In this document: piece by piece, positions 1 to 56,007 of the stretch
Layout of the letters: every line of letters begins with the position of its first letter
How positions within the stretch are numbered: the stretch's first letter is position 1
Origin: Myxococcales bacterium
GTDB lineage: Bacteria > Myxococcota_A > Polyangia > Polyangiales > Houyiibacteriaceae
DNA: 56,007 nt
Reading direction: 5' to 3'
Assembly (NCBI GenBank): GCA_029862185.1
Contig: JAOTXX010000019.1
Location: 1-56,007 of the forward strand
The notes under the pieces: model-generated
Databases searched by the model: none
Told to the model about the DNA's origin: nothing
The model's input: only the letters and a program-made list of their open reading frames with translations
Position numbers and translations under genes: made by a program

Positions 1-30
1 GACCGACGGCGAGCAACTCGAAACCCGTCG

Positions 31-1166
31 CTAGGCGCCGATCGGCTTTTCGAAGAGGCGGTACCGCTTGTAGATCGTGGAACCCATGCTGCGGATGGCC
101 GCATTGATGAGTCGGTTGTCTTCGAGCGTCCAACCGAGCTCGGCCCATTCGTAGCCTTGCTTGAGGCCGCGCCGCACCAGCTCGGCGATCACAGCCATCG
201 CCAACGGGGCGTAGCGCTTCTTGCCGCGCAGCTCGGTGCGGATGCCGAGCAACATCAGTCGCGCGGACTTCGGGTGCCGAATCTTCAATCGCCAGATCAG
301 CTTTGGAATGGTGACCGGACCCAGCTTCCCTTTGAAATCGGAAATCGCCTCGTTGAGGTTCGGCAGACAGATGCAAATGGCAACTGCTGTCCGTCGATCT
401 CGGCAAAGAACGAGAGCTCTTTGTCGAGGATGAGCTGCAGATCGGCGGCCATCTTCTTTGCTTCGGAGTCCGTGGCAGGAACGAACCCCCAGTTGTGCTG
501 CCAGGCGTCGTTGAAGACGTCGAGGATGTCGTGGACTTCCTTCTTGAGCTTGCGCGGGCTCACCGAGCGGAATCGAACCTCGGGCAAGCTGGTGATCGCT
601 TCCCAGGCTCTCTGAGCGCGCGGAGGTGCAGGCAGCACCTGGTGCTTCCAGCCGTAGCAGTCCTTCGCCTTCTGAAGCCCGGCCCCTTCGGCAAGCGCCA
701 CTTGATACGGGCGGTGGTGGGGCGACATGATCGTCGGGGGCGATTCGAAGCCTTCGACGAGCATCCCGGTCTCCTCGTTGATCGAAAGCGAAAACGGGCC
801 ACGCATCAGCGTCATCCCGCGGCTTGCGAGCCACCGCTCGGCGGCACCAACCAAAGCCGACGCCACCTCCTGGTCGTTGACCGTGTCGAAGAAGCCGAAA
901 AAGCCGGCATTGTCCTTATGGATTCGTAGATGCTCGTGATCGATTTGCGCTGAAATCCGACCCACCGCTTTGCCGTCTTTCCACGCGGTGAAGAGCGCGA
1001 CTTCCGCGTGCTCGAAGAATGGGTTCTTCTCGGGCGTCAGCCGGTCTGAGATTTCCATGTTGAGCGGCGGCACCCAGGCCGGGTCGTCCGCGTACACGTC
1101 GAACGCAACTTGAATGAAGTCCTTCAGGTCCCGGCCCGGCTGATGCTGTTTGATCTCGACGCTCAT
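31..1166 (-). pseudogene. GNAT-like N-acetyltransferase family protein, interrupted by a frameshift
   Basis: The reading frame starts at 1166 and its ATG overlaps the fumC stop (ATGA, 1163-1166), so it is probably translationally coupled to fumC. About 260 residues are read in this frame, then the homologous continuation moves to another frame near 384-392. That frame runs on through PNLNEAISDF to the stop at 31, giving about 378 residues in all. The shift equals loss of one base. The architecture, with the opening VYADDPAWVPPL and repeated acyl-CoA-fold segments, matches large GNAT-like proteins of unknown substrate. Codon use on both sides of the break looks normal, so the lesion is either recent or a sequencing or assembly error. 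Without repair, translation ends in an unrelated tail at 297. Confidence 0.7.
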
Positions 1167-2554
1167 ACCTTGAGGGGGCCTACCATGTCTTCGGGCTGCA
1201 CCGCTTCGTCGAACTGCTCGCCGGTCAGCAAACCGAGCTCGATGACCGCCTCGCGGAGGGTCGTGTTGTTCTTGTATGCGTGCTTCGCGATCTTGGCGGC
1301 GTTGTCGTAGCCGACGAGCGGGTTCAAAGCCGTCACCAGCATCAACGAGCGGCGGAGCTTGTCGTCGATCGCCTCGAGATTCGGCTCGATGCCGATTGCG
1401 CAGTTGTCGTTGAAGCTCTGAGAGGCATCGCCGAGCAGCCGAATCGACTGGAGCAGGTTGTAGGCCATGACGGGCTTGTACACGTTGAGCTCGAAGTTAC
1501 CCTGCGACCCGGCGATTCCAATGGTCGCATCGTTACCCATGACCTGGGTGCACACCATCGTCATTGCTTCGCACTGCGTAGGGTTGACCTTGCCCGGCAT
1601 GATCGAGCTTCCGGGCTCGTTCTCCGGAATTCGAATCTCACCGATGCCCGAACGCGGGCCTGAGGAAAGCCAGCGCACGTCGTTTGCGATTTTCATCAGT
1701 GCCACCGCTAGCTGCTTGAGGGCGCCACTACTGCCGACGAACGCATCGTGTGCGGCAAGCGCCGCAAACTTGTTCGGCGCCGACACGAAATCCGTCGCAC
1801 TGAGCTCGGCGATTTTCGCAGCGACCCGGTCGGCATACTGTGGGTGCGTGTTCAGGCCGGTCCCGACCGCCGTCCCGCCCAGCGCTAGCTCGCGAAGCTG
1901 AGGCATCGTGGCCTCGACCGCCGCCAGGCCGTGGTCGATCTGCGAGACCCAGCCGCTGATCTCCTGCCCGAGCGTCAGCGGAGTGGCGTCTTGGAGGTGG
2001 GTCCGACCGATTTTCACGATCTGCGCGAACGCCTTGGCCTTGCTGTCGAGTGTGTCGCGAAGCAGCCGAACCTTGGGGATCATCCCTTCGACCGCGAGGA
2101 CCGCTGCGATGTGCATGGCGGTCGGAAAGGTGTCGTTGGACGACTGCGATCGATTGACGTGATCGTTGGGGTGCACGGGCTTTTTGCTACCCATCTCGCC
2201 ACCAGCCAGCTCGATCGCTCGGTTCGAAATGACCTCGTTGACGTTCATGTTGGACTGCGTTCCGGAGCCGGTCTGCCAAACGACCAGCGGGAAGTGCGCG
2301 TCGAGCTTCCCTTCGATGACCTCGTCGGCCGCGCGCACGATCAAATCGCACACGTCCTCGTCCAGATTGTCGAGGTCGCGGTTGGTGAGTGCGGCAGCTT
2401 TCTTGAGGATTCCAAATGCGCGAACCACATCGATCGGCATACGCTCCGTGCCGATTCGGAAGTTCATGCGCGACCTCATCGTCTGCGCGCCGTAGTATTT
2501 GTCCGCAGGCACTTCGATCGGGCCCATCGAGTCGGTTTCTACACGCGTCGTCAT
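1163..2554 (-). CDS. fumC: Class II fumarate hydratase
   Basis: Interconverts fumarate and L-malate in the TCA cycle; cytosolic homotetramer. The 463-residue length is typical of FumC. The superfamily signature [11 protein letters not shown] lies at residues 315-325 and carries the catalytic Ser on the mobile loop; the second catalytic motif, [10 protein letters not shown], has its His at about 186. The [14 protein letters not shown] segment (95-108) is also class II-specific. The ATG at 2554 follows a GGAGG-type ribosome site. The gene diverges from the P-type ATPase homologue across 67 bases and is followed, with a 4-base overlap, by the GNAT-like gene. It belongs to the same superfamily as argH, which lies 2.2 kb away on the other strand. 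Aspartase is the main alternative, but the motif wording fits fumarase better. Confidence 0.95.
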
Positions 2555-2621
2555 CTTGCCTCCGGGCGCTCCCTTACCGCGTCCTTGACCCGATGTCGAT
2601 TCCTCGTAGGAGCCCTGATAG

Positions 2622-4778
2622 ATGCAACCGGCACGGCCGCAGCTCCCATCTCAGCCTTGCCCCGCCTGCGGGCGGCCGGTGGACCCGCTTCGCGCTCGTC
2701 GTGTGCTTTGGCTGCAGGACGGAGCCCGCTTCCTTTGTGACGAGGCGTGCCAGGTGCGCTTCCAGTTGGGCGAACGAGAGTTCGACGCCCCCGCGGGCCG
2801 GCCTTCCGAACGAGCCCGCGTCGAGCGCCCCTCCATTCCGGATCTCGTGCGAGAAGCGACCGTCACGAGGGACGATGCGACCGGAAACGACGGCGAAGCC
2901 AGTCGCCCGGGCCGGTATGACCCGATGCTCGCGACCGGCCTCGCGTTGCTGACCCTTGCGCTAATTCTGCTGATGCCGGGCCGCGAGGTCGTATGGCTGG
3001 GGGCGTTCCTGGTCGTGCTCTGCGCCGCGGTGAACGCGCGCATTCCGCTCACCAACATCCGGGCGACTCGCTCGCTCACGCTCATCGCGCCGCTCGGCCT
3101 CGTCCTCGCGGCCGTCGCCGCACTGATGTCCACGGACGCGCAGACACAACGCTGGTCGCTCGTCGGCGCGAGCGTCGCTGCCGTCGCGGTTTCGATGCGC
3201 AACTGGCTTCACGCATCATTCTCCGCGCCCTTGCGAAACGCTGCGGCATCGCTTCGCGAAACCTTGCCTCGCAGTGCGCGAGTCCCCACCGGCGACACCT
3301 CCGCCTACGAGGAGGTGCCCGCGGCCAGCTTGCGCCAAGGAGACCTCGTCGTCGTACTGGAGGACGAGCTCGCGCCAGCCGATGGGGTGATCGAAGAGGG
3401 CTCGGGGCTGGCCCTGCGCTTTCCAAACGCGGCGCACTCGCGGGCCTACGGCGAAGGTGACTTCATGCTGGCGGGCACGCGTGTCCTCGAGGGCGCGGTC
3501 ACGGTCCGGGTTCGCCGTACGGGTCAGGAGTGCGGAATCGTTCGCGCGGTCGAGCTGGGGAGACGCATGCAGCAGGAGCTCGCGGCGGCGTCCCGTCTTC
3601 GTTTTCTGGTCACCCACTGGAGCTGGCTTCTGTTGGCGCCAGCAAGCATCGCGGCATTGATCTGGGCGGGACCAGCCGGGGCCGCGACCCTTCTTCTTGG
3701 GGTCCCGACGCTTGCGCTGCTGGCATCCCTCGACGTTCCCTTGGACGCTGGCGCGCTTGCTTCGGCTCGAAGGGGCATGTTTTTCGGAAGCTCACGCGCC
3801 CTCCGCGACGCGGGGCGGGCAAGCACGACGGCCATTCTCCTACGAGGTTCGCTCACCGCGGGCGAGCCGGTCGTACAGCAGGCACATTCGCTCGGGGAGA
3901 CAGACCTCGCGCGCGTTCTCGGGCTCGCGGCCGCCGCCGAGCGGGCCGCCGAAGATCATCCGATTGCCGGGGCGGTCCGACGCTATGCAGAGGAGCACGG
4001 CGACGCCTCGGCCACGGTGCGCAAGCAGCGCGTACGCGAAGGCCTGGGCGTGACCGCGGTGACCTCTCATGGGGTCCCGGTCGTGGTCGGCCGCCGTCAG
4101 CTTCTCCTCGACGAAGGCATCAGCGTTGCCACGGCGGACAGCGACGCAGAACACATCGAGAACGAAGGCTTGACTCCGATCTTCATCGCGGTCGACAGCC
4201 GGCTTGAAGCGCTGGTCGCGGTGCTCGACGCCATGCACGTCGGCGCACGTGATGCGGTGCAACGGATCGAAGACCTGCCGTGCGAGGTGGTCATCCTCTC
4301 TGGAGACGATCGCCGCGCCGTCGAGCGCATCGCGGCACACCTAGGCTCCCCTCGCGTCAAGGCTCCGCTCCTGCCGCATGAGCGCGTCGCCGAGGTTCGG
4401 GCGCTCCGCGAGACCGGCGGCGTGACCGCGACGATCGGCCGGGGCGGAGAGGACGATCCTGTGCTGGCCGCCGCCGATGTTCCGGTCTCGCTGAGGCTCG
4501 TGGGCTCTGCCCTGGAGGACCGGGGCGTGGTCGTTGCCAGTCAGGACATTCGCGATGCCGCCGGAGCGCTCTGGATCGCGCGGGCGGTACGTCGGGCGAC
4601 TTGGAGGAGCATCGGCGCCTGTGCCTTGGCCACCCTCCTGGTCGTGCTCGGTGTCGCTTTCGGTTGGATGACCCCCGTCATTGCCGCGCTGTGTGCGGCA
4701 ATGACGGAGGCCTGGACGCTTCGGGCTGGCTCCCGACTGCTTCGCCGTGTAGACCTGCGTGTGCCGATGCAGCAATAG
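2622..4778 (+). CDS. P1B-type ATPase homologue with N-terminal YHS-like domain; catalytic motifs lost (pseudoenzyme)
   Basis: 718 residues with the layout of a heavy-metal P-type ATPase. An N-terminal YHS/TRASH-like Cys module (CPACGRPVD... [11 protein letters not shown], about 18-52) is followed by four hydrophobic segments (about 105-200), an actuator-like domain (about 215-310), two more segments (about 330-375), P/N-like domains, and a final hydrophobic pair (about 660-700). Every catalytic motif is substituted. DKTGT reads LLRGS, with Leu406 at the phosphorylated Asp; TGES reads about PNAA (268-271); CPC reads VPT (361-363); GDGxNDxP reads GRGGEDDP (606-613). The N-domain HP (446-447) and the LTAGEP flank remain, so the alignment is clear. 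The frame is intact and GC-typical. AGGAG lies upstream of the ATG at 2622, and argH starts 13 bases after the stop. ATP-driven transport looks impossible; metal sensing or a structural role is inference. Confidence 0.85.
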
Positions 4779-4791
4779 CGGAGAACGATCG

Positions 4792-6183
4792 ATGAGTGAC
4801 ATGGCATGGGGCGGCCGGTTCGAAAAAGAGCTGGACGCCATCGCAGCGAGCTTCAGCGCCAGCGTGGATGTCGACGGCCGGCTTTGGCCTCAGGACATCG
4901 ACGGTTCCATTGCGCACGTGCGCATGCTCGCCGACCAGAACATCTTGTCCAAGCAAGACGCCGACAAAATCGTCCGTGGCCTCGAAACGATCCGCACCTC
5001 AATCGAACGGGGTGAGTTCGACTGGGACGAAAGCAAAGAAGACGTCCACATGAACATCGAGGCGGCGCTGACGAACGCGATCGGCGACGCCGGCGGACGG
5101 CTGCACACCGGCCGAAGCCGAAATGACCAGGTCGCAACGGACATGCGCCTCTGGACGCGACAAGCCTGCGTGTCCATCGTCGCGGACATCGACGCGCTGC
5201 TGGAGGTCTTGGTCGACAAGGCCGATGGGCACCTCGACTTTCTGATGCCGGGGTACACGCACCTTCAGAGGGCGCAGCCGATTCGCCTGGCGCATCATCT
5301 CATGGCCTGGGCTGAAATGCTCGACCGCGACCGCGGCCGGCTCCTCGATGCATCCGAGCGCATGAACGAATCGCCTCTCGGCAGCGCGGCTCTTGCCGGC
5401 ACGACCTTTCCGATCGACCGAGAGGCCACGGCCAAGGCGCTTGGTTTCGACCATGCGATGCGCAACTCACTCGACGCGGTGAGCAGCCGGGATTTTCTCC
5501 TCGAATCGGTGAGCGCGCTCGCCATCTGCTCGGTCCACCTTTCACGGATCGCCGAGGAGCTCGTGCTTTGGTCGAGTCAGGAGTTCGCGTTCATGCAGAT
5601 GAGCGACGCATTCACGACGGGCTCGTCGATCATGCCGCAGAAGAAGAACCCGGACATGCCGGAGCTGGTCCGAGGCAAGACGGGCCGGGTGGTCGGCTCC
5701 CTCGTCAACCTCCTGGTCATGCTCAAGGGCCTTCCGCTCACCTACAACCGAGACCTTCAAGAGGACAAGGCCCCGGTCTTCGATGCGTTCGATACGGTCC
5801 ACGATTGCCTGGCGGTCTTGAGCGGGGCGATCGGCTCGGCGGAGTTCGACAAAGATCGGATGGCGGCTTCCCTTCAGGCAGGCTTTTTGGATGCCACCGA
5901 GGTCGCGGACTGGCTTGCTCTGCGAGACGTGCCGTTCCGCGATGCGCATCATGTGGCGGGCAGGCTGGTTCAAAGGGCCGTGAAGGAGGGCAAGACCCTC
6001 TCGGAGCTGCCGCTCGAGGCCTATCAGAACGAGCACGCGGCATTCGACGACACGATCTTCTACGCCCTGAACATGGAAGCCGCGGTCGAGCGGCGGGATG
6101 TCGTCGGGGGGCCGGCCCGCGGGCGCGTCGCTGGGGCCATCGCCGAGCTCCGGGGTCGACTGCAGGCGCGCAGGGACTCATAA
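4792..6183 (+). CDS. argH: Argininosuccinate lyase
   Basis: Splits argininosuccinate into arginine and fumarate, the last step of arginine synthesis; cytosolic tetramer. The loop signature GSSIMPQKKNPDMPELVRGK (277-296) supplies the catalytic Ser, and GYTHLQRAQP has the catalytic His at about 157. HTGRSRNDQ (106-113) is also diagnostic. I start at 4792 because MSDMAWGGRF is the usual family N-terminus and GGAG precedes it; an in-frame ATG at 4759 would lie inside the preceding gene. The length of 463 residues is typical. It sits 13 bases after the ATPase-like gene and 9 bases before lysA, so all are probably co-transcribed. The fumarate it releases is the substrate of FumC, encoded nearby on the other strand. 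Confidence 0.96.
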   Translation: MSDMAWGGRFEKELDAIAASFSASVDVDGRLWPQDIDGSIAHVRMLADQNILSKQDADKIVRGLETIRTSIERGEFDWDESKEDVHMNIEAALTNAIGDAGGRLHTGRSRNDQVATDMRLWTRQACVSIVADIDALLEVLVDKADGHLDFLMPGYTHLQRAQPIRLAHHLMAWAEMLDRDRGRLLDASERMNESPLGSAALAGTTFPIDREATAKALGFDHAMRNSLDAVSSRDFLLESVSALAICSVHLSRIAEELVLWSSQEFAFMQMSDAFTTGSSIMPQKKNPDMPELVRGKTGRVVGSLVNLLVMLKGLPLTYNRDLQEDKAPVFDAFDTVHDCLAVLSGAIGSAEFDKDRMAASLQAGFLDATEVADWLALRDVPFRDAHHVAGRLVQRAVKEGKTLSELPLEAYQNEHAAFDDTIFYALNMEAAVERRDVVGGPARGRVAGAIAELRGRLQARRDS

Positions 6184-6192
6184 AGGACTGCC

Positions 6193-7488
6193 GTGTCCAA
6201 CGTTCACATTCCGGAATCACCGTGGTTCTCGTATCGAGATGGTGCGCTCGTCTGCGAAGACGTCCCGTTGGAATCGATCGCCAACGAGGTCGACACGCCT
6301 GCGTTCGTCTACTCGGGCGCAGCGATCGACGACGCCTACCGCTCGATCGATGAAGCGCTCGCTTTTGCCCCGCACCTGATCGCGTACGCCGTGAAGGCCA
6401 ATGGCAATCTGTCCGTTCTCGCGCGATTGGCCGCACAGGGCTGCGGCGCGGACATCGTCTCTGCAGGCGAGATGCAGCGCGCCCTCAAGGCAGGGTTCCC
6501 CCCTGAGCGCATCGTGTACAGCGGAGTCGGCAAGCGGCGCGACGAAATCGTGGCGGCCGCAAACGCCGGCATTCGGGCTCTGCACGTCGAAAACATCCAG
6601 GAGCTCGATGTCGTCGAAAGCGTCGCACGGGAGCTCGGTCGTCCGCTGGCCATCGGCCTGCGGGTCAATCCGGATGTCGACGCTGACACCCATCCTTACA
6701 TCGCGACGGGGCTTCGCGAGTCGAAGTTCGGCCTGGCGATTCCCGTCGCGGAGTCGATCGTTCCCCGTGTCCTCGATAGCCCCCACCTCGACCTCGAAGC
6801 GGTCGCCTGTCACATCGGCTCGCAGCTTTCGTCCCCACAGCCGCTGCGCGAAGCGATCGCAATCCTCGGCAACTTCGCCGGCCATTGCATCGACCGAGGG
6901 GCGAGGCTGCGCGCGATTGACGTAGGCGGCGGCTGGCCCATGCACTACGGGCAAGAAGTCGACGCCTATCCGCCCGCCGCCCGGTTCGGTGAAGCGATCC
7001 GCGAAGGCCTCGAAGACTCCGGCATGTTGCGCCCGGAAGTCGAAATCATCACCGAGCCTGGGAGAGCGCTGGTCGGTGATGCCGGCGTGCTCTTGACGCG
7101 CGTTCTGTACACCAAGATGCAAGGCGATCGCCGGTTCGTCATCGTCGACGCCGCCATGACCGAGCTCATCCGCCCCGCGCTTTACGGCGCCTACCATGCG
7201 ATCATGCCGATCGCGGAGCCAGACCCTCGCGCCGATCTCGTTTCGGTCGACGTCGTCGGACCCGTCTGCGAGTCGGGCGACTTCGTTGCGAAGGACCGCC
7301 CTTTGCCAGAAGTGAAGCAGGGCGACTTACTTGCCATTCGCGGAGCCGGCGCTTACGGACGGGAGATGCAGAGCATGTACAACGCACGCCCCCTGCCCCC
7401 TGAGGTTCTCGTCGACGGTTCGCGCTCTCGTCTGGTGCGCCGGCGGAGCGGCCCGGAAGCCCTGTGGCAAGGCGAGATCCTCGCATGA
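6193..7488 (+). CDS. lysA: Diaminopimelate decarboxylase
   Basis: Decarboxylates meso-diaminopimelate to L-lysine using PLP; last step of lysine synthesis. 431 residues with an alanine-racemase-like barrel. The PLP lysine is K68 in YAVKANGN; further landmarks are HIGSQL, DVGGGWP, EPGRALVGDAG and the CESGD motif, whose Cys and Glu reach the active site from the partner subunit. The start is GTG at 6193 with AAGGA a few bases upstream. The TGA stop overlaps the ATG of the ketosynthase gene (ATGA, 7485-7488), so the two are likely translationally coupled. Pairing with argH groups two amino-acid end-steps in one plus-strand unit. Decarboxylases for related substrates share the fold, but the motif set fits LysA. 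Confidence 0.95.
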   Translation: MSNVHIPESPWFSYRDGALVCEDVPLESIANEVDTPAFVYSGAAIDDAYRSIDEALAFAPHLIAYAVKANGNLSVLARLAAQGCGADIVSAGEMQRALKAGFPPERIVYSGVGKRRDEIVAAANAGIRALHVENIQELDVVESVARELGRPLAIGLRVNPDVDADTHPYIATGLRESKFGLAIPVAESIVPRVLDSPHLDLEAVACHIGSQLSSPQPLREAIAILGNFAGHCIDRGARLRAIDVGGGWPMHYGQEVDAYPPAARFGEAIREGLEDSGMLRPEVEIITEPGRALVGDAGVLLTRVLYTKMQGDRRFVIVDAAMTELIRPALYGAYHAIMPIAEPDPRADLVSVDVVGPVCESGDFVAKDRPLPEVKQGDLLAIRGAGAYGREMQSMYNARPLPPEVLVDGSRSRLVRRRSGPEALWQGEILA

Positions 7489-8543
7489 GCGGCGTGACGA
7501 TCCTCGGGACCGGACGCCATCTCCCGGGCGAGCCGGTGCCGAACCAGGCCCTCGCCCGCGTGATGGACACGAGCGACGAATGGATCGAGGCACGCACCGG
7601 AATCAAACAGCGCTACTTCGCGCGTGACGGGCAAGGGCCGAGCGACCTCGCGGTCGAGGCGTCCAAGCAGGCGATCGACGACGCCGGTCTCGATGCATCG
7701 GACATCGACTACATCATCTTCGCCACGATGACGCCCGACCACTTCTTTCCTGGCTCGGGGCCACTTTTGGGCGCGAAGCTCGGGATCTCGGGCGTCCCGG
7801 CGCTCGACATCCGGCAACAGTGCGCGGCGATCCCCTACGCCTTGCAACTGGCCAACGCGCTCGTCCAAACCGACGCTGCGAAGACCATCCTGCTGGTCGG
7901 CGCCGAGGTTCACGCCGGCTTCATGCCCTGGTCGGACTGGAACCTCGTGCGTTCCGAAGCAGAGGGCCAGGCGTCGGCGGAAGCCTACGAGCGCGCGAAC
8001 CGGCACCGCGGCCTGGCCGTGGTCTTTGGAGACGGCGCCGCCGCGATGGTGCTCCGGCAAAGCCAGGCGCCGGACGGCGGTTTCCTCGGCGCCGAGTTGC
8101 ACAGCGACGGAGACGCCTTCGACCATTTGTATGTTCCGGGCTGCGGCTTTCGGCGCATTCCTTACGTCACGCCGGAGGCACTGCTTGCCGAAGAGCACAT
8201 TCCGCAGATGCGCGGCCCTTCCCTTCTGAAGAAGGCGGTTCAAACACTCTCGCGCACCGTGAAATCGCTCTGCGAAACCCGCGGCGTCTCCCAAGACGAG
8301 ATCGACTGTTTCATCGCGCACCAGGCCAACGACCGAATCAATCGGGCCGTCCGGGATTCGCTTCGGATTCCTCCCGAGAAGATCCCTTCGAACATCGCGC
8401 GCTACGGCAACACCTCGGCGGCCACGATTGGCATCCTCACCGACGAGCTTCGACGTGAGGGCCGCATTCGCGAAGGCGATCTTTTGTGCTTTCTCGCCCT
8501 TGGTGCCGGCTTGAACTGGGGCGCTGCGCTGCTTCGACTCTGA
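7485..8543 (+). CDS. 3-oxoacyl-ACP synthase III family protein (FabH-like)
   Basis: 352-residue thiolase-fold condensing enzyme. The KAS III triad is visible: Cys113 in DIRQQCAAIPYAL, His279 in IAHQAN and Asn309 in RYGNTSAATI. It has about 35 more residues between Cys and His than E. coli FabH, much of it in a charged segment around 146-176 (MPWSDWNLVRSEAE...), so it may not be the primary fatty-acid initiator. I chose ATG 7485, which overlaps the lysA stop, over an upstream in-frame ATG at 7464 inside lysA. It has no acyl carrier or other fatty-acid genes beside it. Possible roles are fatty-acid initiation, a secondary-metabolite starter condensation, or an OleA-like reaction; the sequence does not decide among them. 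Confidence 0.85.
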   Translation: MSGVTILGTGRHLPGEPVPNQALARVMDTSDEWIEARTGIKQRYFARDGQGPSDLAVEASKQAIDDAGLDASDIDYIIFATMTPDHFFPGSGPLLGAKLGISGVPALDIRQQCAAIPYALQLANALVQTDAAKTILLVGAEVHAGFMPWSDWNLVRSEAEGQASAEAYERANRHRGLAVVFGDGAAAMVLRQSQAPDGGFLGAELHSDGDAFDHLYVPGCGFRRIPYVTPEALLAEEHIPQMRGPSLLKKAVQTLSRTVKSLCETRGVSQDEIDCFIAHQANDRINRAVRDSLRIPPEKIPSNIARYGNTSAATIGILTDELRREGRIREGDLLCFLALGAGLNWGAALLRL

Positions 8544-8586
8544 GCTAGGCGCGCCTCGTAGAACGGGGCTTCGGTGAACGACGGGT

Positions 8587-9663
8587 TCAGCCTCGCAGCA
8601 CGTCTGGACGCTCGCCAATCTTCGGGCGGATGACGCCGCGCTCCGTGTAGATTGCATCGACGAGGCGCGCTGGCGTGATGTCGAAGGCCGGATGCCGACA
8701 GGGAATTCCGTCTGCGACCAACATGGTGTCGCCAATGCTCGCCACCTCATCTCGGGAGCGCTCCTCGATCGGGATGTCGGCTCCCGAGCGCGCCCGAAGG
8801 TCGACCGTGCTCCAGGGCGCTGCAACCGTAAACGGCACCTCGTGTTGATTTGCCAGCACCGCCAGCGGATAGGTGCCGATCTTGTTGGCCACATCGGAGT
8901 TGGCTGCGATTCGATCGCTGCCGACCACCACGAACTGTATTTCTCCCTTCTGGAAGAAGTGCCCTGCCATGCTGTCCGTGATCACCTCGACGGGGATCCC
9001 GTCTTGATGAAGCTCCCATGCGGTGAGCCGCGCGCCTTGTAGGTAGGGGCGTGTTTCGCCGGCCAGCACCCGGATGCCCTTGCCCTGCGCATGCGCGGAT
9101 CGAATCGCGCCGAGCGCGGTGCCATACCCCCCGGTCGCCAGCGCCCCGGCGTTGCAATGCGTGAGAACCACGGCACCATCGGGGATCTCGGCAGCGCCGA
9201 GCGCGCCCATGGAACGGCATGCGTCGACGTCTTCGCGGTGCATCGCCTCGGCCTCTTCGAGCATCCCCCGGTAGCGAGCCTCCGGAGCAAGCTCACAAAC
9301 CTCGCCCGCCTTTCGGGACATTCTCGCGATCGACCAGGCGAGGTTGACCGCGGTCGGTCGCGTGCCATTCAGGATCCGCCCTGCGGTTCCGTTGGCCACC
9401 AGAAACATCTTCGCATCACCCTGCTCGTCGCGCGCAACCATCGCGAGCGCATAGGCCGCGGCCACTCCGATCGCAGGCGCCCCACGAATCACCATCTCGC
9501 GAATCGCCGACACCACGTCGTCCGGCTTGCGGTAGTGGTGGTACTTGACCTCCGCCGGCAGGAGCCGCTGGTCGAGCATCACCACCTCTTGCCGGGCCGG
9601 GTCGAACTCGACTGCAAACCAATCGGCGCCGCTCAAGGGTGCGCGCGAAAGGCCCCCTGTCAT
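8587..9663 (-). CDS. mtnA: S-methyl-5-thioribose-1-phosphate isomerase
   Basis: Converts methylthioribose-1-phosphate to methylthioribulose-1-phosphate in methionine salvage. 358 residues, from the ATG at 9663, which overlaps the gatB stop (9660-9663). The frame could be read further upstream, but only through gatB. Visible motifs are VIRGAPAIG near 59-66, catalytic Cys170 in [17 protein letters not shown], and Asp250 in [22 protein letters not shown]. The paralogous eIF2B-alpha fold is shared by ribose-1,5-bisphosphate isomerase, but this motif set is that of MtnA. No other salvage gene is adjacent, although a homocysteine methyltransferase homologue lies at 16063-16881. It is probably co-transcribed with gatB. 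Confidence 0.94.
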
Positions 9664-11123
9664 CGCTCGTCCAGCAGACGTCGGAGAATCTCGTTGACGG
9701 CCTTCGGATTCGCCGCGCCCTTCGTCGCCTTCATCACTTGCCCAACGAAGTAGCCGATGACGTTCGTTTTGCCTTCTTTGTACTGAGCCACCTGCGCGGG
9801 GCTGGCTTCGAGAATGCGGCTCACCTCGGCCTCGATGGCTCCGGCGTCGGTGACCTGCGCCAAGCCCTGCTGCTCGATGATAACCTTCGGACCCGTCCCC
9901 GTCTCCACCATCGAAGCGAACACCGTCTTGGCGATCTTTCCGTTGATCGTTCCGTCTTCGACGCACGCGAGAAGCTCGGCCACCGCGGTCGGCGCGACAG
10001 GGAACAGGGCCTCGAGCCCGTCGGTGGTCACGTGGCGCAAGACTTCGGCCTGAACGAAATTGCCCACCTTCTTGCCAGCGGCCTCGGCCTTCGTGCCGGA
10101 CTGGTCCACAAAAGCGCGGGTTGCCTCTTCGAAGTAGTTCGCAATCTCGGGATGACCGGAAAGGACGCCCGCGTCGTACTCGGTCAGCCCGAGCTCCACT
10201 TGCCACCTCGTCCGCTTGGCTTCTGGGAGCTCCGGAAGCGCTGCCCGAAGCGCTTCGATGCGCTCCTTCGTGACGGCCACCGGAGGCAGATCCGGATCCG
10301 GAAAATAGCGATAGTCGTGCGCCTCTTCTTTGCTGCGCATCGAAATTGTCTTGCCCTGGGCCTCGCTCCAGGTGCGGGTCTCCTGGACGACCGTCCCGCC
10401 GCTCTGCAGCACACCTTCCTGGCGCGCGATCTCATGGTCGATCGCCTTCTTTACGAATCGAAACGAGTTGATGTTTTTGAGCTCCGCCCGCGTGCCGAAC
10501 TCTTCTTGGCCAACGGGGCGTATCGACACGTTGGCGTCACATCGAAAGGAGCCCTCCTCGAGGTTGCCGTCGTTGACCCCGATGAACATCAACAGGTCGC
10601 GCAGCTTGCGGAGGTAAGCCTCGGCCTCCTCGGAGCTTCGCAAATCGGGGTCGCTGACGATTTCGATCAACGGCGTGCCGCCCCGGTTGAAATCGACGAC
10701 CGTGACCGCGGTCGATCCGGAGCCGTGGATGTTCTTCGCCGCGTCCTCTTCAACGTGGATGCGCGTAATTCCGATGCGCTTGGTCTCTCCATCGACTTCG
10801 ATGTCCAGGTGCCCCGCGCCGTTCAAAGGAAGCTCGAACTGCGAGATCTGATAGCCTTTGGGAAGGTCCGGATAGAAGTAATTCTTCCTCGCAAAGACGC
10901 TGTGGGTCGCGACCTCACACTCGAGCGCCAGCCCCGCCTGGACGGCAAGCTCGATCGCCTTTTCGTTTGGCACCGGTAAGGCGCCAGGAAGGGCGAGGCA
11001 TACTGGACATGTGTGCTCATTGGGGGGCGCCCCGTACTCCGTCGGACACCCGCAAAACAGCTTCGTGCGCGAACGCATCTGGGCGTGCACTTCGAGGCCA
11101 ATCACCGGCTCATATGCGGTCAT
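9660..11123 (-). CDS. gatB: Asp-tRNA(Asn)/Glu-tRNA(Gln) amidotransferase subunit B
   Basis: The tRNA-binding and kinase subunit of GatCAB. It activates misacylated Glu-tRNA(Gln) or Asp-tRNA(Asn) with ATP before transamidation. 487 residues. The N-terminus [12 protein letters not shown] is classical, and the zinc site is visible as CGCP (24-27) and CPVC (39-42). The catalytic segment includes [14 protein letters not shown], and the C-terminal YqeY-like helical tail ends near [12 protein letters not shown]. The ATG at 11123 lacks a clear Shine-Dalgarno; a TATAAC element lies 8 bases upstream, so the message may be nearly leaderless. It is separated from gatCA by a plus-strand diguanylate cyclase gene, an uncommon split, and is followed by mtnA with a 4-base overlap. 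Confidence 0.96.
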
Positions 11124-11131
11124 GCGCGCCG

Positions 11132-11137
11132 GTTATA
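11132..11137 (-). promoter_or_regulatory. Putative -10 element immediately upstream of gatB
   Basis: On the minus strand TATAAC stands 8 bases before the gatB ATG, which would put the transcript start within one or two bases of the codon. No good -35 hexamer is visible and no Shine-Dalgarno precedes gatB. Confidence 0.3.
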
Positions 11138-11189
11138 GCGCACCAAAGACGGAAGGCCATGGCGCGCGGACCCCAGATACATTGGCATT

Positions 11190-11199
11190 TCCCTAGGGA
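11190..11199. promoter_or_regulatory. Perfect 10-bp palindrome between gatB and the diguanylate cyclase gene
   Basis: TCCCTAGGGA reads identically on both strands. It lies in the 102-base divergent gap, 26 bases before the cyclase ATG. It could be an operator for either gene; a chance occurrence is possible. Confidence 0.25.
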
Positions 11200-11225
11200 T
11201 TTGCCCATCATGGAGACGGGTGGAA

Positions 11226-12743
11226 ATGCCTTCAGAGACTGGGCAAGGGGAAAATACACCCGAAAGCTTTCGGGTGCTCGTGGTCGACGATAGTCCGTCG
11301 ATTCGCAGTCGTGTCGTGCAAAAGCTCGAGACGCTCGGACTCCACATCACCCAAGCCGCTTCGGGCGAAGAAGCGCTCGCGCTCACCCTCGAGCACACCT
11401 TCGACCTGGTCGTGAGCGACATCGAGATGGATGCGATCACCGGAGTCCAACTCTGCCGCGTCTTCCGTGGTGACCCAGGCATGGCTGACATCGCCTTCAT
11501 TCTGCTGACCGCCGCCAATGAAGCGAAGACCCGCTTCTGGGGTCGCAACGCAGGTGCGGATGCCTACCTCGCCAAAGAAGACATGGATGAGAAGCTCCTG
11601 CCCGCCATCGAGGAGATCTTGGCAGGCCGGAAGCCGCGCCGCAGCATGAGACCCGAGGTCACGGGCACGCCGCTGGAACGCGTGAGCGCCGTGCTCGACC
11701 ACCATCTGTTCGACGTCGTCGTCCAATCTGAAGTCCGCCGCCTGATGGACCACGTGCACGATCGACACGAGTTCAGCGACAAAGTCTTGGAGCTGGCTGG
11801 GGAAGTCGTCGGCTGCCCGTATCTGGTCTTCCAGCTCCTCGGCCCAGGTGGGCCAACCTACACGATTCGCGCGCGGGGCCCCTGGCCCGAAGACACGCCA
11901 GCCGCTGGGCTCGCCGCTCTCGGGATTCCCGAAAAGAGCATCGGGGCAACTCGTACCACCATTGATCCCGACCCGAAGTACGGTACCGGCCCCCACGTCA
12001 TCGGCGGGCGGTCCTACAGCTGCAACATCAGTGTCCGCAACGAAACCCTGGGCACCCTGCAGGCCTTTGGTGGCGCCAACGTCTGCTCCGCGCCCGATCT
12101 ACGCAGCTTGGAGCTCATCGCCGATGCCTTGGGCATCTTGGTGAAGTCTCTGTTCCTGGTCGAAGAAACGCAGCTCCTCGCGCTGACCGATGGGCTCACC
12201 GGGCTCTACAACCGCCGGCACGCGAGCAAGCGCCTCGAAGAGGAGATCGCTCGAGCGCGTCGCAACAACACCGGGCTTTGCGTGGCCATGTGCGACGTCG
12301 ATCACTTCAAGGCGATCAACGACGAATACGGGCATGCGGCGGGCGACCAGGTTCTGCAGCAGATCGCCAAGTCGCTCACCGAGTACGTCCGCCGAAACGA
12401 CATCGTGTCGCGCTGGGGCGGTGAGGAGTTCCTCGTCATCTTCTCCGAGATCAAACTGGCGGCCGCGCGGATTGTCGCTGAACGGCTCCGGGGACGGCTC
12501 GCGACCACTGCGCAGGGAGAGGAGGGGCCCGAGCACATTAGCGTCAGCATCGGCCTCGCTATGCTGCGCCCGGGCACCACCGCCGACGTCCTGATCGAGC
12601 AGGCCGACCAAGCCCTCTACCGCGCCAAGGCCCGAGGCCGAAACCGCGTGGAAGTTGCGGGCGAAGAACGGCGGTCCAGAGCGTCGATGCGAGCGCTGCA
12701 AGCGCCGGCCGAATCGGAACACAAGCAGGCCGGCCCCAAATAG
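11226..12743 (+). CDS. Response regulator with GAF-like and GGDEF domains; probable diguanylate cyclase
   Basis: 505 residues from the ATG at 11226; a GTG at 11220 would add two, and GGAG at 11212 suits the ATG better. A CheY-like receiver occupies about 15-130, with the acidic pair VVDD, phospho-acceptor Asp in VVSDIEMD (about 65) and Lys in AYLAKED (about 117). A GAF-like region follows (about 165-310). A GGDEF domain runs from LTDGLTGLYNRR (about 320) to YRAKARGRNRV, with an active GGEEF (about 398-402) and an RRND inhibitory site (about 389-392), so c-di-GMP synthesis with product feedback is expected. It faces gatA with only 3 bases between stops. No partner kinase is adjacent, though orphan kinases lie at 14666 and 16937. 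Confidence 0.93.
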   Translation: MPSETGQGENTPESFRVLVVDDSPSIRSRVVQKLETLGLHITQAASGEEALALTLEHTFDLVVSDIEMDAITGVQLCRVFRGDPGMADIAFILLTAANEAKTRFWGRNAGADAYLAKEDMDEKLLPAIEEILAGRKPRRSMRPEVTGTPLERVSAVLDHHLFDVVVQSEVRRLMDHVHDRHEFSDKVLELAGEVVGCPYLVFQLLGPGGPTYTIRARGPWPEDTPAAGLAALGIPEKSIGATRTTIDPDPKYGTGPHVIGGRSYSCNISVRNETLGTLQAFGGANVCSAPDLRSLELIADALGILVKSLFLVEETQLLALTDGLTGLYNRRHASKRLEEEIARARRNNTGLCVAMCDVDHFKAINDEYGHAAGDQVLQQIAKSLTEYVRRNDIVSRWGGEEFLVIFSEIKLAAARIVAERLRGRLATTAQGEEGPEHISVSIGLAMLRPGTTADVLIEQADQALYRAKARGRNRVEVAGEERRSRASMRALQAPAESEHKQAGPK

Positions 12744-12746
12744 GCG

Positions 12747-14213
12747 TCAGGGCAGCGCCGCGGGACGCTTGCTGAGCAGCCCGCACTGGTCTTCGACAGC
12801 CTGCGACACGCTACAAAGAACTTCTTCCTCGAAGGGAGGTGCGACGAGCTGGAGACCGACCGGAAGCCCTCCGGCGGAAAGACCGCTCGGAGTGCTGATC
12901 GCCGGCAAACCCGCAAGGCTCGGAGGCAAGGTGAAGATGTCGGCAAGGTACATTTCGAGCGGGTCGCTGGTCTTCTCGCCGAGCGCGAACGCCGGCGTCG
13001 GCGTGGTCGGCGTGCACACGACATCGCAGCGTTCGAAGGCCATGTCGTAGTCGCGCCGGATCAGGGTTCGAACGCGCTGCGCCTTGAGATAGAATGCGTC
13101 ATAGTATCCCGCTGAAAGGGCATACGTGCCGAGCATGATGCGTCGTCGAACCTCGGGACCGAAGCCCTCCGCGCGCGTGTTGGTGTACGTCTCGGTCAGA
13201 TCCTTGCCCGGAACCCGGAGGCCATAGCGAATCCCGTCGAATCGCGCGAGGTTACTCGACGCCTCGGCCGTCGCGATCAGGTAGTACACCGAGACCGCGT
13301 GCTTGGCGTGCGGAAGCGCAACGTCGACCAGAACCGCGCCTTCCTGCTCGAGCGCGCCGAGTGCCGCCTCGACGCTCGCGCGAACATCTGCGTCCTGCAG
13401 GCCATCGATCAAGTCGCGCACCACACCGACGCGGAGCCCGTTGACTCCGCGATCGCAGGCAGCAAGGTATGCCCCCGTGCCACGCTCGGCCGAAGTCGCA
13501 TCGCGCCGGTCATGGCCGGCCACCACCTCGAGCAGCTGCGAAGCCTCCCGCACCGAACGCGCCATGGGTCCCACCTGGTCGAGCGACGATGCAAACGCCA
13601 CGAGCCCATAGCGGGAGACACGGCCGTACGTCGGCTTGATGGCCGTGATCCCGCAAAACGCCGCAGGCTGACGCACCGATCCGCCCGTGTCACTGCCGAG
13701 CGCCAAGGGAGCCAAGCCGGCGGCCGTTGCGGCAGCCGAGCCGCCCGAGGAGCCGCCAGGCGCGCGGTCGAGCGCCCAGGGATTGTGCACGTTGGCGAAT
13801 GCCGAGTTCTCGTTGGACGAGCCCATCGCGAACTCATCGAGATTCGTCTTCCCGAGGAGCACGGCGCCCGATGCGCGCAAGGCCTCGACGACGTGCGCGT
13901 CGTACGGCGGGATGTACTCACCGAGGATCTTCGATGCGCAGGTCGTCCGAACGCCACGCGTACAGAGGTTGTCTTTGACGGCGATGGGAACGCCCGCCAA
14001 GGGCCCCAACGCTTCCCCGGCCGCCCGCTTGTGATCGACCTGGGCAGCGGCCGCGAGCGCGCCCTCGTGATCGATCGTCAGGAAACATGAGAGGGTTGGG
14101 TTGAGCGCTTCGGCGCGCGCGAGGTAGGCCCGTGTGACTTCGACCGCGCTGACGGAACCGGCGGCGACCTGTTCACGAACCTCGAAGGCGCTCTGCCACG
14201 GGAAGCCGCTCAC
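12747..14213 (-). CDS. gatA: Asp-tRNA(Asn)/Glu-tRNA(Gln) amidotransferase subunit A
   Basis: Glutaminase subunit of GatCAB; it releases ammonia from glutamine for transamidation of mischarged tRNA. 488 residues of the amidase-signature family. The Ser-cisSer-Lys triad is in place: Lys in VPIAVKDNLCTRG, the GGSSGGSAAA loop, and the nucleophile Ser in ALGSDTGGSVRQPA. The start is a GTG at 14213 overlapping the gatC stop (GTGA), which indicates translational coupling and fixes the start. The neighbouring SSNENSAFANVHNPW segment is typical of GatA rather than other amidases. The stop lies 3 bases from the convergent cyclase gene. Confidence 0.96.
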   Translation of the reverse strand: MSGFPWQSAFEVREQVAAGSVSAVEVTRAYLARAEALNPTLSCFLTIDHEGALAAAAQVDHKRAAGEALGPLAGVPIAVKDNLCTRGVRTTCASKILGEYIPPYDAHVVEALRASGAVLLGKTNLDEFAMGSSNENSAFANVHNPWALDRAPGGSSGGSAAATAAGLAPLALGSDTGGSVRQPAAFCGITAIKPTYGRVSRYGLVAFASSLDQVGPMARSVREASQLLEVVAGHDRRDATSAERGTGAYLAACDRGVNGLRVGVVRDLIDGLQDADVRASVEAALGALEQEGAVLVDVALPHAKHAVSVYYLIATAEASSNLARFDGIRYGLRVPGKDLTETYTNTRAEGFGPEVRRRIMLGTYALSAGYYDAFYLKAQRVRTLIRRDYDMAFERCDVVCTPTTPTPAFALGEKTSDPLEMYLADIFTLPPSLAGLPAISTPSGLSAGGLPVGLQLVAPPFEEEVLCSVSQAVEDQCGLLSKRPAALP

Positions 14214-14515
14214 GAATCGACCTCGAGCACGAGGGGCACCGCATAACCGCCAGCTTCACTCGCCGGCGCCTGCGCCAGGGTTTCGGCGCGGTCGCTGCAC
14301 CGTTCGGGCACGTCGGGCCGCAGGGGCGCATCCATGGGAATCGAATGGAACGTTGGCGGAACCTCGGACACGTCGAGGTCGTCGAGGCCTTCCATGTAAC
14401 CGAGGATCGCGTCCAGCTGCTCCTGCATCTGGCGTGCCTCCTGGTCGGACAGGGTCAGCCTGGCTAGCTTTGCAACGTGCAAAACCTGCTCTAGCGTGAT
14501 CTTGGGGTCCGCCAT
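14210..14515 (-). CDS. gatC: Asp-tRNA(Asn)/Glu-tRNA(Gln) amidotransferase subunit C
   Basis: Small linker subunit that wraps GatA and GatB together. 101 residues, typical length. The N-terminal helix has the family pattern LEQVLHVAKLARLTLSDQEA, followed by LDAILGYMEGLDDLDVSEVPP and a PLRPDVP strap segment. It opens the gatC-gatA unit and overlaps gatA by 4 bases. It diverges from the hybrid histidine kinase across 150 bases that hold a candidate sigma-70 promoter facing the kinase. gatB is not next in line but 3 kb away on the same strand. Confidence 0.93.
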   Translation of the reverse strand: MADPKITLEQVLHVAKLARLTLSDQEARQMQEQLDAILGYMEGLDDLDVSEVPPTFHSIPMDAPLRPDVPERCSDRAETLAQAPASEAGGYAVPLVLEVDS

Positions 14516-14588
14516 GGGGCGCCGAAGGTAGCAGATCCGTCCTTTGAGGCGAGGTCTGCGTCCTCACTCACCAAAAGATGGGATTCGA

Positions 14589-14617
14589 TTGACGGATCAG
14601 CCCAAAACCGCTTACCT
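14589..14617 (+). promoter_or_regulatory. Candidate sigma-70 promoter for the hybrid histidine kinase gene
   Basis: TTGACG (14589-14594), a 17-base spacer and TTACCT (14612-14617) lie in the gatC/kinase divergent gap. The -35 and spacing are good and the -10 is weak. A start near 14624 would favour translation from the GTG at 14642 or the ATG at 14666. Confidence 0.35.
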
Positions 14618-14665
14618 TTTTGCTTGAAACGGACATTTGCGGTGACATTAGAACTAATCCGTTGG

Positions 14666-16066
14666 ATGGCTAACCAACTCCGCCTGACCCTCCTCGAAGA
14701 AAGGGAGAACGGCACCGTGCACGGCAACCCTGGCGCACTCGTCGCCCTCCAGGGAGAGGCGCCCACCGATCTGATCGGCGGCGCACTGCAAGTGCTCGGG
14801 AGCGTCGATGAAGCCGGGTTGCGAGACGCCGTCGAGAGCGCCCGCGCCGGGAAGCAGGCCGCGTTCGCACCTCGGCCCGGCGTGCAGCTGCTCGCGATTC
14901 CGATCGACGCCGGACGCGCGGCGGTGTTGATCACCTCGCAGGAAAGCCCGATCGCTGAAAGCATTCAAGCGAAGGCGGCCGCCGCCGACCTCGCCGCAGG
15001 CGTTTCCCATGAAGTTGCCAACGCGCTGAGCGCGATCGTCGGCTGGGCGCAGGTCGCCCGCGAGCGCCCCGACAAAGCGCCTCCTGAAGAAGCGCTGAGC
15101 TTGATCGAGAAAAGCGCGCAGGTCGCCCGCGATGCGACCCAAGACCTCTTGCGAATGGTGCGGCACACCAATCATGAACGGACGCGCACCGACCTCTCGG
15201 TCGTCATTCGGGACGTCGTTCGCCTCATTCGGCCCGAAGCGCAGAGCAAGCGTGTGAACGTTCACGCAGATGTCGAGGACTCGTGCTGGGTCGAAGGCAA
15301 GCGATCGCAACTCTTCTCGATCGTCTGGAACCTCGCCCACAACGCGGTGCAGATGGTTCCGGCAGCGGGCAACGTGTCCATCCACGCCTACTCACGCGGC
15401 TCTCTGGTCGAGCTCGAGGTTCTCGACAACGGCCCGGGGATGTCCGAAGCCGAGCAAGCGGTCGCGTTCGAGCCGTACTACACGACCCGAGCGGAAGGGA
15501 CGGGCCTTGGCTTGGCCATCGTTCGCGGCACAGTCGAGTCTCTGGGCGGCAGGATTCGCCTCGATACCTCACCGGGACGAGGGGCGAAGTTTCGAATCGA
15601 GCTGCCCGAGGCCGGCGTGAAGCGCGAGTCCGACTTGGTGCCGAAGCGACCTCGGATCAGCCGAGTCATGAAGCCCGAAGAAGCCGAACGCAGCCACATC
15701 CTTGTTGTGGAAGACGACGAAGGCGTGCGTGGGCTCATCGCGACGACCCTGATGTTGTCCGGTGTGGCTTCGACCTGTGTGGGCAGCGCCGAAGAGGCGC
15801 TTGCGAGCAAGGGTCCCTTCTCTGCGGCGATGATCGATCTCACCCTGCCCGACGAGCGGGGGGACATCCTGCTCGGGATGCTGCGCAAGAAGGGACTGGT
15901 GACCCGCGCGGCGATCATGAGCGGCGCTCCGCCACCCGACGACGCCGATCCGGACGGCAAACCCGAGCGCTGGCTCCGCAAGCCGTTCGATCCCTCCGAC
16001 TTGCTGCAGACGGTGAGCGAGCTCATCGATTCGGAATCGACCGCGCGAACCGCAGCCAACCACTAA
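14666..16066 (+). CDS. Cytosolic hybrid sensor histidine kinase with C-terminal receiver
   Basis: About 466 residues from the ATG at 14666; TTG 14624 and GTG 14642 are in-frame alternatives, and none has a clear ribosome site. The order is a poorly recognised N-terminal sensor-like region (about 1-100), then a HisKA H-box LAAGVSHEVANALSAIVGW with His about 115, then an ATPase domain with N-box WNLAHNAVQM, DNGPGM and GTGLGLAIV. A receiver begins at ILVVEDDEGVRG (about 345) with phospho-Asp in MIDLTLPD (about 391) and Lys in RWLRKPFDP. No transmembrane segment is visible, so the signal is probably cytosolic. There is no DNA-binding output; phosphate may pass to another protein. Its stop overlaps the convergent methyltransferase stop by 4 bases. 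Confidence 0.85.
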   Translation: MANQLRLTLLEERENGTVHGNPGALVALQGEAPTDLIGGALQVLGSVDEAGLRDAVESARAGKQAAFAPRPGVQLLAIPIDAGRAAVLITSQESPIAESIQAKAAAADLAAGVSHEVANALSAIVGWAQVARERPDKAPPEEALSLIEKSAQVARDATQDLLRMVRHTNHERTRTDLSVVIRDVVRLIRPEAQSKRVNVHADVEDSCWVEGKRSQLFSIVWNLAHNAVQMVPAAGNVSIHAYSRGSLVELEVLDNGPGMSEAEQAVAFEPYYTTRAEGTGLGLAIVRGTVESLGGRIRLDTSPGRGAKFRIELPEAGVKRESDLVPKRPRISRVMKPEEAERSHILVVEDDEGVRGLIATTLMLSGVASTCVGSAEEALASKGPFSAAMIDLTLPDERGDILLGMLRKKGLVTRAAIMSGAPPPDDADPDGKPERWLRKPFDPSDLLQTVSELIDSESTARTAANH

Positions 16067-16881
16067 GCAAAGCGAACGGCCAGGGCTTGGATGTGCAGCG
16101 GCCCCGTACCGCAACAGCCTCCAATGACCGACGCGCCGGCCTCCTTCCATCGTTCGGCGAGCGTTGCATAGGCATCCGCGGCCGCTGGGCTCGTCGCACC
16201 CCAGCCGAGCGCTTCGTCCTCCCGGCCGGCGTTCGCATACACACCCAATGGCACGCCAAGCGAGGCGATCGCGTCGACGTAGGCTGCCATTTGCGTCGCG
16301 GCGATACAGTTCACCAGGAGCCGATCGATGCCGATCGAAGCGGCGTCGTTCCCGATCCGCGCCAGCTCCTCGGGCGTTCTCAGCTCGCCGAACGGCCCGG
16401 CTGTCAAAGAGAGCCAGACGGGCAGACCGGTCGCCATCGCTTCTTCGGCGGCGACGAGCGCTTCTTCTCCATTGGCGAAGGTCTCGCAGAGCAAGACGTC
16501 ACACCCCGCGTCTGCGAGTGCGGACGCGACCTGCCGATGCTCCGATCGTCCCTCCCTACCTGGGCTCAGGTCTGGTCGATAGCAGTCCTCGACGGGCGCC
16601 ATGCTCCCGAGCACGGCCTGACCTGACCCTATAGCCTCGCGCGCGATCCGAACCGCGTCGGTTAGCGCGACGAGCCATCCATCCCCGAACGAGCGAGGCT
16701 GCGTCCGAAACGTGTTGGCGGTGTGGAGCGTCGCGCCTGTCTGTACGTAGGCTGCGTGGACCTCCGCCAGCAGCTTGGGCGCCTCATGGATCGCGCGAGC
16801 ACTCCATTTCGGCGCTTCGAGCGTCAGGCCGCGTGAAGCCAGCTCGGTCCCGATCGCCCCATCGAGGATCTGCAACGCCAT
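16063..16881 (-). CDS. Homocysteine S-methyltransferase family protein
   Basis: 272-residue barrel of the MmuM/MetH N-terminal family, which moves a methyl group from a donor such as S-methylmethionine to homocysteine to give methionine. The three zinc-ligand cysteines are visible: Cys192 in VNCIA and Cys256-257 in GGCCGTG. The N-terminus has the family DGAIGTEL and the substrate segment ANTFRTQ. It is shorter than MmuM (about 310 residues), so donor specificity is uncertain. The start ATG at 16881 is 55 bases from the divergent kinase gene. With mtnA it is one of two sulfur-amino-acid genes here, but they are not in one operon. Confidence 0.85.
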   Translation of the reverse strand: MALQILDGAIGTELASRGLTLEAPKWSARAIHEAPKLLAEVHAAYVQTGATLHTANTFRTQPRSFGDGWLVALTDAVRIAREAIGSGQAVLGSMAPVEDCYRPDLSPGREGRSEHRQVASALADAGCDVLLCETFANGEEALVAAEEAMATGLPVWLSLTAGPFGELRTPEELARIGNDAASIGIDRLLVNCIAATQMAAYVDAIASLGVPLGVYANAGREDEALGWGATSPAAADAYATLAERWKEAGASVIGGCCGTGPLHIQALAVRFA

Positions 16882-16936
16882 TGCGAGGCGCAGTCTAGCA
16901 ACTGACCAGGCCCGGGGGAGCTGTTAGGCTTCGGCC

Positions 16937-19072
16937 GTGGACGCACGCACCCAAACCTCGTTCATAGCGGCGCTTTTGTGCTTTGCGCTTGCGGCGAGCG
17001 TCCTTTTGCGCACCCAACGCCAACGCGACCGATGGCTCTTTGGCATCCTCGCCACGAACACCGGCCTTTGGTACGTGAGCACATTCGTGCTCGGTGTCGT
17101 CGGCCGAGTGCCGTTCTGGGAGCGCTTCAATTTGATCTGCGGCGTCTTGCTCCCGCTGGCGGCGGTGCGCTTCTTTAGCGTGTTCGCGCCCGGGGAGACC
17201 GGCCGCACGCGCTTTCTCAAACGTGCGTCGGTCGTCGCGGCAGTGGTCCTTCTCGGCGCGATGCTGACACCGTTCTACGATCACGCGGTCGTCGTCGGAG
17301 GCTTGCTTCTCTACGCGACGGTGTTCCTCTCGCTGGCGCTCGGCTATCTCTACAAGCTCGGATTCGAAACCGACTCGCGGGTCGAAGGCGCGCGTCTTCG
17401 CTACATCGCTCTGGTCGGCGGCTTCGGCGGGCTCTTCACCTTAGTCGAGTATCTCCCGTACGTCGGTCTCGACATTCCGCCGGTCGGCACGATTTTGATC
17501 CTGGTCTTCCTGTACGCGCTCTCGCAGTCGATCACCCATTACCGCCTGTTCGACCTCTATGAGCTGGCCGGGCGCCTGGGTGTCTTGACCGCGCTCGCCT
17601 TCGTGCTGGCTTTGATCTTGTGGCTGATGCGCCTGGTTTCGGGAGAGCAGCTTTTCCTCCACGTCGTCGTGTCGGCATTCGTCGTGCTCATTCTCTTCGA
17701 CCCTGTTCGAACCAAGGTGCAGGAATGGATTTCACAGGTGTTCTTCCACGAACGCTTCGAGCTCGAGCGAACCATCCTGGCGCTTCGAAGGTCGGTCGCC
17801 CACATCCTCGACGTCGACGAGCTCGGCCAAGTCCTGATCGATGGGCTCGACGCGTCGCCTCGATTCACCCAGGGCGCTCTGTACCTGCTCGGGCCCGATG
17901 CACGGGTGTTCAAGCTGAAGAACCACTTTGGCCCCAAGCCCACCGAGCGGGTCGAAATGGCGCCAGCGCGACCGCTCCTCGATCGACTCTCGAAGATCGG
18001 CACTTCGGTTCTCGAAAACGCGGAACGCGAGCTCGAGGAGCGAAGGCTGGTCGGCGACGACCGCGAGGCCGAAACCGCACACGACATCGCGGTCACGATG
18101 CGTGCGCTTCAGGCCTCCGTCTGCCTAGGCCTCCGCGGCGAGTCCGAAGAGCTGTATGGCTTCATCGCCCTCAGGGACGACCGGCTGAGAGACGCCTTCT
18201 CGCGGGAGGAGGTGCAACTGCTAGCCGGCTTGGCCAACCAGGTGGCCGTCACCATCGAGAACTCTCAGGTCTATCAACAGATGAAGGAAAAGGACCGGCT
18301 CGCCGCGCTCGGCGAAATGGCGGCCGGGCTGGCGCACGAAATTCGAAATCCGCTGGGATCGATCAAGGCCAGCGCCCAGTACCTGACCGAGACCTCCGCG
18401 CCGCCCGAAGATGGCGCGGAGTTCCTCGACATCATCGTCGATGAGGTCGATCGCCTGAATCGCGTCGTCAGCTCGTTCTTGGACTACGCCCGACCCGCCC
18501 ATACCGATCCCGAGCCGATGCAAGTCAACGCGGCCGTTGAGCTGACGCTCCAGTTTCTCCGCCCGGAATGCGACTCGGTCGACGTGACGCTTCACGTCGA
18601 GATGGCGCAGGACTTGCCCCGGGTGCGCATCGACATCGAGCACCTTCGACAGGTCCTCATCAACCTCGTCCAAAACGCGGTGCAGGCCATGACGGGCGGC
18701 GGCGACATCTTCGTCGAAACCCGAAATCAGGACAGCTTCCGCCTCGGAGGCGGCGCCCGGCGCTGGGTGCAAATCAGCGTGCGTGACACGGGCCCCGGAA
18801 TCGCACCCGGCCTGCTCGCCAATCTGTTCGTGCCCTTCGTCACCACCAAGCAGCAGGGAACCGGCCTCGGTCTGGCCATCTCCCAACGAATCATCTCCGA
18901 GGCGGGCGGCCGTATCGACGTGCGCAGCCGTGAAGGGTTCGGCACGACCTTCGTGATCTTGCTCCCTGCACACGGCGAGGCGGCGCTCGACACCTTCGAG
19001 GCGGAAGCAATCGTCGATCCCGCACCGGAGCCGACCGGCGCGCCCGCTCACCTCGAACCCGTCGAGCCTTGA
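16937..19072 (+). CDS. Membrane-bound sensor histidine kinase (multi-TM, GAF, HisKA, HATPase)
   Basis: 711 residues, GTG start at 16937. The N-terminal 255 residues form seven or more hydrophobic segments like the histidine-kinase 7TM sensor domain. A GAF-like region follows (about 285-445), then the H-box LGEMAAGLAHEIRNPLGSIKA with His467, N-box LINLVQNAVQAM, DTGPGIAPG and GTGLGLAISQ. The GLAHEIRNPL wording is of the NtrB/AtoS type, whose partners are often sigma-54 activators, but none is adjacent. There is no receiver, and the Pro/Glu-rich C-terminal tail after about 690 is probably disordered. The 3' end overlaps the convergent orphan by 25 bases. Confidence 0.9.
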   Translation: MDARTQTSFIAALLCFALAASVLLRTQRQRDRWLFGILATNTGLWYVSTFVLGVVGRVPFWERFNLICGVLLPLAAVRFFSVFAPGETGRTRFLKRASVVAAVVLLGAMLTPFYDHAVVVGGLLLYATVFLSLALGYLYKLGFETDSRVEGARLRYIALVGGFGGLFTLVEYLPYVGLDIPPVGTILILVFLYALSQSITHYRLFDLYELAGRLGVLTALAFVLALILWLMRLVSGEQLFLHVVVSAFVVLILFDPVRTKVQEWISQVFFHERFELERTILALRRSVAHILDVDELGQVLIDGLDASPRFTQGALYLLGPDARVFKLKNHFGPKPTERVEMAPARPLLDRLSKIGTSVLENAERELEERRLVGDDREAETAHDIAVTMRALQASVCLGLRGESEELYGFIALRDDRLRDAFSREEVQLLAGLANQVAVTIENSQVYQQMKEKDRLAALGEMAAGLAHEIRNPLGSIKASAQYLTETSAPPEDGAEFLDIIVDEVDRLNRVVSSFLDYARPAHTDPEPMQVNAAVELTLQFLRPECDSVDVTLHVEMAQDLPRVRIDIEHLRQVLINLVQNAVQAMTGGGDIFVETRNQDSFRLGGGARRWVQISVRDTGPGIAPGLLANLFVPFVTTKQQGTGLGLAISQRIISEAGGRIDVRSREGFGTTFVILLPAHGEAALDTFEAEAIVDPAPEPTGAPAHLEPVEP

Positions 19073-20010
19073 TCGATCGACACCGTCTGCATCCGGAGGC
19101 GATAGAGGCGCAGGTCGCGGCGGCCGAAGCTGTCCTCGGGAAGGCCGTTGTCTCGGAATAGCTGCTTGTAGGCACCGGTCGGGCTGTCCGCCCTGTGGGT
19201 CGCGCGAGGCAGCAAATAGCGCCAGCGTGCCGGCTGCTCGTAAGCCACCCCGTGCTGCGGCTTGACGAGCCCGTCGATCAGAGAGGTGGCCCCCGGGTCA
19301 AAGGTGCCGTCGTCGAACAGAAACGCGACCTCGACGTCGAGCTGTTCGAGGCGCTCACCGAGCGGTCCCCCCATCGTCTCCGCCCTTTCCTCCCAGCGTT
19401 CCCGCGCCGCGAGCGATGCGGTGACCAGCCCCTCGGCAATCGAGTGCTCACGCGCCGATCGCCACAGCCGCGGACCAGTTCCGCCGCTCAACACGATCAA
19501 CACCTCGACCGCCTGCTCCTCGGTCAGCTCTTTGGGAAACGCATCCATCGGCGGCGGCGCACTCCCTTCGAGAATGCGGCGCGCGACGCGAGCGAGAACC
19601 CGATCCGAAATGACCACCGGCCACTTGGTCTCGTCGATGACGTAAAGCAGCCCCTGAGTCGTGAGCACGGCTCCTCGAAACCCGCGTACGACAGCGCCGG
19701 CCGCGAAACGTTTGGCCAACGGAAGATCCGCACCCGAGGACAGCCCAACCGACACGCCGACCCAAAGACCCTGAAGCCCGGCTCCTTCGAGTGCCTCGCG
19801 CAAGCGAGCCGGATCGCTGCCCTTGACCGCTTCCTGCACCTCGGGATAGGCATCGACCCGATCCCAGTCCAGACCGACCGGTGGCGCCACCAGGGCCGCG
19901 ACGTTGGCCCATTGCAGCAATGCAGCAGACGCCTCCGGCCGACTCTGACGCCAAAGCAGCAGAGCCCCGATGACTCCCAGGATCGCCAACAACCAGCTCC
20001 GCTTTGCCAT
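19048..20010 (-). CDS. Hypothetical protein with N-terminal membrane anchor
   Basis: 320 residues from the ATG at 20010; the frame extends upstream into the divergent trmL gene, but MAKRSWLLAIL gives a normal membrane-anchor start. One hydrophobic helix (about 5-21) precedes a soluble domain, presumably periplasmic. I do not recognise the family. The C-terminal third (LDVEVAFLFDDG, HGVAYEQ, WRYLLP, GLPEDS, DLRLYRL) vaguely recalls the HG...LP...GL.D...LY pattern of AMMECR1-domain proteins, but the LRGCIG signature is absent; this is a weak hint only. It diverges from trmL across 28 bases and converges on the sensor kinase gene. Confidence 0.75.
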   Translation of the reverse strand: MAKRSWLLAILGVIGALLLWRQSRPEASAALLQWANVAALVAPPVGLDWDRVDAYPEVQEAVKGSDPARLREALEGAGLQGLWVGVSVGLSSGADLPLAKRFAAGAVVRGFRGAVLTTQGLLYVIDETKWPVVISDRVLARVARRILEGSAPPPMDAFPKELTEEQAVEVLIVLSGGTGPRLWRSAREHSIAEGLVTASLAARERWEERAETMGGPLGERLEQLDVEVAFLFDDGTFDPGATSLIDGLVKPQHGVAYEQPARWRYLLPRATHRADSPTGAYKQLFRDNGLPEDSFGRRDLRLYRLRMQTVSIDQGSTGSR

Positions 20011-20038
20011 GCCGCTACCCTCTATCGTAAGAACCGGC

Positions 20039-20548
20039 ATGCCCCAAGGCCTCAAGCTACGCGCCTCGCCGACGACCAGCCCATTCCACGTGGTCCTGGT
20101 CGAGCCCGAGATCCCGCCCAACACCGGGGCGGTCGCCCGGACCTGCGGAGCGACCCAGTCGCCGCTGCACTTGGTGGGCCCGCTCGGCTTCCAAATCGAT
20201 GAGCACTCGGTCCGCCGTGCGGGCCTCGACTACTGGGATCTGGTCGAGATCCACCGCCATGAATCATTCGAGGCGTTCGAGGAATCCGACCCACATCGCC
20301 GAATTCATTTATTTTCTGCCACTGCCTCGCGTTCTTACTTGGAAGCGGCCTTCGAGCCCGGTGACGCCCTGGTCTTCGGCCGGGAGTCGGTGGGGCTGCC
20401 GCGCGAGCTGCTCGAGGACCGGCAAAATGTCTGGGCCATCCCCACCATCGGAGCCGTCCGAAGCCTGAACCTGAGCAACGCTGTGGCCATCGTTTTGTAC
20501 GAGGCATTGCGCCAAAATCGCGCCTTCGAGGACACCTTTCTGGGCTAG
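20039..20548 (+). CDS. trmL: tRNA (cytidine/uridine-2'-O-)-methyltransferase TrmL
   Basis: SPOUT-fold, SAM-dependent enzyme that 2'-O-methylates wobble position 34 of certain leucine tRNAs. 169 residues. The knot motifs are clear: VLVEPEIPPNTGAVARTCGA (motif 1), LVFGRESVGLP (motif 2) and RSLNLSNAVAIVLYEA (motif 3). HLVGPLGF follows motif 1 as in YibK. I start at ATG 20039; the open frame runs on upstream into the divergent orphan gene. No strong ribosome site is visible. The Cys-rich lipoprotein begins 45 bases downstream on the same strand. Confidence 0.92.
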   Translation: MPQGLKLRASPTTSPFHVVLVEPEIPPNTGAVARTCGATQSPLHLVGPLGFQIDEHSVRRAGLDYWDLVEIHRHESFEAFEESDPHRRIHLFSATASRSYLEAAFEPGDALVFGRESVGLPRELLEDRQNVWAIPTIGAVRSLNLSNAVAIVLYEALRQNRAFEDTFLG

Positions 20549-20593
20549 CCGGCAGGGCCTTGAATACCGCCGTTCGGGGCGCGTCGGAGTTTC

Positions 20594-21535
20594 ATGGCCC
20601 ATTCACGCGCAGTCTCTTTCCTCCCGTTTCTGCTGCTCCTCACCGGCTGCCCCATTTATGGCTCCGGGCCGGTGCAGCGCGAAGTTCAGGTCTCCTGCCA
20701 GAGCGACTTCGATTGCCCGTCGGACACGTTCTGCGATCCGCAGGCAAACAGTTGCATCGGCTACGATTTCGGAATCTGTCTAACCGACGGTGATTGTCCG
20801 GTCGGCAGCTATTGCGACCGCGCCGACGGCGGCTGCTACATCCCGGCAGTCGCCGAATGCCGCGCCGACCCCGATTGCACGTCGGGCTTCGAGTGTGACT
20901 TCCGCGACAGCTGCCGGCCCGCCACCGCGGGGGACTGCCTGGCCGACGACAACTGCCCGGGCGGCGAGCTCTGTTTGGAGAACGTCTGCACCGCGGTCGC
21001 GGAAACCTGCCAGTTCGATTTCCAGTGCTCGGCCGGCTTCACCTGCGCCAACAACCGCTGCCGCCTGCTCTGTGGCCCTGACACGATTTGCCCGAACGGT
21101 ACGGCCTGTGAGGCAAGTCTCTGCCAGCCGATCGTCGGTGAGTGCATCGACAGCAGCGAATGCCCGGACCTGTCGACCAACTGCGTCGAGGGAACCTGCC
21201 TCCGCCGCTGCGACGAAGGCTGCAACGACGCGATCGAGGTTTGCGACCCCGAGGGCTTCTGCCGGCCGCGCACGAGCCCCGACCCCGAGGCGCCGACGCC
21301 TTATTGCCGCACCGATGCGGACTGCGACGGCAGCATCTGTGTGGAAGGACTCTGCCGCACCGAGTGCGACATCAGCCTCCCCGAGCCTGATTTGATCTGC
21401 ACCTCGCGCGACGGTCAGGTCCCGCTCTGCGGGCCCGACAACCTCTGCTACGCCGAAAGCGAGCTTCAGAGCGACTGCCGCGTCCAATCTGACTGCCCCG
21501 ATGGGGCAAACTGCATCGACGGCAAGTGCCGCTAA
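20594..21535 (+). CDS. Cysteine-rich multi-module lipoprotein
   Basis: 313 residues. A signal peptide ends in the lipobox LLLTGC with lipidated Cys19, so the protein is probably anchored at the outer or inner membrane facing out. The rest is about eleven tandem four-cysteine modules, most with C-x5-C-x5-C-x5/6-C spacing, as in SCQSDFDCPSDTFC or DCRVQSDCPDGANC. I count 44 module cysteines, an even number that suggests full disulfide pairing. Acidic residues between the first two Cys of each module are frequent and could bind cations. GGAG precedes the ATG. Similar Dickkopf/EB-like Cys-rich proteins are common in Myxococcota, with unknown function. Its stop overlaps the convergent SDR stop by 4 bases. 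Confidence 0.88.
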   Translation: MAHSRAVSFLPFLLLLTGCPIYGSGPVQREVQVSCQSDFDCPSDTFCDPQANSCIGYDFGICLTDGDCPVGSYCDRADGGCYIPAVAECRADPDCTSGFECDFRDSCRPATAGDCLADDNCPGGELCLENVCTAVAETCQFDFQCSAGFTCANNRCRLLCGPDTICPNGTACEASLCQPIVGECIDSSECPDLSTNCVEGTCLRRCDEGCNDAIEVCDPEGFCRPRTSPDPEAPTPYCRTDADCDGSICVEGLCRTECDISLPEPDLICTSRDGQVPLCGPDNLCYAESELQSDCRVQSDCPDGANCIDGKCR

Positions 21536-22668
21536 GCCAGCTGGTAGCGTAACCGCCGGACGTCCCGAAGAACGCGGCTGATCGAATGCACGGGCTCGTA
21601 CCCCAACTCGGTCCGGGCCCGTGAGTCGTCGACCATGCAGACGTAGCGGAGGTGGTCGAGCTCCTCGGACGGAAACGAGCTGAGCCGGAGCCTCCAGAGC
21701 TGGTCGAGGGCGACCCTGGCGAGCGGTGAAGGCACGACGCGCGGACGACCACCAGCCTGGCGGATCAGATGCGAGAGCGGCATCTCGCCAGGCCCACGGA
21801 TGTTGAAGATGCCGCGGACGCCGGGCCGAAGGGCAAGCTGGATCGCGCGGACGACGTCCCGTTCGTGCACGACCTGCATCATCGGGTCGAAGCCCATCAC
21901 CATCACCGGGCGCTCGAGCCGGAGGTAGTTGCTGGCGGCGTTGTGGACTCGGCCGACGATGTGGCAGGGCCGTAGAACGACGGTCTCGGTTTCGGCCTGC
22001 CTCCAAAAGAAGCTTTGGGCGAGCATGTCGAGCTCGACCAGGTCGCGCATGCCGCCAAACTGCTGGGCGCCCAACAAGGGCGCGTCCTCGGTCAGAAACT
22101 GCGGGTTATTGGGCTGAGGGCCGTAGACGTTGGCGCCCGAGAGCACGACGAGCTTCGGAACGTTGTACTGCGACATGTAATCGAGCAGCTTCTGGAAGGC
22201 GACGACGTTCCAGGAGTGGCGCTCGCGGTCGCTTCGCCGCGGGTCGTGAAGGATGCCGAGGTGAACGACTGCGCGCACGTCGCGGCCGCGGAAGATGTCT
22301 TTCATCTTCTTGCGTCGCATGTCGATTTGATGGTGGATGATGTCTTTGGGACGGTCGTCGAAGGAGCGTCGATCGACGCCGACGACACGATCGGTTCGAT
22401 GGAGCTCCCGGACCAGAAGCCTCCCGAGACGCCCACAGACTCCGGTCACCAAGACCGCGCCGTCGGTGGCGGGTTTGGGGCGTTTGCCCGTCGCGGGCTC
22501 GGCCTGGCGCTGCGGCTCGGCAGGCTGCGCCACCGGGATCGAGAGATTGGCCGAATGACCAAACACACCGCGCGCGACTGGCGCCCTCGCAGACGGACGC
22601 TGGCGCACGGGCTCACGCCCCCGGCGCGCGCTCGGTTTGATTCGGTTGCTGGTGTGAGGGTTCGACAT
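21532..22668 (-). CDS. NAD-dependent epimerase/dehydratase-like extended SDR lacking YxxxK
   Basis: 378 residues. The first 70 are Arg/Pro/Gln-rich and look disordered; the Rossmann domain starts at AVLVTGVCGRLGRLL, with the TGxxGxxG motif at 75-82. NVYGPQPNNP is typical of sugar-nucleotide epimerases. The active-site Tyr and Lys of YxxxK appear replaced by Phe204 and Arg208 (QQFGGMRDL), so normal SDR redox chemistry is doubtful. It lies 14 bases after the acyltransferase gene on the same strand. I recall mycobacterial Rv0501/Rv0502 as a comparable epimerase-like and acyltransferase pair, which suggests a shared role in envelope lipid synthesis; this is inference. The true start may be downstream of 22668. 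Confidence 0.82.
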   Translation of the reverse strand: MSNPHTSNRIKPSARRGREPVRQRPSARAPVARGVFGHSANLSIPVAQPAEPQRQAEPATGKRPKPATDGAVLVTGVCGRLGRLLVRELHRTDRVVGVDRRSFDDRPKDIIHHQIDMRRKKMKDIFRGRDVRAVVHLGILHDPRRSDRERHSWNVVAFQKLLDYMSQYNVPKLVVLSGANVYGPQPNNPQFLTEDAPLLGAQQFGGMRDLVELDMLAQSFFWRQAETETVVLRPCHIVGRVHNAASNYLRLERPVMVMGFDPMMQVVHERDVVRAIQLALRPGVRGIFNIRGPGEMPLSHLIRQAGGRPRVVPSPLARVALDQLWRLRLSSFPSEELDHLRYVCMVDDSRARTELGYEPVHSISRVLRDVRRLRYQLA

Positions 22669-22682
22669 TGCGAGGGTCTCGG

Positions 22683-23612
22683 TCAGATGAACACGCCTTT
22701 ACGCTCGCGCAAGCCGCGATTCACCATGCTCTGAATCGTGCTCTTCACGAGCCAGACTTTTTCTTCGATTTTGGAGTCGTCGTCGTCGGGGTCGCCTTCG
22801 AAATGGAAGGGGTCGCCGAAGTAGAGACGGTACTTGGTGGGCAGGGGCGCGAGCATGCCGAAGAAGACCTGCGGCATGACGGGGAACGCGGGCATCCTCA
22901 GGAGCCGCGCCAAGGGCTTGAAGTCCGCAATCGACGGATACTGCTCTTCGCCGCCAATCACCGCGACGGGGACGATCGGCGTATTCGTTTCGAGCGCGAG
23001 ACGGACGAAGCCCAGGCCGAAATCGGTGAGTTGATAGCGCTGATCGAACGTCTTGCTGATGCCCCGGGCGCCTTCGGGGAAGACGATGAGGCTCTCGTCC
23101 TGCCGAAGCAGGCGCCGGGCGTTCTCTGGTGAACCCACGACCTGGCCCAGCCGGGGATAGAGCGTGGAAATGAAGGGCAACTCCGCCGTCCAGGTCTCGA
23201 CCATGCTCCGGGGGAACCGCGGCGGATCCGCGTCGAGCATCAGGGCGCTGCCGATCATCACCGCGTCGACGGGCAGCTGGCCGGAGTGGTTGGCCACGAT
23301 GAGCACCCTGCCCCGAGGGACCCGGTCGATGCCAAAGACCTCGGTTCGGAAGTAGCGTCGGTGCAGGAGGGCCGCGACGGCCAGCGCGTAGCGGCTGGTT
23401 TCCGGGTCGAAGCCGAACGGATCGTGACCGACTTCGTTCGGATGGGTCTTGATTCCGGCGATGCGGGCATCGAGGTCTTGGCCGACGACCTCTTCGGCGA
23501 ATCGCACGGCCCGGTCGCCGATGGACCTCACCGCTTGGCGCAGAGGAGACTCCCCCAACAACCGAGTCCGCCGCCAGCCGGCGAATGGCACGATCGACCC
23601 CCGTTGCGCCAT
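22683..23612 (-). CDS. Lysophospholipid acyltransferase family protein
   Basis: 309 residues from MAQRGSIVPF at 23612; an in-frame ATG at 23663 lacks a better ribosome site. The PlsC-type fold is shown by VANHSGQLPVDA, where the acceptor His is six residues from the Asp as in DGAT-like bacterial members, and by the FPEGARGISK glycerolipid-binding motif. A FDPETSRYA segment precedes the catalytic domain. No clear transmembrane helix is seen, so it is probably a peripheral membrane enzyme moving acyl chains from acyl-CoA or ACP to an unknown lipid. It is followed after 14 bases by the SDR gene and diverges from the phosphatase gene over 71 bases. Confidence 0.85.
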   Translation of the reverse strand: MAQRGSIVPFAGWRRTRLLGESPLRQAVRSIGDRAVRFAEEVVGQDLDARIAGIKTHPNEVGHDPFGFDPETSRYALAVAALLHRRYFRTEVFGIDRVPRGRVLIVANHSGQLPVDAVMIGSALMLDADPPRFPRSMVETWTAELPFISTLYPRLGQVVGSPENARRLLRQDESLIVFPEGARGISKTFDQRYQLTDFGLGFVRLALETNTPIVPVAVIGGEEQYPSIADFKPLARLLRMPAFPVMPQVFFGMLAPLPTKYRLYFGDPFHFEGDPDDDDSKIEEKVWLVKSTIQSMVNRGLRERKGVFI

Positions 23613-23683
23613 GGGGACTATCGTGGAGACAGAAGCTAGGGGCGTCAATTGGAAACGATGCAACCAGAGGTCATGCTCCCCTC

Positions 23684-24487
23684 ATGACCGAAGCGTTCGA
23701 TATCACTCGTATTGGCGGACCGGACGGATTGCACGCGTTGGAAGAGGTTGTCCGCCGTGCAGGCGACGCTGCGTTGAAGCATTTTCAACAAGGCGTCGTG
23801 CCGGAGAAAAAGCCGGACCGAAGCCCGGTGACGATCGCCGATCGCGAAGCGGAGCACATCATCCGTGATCACACCGTCGCGGCCTTTCCAGAGGCGGGCT
23901 TTCTCGGCGAAGAAACCGGCGTTCTCAAAGGCAGCACCGGGCTCCGCTTCATCGTCGATCCGATCGATGGCACCCGCGCCTTCGTCCGTGGCTGGTCTAC
24001 CTGGTCGGTGCTCTTGGGCGTCGAGGCGGACCGCGTTCCAGTCGTCGGCATCGCGTACATGCCTGCTGCAGGCGACTTTTTCGTCGGCGTGCAGGGCAAG
24101 GGCGCGACACACAACGGCAATCCCGTTCGCGTTTCCAAGATCGGTCCGCTTGCCGACGCGACGGTAACCCACGGGGGGCTACAGCAGTTCACGATGGCGG
24201 GGGTTGGAGAGGCGCTCCTTCGTTTGTCCGACGCCTGTGACATCGCGCGGGGCTGCCCCGATTTCGACGGCTATCGGCAGATCCTGCTCGGCCGGTCCGA
24301 TGCCATGGTCGACCCTGGCGTTCAACCCTATGATATTTGCGCGCCTGCGGTGCTGATCCGCGAGGCGGGCGGACGCTTGACCTCCTTTCGTGGCGAAGAA
24401 ACGATTTACGGCGGCGGAGCCATTGCGAGCAACGGAATCATCCATGACGAGCTCGTCGCGGCGCTAACCACCGTTCCTTACAAATAG
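23684..24487 (+). CDS. Inositol monophosphatase family phosphatase, possibly histidinol-phosphatase
   Basis: 267 residues; metal-dependent phosphomonoesterase fold. Ligand motifs are present: GEETG (first Glu), DPIDGTRAFVRG (metal-binding Asp pair) and PYDICAPAVLIREAGG (distal Asp). RGWSTWSVLLG after DPIDGT resembles HisN-type histidinol-phosphatases, but fructose-1,6-bisphosphate, inositol phosphate or PAP are not excluded. A PAP phosphatase would be relevant because cysC occurs in the window. I start at ATG 23684; GAGG lies about 13 bases upstream. No other histidine gene is adjacent, so the substrate is not settled by context. Confidence 0.82.
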   Translation: MTEAFDITRIGGPDGLHALEEVVRRAGDAALKHFQQGVVPEKKPDRSPVTIADREAEHIIRDHTVAAFPEAGFLGEETGVLKGSTGLRFIVDPIDGTRAFVRGWSTWSVLLGVEADRVPVVGIAYMPAAGDFFVGVQGKGATHNGNPVRVSKIGPLADATVTHGGLQQFTMAGVGEALLRLSDACDIARGCPDFDGYRQILLGRSDAMVDPGVQPYDICAPAVLIREAGGRLTSFRGEETIYGGGAIASNGIIHDELVAALTTVPYK

Positions 24488-24573
24488 CAGTACAAACCGG
24501 GTGATCGACGTAACGGCTTGCTTTCGGGCACGTCTTGCGGAAAGTTCCTCCGCCCGAACCTCAGGAGAGAAGA

Positions 24574-26940
24574 ATGACGAAACCAGTACGGCGAGCAGGT
24601 GTGATCGGAGCGGGCGTTATGGGCAGCGGCATCATGGCGCACTTTGCCAACGCCGGGGTCGACGTGGTGATGCTCGACATCGTGCCACCGGGGCTGAGCG
24701 ATGAAGACCAGAAGAACCCTGCCAAGCGGAACCAGTTCGCCGCCGGGGGACTCAAGGGCGCGCTCAAGGCGAGGCCCGCGGCGTTCTTTCATCCGAACTA
24801 CGCCAAGCGCGTCACGATCGGCAATCTCGAAGACGACATCGACCTTCTCAAAGGTTGTGACCTCGTAATCGAGGCGATCATTGAGAACATCGACATCAAG
24901 CGCAGCCTCTTCGAGAAGCTCGAAAGCACCCTCGACGAGGGAACGGTCGTCGCCTCGAACACCTCTGGGCTTCGCATCGCCGACATGCTCCAGGGCCGCG
25001 GGGATGCATTCCGCAAGAACTTTCTTGTCATGCATTTCTTCAACCCGGTTCGCTACATGAAGCTTCTCGAGCTGGTCGCCGGCGAGGAAACCGACCCGGC
25101 CACGATGAACCGCATGCGGGTCTTCGGGACGGACCAGCTCGGCAAGGGCATCGTCGTCGGCAAAGATACGCCGAACTTCGTCGGTAATCGCATCGGTTGC
25201 TACTCGATGTCGCTCACGATGAACCAGATGCTGGAGGACGGCCTGACGCCCGAAGACGTTGACGCGATCACCGGGCCGCCGATGGGGCATCCGAAGAGCG
25301 CGAGCTATCGGACCGCCGACATGGTTGGGCTCGACACCTTCAAGCACGTGTCGGACAACTGCTACGCGGCGCTTCCCGACGACCCGGAGCGGGACGTCTT
25401 CAAGCTGCCCGAGTTCATGAACGTGATGGTCGAGCGCAAGATCCTCGGCAACAAGACCCGAGGCGGCTTCTATAAGAAGACCAAGGAAGGCATTCAGACC
25501 TTCGACCCGATCAAGCTCGAGTACCGCGCCAAGGCTGGCGACGCGGACATCAAGAAGTTTTGTAAGAGCCTCAAGGGCTCGCCGGCGGACCGCGTCAAGG
25601 CGCTCGTTGAAAATGACGGACCCGCCGGCAAGTTCGCCTGGAACGTGCTCTCGCGCACCCTCGTCTACTCGGCCAACAAGATCCCCGAGATCACCGACAG
25701 CGTCGAAGCCGTCGATGACGCCATGAAGTGGGGCTACAACTGGGACCTCGGCCCGTTCGAAACCTGGGACGCCATCGGCTTCAAGGTTGCCTACGATCGC
25801 ATGAAAGCGGACGGGCTTCCGCTGCCTGCCTCGATCGACAAGATGGCCGAGTCGGGCGCCGAGAGCTTCTACACCAATGATGGCCGCGTCTTCAATCTGA
25901 CCACGGGCAAGTACGACGCGCGCGACATCGACCCGCGCAACGCGAGCCTCACGATCATGCGTCAGGGCGATGCAGCGGTATTCAGCAACCGCGGCACCGA
26001 GGCTTGGGACCTGGGCGGGGGCATTTTGGGTCTGACCTTTACGACCAAGGCCAACAGCATCGACGACGCGGTGGTCGAGGGGATCACCCAGGCGGTCGAC
26101 CTTGCCGAGCGCGATTTCCGCGGCATGGTGATCTACAACGAAGGCGACCACTTCTGCGTCGGCGCCAACCTCTTTGCGGTCGTGATGGCGGCGCAGCAAA
26201 AGGCCTGGGATCAGCTCCGCGCCACGATCAGCGGTCTGCAGGGCGGCCTGCAGCGCATGAAGTACTCGACCATTCCGGTGGTGGCGGCGCCCTTCGGCAT
26301 GACCGTTGGCGGCGGCTTCGAAGTCTGCATGGGCGCAGACGCCGTGCAGGCGGCGTCGGAAACCTACGTCGGTCTCGTCGAGGTCGGAGTCGGCCTGCTG
26401 CCTGGCGGCGCTGGCAACATGAACATGCTCTGGCGGGCGCTCGAAGGCATCCCGGACGGTACCGAGGTCGACACCCTTCCCTTCGTCTCGCGCACGTTCC
26501 AAAACATCGCGATGGCGCGGGTCGCGACCGGCGCCGGGGAGGCACGGGAGTTTGGCTACTTCCGCAAGTCGGACGGGATTTCGTTCGACAAGGCACGCTT
26601 GTTGACCGAGGCCAAGGGGCGCGCCGTCGGCATGGCCGAAGCTGGGTACCACCCACCGGTCCCGCGCGCTTATCGTCTTCCCGGCGAGAGCGGCATGGCC
26701 ACGCTCGGCATGATGATCGACTCACTCGAAGCGGGCGGTTTCGCGAGCGCGCACGACGCGCTCATCGCGCGCAAGGTCGCGGCGGTGCTCTGCGGCGGAC
26801 CGTCGGGCGCTGCACACGAAGTCACCGAAGAACAGATGCTCGAGCTCGAGCGCGAGGCTTTCATCAGCCTCTGTGGCGAGCCCAAGAGCCAGGAGCGCAT
26901 GCAGCACATGCTCACCACCAACAAGCCTTTGCGGAACTAG
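24574..26940 (+). CDS. fadN: Bifunctional 3-hydroxyacyl-CoA dehydrogenase/enoyl-CoA hydratase (FadN type)
   Basis: 788 residues; does hydration and NAD-dependent oxidation in fatty-acid beta-oxidation. The domain order is dehydrogenase first, with Rossmann GAGVMGSG at 12-19, the catalytic-His segment VMHFFNPVRYMKLLELV and the CIG-like GNRIGCY. A crotonase domain comes second (about 460-700). This is the Bacillus FadN order, opposite to E. coli FadB. Both hydratase Glu positions look occupied (GGGFEVCMGAD; YVGLVEVGVGLLPGGAGN). I start at ATG 24574, after AGGAGAG; the upstream ATG at 24535 has no such site. The thiolase gene follows after 45 bases, so this is a fadNA operon. An acyl-CoA dehydrogenase (fadE) is not in the window. 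Confidence 0.93.
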   Translation: MTKPVRRAGVIGAGVMGSGIMAHFANAGVDVVMLDIVPPGLSDEDQKNPAKRNQFAAGGLKGALKARPAAFFHPNYAKRVTIGNLEDDIDLLKGCDLVIEAIIENIDIKRSLFEKLESTLDEGTVVASNTSGLRIADMLQGRGDAFRKNFLVMHFFNPVRYMKLLELVAGEETDPATMNRMRVFGTDQLGKGIVVGKDTPNFVGNRIGCYSMSLTMNQMLEDGLTPEDVDAITGPPMGHPKSASYRTADMVGLDTFKHVSDNCYAALPDDPERDVFKLPEFMNVMVERKILGNKTRGGFYKKTKEGIQTFDPIKLEYRAKAGDADIKKFCKSLKGSPADRVKALVENDGPAGKFAWNVLSRTLVYSANKIPEITDSVEAVDDAMKWGYNWDLGPFETWDAIGFKVAYDRMKADGLPLPASIDKMAESGAESFYTNDGRVFNLTTGKYDARDIDPRNASLTIMRQGDAAVFSNRGTEAWDLGGGILGLTFTTKANSIDDAVVEGITQAVDLAERDFRGMVIYNEGDHFCVGANLFAVVMAAQQKAWDQLRATISGLQGGLQRMKYSTIPVVAAPFGMTVGGGFEVCMGADAVQAASETYVGLVEVGVGLLPGGAGNMNMLWRALEGIPDGTEVDTLPFVSRTFQNIAMARVATGAGEAREFGYFRKSDGISFDKARLLTEAKGRAVGMAEAGYHPPVPRAYRLPGESGMATLGMMIDSLEAGGFASAHDALIARKVAAVLCGGPSGAAHEVTEEQMLELEREAFISLCGEPKSQERMQHMLTTNKPLRN

Positions 26941-26985
26941 GCCAACCCGAGACGCACGAGCCAACAAGGAATCAGGAGTAAAGAC

Positions 26986-28155
26986 ATGGGTAAGATTGTC
27001 GTCGTAGACGCGGTTCGAAGCGCGGTTGGTCGCGCCAAAAAGGGTTCGCTTGCCAACCGGCGTCCGGATGAGCTCGCGGGCGAGGTGATTCGTGGATTGA
27101 TGGCGCGCAACCCGCAGGTGGACCCGGCCACGGTCGAGGACTTGGTGCTTGGCTGCGCCTTCCCTGAAGGCGAGCAGGGCATGAACGTGGCGCGCATGGT
27201 CGGCAGGCTCGGAGGCCTCCCCGAGGAGAGCTCGGGCATGACGATCAACCGCTTCTGCTCGAGCGGGCTACAGGCCATCGCCTTGGCCGCCGGCTCGGTC
27301 AAGGCGGGCTTCGACGATGTCGTCATCGCAGGCGGCATGGAGTCGATGACCATGGTCCCAATGACCGGCAACAAGCCGAGCGCATCGCCCGAGGTCATGG
27401 AGAAGTACCCCGAGACCTACACGCCGATGGGCATCACGGCCGAGAACGTCGCCAACCGCTTCAACATCAGCCGTGCTCAGCAAGATGAGTTCGCAGCCTG
27501 GAGCCACGAAAAAGCGCTCGCCGCAATCGAACGCGGCGCTTTCGTCGACGAGATCGTGCCCGTGCACGGCGTGAAGTTCGACAACGACGGCGAGCGGCAG
27601 ATGTTCGAGTTCAAAGTCGACGAAATGCCCCGCCCCGGCACCACCGTGGAAGCGCTTTCGAAGCTTCGCCCCGTGTTCGCAGCAAAAGGCAGCGTCACTG
27701 CCGGCAACTCCTCGCCCCTTTCGGACGGCTCGGCCGCGGCCATCGTCATGAAGAAGAAGCGGGCCGAAAAGCTCGGCATCACGCCGCTGGGTATCTTCAA
27801 GTCCTTCGTCACCGTCGGTGTCGACCCGTCGATCATGGGCATCGGTCCCCTTCCGGCAGTCCAAAAGCTCCTTCGAAAGAACGACCTCACGATCGATGAC
27901 ATCGACATCTTCGAGGTCAACGAGGCCTTCGGCAGCCAGGCGGTCTACGTTCAGAAAGAGCTCGGCATTCCCAACGAGAAGCTCAACGTCAACGGCGGCG
28001 CGATCGCTCTCGGTCATCCGCTCGGATGCACCGGCGCCAAGCTCACGGCCACCGCCCTCCACGAGCTCAAACGTCGAGGCGGCAAATACGCCGTCGTCAC
28101 GATGTGCATCGGCGGCGGCATGGGCGCAGCCGGCTTGTTCGAGGCGCTCGACTAA
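26986..28155 (+). CDS. fadA: Acetyl-CoA C-acyltransferase (3-ketoacyl-CoA thiolase)
   Basis: Last step of each beta-oxidation turn: cleaves 3-ketoacyl-CoA with CoA. 389 residues, typical. Nucleophile Cys about 88 lies in INRFCSSGLQAI, the His in GGAIALGHPLGCTGA, and the second Cys in VVTMCIGGGMGAAG. NEAF supplies the substrate-site Asn/Glu. The ATG at 26986 follows AGGAG-like sequence (atcaggagt) and lies 45 bases after fadN. The hydratase/dehydrogenase context favours the degradative thiolase over the acetoacetyl-CoA synthetic enzyme. It converges with the amidohydrolase gene; the 67-base gap holds no clear terminator hairpin. Confidence 0.95.
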   Translation: MGKIVVVDAVRSAVGRAKKGSLANRRPDELAGEVIRGLMARNPQVDPATVEDLVLGCAFPEGEQGMNVARMVGRLGGLPEESSGMTINRFCSSGLQAIALAAGSVKAGFDDVVIAGGMESMTMVPMTGNKPSASPEVMEKYPETYTPMGITAENVANRFNISRAQQDEFAAWSHEKALAAIERGAFVDEIVPVHGVKFDNDGERQMFEFKVDEMPRPGTTVEALSKLRPVFAAKGSVTAGNSSPLSDGSAAAIVMKKKRAEKLGITPLGIFKSFVTVGVDPSIMGIGPLPAVQKLLRKNDLTIDDIDIFEVNEAFGSQAVYVQKELGIPNEKLNVNGGAIALGHPLGCTGAKLTATALHELKRRGGKYAVVTMCIGGGMGAAGLFEALD

Positions 28156-28222
28156 AACGAAAGGCTTGTCCTCAGCCGGGACTCGCGATGACGATGCGAT
28201 CTTTGCCGGAGGTACTGCGTGA

Positions 28223-30025
28223 TTACGCGCGGTTAGGGGGGTGGAGAGTGTCCCCTATGCCTGGGAGGCTTAGGGTCGACGCCGCCCTGAGAAACTGGCC
28301 GGCGCCCTTGGTCCGGCCGATTTCGGGCAAGACCTCTCCGTCCTCGGCCACGAGGGTTCCGTTGACGACGACCGCCGGAACGGCCTCTGGGTTGCGGCGC
28401 ACGAGTCGAAGGAAGTTCCCGAACTCGGGGATTCGTTCTTCATGGATCTCCTCGACGTGGTAGTCGAGGTGGGCGGGGTCGATGACGACCAAGTCGGCAC
28501 GCTTGCCTTCTTCTAGGGTTCCCGCTTCGATTTGGAACCAGTCGCCGAGCTCGCCGGTCAGCTTGTGGACAGCTTTTTCGAGCGGCATGACGGGCTCGCC
28601 CCGCCGTTCAGCGTCTCTGAGGAACCGGAGCATCCGAAGTGGGAAGTTGTAAAAGGCCATGTTGCGCAGGTGCGCGCCGGCGTCGGAGAAGCCCAGCAAG
28701 CTGGAGTCGCTGTTCATCATCGCCGCAAGCGGCTTGGGGCGGTCGTTGCCGGTCACCGTGTACCAGCGCAATTGATTGCCGTGCTCGATCAATAAGTCGA
28801 GAAACGCATCGACCTCCGATTTTCCTTGCATCGTCCCGATCTCGCGAAAGGTTTTACCCACCAGCGAGCTATCTGGGCAGTCCATGACGGTCGCTTTCGC
28901 GAAGTTGCGATGGAACACTTTTGGAATGAATGGGTTCTTCCACTGGCGGTTGAACGTTCGCCGGTAGCCCTCATCCTGGAAGAGCTTGCGGCGCTCGGCC
29001 ACCGTCTCCAGGTGAAGGCCGGCCGCCCCCGCGCCGAACTCTTCGAAGACCACGTTCTCGAACCCGTCCGCCCAAAGGTCGAAGGGAACCGGCAAGAACT
29101 GGTAGCGGAACTTGCCACCGAGGAGCTTGTTGACGAGCCAGCCGAGGCCGCTCAGCACCCGCCAAATCAAGCGGTTCGAACGGATGTCCATGATCGAGAC
29201 GAGGCTGGTCTTGAGCGCGTCGCGAACGAAGAGCCCAGCGCTAAACGCCGCATAGATGAAGATCTGGTACTTGGTCGAGATGTTTGGGATCGCCTGAAGG
29301 TTGAGGCCGCGCTCGCGGACACCACGGACCATCCGCCGAAGCTCCTTCCACGATGCATAGGTCGACGGAAGACACTTGCTGCGAAATCGATCGCCGCCCA
29401 TCTTGTCCCAATAGAGACCGTTGAGGGAGAGCCCGAGGAAGCCGGCTTCGTAGCCCTCTTCGATGACCTCTTCCATTTTCTCGAGCTCCTCTTCGGTCGG
29501 CTTGGCCTTTGCATCGAGGGCACGTTCGAGGCCCATCGCCTGCGCGCGAACCGCGGAGTAACCCACGAACGAAGCCACGTTGGGGCCGAGCGGGAGGCCA
29601 TTGAGATGTTCGACGTACTCGGCGTGCGTCTCCCAAGTCTTTCCTTCTTTCATGAGGGGGAGCAGATGCTGGTAGGGGATCGCCTCGACGCGGGTGAACA
29701 TGTCGGCGATGTCGGTCGGGTCGCCCACCGCGGCACTGAGCGAACAGCTCCCCATGAACACCGTCGTGACACCGTGGCGCAGCGATTCGTGGAGCGACGG
29801 CATCGCCTCGACCTCCGCGTCGTAGTGCGTGTGGATGTCGATGAAGCCAGGCATGACCCACTTGCCCTCGGCATCGATTACTTTGGTACCTGCGGGGGCA
29901 GGGATCTCTTCGTCGGAAATCTTCACGAGCCGGCGGTTCGAGACCCACAGGTTCTTGGTCGTGGCGGGGCTGCCCTTTCCGTCGAAGAAGCGCCCGTTCT
30001 TGATGATGATGTCTTGTTCTTGCAT
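28223..30025 (-). CDS. Amidohydrolase, D-aminoacylase/N-acyl-D-amino-acid deacylase-like
   Basis: 600 residues of the metal-dependent amidohydrolase superfamily. The beta-sandwich opening IIIKNGRFFDGKGSP is followed by WVMPGFIDIHTHYDAE, which has the HxH metal site (about 68-70). The late Asp ligand lies in GFSDAGAHLRN, and the closing EGKRADLVVIDP and VVVNGTLVAEDGE strands rebuild the sandwich. The family acts on N-acyl-D-amino acids or other cyclic or acyl amides. The insert around 235-330, with FDLWADGFENVVFEEFG, is typical of long myxobacterial and actinobacterial members whose substrate is unknown. The divergent AraC-type regulator is probably its activator; an inverted repeat lies between them. 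Confidence 0.87.
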   Translation of the reverse strand: MQEQDIIIKNGRFFDGKGSPATTKNLWVSNRRLVKISDEEIPAPAGTKVIDAEGKWVMPGFIDIHTHYDAEVEAMPSLHESLRHGVTTVFMGSCSLSAAVGDPTDIADMFTRVEAIPYQHLLPLMKEGKTWETHAEYVEHLNGLPLGPNVASFVGYSAVRAQAMGLERALDAKAKPTEEELEKMEEVIEEGYEAGFLGLSLNGLYWDKMGGDRFRSKCLPSTYASWKELRRMVRGVRERGLNLQAIPNISTKYQIFIYAAFSAGLFVRDALKTSLVSIMDIRSNRLIWRVLSGLGWLVNKLLGGKFRYQFLPVPFDLWADGFENVVFEEFGAGAAGLHLETVAERRKLFQDEGYRRTFNRQWKNPFIPKVFHRNFAKATVMDCPDSSLVGKTFREIGTMQGKSEVDAFLDLLIEHGNQLRWYTVTGNDRPKPLAAMMNSDSSLLGFSDAGAHLRNMAFYNFPLRMLRFLRDAERRGEPVMPLEKAVHKLTGELGDWFQIEAGTLEEGKRADLVVIDPAHLDYHVEEIHEERIPEFGNFLRLVRRNPEAVPAVVVNGTLVAEDGEVLPEIGRTKGAGQFLRAASTLSLPGIGDTLHPPNRA

Positions 30026-30063
30026 TTGGCGTGCTCCGGCTCCCCAACTGACCTCGGCGATGC

Positions 30064-30085
30064 GAGTGCACGGATGATGGCACTC
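30064..30085. promoter_or_regulatory. Inverted repeat in the amidohydrolase/AraC divergent region
   Basis: GAGTGC (30064-30069) and GCACTC (30080-30085) are perfect inverted arms with a 10-base spacer, 16 bp centre to centre. They lie 39 bases from the amidohydrolase ATG and just before the regulator's candidate promoter. A regulator site is plausible but unproven. Confidence 0.35.
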
Positions 30086-30100
30086 TCAGGCCAACGCGAC

Positions 30101-30128
30101 TTGACTTTTCACGACAAACTTTTATCTT
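30101..30128 (+). promoter_or_regulatory. Candidate sigma-70 promoter of the AraC-type regulator gene
   Basis: TTGACT (30101-30106), 16 bases, TATCTT (30123-30128), inside an A/T-rich patch unusual for this GC-rich window. The regulator ATG is 21 bases further on, with GGAGG at 30138-30142. Confidence 0.5.
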
Positions 30129-30149
30129 TTCGCGACTGGAGGCCGCCCA

Positions 30150-31160
30150 ATGTCGATGGTTCGCGCATCCGCCTTGAGCGGGTACCAAGAGCTGGTGGAC
30201 GAGCTCGGCGGCCGGGCGCAGCCTCTGCTCCAGCGGTTTCGGATTCCGGCGTCCGCCCTGAGCGAGCCCCAAGGCTTCCTGAGCTATGGCTCGCTGATTC
30301 GGCTCTTGGAGCAGACGTCCGAAGAGCTCGACTGCAAAGACTTCGGCCTCCGTCTTTCAAAGCGGCAGGACCTCGGGATCCTCGGCCCGCTCGGTGTCGC
30401 CGTGCGCAACTGCGAAACGCTGGGCGAAGCGATGCAGTGTGCTTCGCGATACATGTTCGTTCATAGCCCAGCGATTTCGTTTACACCCCAGGTGGCCGAA
30501 AAGAACGATCGCGTCCTGCTCGTCTTCCAGATTCTCCTCGACCAGAACGTCGGCTCCACCACCCAGGTCACCGAGCTCAGCATCGGACTGGTCGCGCGGA
30601 TCATCGCAATGCTCACGAAGGAAGCAGAGCCGCTCATCGGAGTTCGATTCCGCCACCCGCAATGCTCGCCGATGTCGAGCTATCGAGCCCATTTCGGGGC
30701 GCCTGTTTCGTTCGGGTCGGATGTCTCTGCGGTCGAGTTCGACACCGCGAAGCTGGCGCTGCAGATTCACGACGCAAGCCTGCAGCTTCGAGAGCTCGCC
30801 GAAGACTACCTCGAGCTCCGGCACGCCGATCCGCACACCCCCTTGTCCATCCGTGTCCGTCTCGTCATTCAGCGCTCCCTCGGCACGGGCGCCGCGTCGT
30901 GCGTCGATGTCGCATCGGCGTTTGCCCTTCACCCGCGCACGCTGCAGCGTCAGCTTCGCTGGGAAGGCACGACCTTCGAGCAGCTCAAGGACGAGGCGCG
31001 GGCCGAGCTCGCGCGCAGCTACATCGCAAACCCGGACCTTCCCCTGTCGCGTGTCGCGGCGCTCCTCGACTACAGCGAGCAGTCTGCCCTCAGCCGAAGC
31101 TGCCGGCGCTGGTTCGGGCAGGCACCTCGGCAGATCCGAGCGGGGCAGCTGAACCGTTAG
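30150..31160 (+). CDS. AraC-family transcriptional regulator
   Basis: 336 residues. The N-terminal ligand domain (about 15-190, from YQELVDELGGRAQPLLQRF, with LGPLGVAVRNCETLGEAM) matches the arabinose-binding-like domain of OruR/VirF-type members. The C-terminal AraC double helix-turn-helix (about 235-330) shows VASAFALHPRTLQRQLRWEGTTF and LSRVAALLDYSEQSALSRSCRRWFGQAPRQIR. ATG 30150 follows GGAGG at 30138-30142 with 7-base spacing. It is divergent from the amidohydrolase and, by the usual logic of such pairs, probably responds to that enzyme's substrate. The neighbouring fadNA genes are other possible targets. Confidence 0.92.
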   Translation: MSMVRASALSGYQELVDELGGRAQPLLQRFRIPASALSEPQGFLSYGSLIRLLEQTSEELDCKDFGLRLSKRQDLGILGPLGVAVRNCETLGEAMQCASRYMFVHSPAISFTPQVAEKNDRVLLVFQILLDQNVGSTTQVTELSIGLVARIIAMLTKEAEPLIGVRFRHPQCSPMSSYRAHFGAPVSFGSDVSAVEFDTAKLALQIHDASLQLRELAEDYLELRHADPHTPLSIRVRLVIQRSLGTGAASCVDVASAFALHPRTLQRQLRWEGTTFEQLKDEARAELARSYIANPDLPLSRVAALLDYSEQSALSRSCRRWFGQAPRQIRAGQLNR

Positions 31161-31170
31161 GCGGCGCGCG

Positions 31171-31611
31171 CTACCAGCTTCCCGTGTTCTGCATCGATGC
31201 CCAGGGCTCCGTCGGTTCCAACGCATCGCCGCCCTGGAGGAGCTCGATAGAGATCCCGTCGGGCGATCGAACGAACGCCATGCGCCCGTCTCGCGGCGGG
31301 CGGTTGATCGTCACGCCGGCGTCCATCAGGTCACGACAGAGTGTGTAAATGTCTTTGGTTTCGAACGCGAGGTGACCGAAGTTGCGACCGCCGGTGTACT
31401 CTTCCGGATCCCAGTTATAGGTCAGCTCCACCAAGGGCGACGCCTCGGTAGCAGCACGACCCTTGTCTTCGGGCGCCACCAAGAAGACGAGCGTGAACCG
31501 CCCCCTGTCGCTATCACGCCGCCGCTGCTCGACGAGCCCGAGCTTATTGCAATAGAAATCGAGCGACGCATCCAGGTCGCTCACGCGAATCATCGTATGG
31601 AGATAGCGCAT
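31171..31611 (-). CDS. gloA: Lactoylglutathione lyase / glyoxalase I family protein
   Basis: 146 residues; vicinal-oxygen-chelate fold, two beta-alpha-beta-beta-beta modules. It isomerises the methylglyoxal-thiol hemithioacetal to S-lactoylglutathione. The metal ligands expected for GloA are visible: His5 in RYLHTMIRV, Glu in VELTYNWD, His in NFGHLAFE and Glu in [20 protein letters not shown] and DPDG-like SPDG match GloA closely. It may use another thiol cofactor if the host lacks glutathione. It diverges from lpdA over 112 bases, 72 of which are a hexanucleotide tandem array, and converges on the AraC gene with 10 bases between the stops. Confidence 0.92.
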
Positions 31612-31638
31612 GGCCAGACCATAGCGCCGCCACGGACG

Positions 31639-31710
31639 CTGTCACTGGCACTGACACTGACGCTGGCGCTGGCACTGGCACTGGCACTGGCACCGGCACT
31701 GGCACTGGGC
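31639..31710. repeat. Hexanucleotide tandem array, 12 units of CTGGCA type
   Basis: Twelve contiguous 6-base units with no indels: CTGTCA, CTGGCA, CTGACA, CTGACG, CTGGCG, four CTGGCA, CCGGCA, CTGGCA, CTGGGC. The array occupies 72 of the 112 bases between the start codons of gloA and lpdA and ends 13 bases before the lpdA ATG, so it lies in both presumed promoter/leader regions. The central four units are identical, which is where copy number would be expected to vary. Confidence 0.97.
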
Positions 31711-31723
31711 CAGACTCCGCCCA

Positions 31724-33133
31724 ATGTCTAACGACTACGAAGCAATCGTCATCGGCGGGGGCCCTGGGGGGTACGTCGCTGCCATTCGGCTCGGACAGCT
31801 CGGTGTGAAAACGCTCTGCGTCGAAAAAGAGTCGATGGGTGGGGTCTGTCTCAACTGGGGCTGCATTCCCTCCAAGGCCTTGATCGCAGCGGCGAACCTC
31901 GCCAACAAAGTTCGCAACGCGGGGCACATGGGCATCACGGTGAAAGACCTCGAAGTCGACGTGGCCAAGATGCAGGAGTGGAAAGAAGGCATCGTCAAAA
32001 AGCTCACCGGCGGCGTGTCGAGCCTCGTGAAGGGCAACGGAGGCACCATCGTGATGGGCACCGCGAACATCACCGGGCCCAACTCCGTCGAGGTGACGAG
32101 CGCCGACGGAAAGCGCGAAACCTACACGGCGAGCAAAGGCATCATCGTCGGCACCGGCACGCAGATGATCACCATCCCCGGCTTCGAGCCCGATGGCGAC
32201 GTCGTGATCACCGCGCGCGAGGCGGTGAGCCTTCAGAGCGCGCCACAAAGCATGGTGATCATTGGTGGCGGCGTGATCGGGCTCGAGCTCGGCATGGTGT
32301 ATCAGAAGCTCGGCACCAAGCTCACCGTAGTCGAGCTGATGGACCAGTTGCTTCCCGGCACGGACCTCGATCTGGTTCGCGTCGTCCAGAAGCACCTCAA
32401 GAATGATGGCGCCGACATTCATCTCAAGAGCAAAGCCGTGAAGCTCGAGAAGAGCAGCGGTCGGGCCAAAGTCACGATCGAAACCGAGGGCAAGGAGCAG
32501 GTGGTCGAGGCCGAAACGGTGCTGGTTGCCGTGGGCTTCAAGCCCAACTCGGCGGGCCTCGGCCTCGAAGGCACGGGCGTCAAGGTCGATGCGCGCGGCC
32601 ACATCATCGTCGATGATCAGATGCGCACAAACGTGCCGTCGATTTACGCGATCGGCGATGTCGCCGGGATGCCCTACCTCGCGCACAAGGCCTCCAAGGA
32701 AGGCGAAATTGCCGCCGAGGTCATCGCTGGGCACAAGTCGGCGCGTGACTATCGCGGGATGCCGGCCGCAATCTTCACTGACCCGGAAATCGCCACGGTC
32801 GGGATGACCGAAATTCAAGCGAAAGCCGAGGGCAAGAAAGTCAAAGTCGGCAAGTTTCCCTTCGCGGCATCCGGCCGTGCCATGGCGGTGAGCGAAACCG
32901 ACGGCTTCATCAAAGTGATCATCGACGAAGCTGACCATCAGCTGCTCGGTGTTGCGATCGTCGGTCCCGAAGCCAGCGACCTGATCAGCGAATCGGCGCT
33001 GGCAATCGAGATGTGTGCGTTTGCCGAAGACGTCGCGCTCACGGTGCACCCCCACCCCACCCTCGGCGAAGGCGTCATGGAAGCTTTCAAACATGCCTTG
33101 GGCGAGGCGGTTCACATCATGAATCGCTCGTAA
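31724..33133 (+). CDS. lpdA: Dihydrolipoyl dehydrogenase (E3)
   Basis: FAD- and NAD-dependent reoxidation of protein-bound dihydrolipoamide in 2-oxoacid dehydrogenase and glycine-cleavage complexes. 469 residues. FAD motif IGGGPGGYVAAIR, redox disulfide Cys42/Cys47 in GGVCLNWGCIPSK, NAD motif IIGGGVIGLELG, and the C-terminal His444-Glu449 base pair in HPHPTLGE. The start is ATG 31724; no Shine-Dalgarno is present, because the bases upstream belong to the tandem hexamer array. lipB follows after 4 bases, an apt pairing since LipB supplies the lipoyl precursor for LpdA's partner proteins. Confidence 0.96.
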   Translation: MSNDYEAIVIGGGPGGYVAAIRLGQLGVKTLCVEKESMGGVCLNWGCIPSKALIAAANLANKVRNAGHMGITVKDLEVDVAKMQEWKEGIVKKLTGGVSSLVKGNGGTIVMGTANITGPNSVEVTSADGKRETYTASKGIIVGTGTQMITIPGFEPDGDVVITAREAVSLQSAPQSMVIIGGGVIGLELGMVYQKLGTKLTVVELMDQLLPGTDLDLVRVVQKHLKNDGADIHLKSKAVKLEKSSGRAKVTIETEGKEQVVEAETVLVAVGFKPNSAGLGLEGTGVKVDARGHIIVDDQMRTNVPSIYAIGDVAGMPYLAHKASKEGEIAAEVIAGHKSARDYRGMPAAIFTDPEIATVGMTEIQAKAEGKKVKVGKFPFAASGRAMAVSETDGFIKVIIDEADHQLLGVAIVGPEASDLISESALAIEMCAFAEDVALTVHPHPTLGEGVMEAFKHALGEAVHIMNRS

Positions 33134-33137
33134 GCTC

Positions 33138-33806
33138 GTGCTGTTTTGCCGCCTCGGTACCATCGACTACGCCGAAGCGCATCGCCTTCAAAAGGAGCTT
33201 CAGCGCAAACGGGTTGGCGGCGAAGTTGGCGACATCGTCTTGCTGCTCGAACACCCGCCCGTCTTGACGATGGGTCGCTCGGCCAAGGCGCAGCATGTCC
33301 TCGCAGCGCCCGAGCTCCTAGCGGCGCGCGGGATCCGGGTGCACGAGGTGGGGCGAGGCGGAGACGTGACGTATCACGGCCCGGGGCAGCTCGTGGCGTA
33401 TCCAATCATCGATCTCAAACCCGACCGGAAGGACGTGCGAAAGTATGTGGCGTCGCTCGAAGAGACGATGATTCGGACCTGCGCGGATTTCGGTCTGGCG
33501 GCAGGGCGTGTCGAGGGCTTGAACGGAGCGTGGATCGGTGAGCGCAAAGTGGGCGCGGTCGGCGTGAGAATCAGCCGATGGGTCACGATGCACGGGCTCG
33601 CCCTCAACGTGAGCAGCGACCTCCGTCATTTCGAGATGATCGTCCCCTGTGGCGTTCAAGACAAAGGCGTCACCTCCCTTTCCGCCGAGCTCGGCCGCAC
33701 GGTCCACGTGTCGGATCTGTTCGAACCGCTGGCGGGACATTTCGCCGGGCTCTACGAGGCCGACATCGAATGGCTCGACGGGCTCCCGGACGGTGTCAGC
33801 TCTTGA
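33138..33806 (+). CDS. lipB: Lipoyl(octanoyl) transferase
   Basis: Moves octanoate from octanoyl-ACP to the lysine of lipoyl domains, first step of protein lipoylation. 222 residues. The catalytic pair is visible as Cys171 in MIVPCGVQDKGVTS and Lys137 in GERKVGAVGV; RGGDVTYHGPGQLVAYP (73-89) is the family signature and LLEHPPVLTMGR is the substrate strand. The GTG start at 33138 gives the normal opening (MLFCRLG-IDYAEA) and lies 4 bases after the lpdA stop, indicating an operon. lipA, which inserts sulfur, is not in the window. The 3' end overlaps the convergent DUF697 gene by 11 bases. Confidence 0.95.
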   Translation: MLFCRLGTIDYAEAHRLQKELQRKRVGGEVGDIVLLLEHPPVLTMGRSAKAQHVLAAPELLAARGIRVHEVGRGGDVTYHGPGQLVAYPIIDLKPDRKDVRKYVASLEETMIRTCADFGLAAGRVEGLNGAWIGERKVGAVGVRISRWVTMHGLALNVSSDLRHFEMIVPCGVQDKGVTSLSAELGRTVHVSDLFEPLAGHFAGLYEADIEWLDGLPDGVSS

Positions 33807-34842
33807 GGAAGTACCGAATCGCGCTTTGACCCATCGCGGTGGTGCCCGCGCCGGCGACGCCCGCAGAGACGACATTGCCTGCGCCCGGTACGAGCTTTGC
33901 GATAGTTTGGGCGGAATACCGAAGGCCCATTCCAAGACCGCCGACGACCCCGAGGCTGCCGAGCCACTCCGCCACGGTCTTTTTGCCCAAGCTACGGCCG
34001 CTCAGGTATGCCAAAGCGCTCACCATCATCGCTTGGAGCGGCCCGAGGACGACCATGTCGGAGAACGGAATCGGCGTAACGCCAACCGTGACCGAAACCG
34101 CCGTGCAAGCTTGAACGATTTCGTTTCCTATGCGAACGCGAGCTTCCTTGGCGCGGATCAGACCCCTGGCCGCCTCGAGCCTGGCTTCTTCGGGCAGCGC
34201 CAGGACCATGGCCTCGGAAAGCGCTTCGAGCCCGTGACCGCTAATCGCCGACACCGCGCGCGGCGGATCCGCGTCGAGGCCGCAATCCCTGATCTTGGCC
34301 TCGAGCCCGTTGCGCTCAGCTTCTACATCGAGATCTCCGCGACCGATCAAATCCGAGTGGGTCAGCAGCGCAAACACGCGCAGCGCGGCTGTCCCTTCGG
34401 GCAGGTCGGGAAGCAGGCTCTTCGCTCGTTCGACGATCCGTTTCGCGTCCTGCACGTTGCGAGGCTCGAACGTGAGAAACACCAGGTCCGGGATTTCCTT
34501 CTCGAGCGCGCTTTTCCATTGTGATCGCGCGGAAGGATCGTCCAGGTCGATCTCGAGCCAATCAACCTTCGCGCCTTCGTGCTCGACCCGAACCCAGTGC
34601 CCATGATCGGTGTCCAAGGGATCGCGCACGGGCCGTCGCTCGATGAGCGATCGGAGCAGACACGATCGCCCGCTGCCGCCAAGCCCGAGGGCCACGATGC
34701 GAGGCGGTCGACGCCGGTAGAGCAGCGAGCGAAGCGCACTAAGATCGTTCTTGACGCTCGAAACCAAGGGTACGCGATCGAGAACTTTGACGAGCTGGTC
34801 CAACGCGAGCTCTTTAGCGCGGTCCTTCATCGGCTCATTCAT
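33796..34842 (-). CDS. GTPase-like protein with C-terminal DUF697; nucleotide site degenerate
   Basis: 348 residues. A Ras-like GTPase fold seems to occupy about 45-220. The P-loop reads GLGGSGRS (53-60) with Arg59 in place of the invariant Walker-A Lys; the switch II DxxG region is DLDD (99-102); the G4 motif is THSD (161-164) instead of NKxD; a G5-like SAISG (198-202) remains. The rest (about 230-348) is a Gly/Ala-rich hydrophobic DUF697-type domain with two or three possible membrane helices (TAVSVTVGVTPIPFSDMVVL...). GTP hydrolysis is therefore doubtful. Related DUF697 proteins are membrane-associated and of unknown role. It shares 11 bases with the lipB 3' end. Confidence 0.78.
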   Translation of the reverse strand: MNEPMKDRAKELALDQLVKVLDRVPLVSSVKNDLSALRSLLYRRRPPRIVALGLGGSGRSCLLRSLIERRPVRDPLDTDHGHWVRVEHEGAKVDWLEIDLDDPSARSQWKSALEKEIPDLVFLTFEPRNVQDAKRIVERAKSLLPDLPEGTAALRVFALLTHSDLIGRGDLDVEAERNGLEAKIRDCGLDADPPRAVSAISGHGLEALSEAMVLALPEEARLEAARGLIRAKEARVRIGNEIVQACTAVSVTVGVTPIPFSDMVVLGPLQAMMVSALAYLSGRSLGKKTVAEWLGSLGVVGGLGMGLRYSAQTIAKLVPGAGNVVSAGVAGAGTTAMGQSAIRYFLKS

Positions 34843-34900
34843 TCCGCCTGGCGTCTATGCGCGCAAGCCGAGTCATGTTAACTTGACTCTGGGGTAGCTG

Positions 34901-36052
34901 GTGGGAGCAGATTGGCTCAATGCTCTGGAGGACGTCGGGGGGCGTCTGGTGCCTGAAGCAAGGGATTTCCTGCTCTCACAGCTCCCTCCCTTACCTGAAC
35001 AAGGGGCGCCTGGCGTCCGCTGGCTCGCCGATCTGCTCGAGGATTTCGTCGATCGCGATAGCGATGGAGCCGAAGACGATCGCTTTGTCGAGGGCGCAGG
35101 AGCGTTTCTCGGGCTTTTGTTGATCGACCATCTGGGCGGCAGCACCCACGAGCGCGACGGCTGCCATCGGGTGCAGCTGGGCCGCTTTGGCTGGTTCGAT
35201 CCGTTTGGCGCGATTCAAGAGGCTCTGGATGCTGATGACCCCCGCAAATGCCTGTCCGAGTACCTCTCGGTGGCAGAGCGCGAGGCGAGAGCCGACGGTC
35301 CTGTCTCCCGCGTCGTCCGGGTCTTTGCGGAGGAGCTGAGCCGTGCGCGCCCCGACCTTGCCATCGAATCGCAATTCGAGCTGACGGTCGACCTCGACAA
35401 CGGTGCCAGCGTCGACCTGGCGCGGCTCGAGCGCGTCGCGCGCGACCAAGAGGACGACGCCGCCACGGCAGCCGCCCGACGCATCATCAGCATGCTTCCG
35501 GGCGCCGAGGTTCCAGAAGCCACGCCCTGGAACGAAGCCGCGCCGCGATTGTTGCCACGTCTAGTCTCTCAAACGTTCATGAGCTCCTTGCCACCCGAGC
35601 AGGATTTGTATCTCCACGCCATCGGGCACGACGTGCTGCTCGCGCTTCAGCTTCGATACGGAACGCGCGCGCGCTATCTGCGCTGCGCCGAAGTCGACGG
35701 ATGGGAACGCGATCGGGAGGCGATCCGGCTGCGCTCGATCGAAAACCTCGCTGCCAAGTCGCGCGCCTTGCGCCTCGAACCGGTCAGCGACGGCATCCTG
35801 CGCGTGCGTCAAAGTGATGGCTTGGACGGTGCGCGCCTGCTTCTGCCGGATCTCGCCGCCCGGCTCGAACGACTGAGCCCAGTAGTCTGGTTCGCCGCAG
35901 CCCCACACCGCGACGTCTTGCTCCTCGCGCGCAAGCCCGCGCTTTCAGAGCTTTCGAAGCGGGCACGAGACGCCGCCCAGCGCGCACCGCATCCGGTCTC
36001 CGCTTCTTTGTTCGCGGTGACGCGCGACGGCCCTCGTCCGCTGCAACCGTAG
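34901..36052 (+). CDS. Hypothetical protein, DUF1444-like C-terminal region
   Basis: 383 residues from a GTG at 34901, no signal peptide or membrane segment. The acidic N-terminal half includes LGGSTHERDGCHRVQLGRFGWFDPFGAIQEAL. The second half resembles DUF1444/YtpQ proteins: the final LLLPDLAARLERLSP, VWFAAAPHRDVLLLARK and later VSASLFAVTRDG recall a domain predicted to bind something at its VxxPxRD strand. Function unknown. It stands alone between the divergent DUF697 gene (58-base gap) and the convergent kinase gene (11 bases between stops). Many Myxococcota carry several such paralogues, by recollection. Confidence 0.72.
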   Translation: MGADWLNALEDVGGRLVPEARDFLLSQLPPLPEQGAPGVRWLADLLEDFVDRDSDGAEDDRFVEGAGAFLGLLLIDHLGGSTHERDGCHRVQLGRFGWFDPFGAIQEALDADDPRKCLSEYLSVAEREARADGPVSRVVRVFAEELSRARPDLAIESQFELTVDLDNGASVDLARLERVARDQEDDAATAAARRIISMLPGAEVPEATPWNEAAPRLLPRLVSQTFMSSLPPEQDLYLHAIGHDVLLALQLRYGTRARYLRCAEVDGWERDREAIRLRSIENLAAKSRALRLEPVSDGILRVRQSDGLDGARLLLPDLAARLERLSPVVWFAAAPHRDVLLLARKPALSELSKRARDAAQRAPHPVSASLFAVTRDGPRPLQP

Positions 36053-36063
36053 GCCGTCCCGCA

Positions 36064-37137
36064 TCAGAACCGAGAAGGGTCGAGCGGCGTGGCGCCGATG
36101 TCGAACGGTGTATCGGCCGTGGCCTCGGCGAACTTGGCAAGCTCTTCGGCAAGCAGCGTCGTGACGGGCGGCGCCTGCGTCCGCCGGCTTCTCTCGGCGC
36201 GATGCTGCGATACTGCCGCTGAAACGTCTGCTGGACCCACGTTCCAATCGTTGCGCGCGACGAGCTGCCGAAGCTGCGAGGCAAGGATCGCAGCGTCGTT
36301 GAGTCGGTCGTCTGGATTCTTCGTGACGAGCTTGCGGACGATCGCATCGGCCTCTTCGCCGCCGGGCATCGTGCTGGCGAGCGGGGGCACTTCGCAGCGG
36401 GCAATGGCCCGAATGGTTTCGCGATCGCTGTCCCGGACGAACAAGGAGCGACCCGCCAACATCTCCCAGAACACCGCACCAACCGCGAACAAATCGGCCC
36501 GGTGATCGCTGCTCTCGCGCCGAATGACTTCAGGGGGCAAGTAGCCGAGCTTGCCGCCAACGATGTCGTCCCCTCGCACGTGTTCGTGCACCGTTGCATC
36601 CGCAAGCCCGAAGTCGGTCAGCTTCACGGCCCCGTTGGCGCCGAGGAGAATGTTCTGCGGAGAGACGTCCCGGTGCACGATCCCGAGCCCCCGCCCACTC
36701 GCGTCCCGGGCTCGGTGCGCGTAGGCGAGCGCCTTGGCAACCTCCTGGATGATGTACACGGCGAGCGGCACACCCATCGAAAGCTTCTCCCGGTGCGCGG
36801 CGCGCGTCAGGGAACGAAGCGACTCACCGTCGACGAGCTCCATCACCATGATGTAAGTCCCTTCGATGTCGCGCGCGTCGTACACGCGCACGATGTTGGG
36901 ATGGCGCAAGAGCATCCCGAGACGGGCCTCGTCGAGGAACATGGAGCGGAACAACGGGTCTGCGATCGAGGGAAGGACCCGTTTGATCGCAACCGGGTGC
37001 TCGCCCCCGTCATCGAAGAGCGCATTGGCCCGCCAGACCTCCGCCATGCCTCCCACTGCGATTCGCCGGGTCGGCTCGTATCGCGTAGGCGCCCGGCGGA
37101 GCTGAATCGACAGAGTGGGTTGCGGCTTCGAGGCCAT
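36064..37137 (-). CDS. Soluble Ser/Thr protein kinase (Hanks type)
   Basis: 357 residues from MASKPQPTLS at 37137; an in-frame ATG at 37167 would add ten residues, and neither has a clear ribosome site. The kinase domain is complete: IAVGGMAEVWRA (glycine loop), VAIKR (Lys52), GIVHRDVSPQNILL (catalytic Asp157), LTDFGLAD (metal Asp175), a GYLPPEV activation-segment end and an HRADLFAVGAVFWEMLAGR Asp. It should be active. The tail of about 70 residues after the kinase core is charged, with no transmembrane helix or PASTA domain. Myxococcota have large kinomes of this type. It diverges from the radical-SAM gene over 62 bases; no phosphatase or FHA partner is adjacent. Confidence 0.93.
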   Translation of the reverse strand: MASKPQPTLSIQLRRAPTRYEPTRRIAVGGMAEVWRANALFDDGGEHPVAIKRVLPSIADPLFRSMFLDEARLGMLLRHPNIVRVYDARDIEGTYIMVMELVDGESLRSLTRAAHREKLSMGVPLAVYIIQEVAKALAYAHRARDASGRGLGIVHRDVSPQNILLGANGAVKLTDFGLADATVHEHVRGDDIVGGKLGYLPPEVIRRESSDHRADLFAVGAVFWEMLAGRSLFVRDSDRETIRAIARCEVPPLASTMPGGEEADAIVRKLVTKNPDDRLNDAAILASQLRQLVARNDWNVGPADVSAAVSQHRAERSRRTQAPPVTTLLAEELAKFAEATADTPFDIGATPLDPSRF

Positions 37138-37199
37138 GGTGCGAGCGTGGCAAACTGTCCGGAACACGTCAAACTAGGCTCGTTCCCCAGCCGACTCTC

Positions 37200-39974
37200 A
37201 TGCAAGATCACCCCTACGCCCCATTCATCGATCGAGTGAACAAGCCAGCCCAATATCTGGGCGGAGAGCAGGGAATGGCGCACAAAGCCTGGGACGAGGC
37301 GAGCTGCCGCGTCTGTCTGGCGTTCCCCGATCTCTATGAGATCGGGATGAGTCACCTCGGCTACAAGATCCTCTATGACATCGTGAATCGGCGAGCGGAG
37401 CTCTTGGCAGAGCGCGCGTACGCGGTTTGGGGCGATATGGAGCAGGAGCTGCGCTCACACGACCAGGCCCTTTGCTCGCTCGAGAGCGCGCGTCCGCTCC
37501 GCGATTTCGACATCGTGGGCTTCTCCCTTCAATACGAGCTGACCTACACCAACATCCTGCAGATGCTGGACCTCGGGAAGATCCCGCTGCGGACGGACGA
37601 CCGTACGGACGAAGACCCGCTGGTCGTCGCCGGTGGCCCGACTGCGACACACGCGGAGCCCATGGCGCCTTTCATCGATGCGTTTCTCATTGGTGACGGC
37701 GAGGCCAAGCTGCCCGAGCTCATGCACGCATGGGCCGAGACGAAGCGCGACGGGCTTCCCCGGGCCGAACGCCTGCTCCACCTAGCCAAGCTCGGAGGAT
37801 TTTACGTGCCTTCGCTCTACAAGAGCGTGCCAACCGAGGAAACGAAGATCCATGTCGTCGAGCCCGAGCATCCGGAGGCGCCCTACCCGGTTCACCGTTC
37901 GATCGTCGAGGACCTCAACGACTATCCCTTCCCGGTGGACGGTCCGATCGCCAATTGCCAGACCGTCTTCGACCGCGCCTCGATCGAGGTCGCCCGCGGT
38001 TGCACCGAAGGCTGCCGGTTCTGCCAAGCCGGCATGATCTACCGCCCGGTCCGAGAACGGAAGCCGAAAGCCATCATCGACGCCATGGTGCGTTCGGTTG
38101 CTGAAGCCGGGTACGACGAAGCCTCCCTGACCTCCCTTTCGACTGCGGACTACAGCGCGATTGCCCCCCTCGTCCACGAGTCCATCGAGGCGCTTGCTCC
38201 ATATCAGGTGTCCCTCAGCGTCTCGTCGCTTCGTGCGTACGGGCTCAGCGAGAACGTGCTCGACGACATGAAGCGACAGCGTGCAGGGGGCCTGACGTTC
38301 GCGCCCGAGGCGGGCAGCCAGCGGATGCGTGACGTGGTGAACAAGAACGTCACCGACGCGCAACTCATGGAGACCGCCGAGCGCGTGTTCTCGCGCGGCT
38401 GGAACAAGATGAAGCTCTACTTCATGATCGGCCTCCCCAGCGAAGAGGACGAAGACGTGCGAGACATCGTGCGAACCGGCGCAAGGGCCCTCGACGTAGC
38501 CCGGCGCGTTCAGCGCAACAGGCGCGCGCGCGTGACCGTCAGCGTCTCGACACACGTCCCCAAACCGCACACGCCGTTTCAGTGGTGCGCCATGGATTCG
38601 CACGAAGAGATCCTGCGCAAGCAGTCGGTGCTTCGCTACGAGGCCGCAGGCACGCGCGTCCAGCTGAAGATGCACAAGTCAGAGGGGTCCTGGCTCGAAG
38701 GGATGCTGGCGCGCGGTGACCGCCGCTTGGCCGACGTGATTCAAGGCGCGTACCGAAGAGGCGCACGCTTCGATTCCTGGGACGAGATGCTCGACCTCGA
38801 CGCATGGACGAGGTCTCTGGACGAGGCCCGCATCGATCCCAGCTGGTTTCTCGGGACGATCCCTGTGTCGGCGAAACTGGCCTGGGCGCACATCGACGTT
38901 GGGTTAGAGCAGGGGTTCCTTGCGCGGGAGTACCGCAAAGCCCTTCGGAATCGATTGAGCCCGCCCTGTGGCAAGACGGTCGGCAGCTTCGTTCATCACA
39001 GCAACGTCCAGGACGCCGAGGCCGAAAAGCGTCGTTTGGTTTGCTACGACTGCGGCATTGCCTGCGATCTCACGCAGATGAAAGACGAGCGGATTCAGTA
39101 CTTGAAGAGCATGAGCGCCCTCGAGCCGGTCCAACAGCCAGCGCCAAGCGATGAAGCCGAAGAGGACACGGTCGACCGGCGACCGTTCCATGGCGTCGAT
39201 CAGGGTCCGGCGATGCGCATTCGGCTGGGTTACCGAAAGCTGGGCCGAACGGCCTATACCTCCCACCTCGATCTCGTCCGGGCCTTTCCGCGAATGCTGC
39301 GGCGGGTGGGCCTTCCCCTCTATTACAGCGAGGGTTTCCGTCCGCTTCCGCGGCTCACCTTTGGCCCCGCGCTGCCTGTCGGTACGGCTAGCTTTTGCGA
39401 GCACGTCGATGTCCGGCTTCGCGCTGCCGAGGACCCAGACCTCGAACACCTATGCGAGCGGCTCAACGAGGCTGCGATCGACGGCATCGAGTTTTTCGAG
39501 CACCGGGTTCTCGGGCCGCACGACGCTGCGCTCAACCGCGTGATCGAAGAAACCGAGTACGTGGTCGCATTGTCCAAGCAAGAGCTCGCGAGCCTCGGCA
39601 TCGGAGATGAGGCCACCTTGAAGGCGATGCTGAGCAAACGACCCAGCGAGCTCTACATCGACCGGGAGATCAAGGGTCTCAAGAAGCGAGTCGATGTTGG
39701 CGCTGCGCTGGTCGACATCCGTCTCGGCGAAGGCGCCGACGCGCTGCGGCGGGCTGGCTTCGAAGGCGCCCTGCTGCCCATCACCATCACTCTTCGGCTA
39801 GGGGGCAAGACCACGCCCCGGCCAGGTGAGGCCCTCGCAGCGCTGACGGGCATCGATGAGCTCGCCCCCCGGGTCGTCCGCACCGGGTTCTTCGCGACGC
39901 GGAGCACAGGGCGTGTTGCGCCCTTGCAGCTGGAGGCCCTTCGGAGCAAACCCAGCTTGCAGGCAGCAGAATGA
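37200..39974 (+). CDS. TIGR03960-type radical SAM protein fused to DUF2344 domain
   Basis: 924 residues, two proteins in one. The N-terminal part (about 1-200) is B12-binding-like; the radical-SAM core follows with the 4Fe-4S cluster ligands Cys268, Cys272 and Cys275 (GCTEGCRFC) and FAPEAGSQRMRDVVNKN. A zinc-like segment (CGKTVG... CYDCGIACD, about 585-625) links to a DUF2344/TIGR03936 domain from about 670 (RLGYRKLGRTAYTSHLDLVRAFPRML ... SEGFRPLPRLTFGPALPVG). In many bacteria these are two neighbouring genes, often beside Rne/Rng or rpl genes, suggesting an RNA- or ribosome-linked modification; the reaction is unknown. The following gene overlaps by ATGA. Confidence 0.9.
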   Translation: MQDHPYAPFIDRVNKPAQYLGGEQGMAHKAWDEASCRVCLAFPDLYEIGMSHLGYKILYDIVNRRAELLAERAYAVWGDMEQELRSHDQALCSLESARPLRDFDIVGFSLQYELTYTNILQMLDLGKIPLRTDDRTDEDPLVVAGGPTATHAEPMAPFIDAFLIGDGEAKLPELMHAWAETKRDGLPRAERLLHLAKLGGFYVPSLYKSVPTEETKIHVVEPEHPEAPYPVHRSIVEDLNDYPFPVDGPIANCQTVFDRASIEVARGCTEGCRFCQAGMIYRPVRERKPKAIIDAMVRSVAEAGYDEASLTSLSTADYSAIAPLVHESIEALAPYQVSLSVSSLRAYGLSENVLDDMKRQRAGGLTFAPEAGSQRMRDVVNKNVTDAQLMETAERVFSRGWNKMKLYFMIGLPSEEDEDVRDIVRTGARALDVARRVQRNRRARVTVSVSTHVPKPHTPFQWCAMDSHEEILRKQSVLRYEAAGTRVQLKMHKSEGSWLEGMLARGDRRLADVIQGAYRRGARFDSWDEMLDLDAWTRSLDEARIDPSWFLGTIPVSAKLAWAHIDVGLEQGFLAREYRKALRNRLSPPCGKTVGSFVHHSNVQDAEAEKRRLVCYDCGIACDLTQMKDERIQYLKSMSALEPVQQPAPSDEAEEDTVDRRPFHGVDQGPAMRIRLGYRKLGRTAYTSHLDLVRAFPRMLRRVGLPLYYSEGFRPLPRLTFGPALPVGTASFCEHVDVRLRAAEDPDLEHLCERLNEAAIDGIEFFEHRVLGPHDAALNRVIEETEYVVALSKQELASLGIGDEATLKAMLSKRPSELYIDREIKGLKKRVDVGAALVDIRLGEGADALRRAGFEGALLPITITLRLGGKTTPRPGEALAALTGIDELAPRVVRTGFFATRSTGRVAPLQLEALRSKPSLQAAE

Positions 39975-40585
39975 CCGATCGTTTCGACATACTGCGAAGT
40001 TGGGTTCGGGCCGCCGCCGACCGGGCTGTCGACCGACTCACTGGCACGAAGCTCGCCTCTGCGACCAAACAGATTCTCGAGCGCCTGACCCAGCAGCGAT
40101 GGCGGCTAAGCGACGAGACGCTGACCGCGGCGGCGGCGCACGCGGACGGAGTCGATTCGGCGATGGTTTCGTGTCGCTCCGGGAAGATGTTCGTCGATGC
40201 GTCGATGACCAGCGGCAAGGAGGTCCAGTTTAGCCTGGCGCCGCATGCCGTCCGGTTTGCGCCACGAGGCGCAAAAGAGATTTCCTTCGACGTCGAGCCT
40301 CCGGACGCCCACGACACGTCGGTGGTCGGCGCCCTGGCCGCCTGCATCGCCAAAGCCACCTGGCCAATGATCGCGTCGCCCGATTCGATTGACGTCGGTG
40401 GTGCGATCGTCGAGCGCGAAACCGCCGGCCGCCTGCGCGTGGATCTTCGAAGCGTGCCCGCTGTCCGTCGTTTCGCTTCCAACCAAACGGCGGCGATGGT
40501 CTTCGACATGCTCGAGCTCGAGTCGATTCGCGTCGAGCCCGGCGCGCTCACTCTGAAGCTCAAGCTCCCGCAGCTAGCGCCTTAG
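39971..40585 (+). CDS. Hypothetical protein translationally coupled to the radical SAM protein
   Basis: 204 residues, no signal peptide, no membrane segment, no motif I can name. Its ATG overlaps the stop of the radical-SAM/DUF2344 gene (39971-39974), so the two are almost certainly made together. Composition is alternating hydrophobic and charged, suggesting a beta-rich fold in the middle (VSCRSGKMFVDASM, VQFSLAPHAVRF, ISFDVEPPD) and a repeated strand pattern at the end (IRVEPGALTLKLKL), loosely like lipid-binding DUF2993-type proteins; that comparison is weak. The stop overlaps the convergent glpD stop by 4 bases. Confidence 0.75.
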   Translation: MTDRFDILRSWVRAAADRAVDRLTGTKLASATKQILERLTQQRWRLSDETLTAAAAHADGVDSAMVSCRSGKMFVDASMTSGKEVQFSLAPHAVRFAPRGAKEISFDVEPPDAHDTSVVGALAACIAKATWPMIASPDSIDVGGAIVERETAGRLRVDLRSVPAVRRFASNQTAAMVFDMLELESIRVEPGALTLKLKLPQLAP

Positions 40586-42255
40586 AGCTCTTCTCGCCAT
40601 TGCTGCGACAGCGCGACTTCGGCCTTGTAGTCGTCGATCGACTTCTGCCGCTCCTGGTCGGACCAGCCAATCAGCCGTGCCATTCGCGCTGCGACCTTTT
40701 CGACCGAGCCGAGCCCTTGCTCGAAGTCCCTGAAGAAGATCTGCGTTCGCCGAATCATTACGTCGCTCACGCTGGCGGCCAGCTCTTCTCGAACGCCGAA
40801 ATCGACCTGCGCCATGATCTCCACTCGACCGGGCACGATCGGCTCCGCCAAAGAAGGATCTGCCTCGCAGAGCTTGGCGAGCTCCAGCGCCCGCATGCCG
40901 TAGGTATCGACCAAATGGCGACCGACTTGTTCCGACAGGCCGCAGTCGCACTGTTCGGCAAGCTCCGCCGCAACCCGTGCGTGGTCGTCATCTTGCGGCC
41001 ACCCCACCGCGCCAGGGAGCGGGAACTTGAAGGTTTGGCCGGATTGAATGTCCGCGGGAAGCTTGTCGGAGAGCTTGAGCAGATTGACCGCGACGTCCAC
41101 GCACTCTTTGGCCATTTTCCGGTACGTCGTGAGCTTCCCGCCGGCAATCGTGATGAGGCCGTCCTCGCCGATCAAGATCTGATGCTCCCGGCTAACCTGC
41201 GACTCCGCCATCTCGCCGACTTCGGGCTCTGGGGCGATGAGTGGGCGCAGCCCTGCCCAGGTCGAGATCACGTCGTCCCGACTGATCTGCTTGGTGGGGA
41301 AATAATGGTTCGACGCGGCGATCAGATAGTCGACGTCTGCGAGCGTTGCCGCCTCGTCGCCCGGCGCTCCATCGTAGTCGGTGTCGGTCGTGCCCACGTA
41401 GGTGCGCTCGCCCCAGGGCAGCGCGAACAGAACACGCTTGTCGGTGGGGTGGAAAAGCACGACCGCATGCTCGACCGGCAGCTTCTCCCGCTCGACGACG
41501 ATGTGGATGCCCTTGGTCGGCCGCAACACCTTGCCCTTTCGCGGACCGCTCATCGCCAGGACCTCATCGGTCCACGGACCGGTTGCGTTGATGACGGTGT
41601 GCGCCTTCACTTCCCGCAGGATTCTGTCACGCTGGTTTTTCACGACGACGCCCGAAATGCGGCCTTGGTCGTCTTTGGTCAACGCGTCGACTCGGGCCCA
41701 GCTGACCACGACGCCGCCGTTTCGGGTTGCATCGATAATCGTTTCGAGCGTGAGCCGTGCGTCGTCGGTGGAGCAGTCGTAGTACACCGGAGCGCCCTGC
41801 AGATCCTCTTGCTTGAGCAGCGGCTCCTCTGCGGCAACCTCACTGGGTTTTAGAGTCCTGTGCCGCTTCGGGGAACGAAACAGGGCGAGGCCGTCGTAGA
41901 GCCACATGCCGGCGCTGATCATACGCAGGCTCTTGCGCGCGCCCTGATAGACGGGAAAGAGAAAGGCGAGCGGATTCACGAGGTGTGGCGCGAGGTCCAT
42001 TACGACGCGGCGCTCGCTCACCGACTCGAACACGAGACTGAACTCGTAGCTCTCGAGGTAGCGAAGGCCGCCATGGATGAGCTTGCTCGAACGGGAGCTC
42101 GTGCCGTACGCGATGTCGTTTTGCTCGAACAACACCACGCGGAGGCCGCGCCGCGCCGCATCGCGGACGATCCCGGCTCCAGTAATGCCTCCGCCGATGA
42201 CCACCAGGTCGACTTCTTCGGGGACTTGTTCCCACATCTCTTCGCGAGAAGGCAT
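40582..42255 (-). CDS. glpD: FAD-dependent glycerol-3-phosphate dehydrogenase
   Basis: Oxidises glycerol-3-phosphate to dihydroxyacetone phosphate and passes electrons to quinone; peripheral membrane enzyme. 557 residues. FAD motif LVVIGGGITGAGIVRDAARRG (about 18-38), GlpD signature SSRSSKLIHGGLRYLE, and IAGGKLTTYRKMAKE near the middle, followed by the helical C-terminal cap. I start at ATG 42255: AGGAGA lies just upstream, and it shares one base with the cysC stop. The frame extends upstream to 42303 inside cysC. There is no glpK or glpF beside it; it ends a six-gene minus-strand run that starts with ubiB. Confidence 0.94.
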   Translation of the reverse strand: MPSREEMWEQVPEEVDLVVIGGGITGAGIVRDAARRGLRVVLFEQNDIAYGTSSRSSKLIHGGLRYLESYEFSLVFESVSERRVVMDLAPHLVNPLAFLFPVYQGARKSLRMISAGMWLYDGLALFRSPKRHRTLKPSEVAAEEPLLKQEDLQGAPVYYDCSTDDARLTLETIIDATRNGGVVVSWARVDALTKDDQGRISGVVVKNQRDRILREVKAHTVINATGPWTDEVLAMSGPRKGKVLRPTKGIHIVVEREKLPVEHAVVLFHPTDKRVLFALPWGERTYVGTTDTDYDGAPGDEAATLADVDYLIAASNHYFPTKQISRDDVISTWAGLRPLIAPEPEVGEMAESQVSREHQILIGEDGLITIAGGKLTTYRKMAKECVDVAVNLLKLSDKLPADIQSGQTFKFPLPGAVGWPQDDDHARVAAELAEQCDCGLSEQVGRHLVDTYGMRALELAKLCEADPSLAEPIVPGRVEIMAQVDFGVREELAASVSDVMIRRTQIFFRDFEQGLGSVEKVAARMARLIGWSDQERQKSIDDYKAEVALSQQWREEL

Positions 42256-42881
42256 CAGGGTTCTCCTAAAATGTGCTGTTGTTCGAGATAACGAACCACG
42301 CAACCGGCGGCTTCGTCCACGCTGAGATTCGCGGTTTCGAGGTGGACCTCTGGGCTCGTCGGCGCTTCGTAGGGAGCATCGAGCCCGGTGAAATTGGAAA
42401 TGTCTCCGGCCCGGGCTTTTTTGTAGAGCCCCTTGGGGTCACGCGCCTCGCAAATCTCGAGTGGCGTGTCGACGAACACTTCGATGAACTCGCCGGGGCC
42501 CATCAGCCCCCGCACGCGGTCGCGATCGTTGCGGTAAGGCGAGATGAAGGCCGAAAGGACGAGACCACCGGCGTCTGCGAAAAGCCGTGCGACCTCGCCA
42601 ATGCGTCGAATGTTCTCCACGCGGTCCTCTGGAGCGAAGCCGAGGTCGCTGTTGAGCCCATGGCGGATGTTGTCGCCGTCGAGAACGTAAGCAAAGGCGC
42701 CGCGCTCGACCAGCATCCGCTCGACCCGATGCCCAATGGTGCTCTTACCGGAACCCGAAAGACCGGTGAACCAAAGGACAGCGCCACGATGCCCGTGCGC
42801 CGCCGCGCGGGCCTCCTTGTCGACCTCGCCGATGTGCCAGGTCAGGTTTTCTGCCTTGGGCGCGCTCATGGCGAGGAACAT
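42255..42881 (-). CDS. cysC: Adenylylsulfate (APS) kinase
   Basis: Phosphorylates APS to PAPS with ATP. 208 residues. Walker A GLSGSGKS (40-47), [15 protein letters not shown] (APS-binding), the phosphoserine-site segment [17 protein letters not shown] and [27 protein letters not shown] chose the ATG at 42881 because GGGGGAG stands 7 bases before it; the in-frame ATG at 42869 has no such site. The usual neighbours cysD, cysN and cysH are missing. It is wedged between DUF72 and glpD, so PAPS may serve sulfation rather than assimilation; this is inference from context only. Confidence 0.94.
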
Positions 42882-42905
42882 AGCCTCGCTCCCCCGGGGA
42901 GCAAG

Positions 42906-43919
42906 CTAGTCGACGAGCAGCTCGGCCAGGGCCCTCACCGTCAATGGCGAGGAGCCTTCCGCTTTGTTGTTTACGATCACGTAGCACTCGAGGTCGCGTT
43001 CGAGCGCCGCGCGGACCAGCCCGACGACGTCCTGCCGCATCTCGGGCTGAGGCGCGACCAAGCGGTCGAACGGGGCGTAGGCCTCTTTGAGGTCGGCGTA
43101 GCGCTGCCCGGGAGGGAGTAGCAACCGACAGACGAGCGGTGTGGCTTCAAGCAACCCATCCATGCGCATCTGATCCGCGATGCGCGGCATCCGGGACCAG
43201 TAGTTGAACACATGACTGGCACCGTGCTTCTGAAGCGTCTTGGCGTAGTCGGGCGTCAGCAGCTTGCGATCGCGAAGCTCGACCGCGAACGGAAAGTCGC
43301 GGGGAGCAGCCGCGAGGAACGCGTCGAGCCGTTCGCAAAACCAACTCGGATCGAGAGGCGATGGAGGCGGGGCAATCTCGACGATCCACGGGCCCATGTG
43401 CCGGCTGAATCCTGCGCGAACCGGCGCGTGGACGGCCTGGGCGAAGAGCTCGGGGTCGAGGAAGCTGGGGTTCTCCTTGCCCGCGTCCGCACCGTAGCGG
43501 GGGTGCCTCGGAAACCCGGGCATCGTCACACGCTGCCACACTTTCATCGCCGCGCGAAAGTCATTTGGCAGCTGCTTCGAGTACGCGGCTAGCTCTTCTT
43601 CAGACACCGGCGTGTAATAGCCGCGATCGACGCCGACGGTTCGCATCAGCGGGTGCTGTGCGTACTCCCCGAGCGAATCCCGAAGGAAGGCGCGTTGATT
43701 GGCGTAGCGCTGCCGGTAGACGAGCCCCGCCCATCCGGGAAAGGTCCAACTCGAGGTGCCCAAGCGAAGCTTCGCAGGAAGCCGGTCCCGAATCGATTCG
43801 AGCTCGCCATGCGCGTCGCCGGTCGACTCCGTGGCTTTTTCGTCGGCGCGGTCGAAGAGGCCGAGCTGCGGGTCCTCTTCCGCAAACAGAGGGCTCTTCG
43901 GGCGCCGGCGTCCAGTCAT
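42906..43919 (-). CDS. DUF72 family protein (YecE-like TIM barrel)
   Basis: 337 residues. After a charged N-terminal extension of about 50 residues, the DUF72 barrel begins at LRLGTSSWTFPGWAGLVY; other family landmarks are TVGVDRGYYTPVSEEELAAY, FRAAMKVWQRVTMPGF, FPFAVELRDRKLL and the final strand CYVIVNNKAEGSSPLTVRAL. The reaction is unknown; the fold resembles AP endonuclease-type barrels. Its ATG overlaps the mltG stop (ATGA, 43916-43919), so it is translationally coupled to a cell-wall gene. cysC begins 24 bases later. Confidence 0.9.
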   Translation of the reverse strand: MTGRRRPKSPLFAEEDPQLGLFDRADEKATESTGDAHGELESIRDRLPAKLRLGTSSWTFPGWAGLVYRQRYANQRAFLRDSLGEYAQHPLMRTVGVDRGYYTPVSEEELAAYSKQLPNDFRAAMKVWQRVTMPGFPRHPRYGADAGKENPSFLDPELFAQAVHAPVRAGFSRHMGPWIVEIAPPPSPLDPSWFCERLDAFLAAAPRDFPFAVELRDRKLLTPDYAKTLQKHGASHVFNYWSRMPRIADQMRMDGLLEATPLVCRLLLPPGQRYADLKEAYAPFDRLVAPQPEMRQDVVGLVRAALERDLECYVIVNNKAEGSSPLTVRALAELLVD

Positions 43920-45028
43920 CGTTGACCGTTGCGCCGGACTGCGATGTTGTGCTGACGCAGCGTCTTGCTGAAGTGGTGCTCGCCGCCGCCACGCGCCACG
44001 AAGTAGAAGTAGTCGTGGTCTTCGGGGTCGATCACCGCCGCGAGGGAAGCCGCTCCCGGATTGCTGATCGGGCCGGGCGGCAGCCCGGAGTGCCGATAGG
44101 TGTTGTATGGGTTGTCGGCGTCATCCAACATCGCACGGGTAATTCGGCCGTCGAAGCCCGAACAGGAGGCCGCAGCGTCGGGAACCGCCATGCAGCCGTA
44201 TTGAACGGTCGGATCGGCCTGCAGCCTGCGACGCGGAAGGAATCGCTTGGAGTTGAGTCGGTTCCAGAACACGCCCGCAATCCTTGGGCGTTCCGCCGGC
44301 ACGGCTGCTTCCTTTTCGACGATCGACGCCAAGGTCACGATGTCGTGCGTCGTCCAGCCCTTCAGCTTGGCGAGCTCCGCCGCGTACTTCTCTTCGAGCT
44401 CCTCGTTCCTCCGAGTCCAGTTCGCCAACATCCGCTCGACGACTCGCCTGGGTTTGGTCTGGTCGTCGAACTCGTAGGTATCGGGAAAGAGATACCCCTC
44501 CGCGTCGTTGGCTTCTACGCCATAGCTCGCGAGGATCGCGGCGTCCTCGGTTGCGTCGAGGAAATCCTCGGCATCGCAGACCCCGTATTCATCGAGTCGC
44601 TCCGCGATCTCGAATCTCGAAAAGCCTTCGGGGATCAAAAGCCGAATCTGGATGCGCCCGAGGCGCGTCGTCGCGTAGCGCGCAACCTCTTCGGGCGTCA
44701 TCGGCACACGGAATCGAACCTTGCCTTGTCTCAGGTGCCGGTCGAGGCCGCGCATGCGCATGTAAATCGACCAGACTCTGGGGTTCTTGATGACGCCTTC
44801 GCTCTCCAACTGATTGGCGAGCTTTCGAAGGGTCATCCCCTCGGAAACCTCGATCACGACTTCTTCGACGTACCCCGAGGGACCCTTGCTGTCGGGATAG
44901 ACGACGAACAGCCAACCCAGCAGGCCAAGCAAGCCGAGCACGGCGATCAACGTCACGATGCTCAGGGCGCGAGCGATCGTCGCTGCAACGTCGCTCTCGA
45001 CCTTGATGGGCTGTTCCGGTCCTTCCAC
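43916..45028 (-). CDS. mltG: Endolytic murein transglycosylase MltG
   Basis: Cuts nascent glycan strands and so sets their length; inner-membrane protein acting in the periplasm. 370 residues with a single N-terminal transmembrane helix (about 21-44), a LysM-like segment (about 55-125), then the YceG catalytic domain. Catalytic Glu238 is in LASIVEKEAAVP; LQADPTVQYG, NPYNTYRHSGLPPGPISNPG and the late HHFSKTL complete the signature. It lies 9 bases after ruvX and overlaps the DUF72 gene by 4 bases, in the middle of the six-gene minus-strand run. mltG next to ruvX is a frequent pairing. Confidence 0.95.
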   Translation of the reverse strand: MEGPEQPIKVESDVAATIARALSIVTLIAVLGLLGLLGWLFVVYPDSKGPSGYVEEVVIEVSEGMTLRKLANQLESEGVIKNPRVWSIYMRMRGLDRHLRQGKVRFRVPMTPEEVARYATTRLGRIQIRLLIPEGFSRFEIAERLDEYGVCDAEDFLDATEDAAILASYGVEANDAEGYLFPDTYEFDDQTKPRRVVERMLANWTRRNEELEEKYAAELAKLKGWTTHDIVTLASIVEKEAAVPAERPRIAGVFWNRLNSKRFLPRRRLQADPTVQYGCMAVPDAAASCSGFDGRITRAMLDDADNPYNTYRHSGLPPGPISNPGAASLAAVIDPEDHDYFYFVARGGGEHHFSKTLRQHNIAVRRNGQR

Positions 45029-45037
45029 GCTCAGTCC

Positions 45038-45451
45038 TCAATTGGCGTCTAGATACCCTTGTAGCAAGATGGTAGCGGCAGATTGATCGACGACGTCGCG
45101 GCTCTTGGCGCCCCGCCGGCCCATGTCTCGCAACGAACGCTCTGCCGCCACGGTGGTCAAGCGCTCGTCCCAAAATACGACCTCCACACCGAGCGCCTCA
45201 CCGAGAACTTCGCCGAAAGCCCTCGCCCTGCGGGCCGCCTCCCCTTCGCTGCCGTCGAGCCGCAGTGGGAGCCCGACCACAGCCAAGGAGATCTCGTCGT
45301 CCGAAAGGGCCTCCCGTACCCTTCGTGCGGCGTCTTGGTAGCCGCCCCGTGCCTGGACGGTTTCGCGGGGAAAGGCGATCGAGCCCCGCTCGTCCGAGAT
45401 GGCGATGCCGATGCGCGCCGAGCCTGGGTCGATCCCGACGATGCGGCTCAT
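45038..45451 (-). CDS. ruvX: Putative pre-16S rRNA nuclease (RuvX/YqgF)
   Basis: RNase H-like nuclease that trims the 16S rRNA 5' end. 137 residues from MSRIVGIDPGSARIG at 45451; the open frame continues upstream to 45514, but only into ubiB. The acidic active-site positions are visible: Asp8 in IVGIDPG, Glu/Asp in VFWDERLTT, and the C-terminal Asp in DQSAATILLQGYLD. The GLPLRLDGSEG loop is the YqgF signature. The ubiB stop is one base upstream, and mltG starts 9 bases downstream. Confidence 0.95.
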   Translation of the reverse strand: MSRIVGIDPGSARIGIAISDERGSIAFPRETVQARGGYQDAARRVREALSDDEISLAVVGLPLRLDGSEGEAARRARAFGEVLGEALGVEVVFWDERLTTVAAERSLRDMGRRGAKSRDVVDQSAATILLQGYLDAN

Positions 45452-45452
45452 C

Positions 45453-46889
45453 TCAGCCACCTGCCACCGGCTGCGATCCACCCTCGGAGGGCGAAGCCGG
45501 ACGAGTCGACGCAATCCGCTGGCTGAGCAAAGGCACCACGTAGGGGAACCCGACCTTGAACTGATCGAGGTCGGGCGCGATTTGGCCCGCCAGCCAGAAC
45601 ATCATCACGGCCGCGCGTTCCACATAAAACCAACCGTCCGGGTAGTGAAACGAGCGCATCAGGGTTCGAAGCTCGCGACGCTCGACTTCGGGGTCGGCCA
45701 GGGCTTCGAGCTCCCTCGACTTCGCACTCATCAGCGCCCCCGGTGTGCGCGCTTCGAGCTTGAGAAGCTTCTGGAAGTAGGTCTTCACCGTCTGCTCGAG
45801 CAGCGCGCGATCACCGCCCTCTGCCACGAAACCAATCTCCTCGATACCCTGCAAGACCAAGTCATCGTTTTGCTCGAAGAACCCGCGTAGGATGTCGACC
45901 ATCCCGAAGACGGTCTTGCTGTCGACTTCGCTGATTGCCCCAAAGTCGAGCACCACGAGCTTCGCATCGTCGGAGCCTTCGACGGGCTGCACCAGGAAGT
46001 TCCCGGGATGCGGATCGGCGTGGAAGAAACGGTCGACGAAGAGCTGCTTGTAAAAGCTTTTCACCAAACGCTCTGCGATCTTGTGCAAGTCCACACCGCG
46101 TTCTCGAATCGCGTCGAGGCGCGTGATCTTGATGCCCTCCATGAACGTCATCGTGAGCACATCACGAGTGGTGACCCTGTCGATAACCTCGGGGAAAAGG
46201 ATGTGATCGTCGCCTGCGAAATTCGCAGACATGCGGCGCATGCAATCAGCCTCGTGCAAGTAGTCCGTTTCACGACGCAGCAGATCGACCAGCGACAAAT
46301 GAACCGCCTCGATGTTCTGCACCGGCACGAACCATTTGTAGACGCGGACCATCAGCTTGATGACCCGCATGTCGATGCGAACGACGTCGCGAATCCCGGG
46401 ATACAAGACCTTGACCGCGACTTTGTGACCGTCCTCCAGGTAAGCGACGTGCACCTGGCCGAGCGAGGCCGCCGCCACCGGCTCTCGTTCGATGCTTCGA
46501 AAAAACGCCTCGGGCGGAGCGCCGAGGCTCTGGATGAAGGCTCGCTCGATCTCCGTGAACGAGTGGGGCGGAACCGCGTCTTGCAGGGTCTCGAGCCGCT
46601 TGATGTAAACCGAAGGCAGAAAGCCCCCCATGATCGAAAGGACCTGCCCCAGCTTGATGTAGACCCCTCGGAGCTTGAGCATGCCCGCCAGCATCCGCTT
46701 CGAGTTCTTTTCATCGACCCGGGCCTGCCGTCGTGTCAGCCAGGCGGGCAATACGGCGTCCTCGTGGCCCGTCTCGGGATCGTGACGCCAGCGTCGAAAA
46801 ACCTTCACCAGCCCCAATTGCACCAAGTAACTGGCGAGAATGACACCAAAGGTGAACTGAGCACGGACGAGGCGGATGAATAGACTCAT
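45453..46889 (-). CDS. ABC1/AarF/UbiB family atypical kinase
   Basis: 478 residues from ATG 46889 (MSLFIRLVRAQF). The family motifs are complete: YIKLGQVLSIMGGFLP (KxGQ, about 77-92), the Ala-rich AAASLGQVH loop, VAVKVLYPG (ATP Lys), DYLHEADCMRRM, RFFHADPHPGNFLVQ and LVVLDFG. The KxGQ helix and Ala-loop favour ATPase activity that aids ubiquinone or other lipid extraction rather than protein phosphorylation, as established for UbiB/COQ8. It heads a run of six minus-strand genes. Ubiquinone genes are not nearby, so I leave the symbol blank. The frame stays open upstream into the divergent gene; I reject that extension. Confidence 0.92.
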   Translation of the reverse strand: MSLFIRLVRAQFTFGVILASYLVQLGLVKVFRRWRHDPETGHEDAVLPAWLTRRQARVDEKNSKRMLAGMLKLRGVYIKLGQVLSIMGGFLPSVYIKRLETLQDAVPPHSFTEIERAFIQSLGAPPEAFFRSIEREPVAAASLGQVHVAYLEDGHKVAVKVLYPGIRDVVRIDMRVIKLMVRVYKWFVPVQNIEAVHLSLVDLLRRETDYLHEADCMRRMSANFAGDDHILFPEVIDRVTTRDVLTMTFMEGIKITRLDAIRERGVDLHKIAERLVKSFYKQLFVDRFFHADPHPGNFLVQPVEGSDDAKLVVLDFGAISEVDSKTVFGMVDILRGFFEQNDDLVLQGIEEIGFVAEGGDRALLEQTVKTYFQKLLKLEARTPGALMSAKSRELEALADPEVERRELRTLMRSFHYPDGWFYVERAAVMMFWLAGQIAPDLDQFKVGFPYVVPLLSQRIASTRPASPSEGGSQPVAGG

Positions 46890-46962
46890 GCGGATGGGCG
46901 TCAGGGCAAGCGTAGCAGTGTTCGGGCGGTGTCCCGCCGCTTTGGCTGCGGGGCTCATTCGG

Positions 46963-46968
46963 TATAAG
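46963..46968 (+). promoter_or_regulatory. Putative -10 element of the TPR/cNMP-fold gene
   Basis: TATAAG, 11 bases before the GTG at 46980. A TTTGGC 16 bases upstream is only a poor -35. The 90-base divergent gap with ubiB holds nothing else I can name. Confidence 0.25.
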
Positions 46969-46979
46969 GTTTTAAGGTC

Positions 46980-48380
46980 GTGTCGGGTAGTCAAAGCCGG
47001 AACCTCCGGGAGAAGCTGCACAGCGCCCTTCGAAGGGAGCGGCTGGCCGAAGCCTTGCGGCAATACCAGGCCCTGCAAGAGGTGGAGCCCGAGGAGGCGC
47101 GCTGGCCTCATCGCAAAGGCGACCTCCTCAAGCGTCTGGGACGGCCGAACGAAGCGGTCGAGGCCTACGAGCGGGCGATCGACCTCTACGCGCGACAGGG
47201 TTTCGTCGCTCGGGCAGCGGCGATGGCGAAAGTCGTCATGGGCATTGCGCCCGATCGCGTGGACGTGCTTGCGCGGGTCAAGCCAGACGCCGCGCGCAAG
47301 CTCCATCGGTCGACGCGGTCGGCCATCGTCACCGCCGATCTCGAGCCGGAGCCTGAAGACCACGAGATCACCCAGACTAAGAAAAAGCGCATTTCGACCG
47401 ATGCGCTCCCTCTGATCGCCAACCCATTGGCAGTCGATGACGCGCTTCGATTCTCGAGACCACCCGGCGCGCGGCGTCCCACGCTCGACCTCGACATCTC
47501 CGACTTCGAGTTGCGGGACCGCCCTCCGCTGGACAACGACGGCCTCGACCAACGCCCGACGCCGGAACATCTCGCCCAGCTTCCCTCGGTGCCTCTGTTC
47601 GCCGAGATTCCGCAGGCGATGCTCGCGAGGATCGTCCAAGAATCCCGCCTCGTCGCTCTCGAGCCGGGCGAGAGCCTCATCGAGCGGGGCACCACCGCCG
47701 ATGCGCTCTATGTGCTCGTCGAGGGAAGCGTGCAGCTCTTTCGGACGATCGACGGCGACGCGCTGGTCTTGTCCGAAGGCGACGTCGTCGGCATCTCGTG
47801 CTTGCTCGAGCGAGTCTGTTACGAAGGGGATGTGACGGCGCGGACGGAAGTCAGCGCGCTTCGAATCAGCAAGCTTTTGTTGGACCGGCTCGTCGCAGAG
47901 CATCCGCCCCTCGGCGACGTCCTGCTGGAGATGCTGGGTAGGCGGCTCGTTTCCACCCTGGTTCGTACGGCCCCCATGTTTGCGGCGTTCGATAACGGAA
48001 CTCGCGCAGAGGTGGCCTCGATGTTCGAGGTTCGCCGCGCCGATCGCGGGACGAAGCTACTGGAGGCCGGTAAGCGAACCGACGGCCTCTACATTCCAAT
48101 GATCGGCGAGCTGAGCGCGATCTGCGCAGATGGCGAAGAGCTCGGCCGCTTGAAGCTCGGGCGCGCGCTTGGGCAGCATTCGATTCTGACGCGCACCCCA
48201 TCGCCGGTGACGGTCATGACCGACTCCGACGTGCTGGTCCTGCGGATGTCAGCCCGCCGCTTCCACGAGGTAGCGTCCGCGCACCCGGCCATGGTCGCGC
48301 ACCTCGACGAGCTCGCCCTACGGCCGGACACCCCGACCTTCTCGCTCGTGCCGGCCGCGCAGCGAAAACGACGCGCCTGA
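46980..48380 (+). CDS. TPR-like protein with two cyclic-nucleotide-binding-fold domains
   Basis: 466 residues, GTG start at 46980 with AAGG just upstream. The N-terminus is TPR-like (about 8-80: LREKLHSALRRERLAEALRQYQ, LKRLGRPNEAVEAYERAIDLY). A charged linker (about 110-195) precedes two cNMP-binding jelly rolls, about 205-325 (LFAEIPQAMLARIVQE ... LEPGESLIERGTTADALYVLVEGSVQLF) and about 335-450. The phosphate-binding cassette lacks the usual GE...R-A residues in both (GDVVGISCLLERV; LGQHSILTRTPSPVTV), so nucleotide binding may be lost. There is no DNA-binding domain. Related proteins are common in myxobacteria. It diverges from ubiB, and thrC follows after 54 bases. Confidence 0.85.
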   Translation: MSGSQSRNLREKLHSALRRERLAEALRQYQALQEVEPEEARWPHRKGDLLKRLGRPNEAVEAYERAIDLYARQGFVARAAAMAKVVMGIAPDRVDVLARVKPDAARKLHRSTRSAIVTADLEPEPEDHEITQTKKKRISTDALPLIANPLAVDDALRFSRPPGARRPTLDLDISDFELRDRPPLDNDGLDQRPTPEHLAQLPSVPLFAEIPQAMLARIVQESRLVALEPGESLIERGTTADALYVLVEGSVQLFRTIDGDALVLSEGDVVGISCLLERVCYEGDVTARTEVSALRISKLLLDRLVAEHPPLGDVLLEMLGRRLVSTLVRTAPMFAAFDNGTRAEVASMFEVRRADRGTKLLEAGKRTDGLYIPMIGELSAICADGEELGRLKLGRALGQHSILTRTPSPVTVMTDSDVLVLRMSARRFHEVASAHPAMVAHLDELALRPDTPTFSLVPAAQRKRRA

Positions 48381-48419
48381 GGCCGGGCCGCGGCGAGGTG
48401 CGCCCCTTGACGAACCGCC

Positions 48420-48425
48420 TATACT
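48420..48425 (+). promoter_or_regulatory. Putative -10 element of thrC
   Basis: TATACT ends 9 bases before the thrC ATG and no Shine-Dalgarno lies between, consistent with a nearly leaderless message. No matching -35 is visible at 16-18 bases. Confidence 0.3.
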
Positions 48426-48434
48426 GCGGCCCTC

Positions 48435-49772
48435 ATGAGTTACAGCGCATCCTTTCGTTGCGTCGCCGGCTGCAGCGGAACTTATCCGCTCACCCAGGTG
48501 ATCTACTCCTGCCCAGAGTGCGGCGAGCTCCTCGAAGTTCAGCACGACATCGAGGCCTTGAAGAACCGAAGCGGCTCCTCCTGGAGCAAGCTCTTCGATC
48601 AACGCTGGATGACCCGCGATTGGCCCCACGGCAGCGGTGTCTGGGGTAAGAAGGAATGGGTGCAGCCGCACCTTCGCGAGGAGAACATCGTCTCGACCGC
48701 GGAGGGTGGCACTAACCTCTTCTGGGCCGAACGGTACGGCAAGACGCTCGGTCTCGACGACCTGTGGATCAAAAACTGCGGCAACAGTCACACCGGCTCG
48801 TTCAAAGACCTCGGCATGACCGTGTTGGTGAGCACCGTGAAGCAGGCGATCGAGGACGGGCAGCCGATTCGCGCCATCGCATGCGCCTCGACGGGCGACA
48901 CCTCGGCTGCGCTAGCGGCCTATTGTGCATCGGCCGGCATCCCGTCCGTGGTCCTGCTGCCCAAGGGCAAAGTCACCACCGCGCAGCTCGTTCAGCCCTT
49001 GGCGAACGGGGCCCTCGTGTGTGCCCTCGATACAGATTTCGACGGATGCATGGCGATCGTACAAAAGCTCACGACCGAGAAAGGCATCTACCTCGCCAAC
49101 TCGATGAATTCGCTTCGCCTCGAAGGGCAAAAGACGGTGGCCATCGAGATCGTCCAACAGTTCGACTGGAAGGTGCCCGACTGGGTGATCATCCCGGGTG
49201 GCAACCTCGGAAACGTCGCGGCGCTGGGTGCGGGTTTCGATATGATGCTGGACCTGGGGCTCATCTCGAAACGCCCGCGGATCTGCCTCGCGCAGGCCGA
49301 GAAGGCCAACCCCTTGTACCTGGCTTACAAGCAGGGCTGGGACAGCTTCGAACCGATCACCGCGGGGGAGACGGAGGCAAGCGCCATTCGAATCGGCAAT
49401 CCCGTGAGCGTTCGTCGTGCAATCCGCGCGCTGCAGGCGTTCGACGGCGTGGTCGAGCAGGCAAGCGAATCGGAGCTTTCCGAAGCCTCGGCAGCGGCGG
49501 ACCGTGCAGGTAGCTATACCTGCCCGCATACCGGCGTTGCGCTGGCGGCGCTCGAAAAGCTTCGGGCCAAGGGCACGATCGAACCAGGCCAGAAGGTCGT
49601 CGTCATCTCCACCGCCAACGGCTTGAAGTTCACCCAGTTCAAGATTCGCTATCACGAAAACGAAATCCCCGGCGTCGAAAGCAAGCACCCCAACCGGCCG
49701 GTGGATCTTCCCAGCCAGTTCGAGGCGGTGAAGGCTTCGGTGTTTCGAGAGCTCGACAAGCGAGCTCTGTAA
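48435..49772 (+). CDS. thrC: Threonine synthase
   Basis: PLP enzyme converting O-phosphohomoserine to threonine. 445 residues. An N-terminal rubredoxin-like Cys module (Cys9, Cys13, Cys26, Cys29) precedes the catalytic fold. PLP Lys124 lies in [11 protein letters not shown], the phosphate loop is in [16 protein letters not shown], and [16 protein letters not shown] binds the cofactor ring. The late [17 protein letters not shown] is characteristic of ThrC rather than threonine dehydratase. The start codon has no ribosome site; a TATACT lies 9 bases ahead. thrA and thrB are not nearby. It converges on the small beta-protein gene with a 33-base gap and no obvious terminator. Confidence 0.95.
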
Positions 49773-49805
49773 AGTCTGCGCTTCGCTCCTGACATCGACG
49801 AGGGC

Positions 49806-50066
49806 TTAGCGACCTAGGGTGCTCAGGAGCAGCTCGCGGTCGTCTCGCCGTAGGTTGACCAAGCGCAGCCGGACTTCGAACCCCTGCTCGTCGATGCGTT
49901 TCGAACCGAGCACCCTGCCCTCGAAGCTTCGTTCTCCGGCCTCGACGATGGCCTTGAATCGAATCGGAGAGCCCGGGGCGAAGGCCAGGGGGCTGGTCAG
50001 CTTCAACAGGTTTCCATCAAACGTGAGACCGAGTGCGTCCTGACCGCTTTCCAAGCGAAGCTTCAC
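49806..50066 (-). CDS. Small beta-rich protein, possibly PilZ-like
   Basis: 86 residues, GTG start at 50066, three bases after the smpB stop. Predicted as alternating short strands (KLRLESGQDALGLTF, NLLKLTSPLAFAPGSPIRFKAIV, RSFEGRVLGSKRIDEQGFEVRLRLVNL), the pattern of a PilZ-type barrel. The c-di-GMP motifs RxxxR and DxSxxG are not present, so it would be a non-binding relative at best. The diguanylate cyclase at 11226 makes a c-di-GMP link tempting but unsupported. Position directly after smpB argues that it is expressed. Confidence 0.65.
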   Translation of the reverse strand: MKLRLESGQDALGLTFDGNLLKLTSPLAFAPGSPIRFKAIVEAGERSFEGRVLGSKRIDEQGFEVRLRLVNLRRDDRELLLSTLGR

Positions 50067-50069
50067 GGC

Positions 50070-50558
50070 TCACCCCTTGCGACGCTGCATCGCAGCGCGC
50101 GCTTCTTTGAGATCCTCCTGGCGGCGGATCGACTCGCGTTCGTCGCCCTTCTTCTTGCCGCGTCCGAGGCCAAGTTGAACCTTCGCAACACCGTTCTTGA
50201 AATAGACTTGAAGCGGGACCAATGCGTAGCCGCGCATCGTCAGTCGACCACGAAGCTTCTCGATTTCGCGTTTGTGGACCAGCAGCTTGCGGCGGCGCTG
50301 CGGCAGGTGACCCGCGTGGCCGCCCTGCTCGTAGGGCGCGATGTGCATGCTGTAGAGGAAGAGCTCGTCGGCGTCGATTCGGCAATAGGCGCCTTCGAGA
50401 TTGGCGCGGCGCGCCCGCAGGCTCTTCACTTCGGTGCCAAAGAGCACCATGCCGGCCTCGAGCCGTTCTTCGATGTCGTAGCGTTTGGCGGCCATCGGGT
50501 TGCGGCACACCAGGAGCTCCATCCCCGGAACGCCTTTATCAACGCGCTTCTTCGCCAT
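50070..50558 (-). CDS. smpB: SsrA-binding protein SmpB
   Basis: Binds tmRNA and brings it to stalled ribosomes for trans-translation. 162 residues. Oligonucleotide-binding barrel with AAKRYDIEERLEAGMVLFGTEVKSLR, NLEGAYCRIDADELFLYSMHI, RRRKLLVHKREIEKLRG and the basic C-terminal tail RGKKKGDERESIRRQEDLKEARAAM that enters the decoding channel. The 5' end overlaps the upstream lipoprotein gene by 20 bases, suggesting coupling. The tmRNA gene ssrA is not visible in the window. Confidence 0.96.
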   Translation of the reverse strand: MAKKRVDKGVPGMELLVCRNPMAAKRYDIEERLEAGMVLFGTEVKSLRARRANLEGAYCRIDADELFLYSMHIAPYEQGGHAGHLPQRRRKLLVHKREIEKLRGRLTMRGYALVPLQVYFKNGVAKVQLGLGRGKKKGDERESIRRQEDLKEARAAMQRRKG

Positions 50559-51315
50559 CGCCTGCCGGCTCTAGCACGGGCCCTTTGGCTTTGCGAAGCC
50601 GTTCGAGCCATTCGAGCTCGGACTCGACGCGATCGGACAAAAGCGCATCACCTCGCTTCTTCGCTTCTTCGACGACCTGCTTGCGCTCTTCGATTTGGCG
50701 ATCCCACTGTACGACGGCCGCAGGAGAGTCGTCGAGCGCCCAACCTCGCGCAGTCGCCCGAACCGGAACGCGGACGCGGGCGTCGGCCGACGTCGCGCCC
50801 GGAACCGACACCTCGAGAAGGAGCCGCGGCCAGTTTGGGTCGACCTCGATGACACACGGCGACTCACCCCAATCGCGGTTTGAGCGAAACACCTCCGCGA
50901 CGAAGCCATCGCGGTTCACCTGGACCCACGCTAGACAAGTCCGCGCCCGCTCTCGAATTGCGACGACGACGTCGTGCCGCCCATCCCGGTCGAAGTCCGG
51001 ACGCGGATCAGGCGCAAGCTCGAGCCAGCGCCGCTCGGGCCAACGCACGTCTGGCACTTGAAGCGACAGGGAGGGTCCGCGCGTGGTCACGACACGGACG
51101 GTGGAGTAAGGGCCGTTCACCGCATCGAAGGCCACGTAGCCAGGCTCCTCGATCTGCCGGCCGATGGTGTAGCCGTGCCTGCGAAGGTCTTCGATGATCG
51201 CGACGGCTTCTTCCCGGGGATCGACGCCGATCTGGAGGTAGTCCAAGGGATCTTGAACCGCCTCGGGCTTCGCGCATCCAATCACGAGCGCACAGGAAAC
51301 GAGGAGAGACCGCAC
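50539..51315 (-). CDS. Putative lipoprotein of unknown function
   Basis: 258 residues, GTG start at 51315. A short signal peptide ends in the lipobox ALVIGC with Cys14. The middle (about 105-135, DFDRDGRHDVVVAIRERARTC) resembles a single FG-GAP/EF-hand-like calcium loop, D-x-D-x-D-G. The C-terminus (about 205-245) is a charged helix rich in Glu/Lys/Arg, perhaps a coiled coil. Function not recognised. It follows comF by 9 bases and overlaps smpB by 20, so it is embedded in an operon with housekeeping genes. Confidence 0.78.
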   Translation of the reverse strand: MRSLLVSCALVIGCAKPEAVQDPLDYLQIGVDPREEAVAIIEDLRRHGYTIGRQIEEPGYVAFDAVNGPYSTVRVVTTRGPSLSLQVPDVRWPERRWLELAPDPRPDFDRDGRHDVVVAIRERARTCLAWVQVNRDGFVAEVFRSNRDWGESPCVIEVDPNWPRLLLEVSVPGATSADARVRVPVRATARGWALDDSPAAVVQWDRQIEERKQVVEEAKKRGDALLSDRVESELEWLERLRKAKGPVLEPAGDGEEAR

Positions 51316-51324
51316 GCCGCTACT

Positions 51325-51948
51325 CTAGGCGGACTGAACGAGAACGCGAGTGGCCAGCACAAAGGTGTGCACCTCGGAGGCGCCGCCGGCTCGGAGGCCC
51401 TCGGATGCGGCCCGTAGCGTCGCCCCCGTGGTCCTCACGTCGTCGATCAGAAGCAATCGCCGGAGCCCACCCAAGCGCCAGGGTGCAAAGGCGCCGGTCA
51501 TGTTCTGCTGCCGCTCCCGGTGGGGCAGCTCGACCTGGCTCGGCGTGTTTCGTACGCGACGAAGGCCGCGGAGCATCAGCGGGACTGCGAGCGACTTGGC
51601 CACCGGCTTCGAAAGTAGGGCGGCCTGATCGTAGCCGCGTGAGCGGCGCCGTCGCCAGTGAAGGGGGACCGGGACGACGGCATCGACCTTGCCCGCCCAA
51701 GCATGCGCGTCAGTTGCCATCACCGAACCAAGCGCAGCGCCAAGCTCACTCCGCCCGTCGTACTTGAATCGCTGAATCGCATCCGCAACAGGACCGCCGT
51801 ACTCGAAGACAGCGCATGGATTGGATGTGTGTTCAATGAGCGTGGCGCATGCACCACAAAAGACCCCGGACACCTCCAAGGTCTCGTCGCATCCAGCGCA
51901 GCGGCGCGGCGCAAGCAAGCTGACAACTCCGCCGATGACATCGCGCAT
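51325..51948 (-). CDS. comF: ComF family phosphoribosyltransferase-like protein
   Basis: 207 residues. An N-terminal zinc-finger pair, CxxC at 17-20 and CxxC at 31-34, precedes a type I phosphoribosyltransferase fold with the PRPP loop LLLIDDVRTTGATL (about 166-179) and the ComF segment VPVPLHWRRRRSRGYDQAALL. In naturally transformable bacteria ComF helps process incoming single-stranded DNA; a role in competence here would fit with the prepilin peptidase at the right edge, but that is inference. It heads the minus-strand unit with the lipoprotein, smpB and the small beta protein. Confidence 0.92.
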   Translation of the reverse strand: MRDVIGGVVSLLAPRRCAGCDETLEVSGVFCGACATLIEHTSNPCAVFEYGGPVADAIQRFKYDGRSELGAALGSVMATDAHAWAGKVDAVVPVPLHWRRRRSRGYDQAALLSKPVAKSLAVPLMLRGLRRVRNTPSQVELPHRERQQNMTGAFAPWRLGGLRRLLLIDDVRTTGATLRAASEGLRAGGASEVHTFVLATRVLVQSA

Positions 51949-52174
51949 AACAGTGTATCGACTCGATCCAGTGGGAGTTGCCCTGCACTGGCAGCGACAT
52001 CGAACCCTGGCACTGCGGCCCCGTCACGACCGCCCCAAAGACATGCGCGGTAGCGCGAGCCTAAGGCGAAGCCCGGCGCAAAGCGCCGCCAAGGCCAAGC
52101 GAAGCAAAGGCCGCGGCGGGGAGGACTACGGGCGGGGGTGGGCGGGCGGTGTAACTAGGCAATGGCAGCGACAC
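51949..52174. other. Longest gene-free stretch; structured, GC-rich, possible interspersed repeat
   Basis: 226 bases between comF and rlmH, both on the minus strand. It holds three inverted repeats: CCAGTG/CACTGG (51968-51973 and 51986-51991); a tight hairpin CGGCGC-AAA-GCGCCG (52074-52088); and ACTAGG/CCTAGT (52154-52159 and 52174-52179), whose right arm covers the rlmH stop. The sequence TGGCAGCGACA occurs twice, near 51989 and 52163, flanking the GC-rich core. The CACTGGCA wording matches the unit of the array at 31639-31710. I find no convincing open frame. Confidence 0.6.
52074..52088. repeat. Perfect hairpin, 6-bp stem with AAA loop
   Basis: CGGCGC-AAA-GCGCCG in the comF/rlmH gap. No U-run follows on either strand, so it is not a standard intrinsic terminator. 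Confidence 0.6.
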
Positions 52175-52615
52175 CTAGTGGTCGTAGGGCTCCCCGCGCA
52201 AGATCGAAAAACCCCGATAGATCTGCTCCGCCAGAAACAATCGCGCGAGCCGGTGCGGGAGGGTCATCGCGGAAAGCGACAGGCGGAGGTCGGCCTTCTT
52301 CGAAATCTCCGGCGGAAGGCCGTAGGCGCCGCCGATCAAGAACACGACGCTCTGCACCGACTCGTTCTCAGCGCGCCCCAGCCATGTCGCGAGGTCCCGG
52401 CTGCTCAAGGCGCGGCCGTCGACCTCCAGCGCGACGACGCGCGACCGATCCGGAATGCTTCGCGTCAGCCGCTCTGCGACCTCGTCGACCATCCCGTCCT
52501 TGAGCTCGATCTCTTCGAGCTTGGCGTAGCGCCCAATACGCGCGTAGTAGTCGCCGAGCAGTGACCGAAGGTCCCGGTCCTTGGCCTTTCCAACAGCGAT
52601 GATTCGTACGCGCAC
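52175..52615 (-). CDS. rlmH: 23S rRNA (pseudouridine-1915-N3)-methyltransferase RlmH
   Basis: SPOUT methyltransferase that methylates pseudouridine 1915 in helix 69 of 23S rRNA. 146 residues, slightly under the usual 155. VVFLIGGAYGLPPEI is the SAM-binding knot, LSLSAMTLPHRLARLFLAEQIYRGFSI the following helix, and the C-terminus ends EPYDH, close to the family's PYHx. The start is GTG at 52615. rsfS lies 11 bases upstream; these two genes are neighbours in most bacteria. An inverted repeat spans its stop codon. Confidence 0.96.
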   Translation of the reverse strand: MRVRIIAVGKAKDRDLRSLLGDYYARIGRYAKLEEIELKDGMVDEVAERLTRSIPDRSRVVALEVDGRALSSRDLATWLGRAENESVQSVVFLIGGAYGLPPEISKKADLRLSLSAMTLPHRLARLFLAEQIYRGFSILRGEPYDH

Positions 52616-52626
52616 AACGCGAAGGT

Positions 52627-53070
52627 CTATGGGAAGCTGAAACCCTCGTCGGCCCGTTGGCCTTCGAACTCCACTCGATCGGCGTCGAGCCAGAGCCCCT
52701 CGAGGTCGTAGTAGCCGCGCATGTCCTGATGGAAGATGTGCACGACCACATCACCGAAATCGAGAAGCACCCAGTTGCCCTGCGGCAGGCCTTCGATGCC
52801 TGAGCAGCGCGAACCATACTTGTGCTTGAGGTCCTCTTCGATGCCACGGGCGATCGCGGCGACCTGGCGATCGCTTCGCCCGCTCATCACCACGACGTAG
52901 TCGGTGTAGTCGACCTTGCCTTGGACATCGATGATTTCGATCTGCCCTGCCTTCTTGTCGAGCCCTGCCTCGGCGACCTTGAGAGCCAGCTCGCGGCCGA
53001 CTAGCTGATCTTTGCTCGTAGGTGAGCTCGGGTTCGTCTCCAGTTGTGCGCCTTCTGCTTGTTTGGCCAA
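52627..53070 (-). CDS. rsfS: Ribosomal silencing factor RsfS
   Basis: Binds ribosomal protein uL14 and blocks subunit joining in starved cells. 147 residues. After about 25 variable residues the iojap fold starts at ALKVAEAGLDKKAGQIEIIDV; VDYTDYVVVMSGRSDRQVAAIA and GNWVLLDFGDVVVHIFHQDMRGYYDLEGLW are diagnostic. The start is a TTG at 53070: a strong AGGAGG (53075-53080) stands 4 bases ahead of it and no ATG or GTG is better placed. It begins 13 bases after proA. nadD, often found here, is absent. Confidence 0.95.
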   Translation of the reverse strand: MAKQAEGAQLETNPSSPTSKDQLVGRELALKVAEAGLDKKAGQIEIIDVQGKVDYTDYVVVMSGRSDRQVAAIARGIEEDLKHKYGSRCSGIEGLPQGNWVLLDFGDVVVHIFHQDMRGYYDLEGLWLDADRVEFEGQRADEGFSFP

Positions 53071-53083
53071 CTAGCCTCCTCCT

Positions 53084-54349
53084 TTACTGCCGGACCTGGC
53101 CCTCTCCTTGGCCAACCCATTTGAGAGTGCAGAGCTCCGCCAGGCCCATTGGACCATAGGCATGAAGCTTTGTTGTCGAAATTCCGATCTCGGCGCCCAG
53201 GCCGAGGGCAAATCCATCGTTGAAACGGGTCGACGCATTGACGAGAACCAGGCTCGCATCGACTTCCCGCAGCCAGCGATCGGCATGGGCGGCGTCTTTG
53301 GTGACGATCGCCTCCGTGTGATTCGAGCCGTGTTTCGCGACGTGCGCGAGCGCCGCGTCGATGCCATCGACAACGCCGACGTTGAGAACCAAGTCGAGGT
53401 ATTCGGTGTCCCAGTCGGCTTCGCTCACGGGCTTAACCCCGTTGAGGTACGCCGCGGCGCGATCGTCGGCGTGGATCTCGACGCCTTTCGCGCCCATCGC
53501 TGCACCAAGCTTCGGCAGAAAGGTGGGCGCCACAGCGGCATCGACCAGAAGCGTCTCCATGGCATTGCAGACGCCAGGACGTTGGACCTTAGCGTTCAGG
53601 GCGATCTCGAGGGCCATTTCTGGGTCGGCGCTGCCGTCGACAAAGACGTGACACACACCTTTGTAGTGCTGAATGACTGGGACTCTTGCATGCTCGGCGA
53701 CGAACCGAATCAATCCTTCTCCACCTCTCGGAATGACCATGTCCAGGATACCATCAAGACCAATCATCACCAAGGTCGCTTGTCGATCGGTGGTAGGAAG
53801 AAGCGTGACAGCTTCGGGGGGCAGGCCCTCGGCCGCAAGCGCCTGGGTGAAAACCTTCGCGATCGCCGTGTTGCTGTGAAACGCTTCTTTACCCCCTCGA
53901 AGCAGGACGGCGTTGCCACTTTTTAGGCAAAGCGAGGCCGCGTCCGCCGTGACGTTCGGCCGGGACTCGTAGATGATCCCGATGAGCCCGAGCGGTGCGC
54001 GCATCTTTCCGACCCGAAGGCCGTTGTCGAGGACGCGCTCTTCGACGACGGTGCCAACCGGGTCGGGAAGCGCAGCGACCTGGTCGAGGCCGCCAGCGAC
54101 GCCGTCGAGACGCGTTCGATCGAGCTGCAAGCGATCGAGCATCGCTTTGGAGAGCCCCATCTGTTCGGCTGCGACCATGTCTTGCGCGTTCGCCTCGATC
54201 ACCCGATCGCCAGCCTCGCCGCGCAGCGCTTCTGCAGCCCGCAGCAAGACGGCGTTCTTCTGCGCCGTGCTCGCGTTGGCAAGCACGCGCGAAGCGTCTT
54301 TGGCTCGCTGGGCCAGGCCCGTCACGAGCGCGGTCAGGTCATCGCTCAT
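53084..54349 (-). CDS. proA: Glutamate-5-semialdehyde dehydrogenase (gamma-glutamyl phosphate reductase)
   Basis: NADPH-dependent reduction of gamma-glutamyl phosphate, second step of proline synthesis. 421 residues from MSDDLTALV at 54349; an in-frame ATG at 54406 overlaps the proB stop and would add 19 unconserved residues. Catalytic Cys261 is in RPGVCNAMETLLVD; SGNAVLLRGGKEAFHSN and IPRGGEGLIRFV are family signatures, and RFNDGFALGLGAEIGIST closes the protein. It follows proB closely and is followed by rsfS. Confidence 0.96.
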   Translation of the reverse strand: MSDDLTALVTGLAQRAKDASRVLANASTAQKNAVLLRAAEALRGEAGDRVIEANAQDMVAAEQMGLSKAMLDRLQLDRTRLDGVAGGLDQVAALPDPVGTVVEERVLDNGLRVGKMRAPLGLIGIIYESRPNVTADAASLCLKSGNAVLLRGGKEAFHSNTAIAKVFTQALAAEGLPPEAVTLLPTTDRQATLVMIGLDGILDMVIPRGGEGLIRFVAEHARVPVIQHYKGVCHVFVDGSADPEMALEIALNAKVQRPGVCNAMETLLVDAAVAPTFLPKLGAAMGAKGVEIHADDRAAAYLNGVKPVSEADWDTEYLDLVLNVGVVDGIDAALAHVAKHGSNHTEAIVTKDAAHADRWLREVDASLVLVNASTRFNDGFALGLGAEIGISTTKLHAYGPMGLAELCTLKWVGQGEGQVRQ

Positions 54350-54395
54350 AGCCCGTGACGGTAGCACCTTTTCTCCCAAGCGGGAGCCGGCCTGC

Positions 54396-55505
54396 TCAAG
54401 CGCCATTCTTGGTTAAAACGATGTCGTCCCGGTGCACCACTTCGTCGCAGGTGTGGCTTCCGATTCGCTCGGCGATCTGGTGACTGTGTCCGCCGGCCAG
54501 CATGCGCACCTCGTCGGCACCATACCTCGCGAGACCGCGCGCAAGCTCCGCTCCCGATTCGTCGACGATCGAGACGGCATCACCGACCTTGAATGAACCG
54601 GTGACCGAAACGACGCCCGCCGGCAAGAGACTCGAATTGCGCTTCTCGAGCGCACGGCATGCCCCGGCGTCGACCACGATGCGACCGCGCGGCTTGAGCG
54701 TGTACGCGATCCAATGCTTTCGGCTCGGCAGGGGCGAACCCGCGGGCAGCAAGAGCGTGCCTACGTCGTCCCCCCGCATCAAGGCGCCGAGGAAGCCCGG
54801 CGATGCTGCGGGACCGACGACGACCGGCAAGCCATGAAGCGTGGCCCGGCGGGCGGCCTCGACTTTCGACTGCATCCCGCCAAGCCCGACATCGCTCTCG
54901 GGAGGCTTGATGAAGGCCTCGATGTCCGAGACGTCGTGCACTAGCGAAATGCGCGTGTTCTGGTCGTCGAGGATGCCGACGACGTCGCTCAACAAGACCA
55001 GCAGATCCGCTCCGACGAGCGTGCAGACCATCGCGGCAAGCTGATCGTTGTCGCCAAACCTGAGCTCGTCGATCGACACCGTATCGTTCTCGTTGATGAT
55101 CGGGACGACGCCGAGCCTGAGGAGCTCGTCGATGGCTTCCCGCGCGTGTAAGTAACGATCGCGGTCCGTCACCGCATCGTGGGTCAGCAGGACCTGCGCG
55201 ACGTGGATCCCGAGCGGCTCGAACGCGTCTTCGTACGCCCGCATGAGCAGGGACTGCCCGGTAGCAGCTGCAGCCTGAAGCAGCGAAACCTTCTTCGGGC
55301 GCTCGCTGAGCCCGATCCTCTCCCTGCCCAGTGCGACGGCGCCCGAGGAGACGAGCACGACCTTGCGCCCTGCCCTCACCTGAGTGGCCACCTGTGCGGC
55401 CACCTGTGCGAACCGCCCCCCGTCGGCGCAGAGCGCGCTGCTGCCGATTTTGACCACCATGCGCTTGCAGTCGCGAAGCGCGGCTCTGGTTGGATCCTTT
55501 GTCAT
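54396..55505 (-). CDS. proB: Glutamate 5-kinase
   Basis: Phosphorylates the gamma-carboxyl of glutamate, the committed and proline-inhibited step of proline synthesis. 369 residues from MTKDPTRAAL at 55505, preceded by AAGGGG; the frame stays open upstream. Amino-acid-kinase domain: VVKIGSSALC, VLVSSGAVALG, PIINENDTVSIDELRFGDND and GGMQSKVEAARRA. A C-terminal PUA domain (about 275-355: GRIVVDAGACRALE, LPAGVVSVTGSFKVGD, RYGADEVRMLAG) is present, as in E. coli. It diverges from the prepilin peptidase gene over 89 bases. Confidence 0.96.
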   Translation of the reverse strand: MTKDPTRAALRDCKRMVVKIGSSALCADGGRFAQVAAQVATQVRAGRKVVLVSSGAVALGRERIGLSERPKKVSLLQAAAATGQSLLMRAYEDAFEPLGIHVAQVLLTHDAVTDRDRYLHAREAIDELLRLGVVPIINENDTVSIDELRFGDNDQLAAMVCTLVGADLLVLLSDVVGILDDQNTRISLVHDVSDIEAFIKPPESDVGLGGMQSKVEAARRATLHGLPVVVGPAASPGFLGALMRGDDVGTLLLPAGSPLPSRKHWIAYTLKPRGRIVVDAGACRALEKRNSSLLPAGVVSVTGSFKVGDAVSIVDESGAELARGLARYGADEVRMLAGGHSHQIAERIGSHTCDEVVHRDDIVLTKNGA

Positions 55506-55594
55506 GTCGAGCCCCTTGAATCGCATCCCGAACGCCCCGCCGCAACCGGCATCCAAAAAGGGGACAGGCGCCTCGTGGCTGGTAGCATGGACCG

Positions 55595-56007
55595 ATGCTT
55601 GCGGCGGAGGTAGCGCGCTGGTTCGTTTGGCTCGTGGCTTTCGCCTGGGGGGCGGCGTGGGGCAGCTTCTTCAACGTCGCGATCTACCGATGGCCGCGGG
55701 GCATGTCGGTCGTGCGCCCGCCAAGCCACTGCCCGGGCTGCGGCGCGCCAATTCGAGCTTGGAACAACGTGCCGATCCTCGGCTGGCTTTTCCTGCGTGG
55801 AAAGGCGGCCTGCTGCGGCACCCCGATTTCGCCACGCTACCCCCTCATCGAGCTTCTAACCGCCATCATCTGTGTCGCGATCGCGGAGCTCTGGATCGTG
55901 CGAGCGGCGCCGGGCACCTTGCTGCTGCACGCGACGATCGAAACGATTCTCTATTTCGTGTTCGCAGGCGGACTTCTCATCGTTACCTTCGTCGACCTCG
56001 AGTGGAT
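55595..56007 (+). CDS. pilD: Prepilin leader peptidase/N-methyltransferase (partial, cut by the window end)
   Basis: The open frame from ATG 55595 runs off the right edge after 137 residues. It cleaves and methylates type IV pilin and type II secretion pseudopilins at the inner membrane. Visible features are AWGSFFNVAIYRWPRG, the cytoplasmic Cys loop CPGCGAPIRAWNNVPILGWL, SPRYPLIELLTA, and the first catalytic Asp in TFVDLEW at the very end. The second zinc pair, normally CxxC before GxPIS, reads AACCG here, so the four-Cys site is altered. Hydrophobic segments lie at about 8-25, 85-100 and 115-135. Pilus genes are not in the window. Confidence 0.88.
   Translation, partial: MLAAEVARWFVWLVAFAWGAAWGSFFNVAIYRWPRGMSVVRPPSHCPGCGAPIRAWNNVPILGWLFLRGKAACCGTPISPRYPLIELLTAIICVAIAELWIVRAAPGTLLLHATIETILYFVFAGGLLIVTFVDLEW

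Follow-up and report, generated by a model that had tools for sequence, protein, structure and literature searches.

The window analysed here, a stretch of 56,007 nucleotides, comes from a genome of 4.29 Mb (100% complete, 169 contigs). At 2622 to 4778 on the plus strand it carries a gene that runs from ATG to TAG as a single unbroken frame of 718 codons, in agreement with the coordinates, strand, frame and length given in a preliminary description of this DNA. The gene encodes a relative of the P1B heavy-metal pumps and is flanked by metabolic genes. Domains and motifs were mapped from sequence profiles; an AlphaFold model built from five close sequences was too poor for use (pLDDT 38.8 for the whole protein and 32.1 for the P/N head). 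The features are as follows.

1163..2554, minus strand: fumC (class II fumarate hydratase), the divergent upstream neighbour (TIGR00979, 7.2e-236)
2622..4778, plus strand: pseudo-P1B-ATPase gene, 718 aa (open reading frame with profile and sequence matches to P1B)
2658..2750, plus strand: N-terminal four-cysteine finger CPxCG-xxVDPLRA-...-FLCxxxC (C13, C16, R24, C39, C43)
2916..3221, plus strand: first membrane block, residues 99-200 (hydropathy), poorly conserved compared with a live paralogue
3222..3575, plus strand: actuator-like domain, residues 201-318 (Pfam E1-E2_ATPase, 1.1e-8), with PNAA (268-271) in place of TGES
3582..3746, plus strand: M3-M4, residues 321-375, CPC lost (alignment, hydropathy)
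3774..3896, plus strand: P-domain part 1, residues 385-425, with LLRGS (406-410) for DKTGT
3897..4226, plus strand: N-domain, residues 426-535, with E440, H446-P447, G474xG476 and G490 kept and R467, R492 and E513 fixed (alignment)
4227..4586, plus strand: P-domain part 2, residues 536-655, with SGD for TGD, Arg588 for the motif III Lys and GRGGED for GDGxND; D551, Q547 and R564 fixed (alignment, pN/pS)
4593..4739, plus strand: M5-M6, residues 658-706, metal ligands lost (C-terminal sequences, hydropathy)
4792..6183, plus strand: argH (argininosuccinate lyase), 13 bases downstream of the dead gene and a conserved neighbour (TIGR00838, 6.6e-185)
6193..7488, plus strand: lysA (diaminopimelate decarboxylase; TIGR01048, 3.7e-136)

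Downstream of fumC, at 31-1166 on the minus strand, an acetyltransferase-like gene seems split over two frames: its ORF 297-1166 seems to be continued in another frame by ORF 31-834, through either a frameshift or an assembly error.

The kinship of the 718-residue protein with heavy-metal P-type ATPases, already proposed in the preliminary description, extends across its domains. It matches NCBIfam TIGR01525 at 2.5e-57 (195 bits, below the curated cut-off of 346) and CopA in the PDB at 3e-36 with the window sequence alone or 3.8e-84 with the family profile. The aspartyl-phosphate cycle is the defining trait of P-type ATPases, and here the residues that carry it have been replaced. When the protein is aligned with CopA and with live paralogues from the same genomes, the DKTGT site reads Leu406-Leu407-Arg408-Gly409-Ser410, with Leu406 at the position of the phosphorylated Asp; the TGES site reads Pro268-Asn269-Ala270-Ala271 and the GDGxND site Gly606-Arg607-Gly608-Gly609-Glu610-Asp611. 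These three assignments are the ones first made from the sequence alone. At CPC, VPT (361-363) had been proposed: both cysteines are indeed missing, but the register is uncertain by one residue, the site being either VPT or PTL. The four motifs first listed as lost are thus all lost, but the list was incomplete, as Arg588 stands in place of the HAD motif III Lys, and the C-terminal sequences lack the metal-ligand residues of M5 and M6. Of the marks of a catalytic P1B-ATPase, the window protein thus lacks the DKTGT Asp, TGES, the GDGxND Mg2+ site and the HAD Lys, as well as the CPC, M5 and M6 ligands.

These losses are shared by a whole family. We compared 87 distinct members of the dead clade with 29 live P1B controls; the controls were picked by DKTGT, so that their Asp count (29/29) holds by construction and the other motifs provide the independent check. 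The phosphorylated Asp is found in 0/87 dead members, as are the TGES Glu and the first Asp of GDGxND, and the HAD Lys in 2/87, against 29/29 live controls for each of these last three. The final Asp of GDGxND is kept in 83 of the 87. Judged from these residues, the phosphoenzyme chemistry of the family and its transmembrane metal path are gone.

How widespread is this family? A profile built from 24 members, with a match line at E 1e-95 or better, was run against 184 genomes of the same order, and the dead gene was found in 145 of them (94/112 among the good genomes), nearly always in one copy. This count is a lower bound: diverged members fall below the line in G022, G030, G034, G043, G046 and G050, and contig-edge fragments occur in G024 and G038. 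Several of the genomes are incomplete. Most genomes of the genus carry an orthologue at 65-91% identity, and identity drops to about 35-43% in the order's other families. Among 189 genomes sampled from the phylum, strong matches end at the order boundary, and those next in line (E 1e-88 or weaker) proved to be live pumps in each case that was read, save L134, which belongs to the same order; beyond Myxococcota the survey covered short peptide patterns. The dead members form one clade (SH-aLRT 100), set on a branch apart from the FixI/CcoI-type pumps and outside that subfamily in a quick tree that carries a long-branch warning. The most parsimonious account is a single ancient loss, passed on vertically since then. 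An ancient, vertically inherited pseudo-P1B-ATPase family of one Myxococcota order, the Polyangiales, best explains these data.

Motif loss on its own might suggest a decaying pseudogene, or an artefact of assembly or frame. Yet over 90 loci, drawn from independent assemblies that include closed chromosomes, have long open frames, and dN/dS of the dead gene against six relatives in the genus is 0.14-0.17 (a row at 0.60, L063, was left out as a frame slip, the ungapped comparison involving a gene with a small indel). For comparison, argH gives 0.08-0.10 and fumC about 0.05-0.06. Decay or artefact is ruled out on these two grounds, and we give it next to no credence. The earlier claim that the gene looks selected rather than decaying thus holds, and is reinforced by a near-single-copy family that lacks the Asp throughout the order and forms a single clade; a search for what could overturn it, an Asp at the phosphorylation site or homologues with decayed frames and dN/dS near 1, found neither. 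Catalytic residues lost across orthologues under purifying selection are the mark of a pseudoenzyme, and the sequence data strongly support the view that the gene product is a phosphorylation-dead pseudo-P1B-ATPase kept by selection.

What, then, is selected? Few regions are as constrained as the degenerate P-domain (pN/pS 0.07-0.15 in its part 2, the larger one), and the linker and first helices are the least constrained (0.3-0.7). Over the same genome pairs, the N-domain is 63-79% conserved in the dead protein and 51-67% in the live CopA-like pump, while M3-M4 is 49-80% conserved in the dead protein against 79-91% in the live one, and the helices 40-82% against 70-91%. Because conservation is inverted relative to a live pump, we suggest that the dead protein acts through its cytoplasmic head and that the membrane part is mainly an anchor. 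This bears on whether the protein might still be a transporter, either as a passive, ATP-independent channel or as an ATPase that uses another residue. By hydropathy the membrane layout is kept, and ERMA/TMEM94 is reported to move Mg2+ without TGES or GDGxND (PMC13322241). However, the very Asp on which ERMA depends is found in 0/87 members, the CPC, M5 and M6 ligands are lost and the helices are among the least conserved regions, which makes continued transport improbable.

The head itself has retained one set of residues and fixed another. All positions that bind nucleotide in the P1B N-domain (E, H, P, GxG, VG) are present in the window protein. Across the family the glycines of this pocket are nearly invariant (G474 86/87, G476 86/87, G490 87/87), followed by P447 (80/87), E440 (71/87) and H446 (60/87), the last being lost in about one third of members. 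The glycines may be kept for folding only. In addition, several residues mostly absent from live pumps are fixed in the dead family: R467 (86/87), E513 (85/87), D551 (85/87), Q547 (79/87), L496 (81/87), A646 (82/87) and Ala503. Three members, L183 (family f2, in G034), L046 and L047, have lost the actuator region as well, keeping the finger, the N-domain and the argH neighbour; a further stripping of the pump body is possible in these cases.

At the N-terminus, the four cysteines and Arg24 are present in all non-truncated members (84/84 for the cysteines). The preliminary description had seen a YHS-like site here: the cysteines (C13, C16, C39, C43) are real, but Pfam YHS (PF04945) finds no match among 24 members even with E allowed to reach 1, and what weak matches the finger has are to DUF7576, TRASH and zf-FCS. 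Could the protein serve to sense, buffer or store metal? In such a scheme the finger would bind zinc or another metal, the dead body would be a scaffold relaying the metal level to a partner, and the adjacency to arginine genes, described below, would be incidental. The invariant cysteines fit, as does the weak likeness to TRASH and zf-FCS, and a Fur-family gene follows in many loci of families f12 and f7. Against this, no metal-efflux gene recurs as a neighbour, the membrane metal ligands are lost, and selection is strongest on the P- and N-domains rather than on the finger. We consider a metal role possible but rather unlikely.

The gene neighbourhood, which usually includes genes of arginine biosynthesis, offers another lead. 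In families f1, f4 and f9, most members have the dead gene immediately upstream of argH, which lysA usually follows, all on the same strand, as in the window. In most f12 genera it lies instead directly after argD or argD-argF, and the next gene often encodes a Fur-family or a protein-kinase-like protein. Two f3 members have it divergent from argH. Arginine genes are missing from the vicinity in f5 and in part of the f3 and f12 members; in two f5 members the dead gene precedes frr. Having two different arginine-gene arrangements beside one gene is suggestive of a functional link. Both could also derive from one ancestral arginine cluster, and the linkage could be an inherited operon position instead of function. 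G027 provides a natural deletion: at its locus L173, fumC and argH are divergent neighbours with no dead gene between them. G027 thus keeps argH without the dead gene, so arginine synthesis has no strict need of it. No ArgR was found in 38 close relatives, which says little because most other Myxococcota also lack it.

Two further observations concern these loci. The Fur-family regulator gene lies directly 3' of the dead gene at L106, L108, L114, L115, L119, L151 and L159, among the f12 and f7 loci. In several f12 genomes with one large contig (L107, that is G329:C1, and C1 of G327, G328 and G245), the dead gene is about 10 kb from base 1; at L107 it adjoins argD, grpE and dnaK.

The dead protein might also assist a live P1B-ATPase of the same cell (CopA or FixI/CcoI) as its regulatory subunit or partner; a partner role had been listed in the preliminary description. 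The source genome does have a live pump of the CopA-like kind and one of the FixI/CcoI-like kind. However, in G019 (94% complete) and G008 (90%) the dead gene is the sole P1B match, a point that the incompleteness of such assembled genomes weakens, and no P1B gene recurs as its neighbour. The partner role is accordingly weakened, and we rate it as highly unlikely.

The explanation we put forward is a pseudo-ATPase with a membrane-anchored, nucleotide-binding head and a finger, tied to arginine operons; in our judgement it is an even call. The protein would no longer pump, its helices serving to anchor it in the membrane. Its N-domain would still bind nucleotide (ATP or ADP) without hydrolysis, and this binding would shift the cytoplasmic head. 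The head could then signal to a cytoplasmic partner through the four-cysteine finger, which would bind zinc, and through the face of the P-domain that bears the new invariant residues. The process most likely to be served is arginine biosynthesis, for which the protein may be a membrane scaffold or regulator that responds to energy or metal status. This chain of events is plausible, short of proven. We can also envision, as a doubtful extension, that an entire order has made membrane receptors out of a P-type ATPase, in the form of a nucleotide-gated, zinc-finger-bearing switch over arginine biosynthesis. We know of no bacterial precedent for signalling by a P-type fold.

A fold kept for the age of an order after its chemistry was lost amounts to a natural experiment on the other uses open to the P-type fold, and the gene linkage offers a testable tie of arginine biosynthesis to a membrane protein. 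There is also a practical side: although the protein scores below the TIGR01525 cut-off, similarity-based annotation may still label genes of this kind as metal pumps and thereby exaggerate the metal resistance of myxobacteria.

How does the family compare with known systems? A first close relative is the P1B pump CopA (AfCopA 3j08/7r0g, LpCopA 3rfu; TIGR01525), with which the dead protein shares domain order and overall homology, together with the A-domain Asp/Gly, the HP, GxG and VG of the N-domain, the P-domain GD and the final Asp of GDGxND. Unlike CopA, it lacks the phosphorylated Asp, TGES, CPC, the motif III Lys, the first Asp of GDGxND and the M5/M6 ligands; it has a four-cysteine finger instead of an HMA domain, and its helices drift. 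A second comparison comes from the same genome, where the FixI/CcoI-type (CopA2) pump L166 (G000:C163:10000-13800) also carries an N-terminal Cys finger (CIHC...YCCRGC) before its P1B body. The two fingers are similar in layout, but L166 keeps DKTGT, CPC and GDG.

The preliminary description could name no family of dead P1B ATPases, and among open-access PMC papers we likewise found no bacterial family of inactive, pseudo or degenerate P-type ATPases. For degenerate motifs on a P-type body, the nearest precedent is human TMEM94/ERMA, which has the P-type architecture with TGES and GDGVND lost and whose status as an ATPase is disputed (PMC12134183, PMC13322241). It was found to bind AMPPCP with micromolar affinity but to show no ATPase activity (PMC12134183), while Mg2+ transport dependent on its Asp has also been reported (PMC13322241). 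TMEM94/ERMA is eukaryotic, is a reported Mg2+ ATPase rather than a P1B heavy-metal type, and keeps its Asp (DKQGI), whereas the dead family is without even that residue. This large bacterial family provides a clear counterpart to the disputed human protein.
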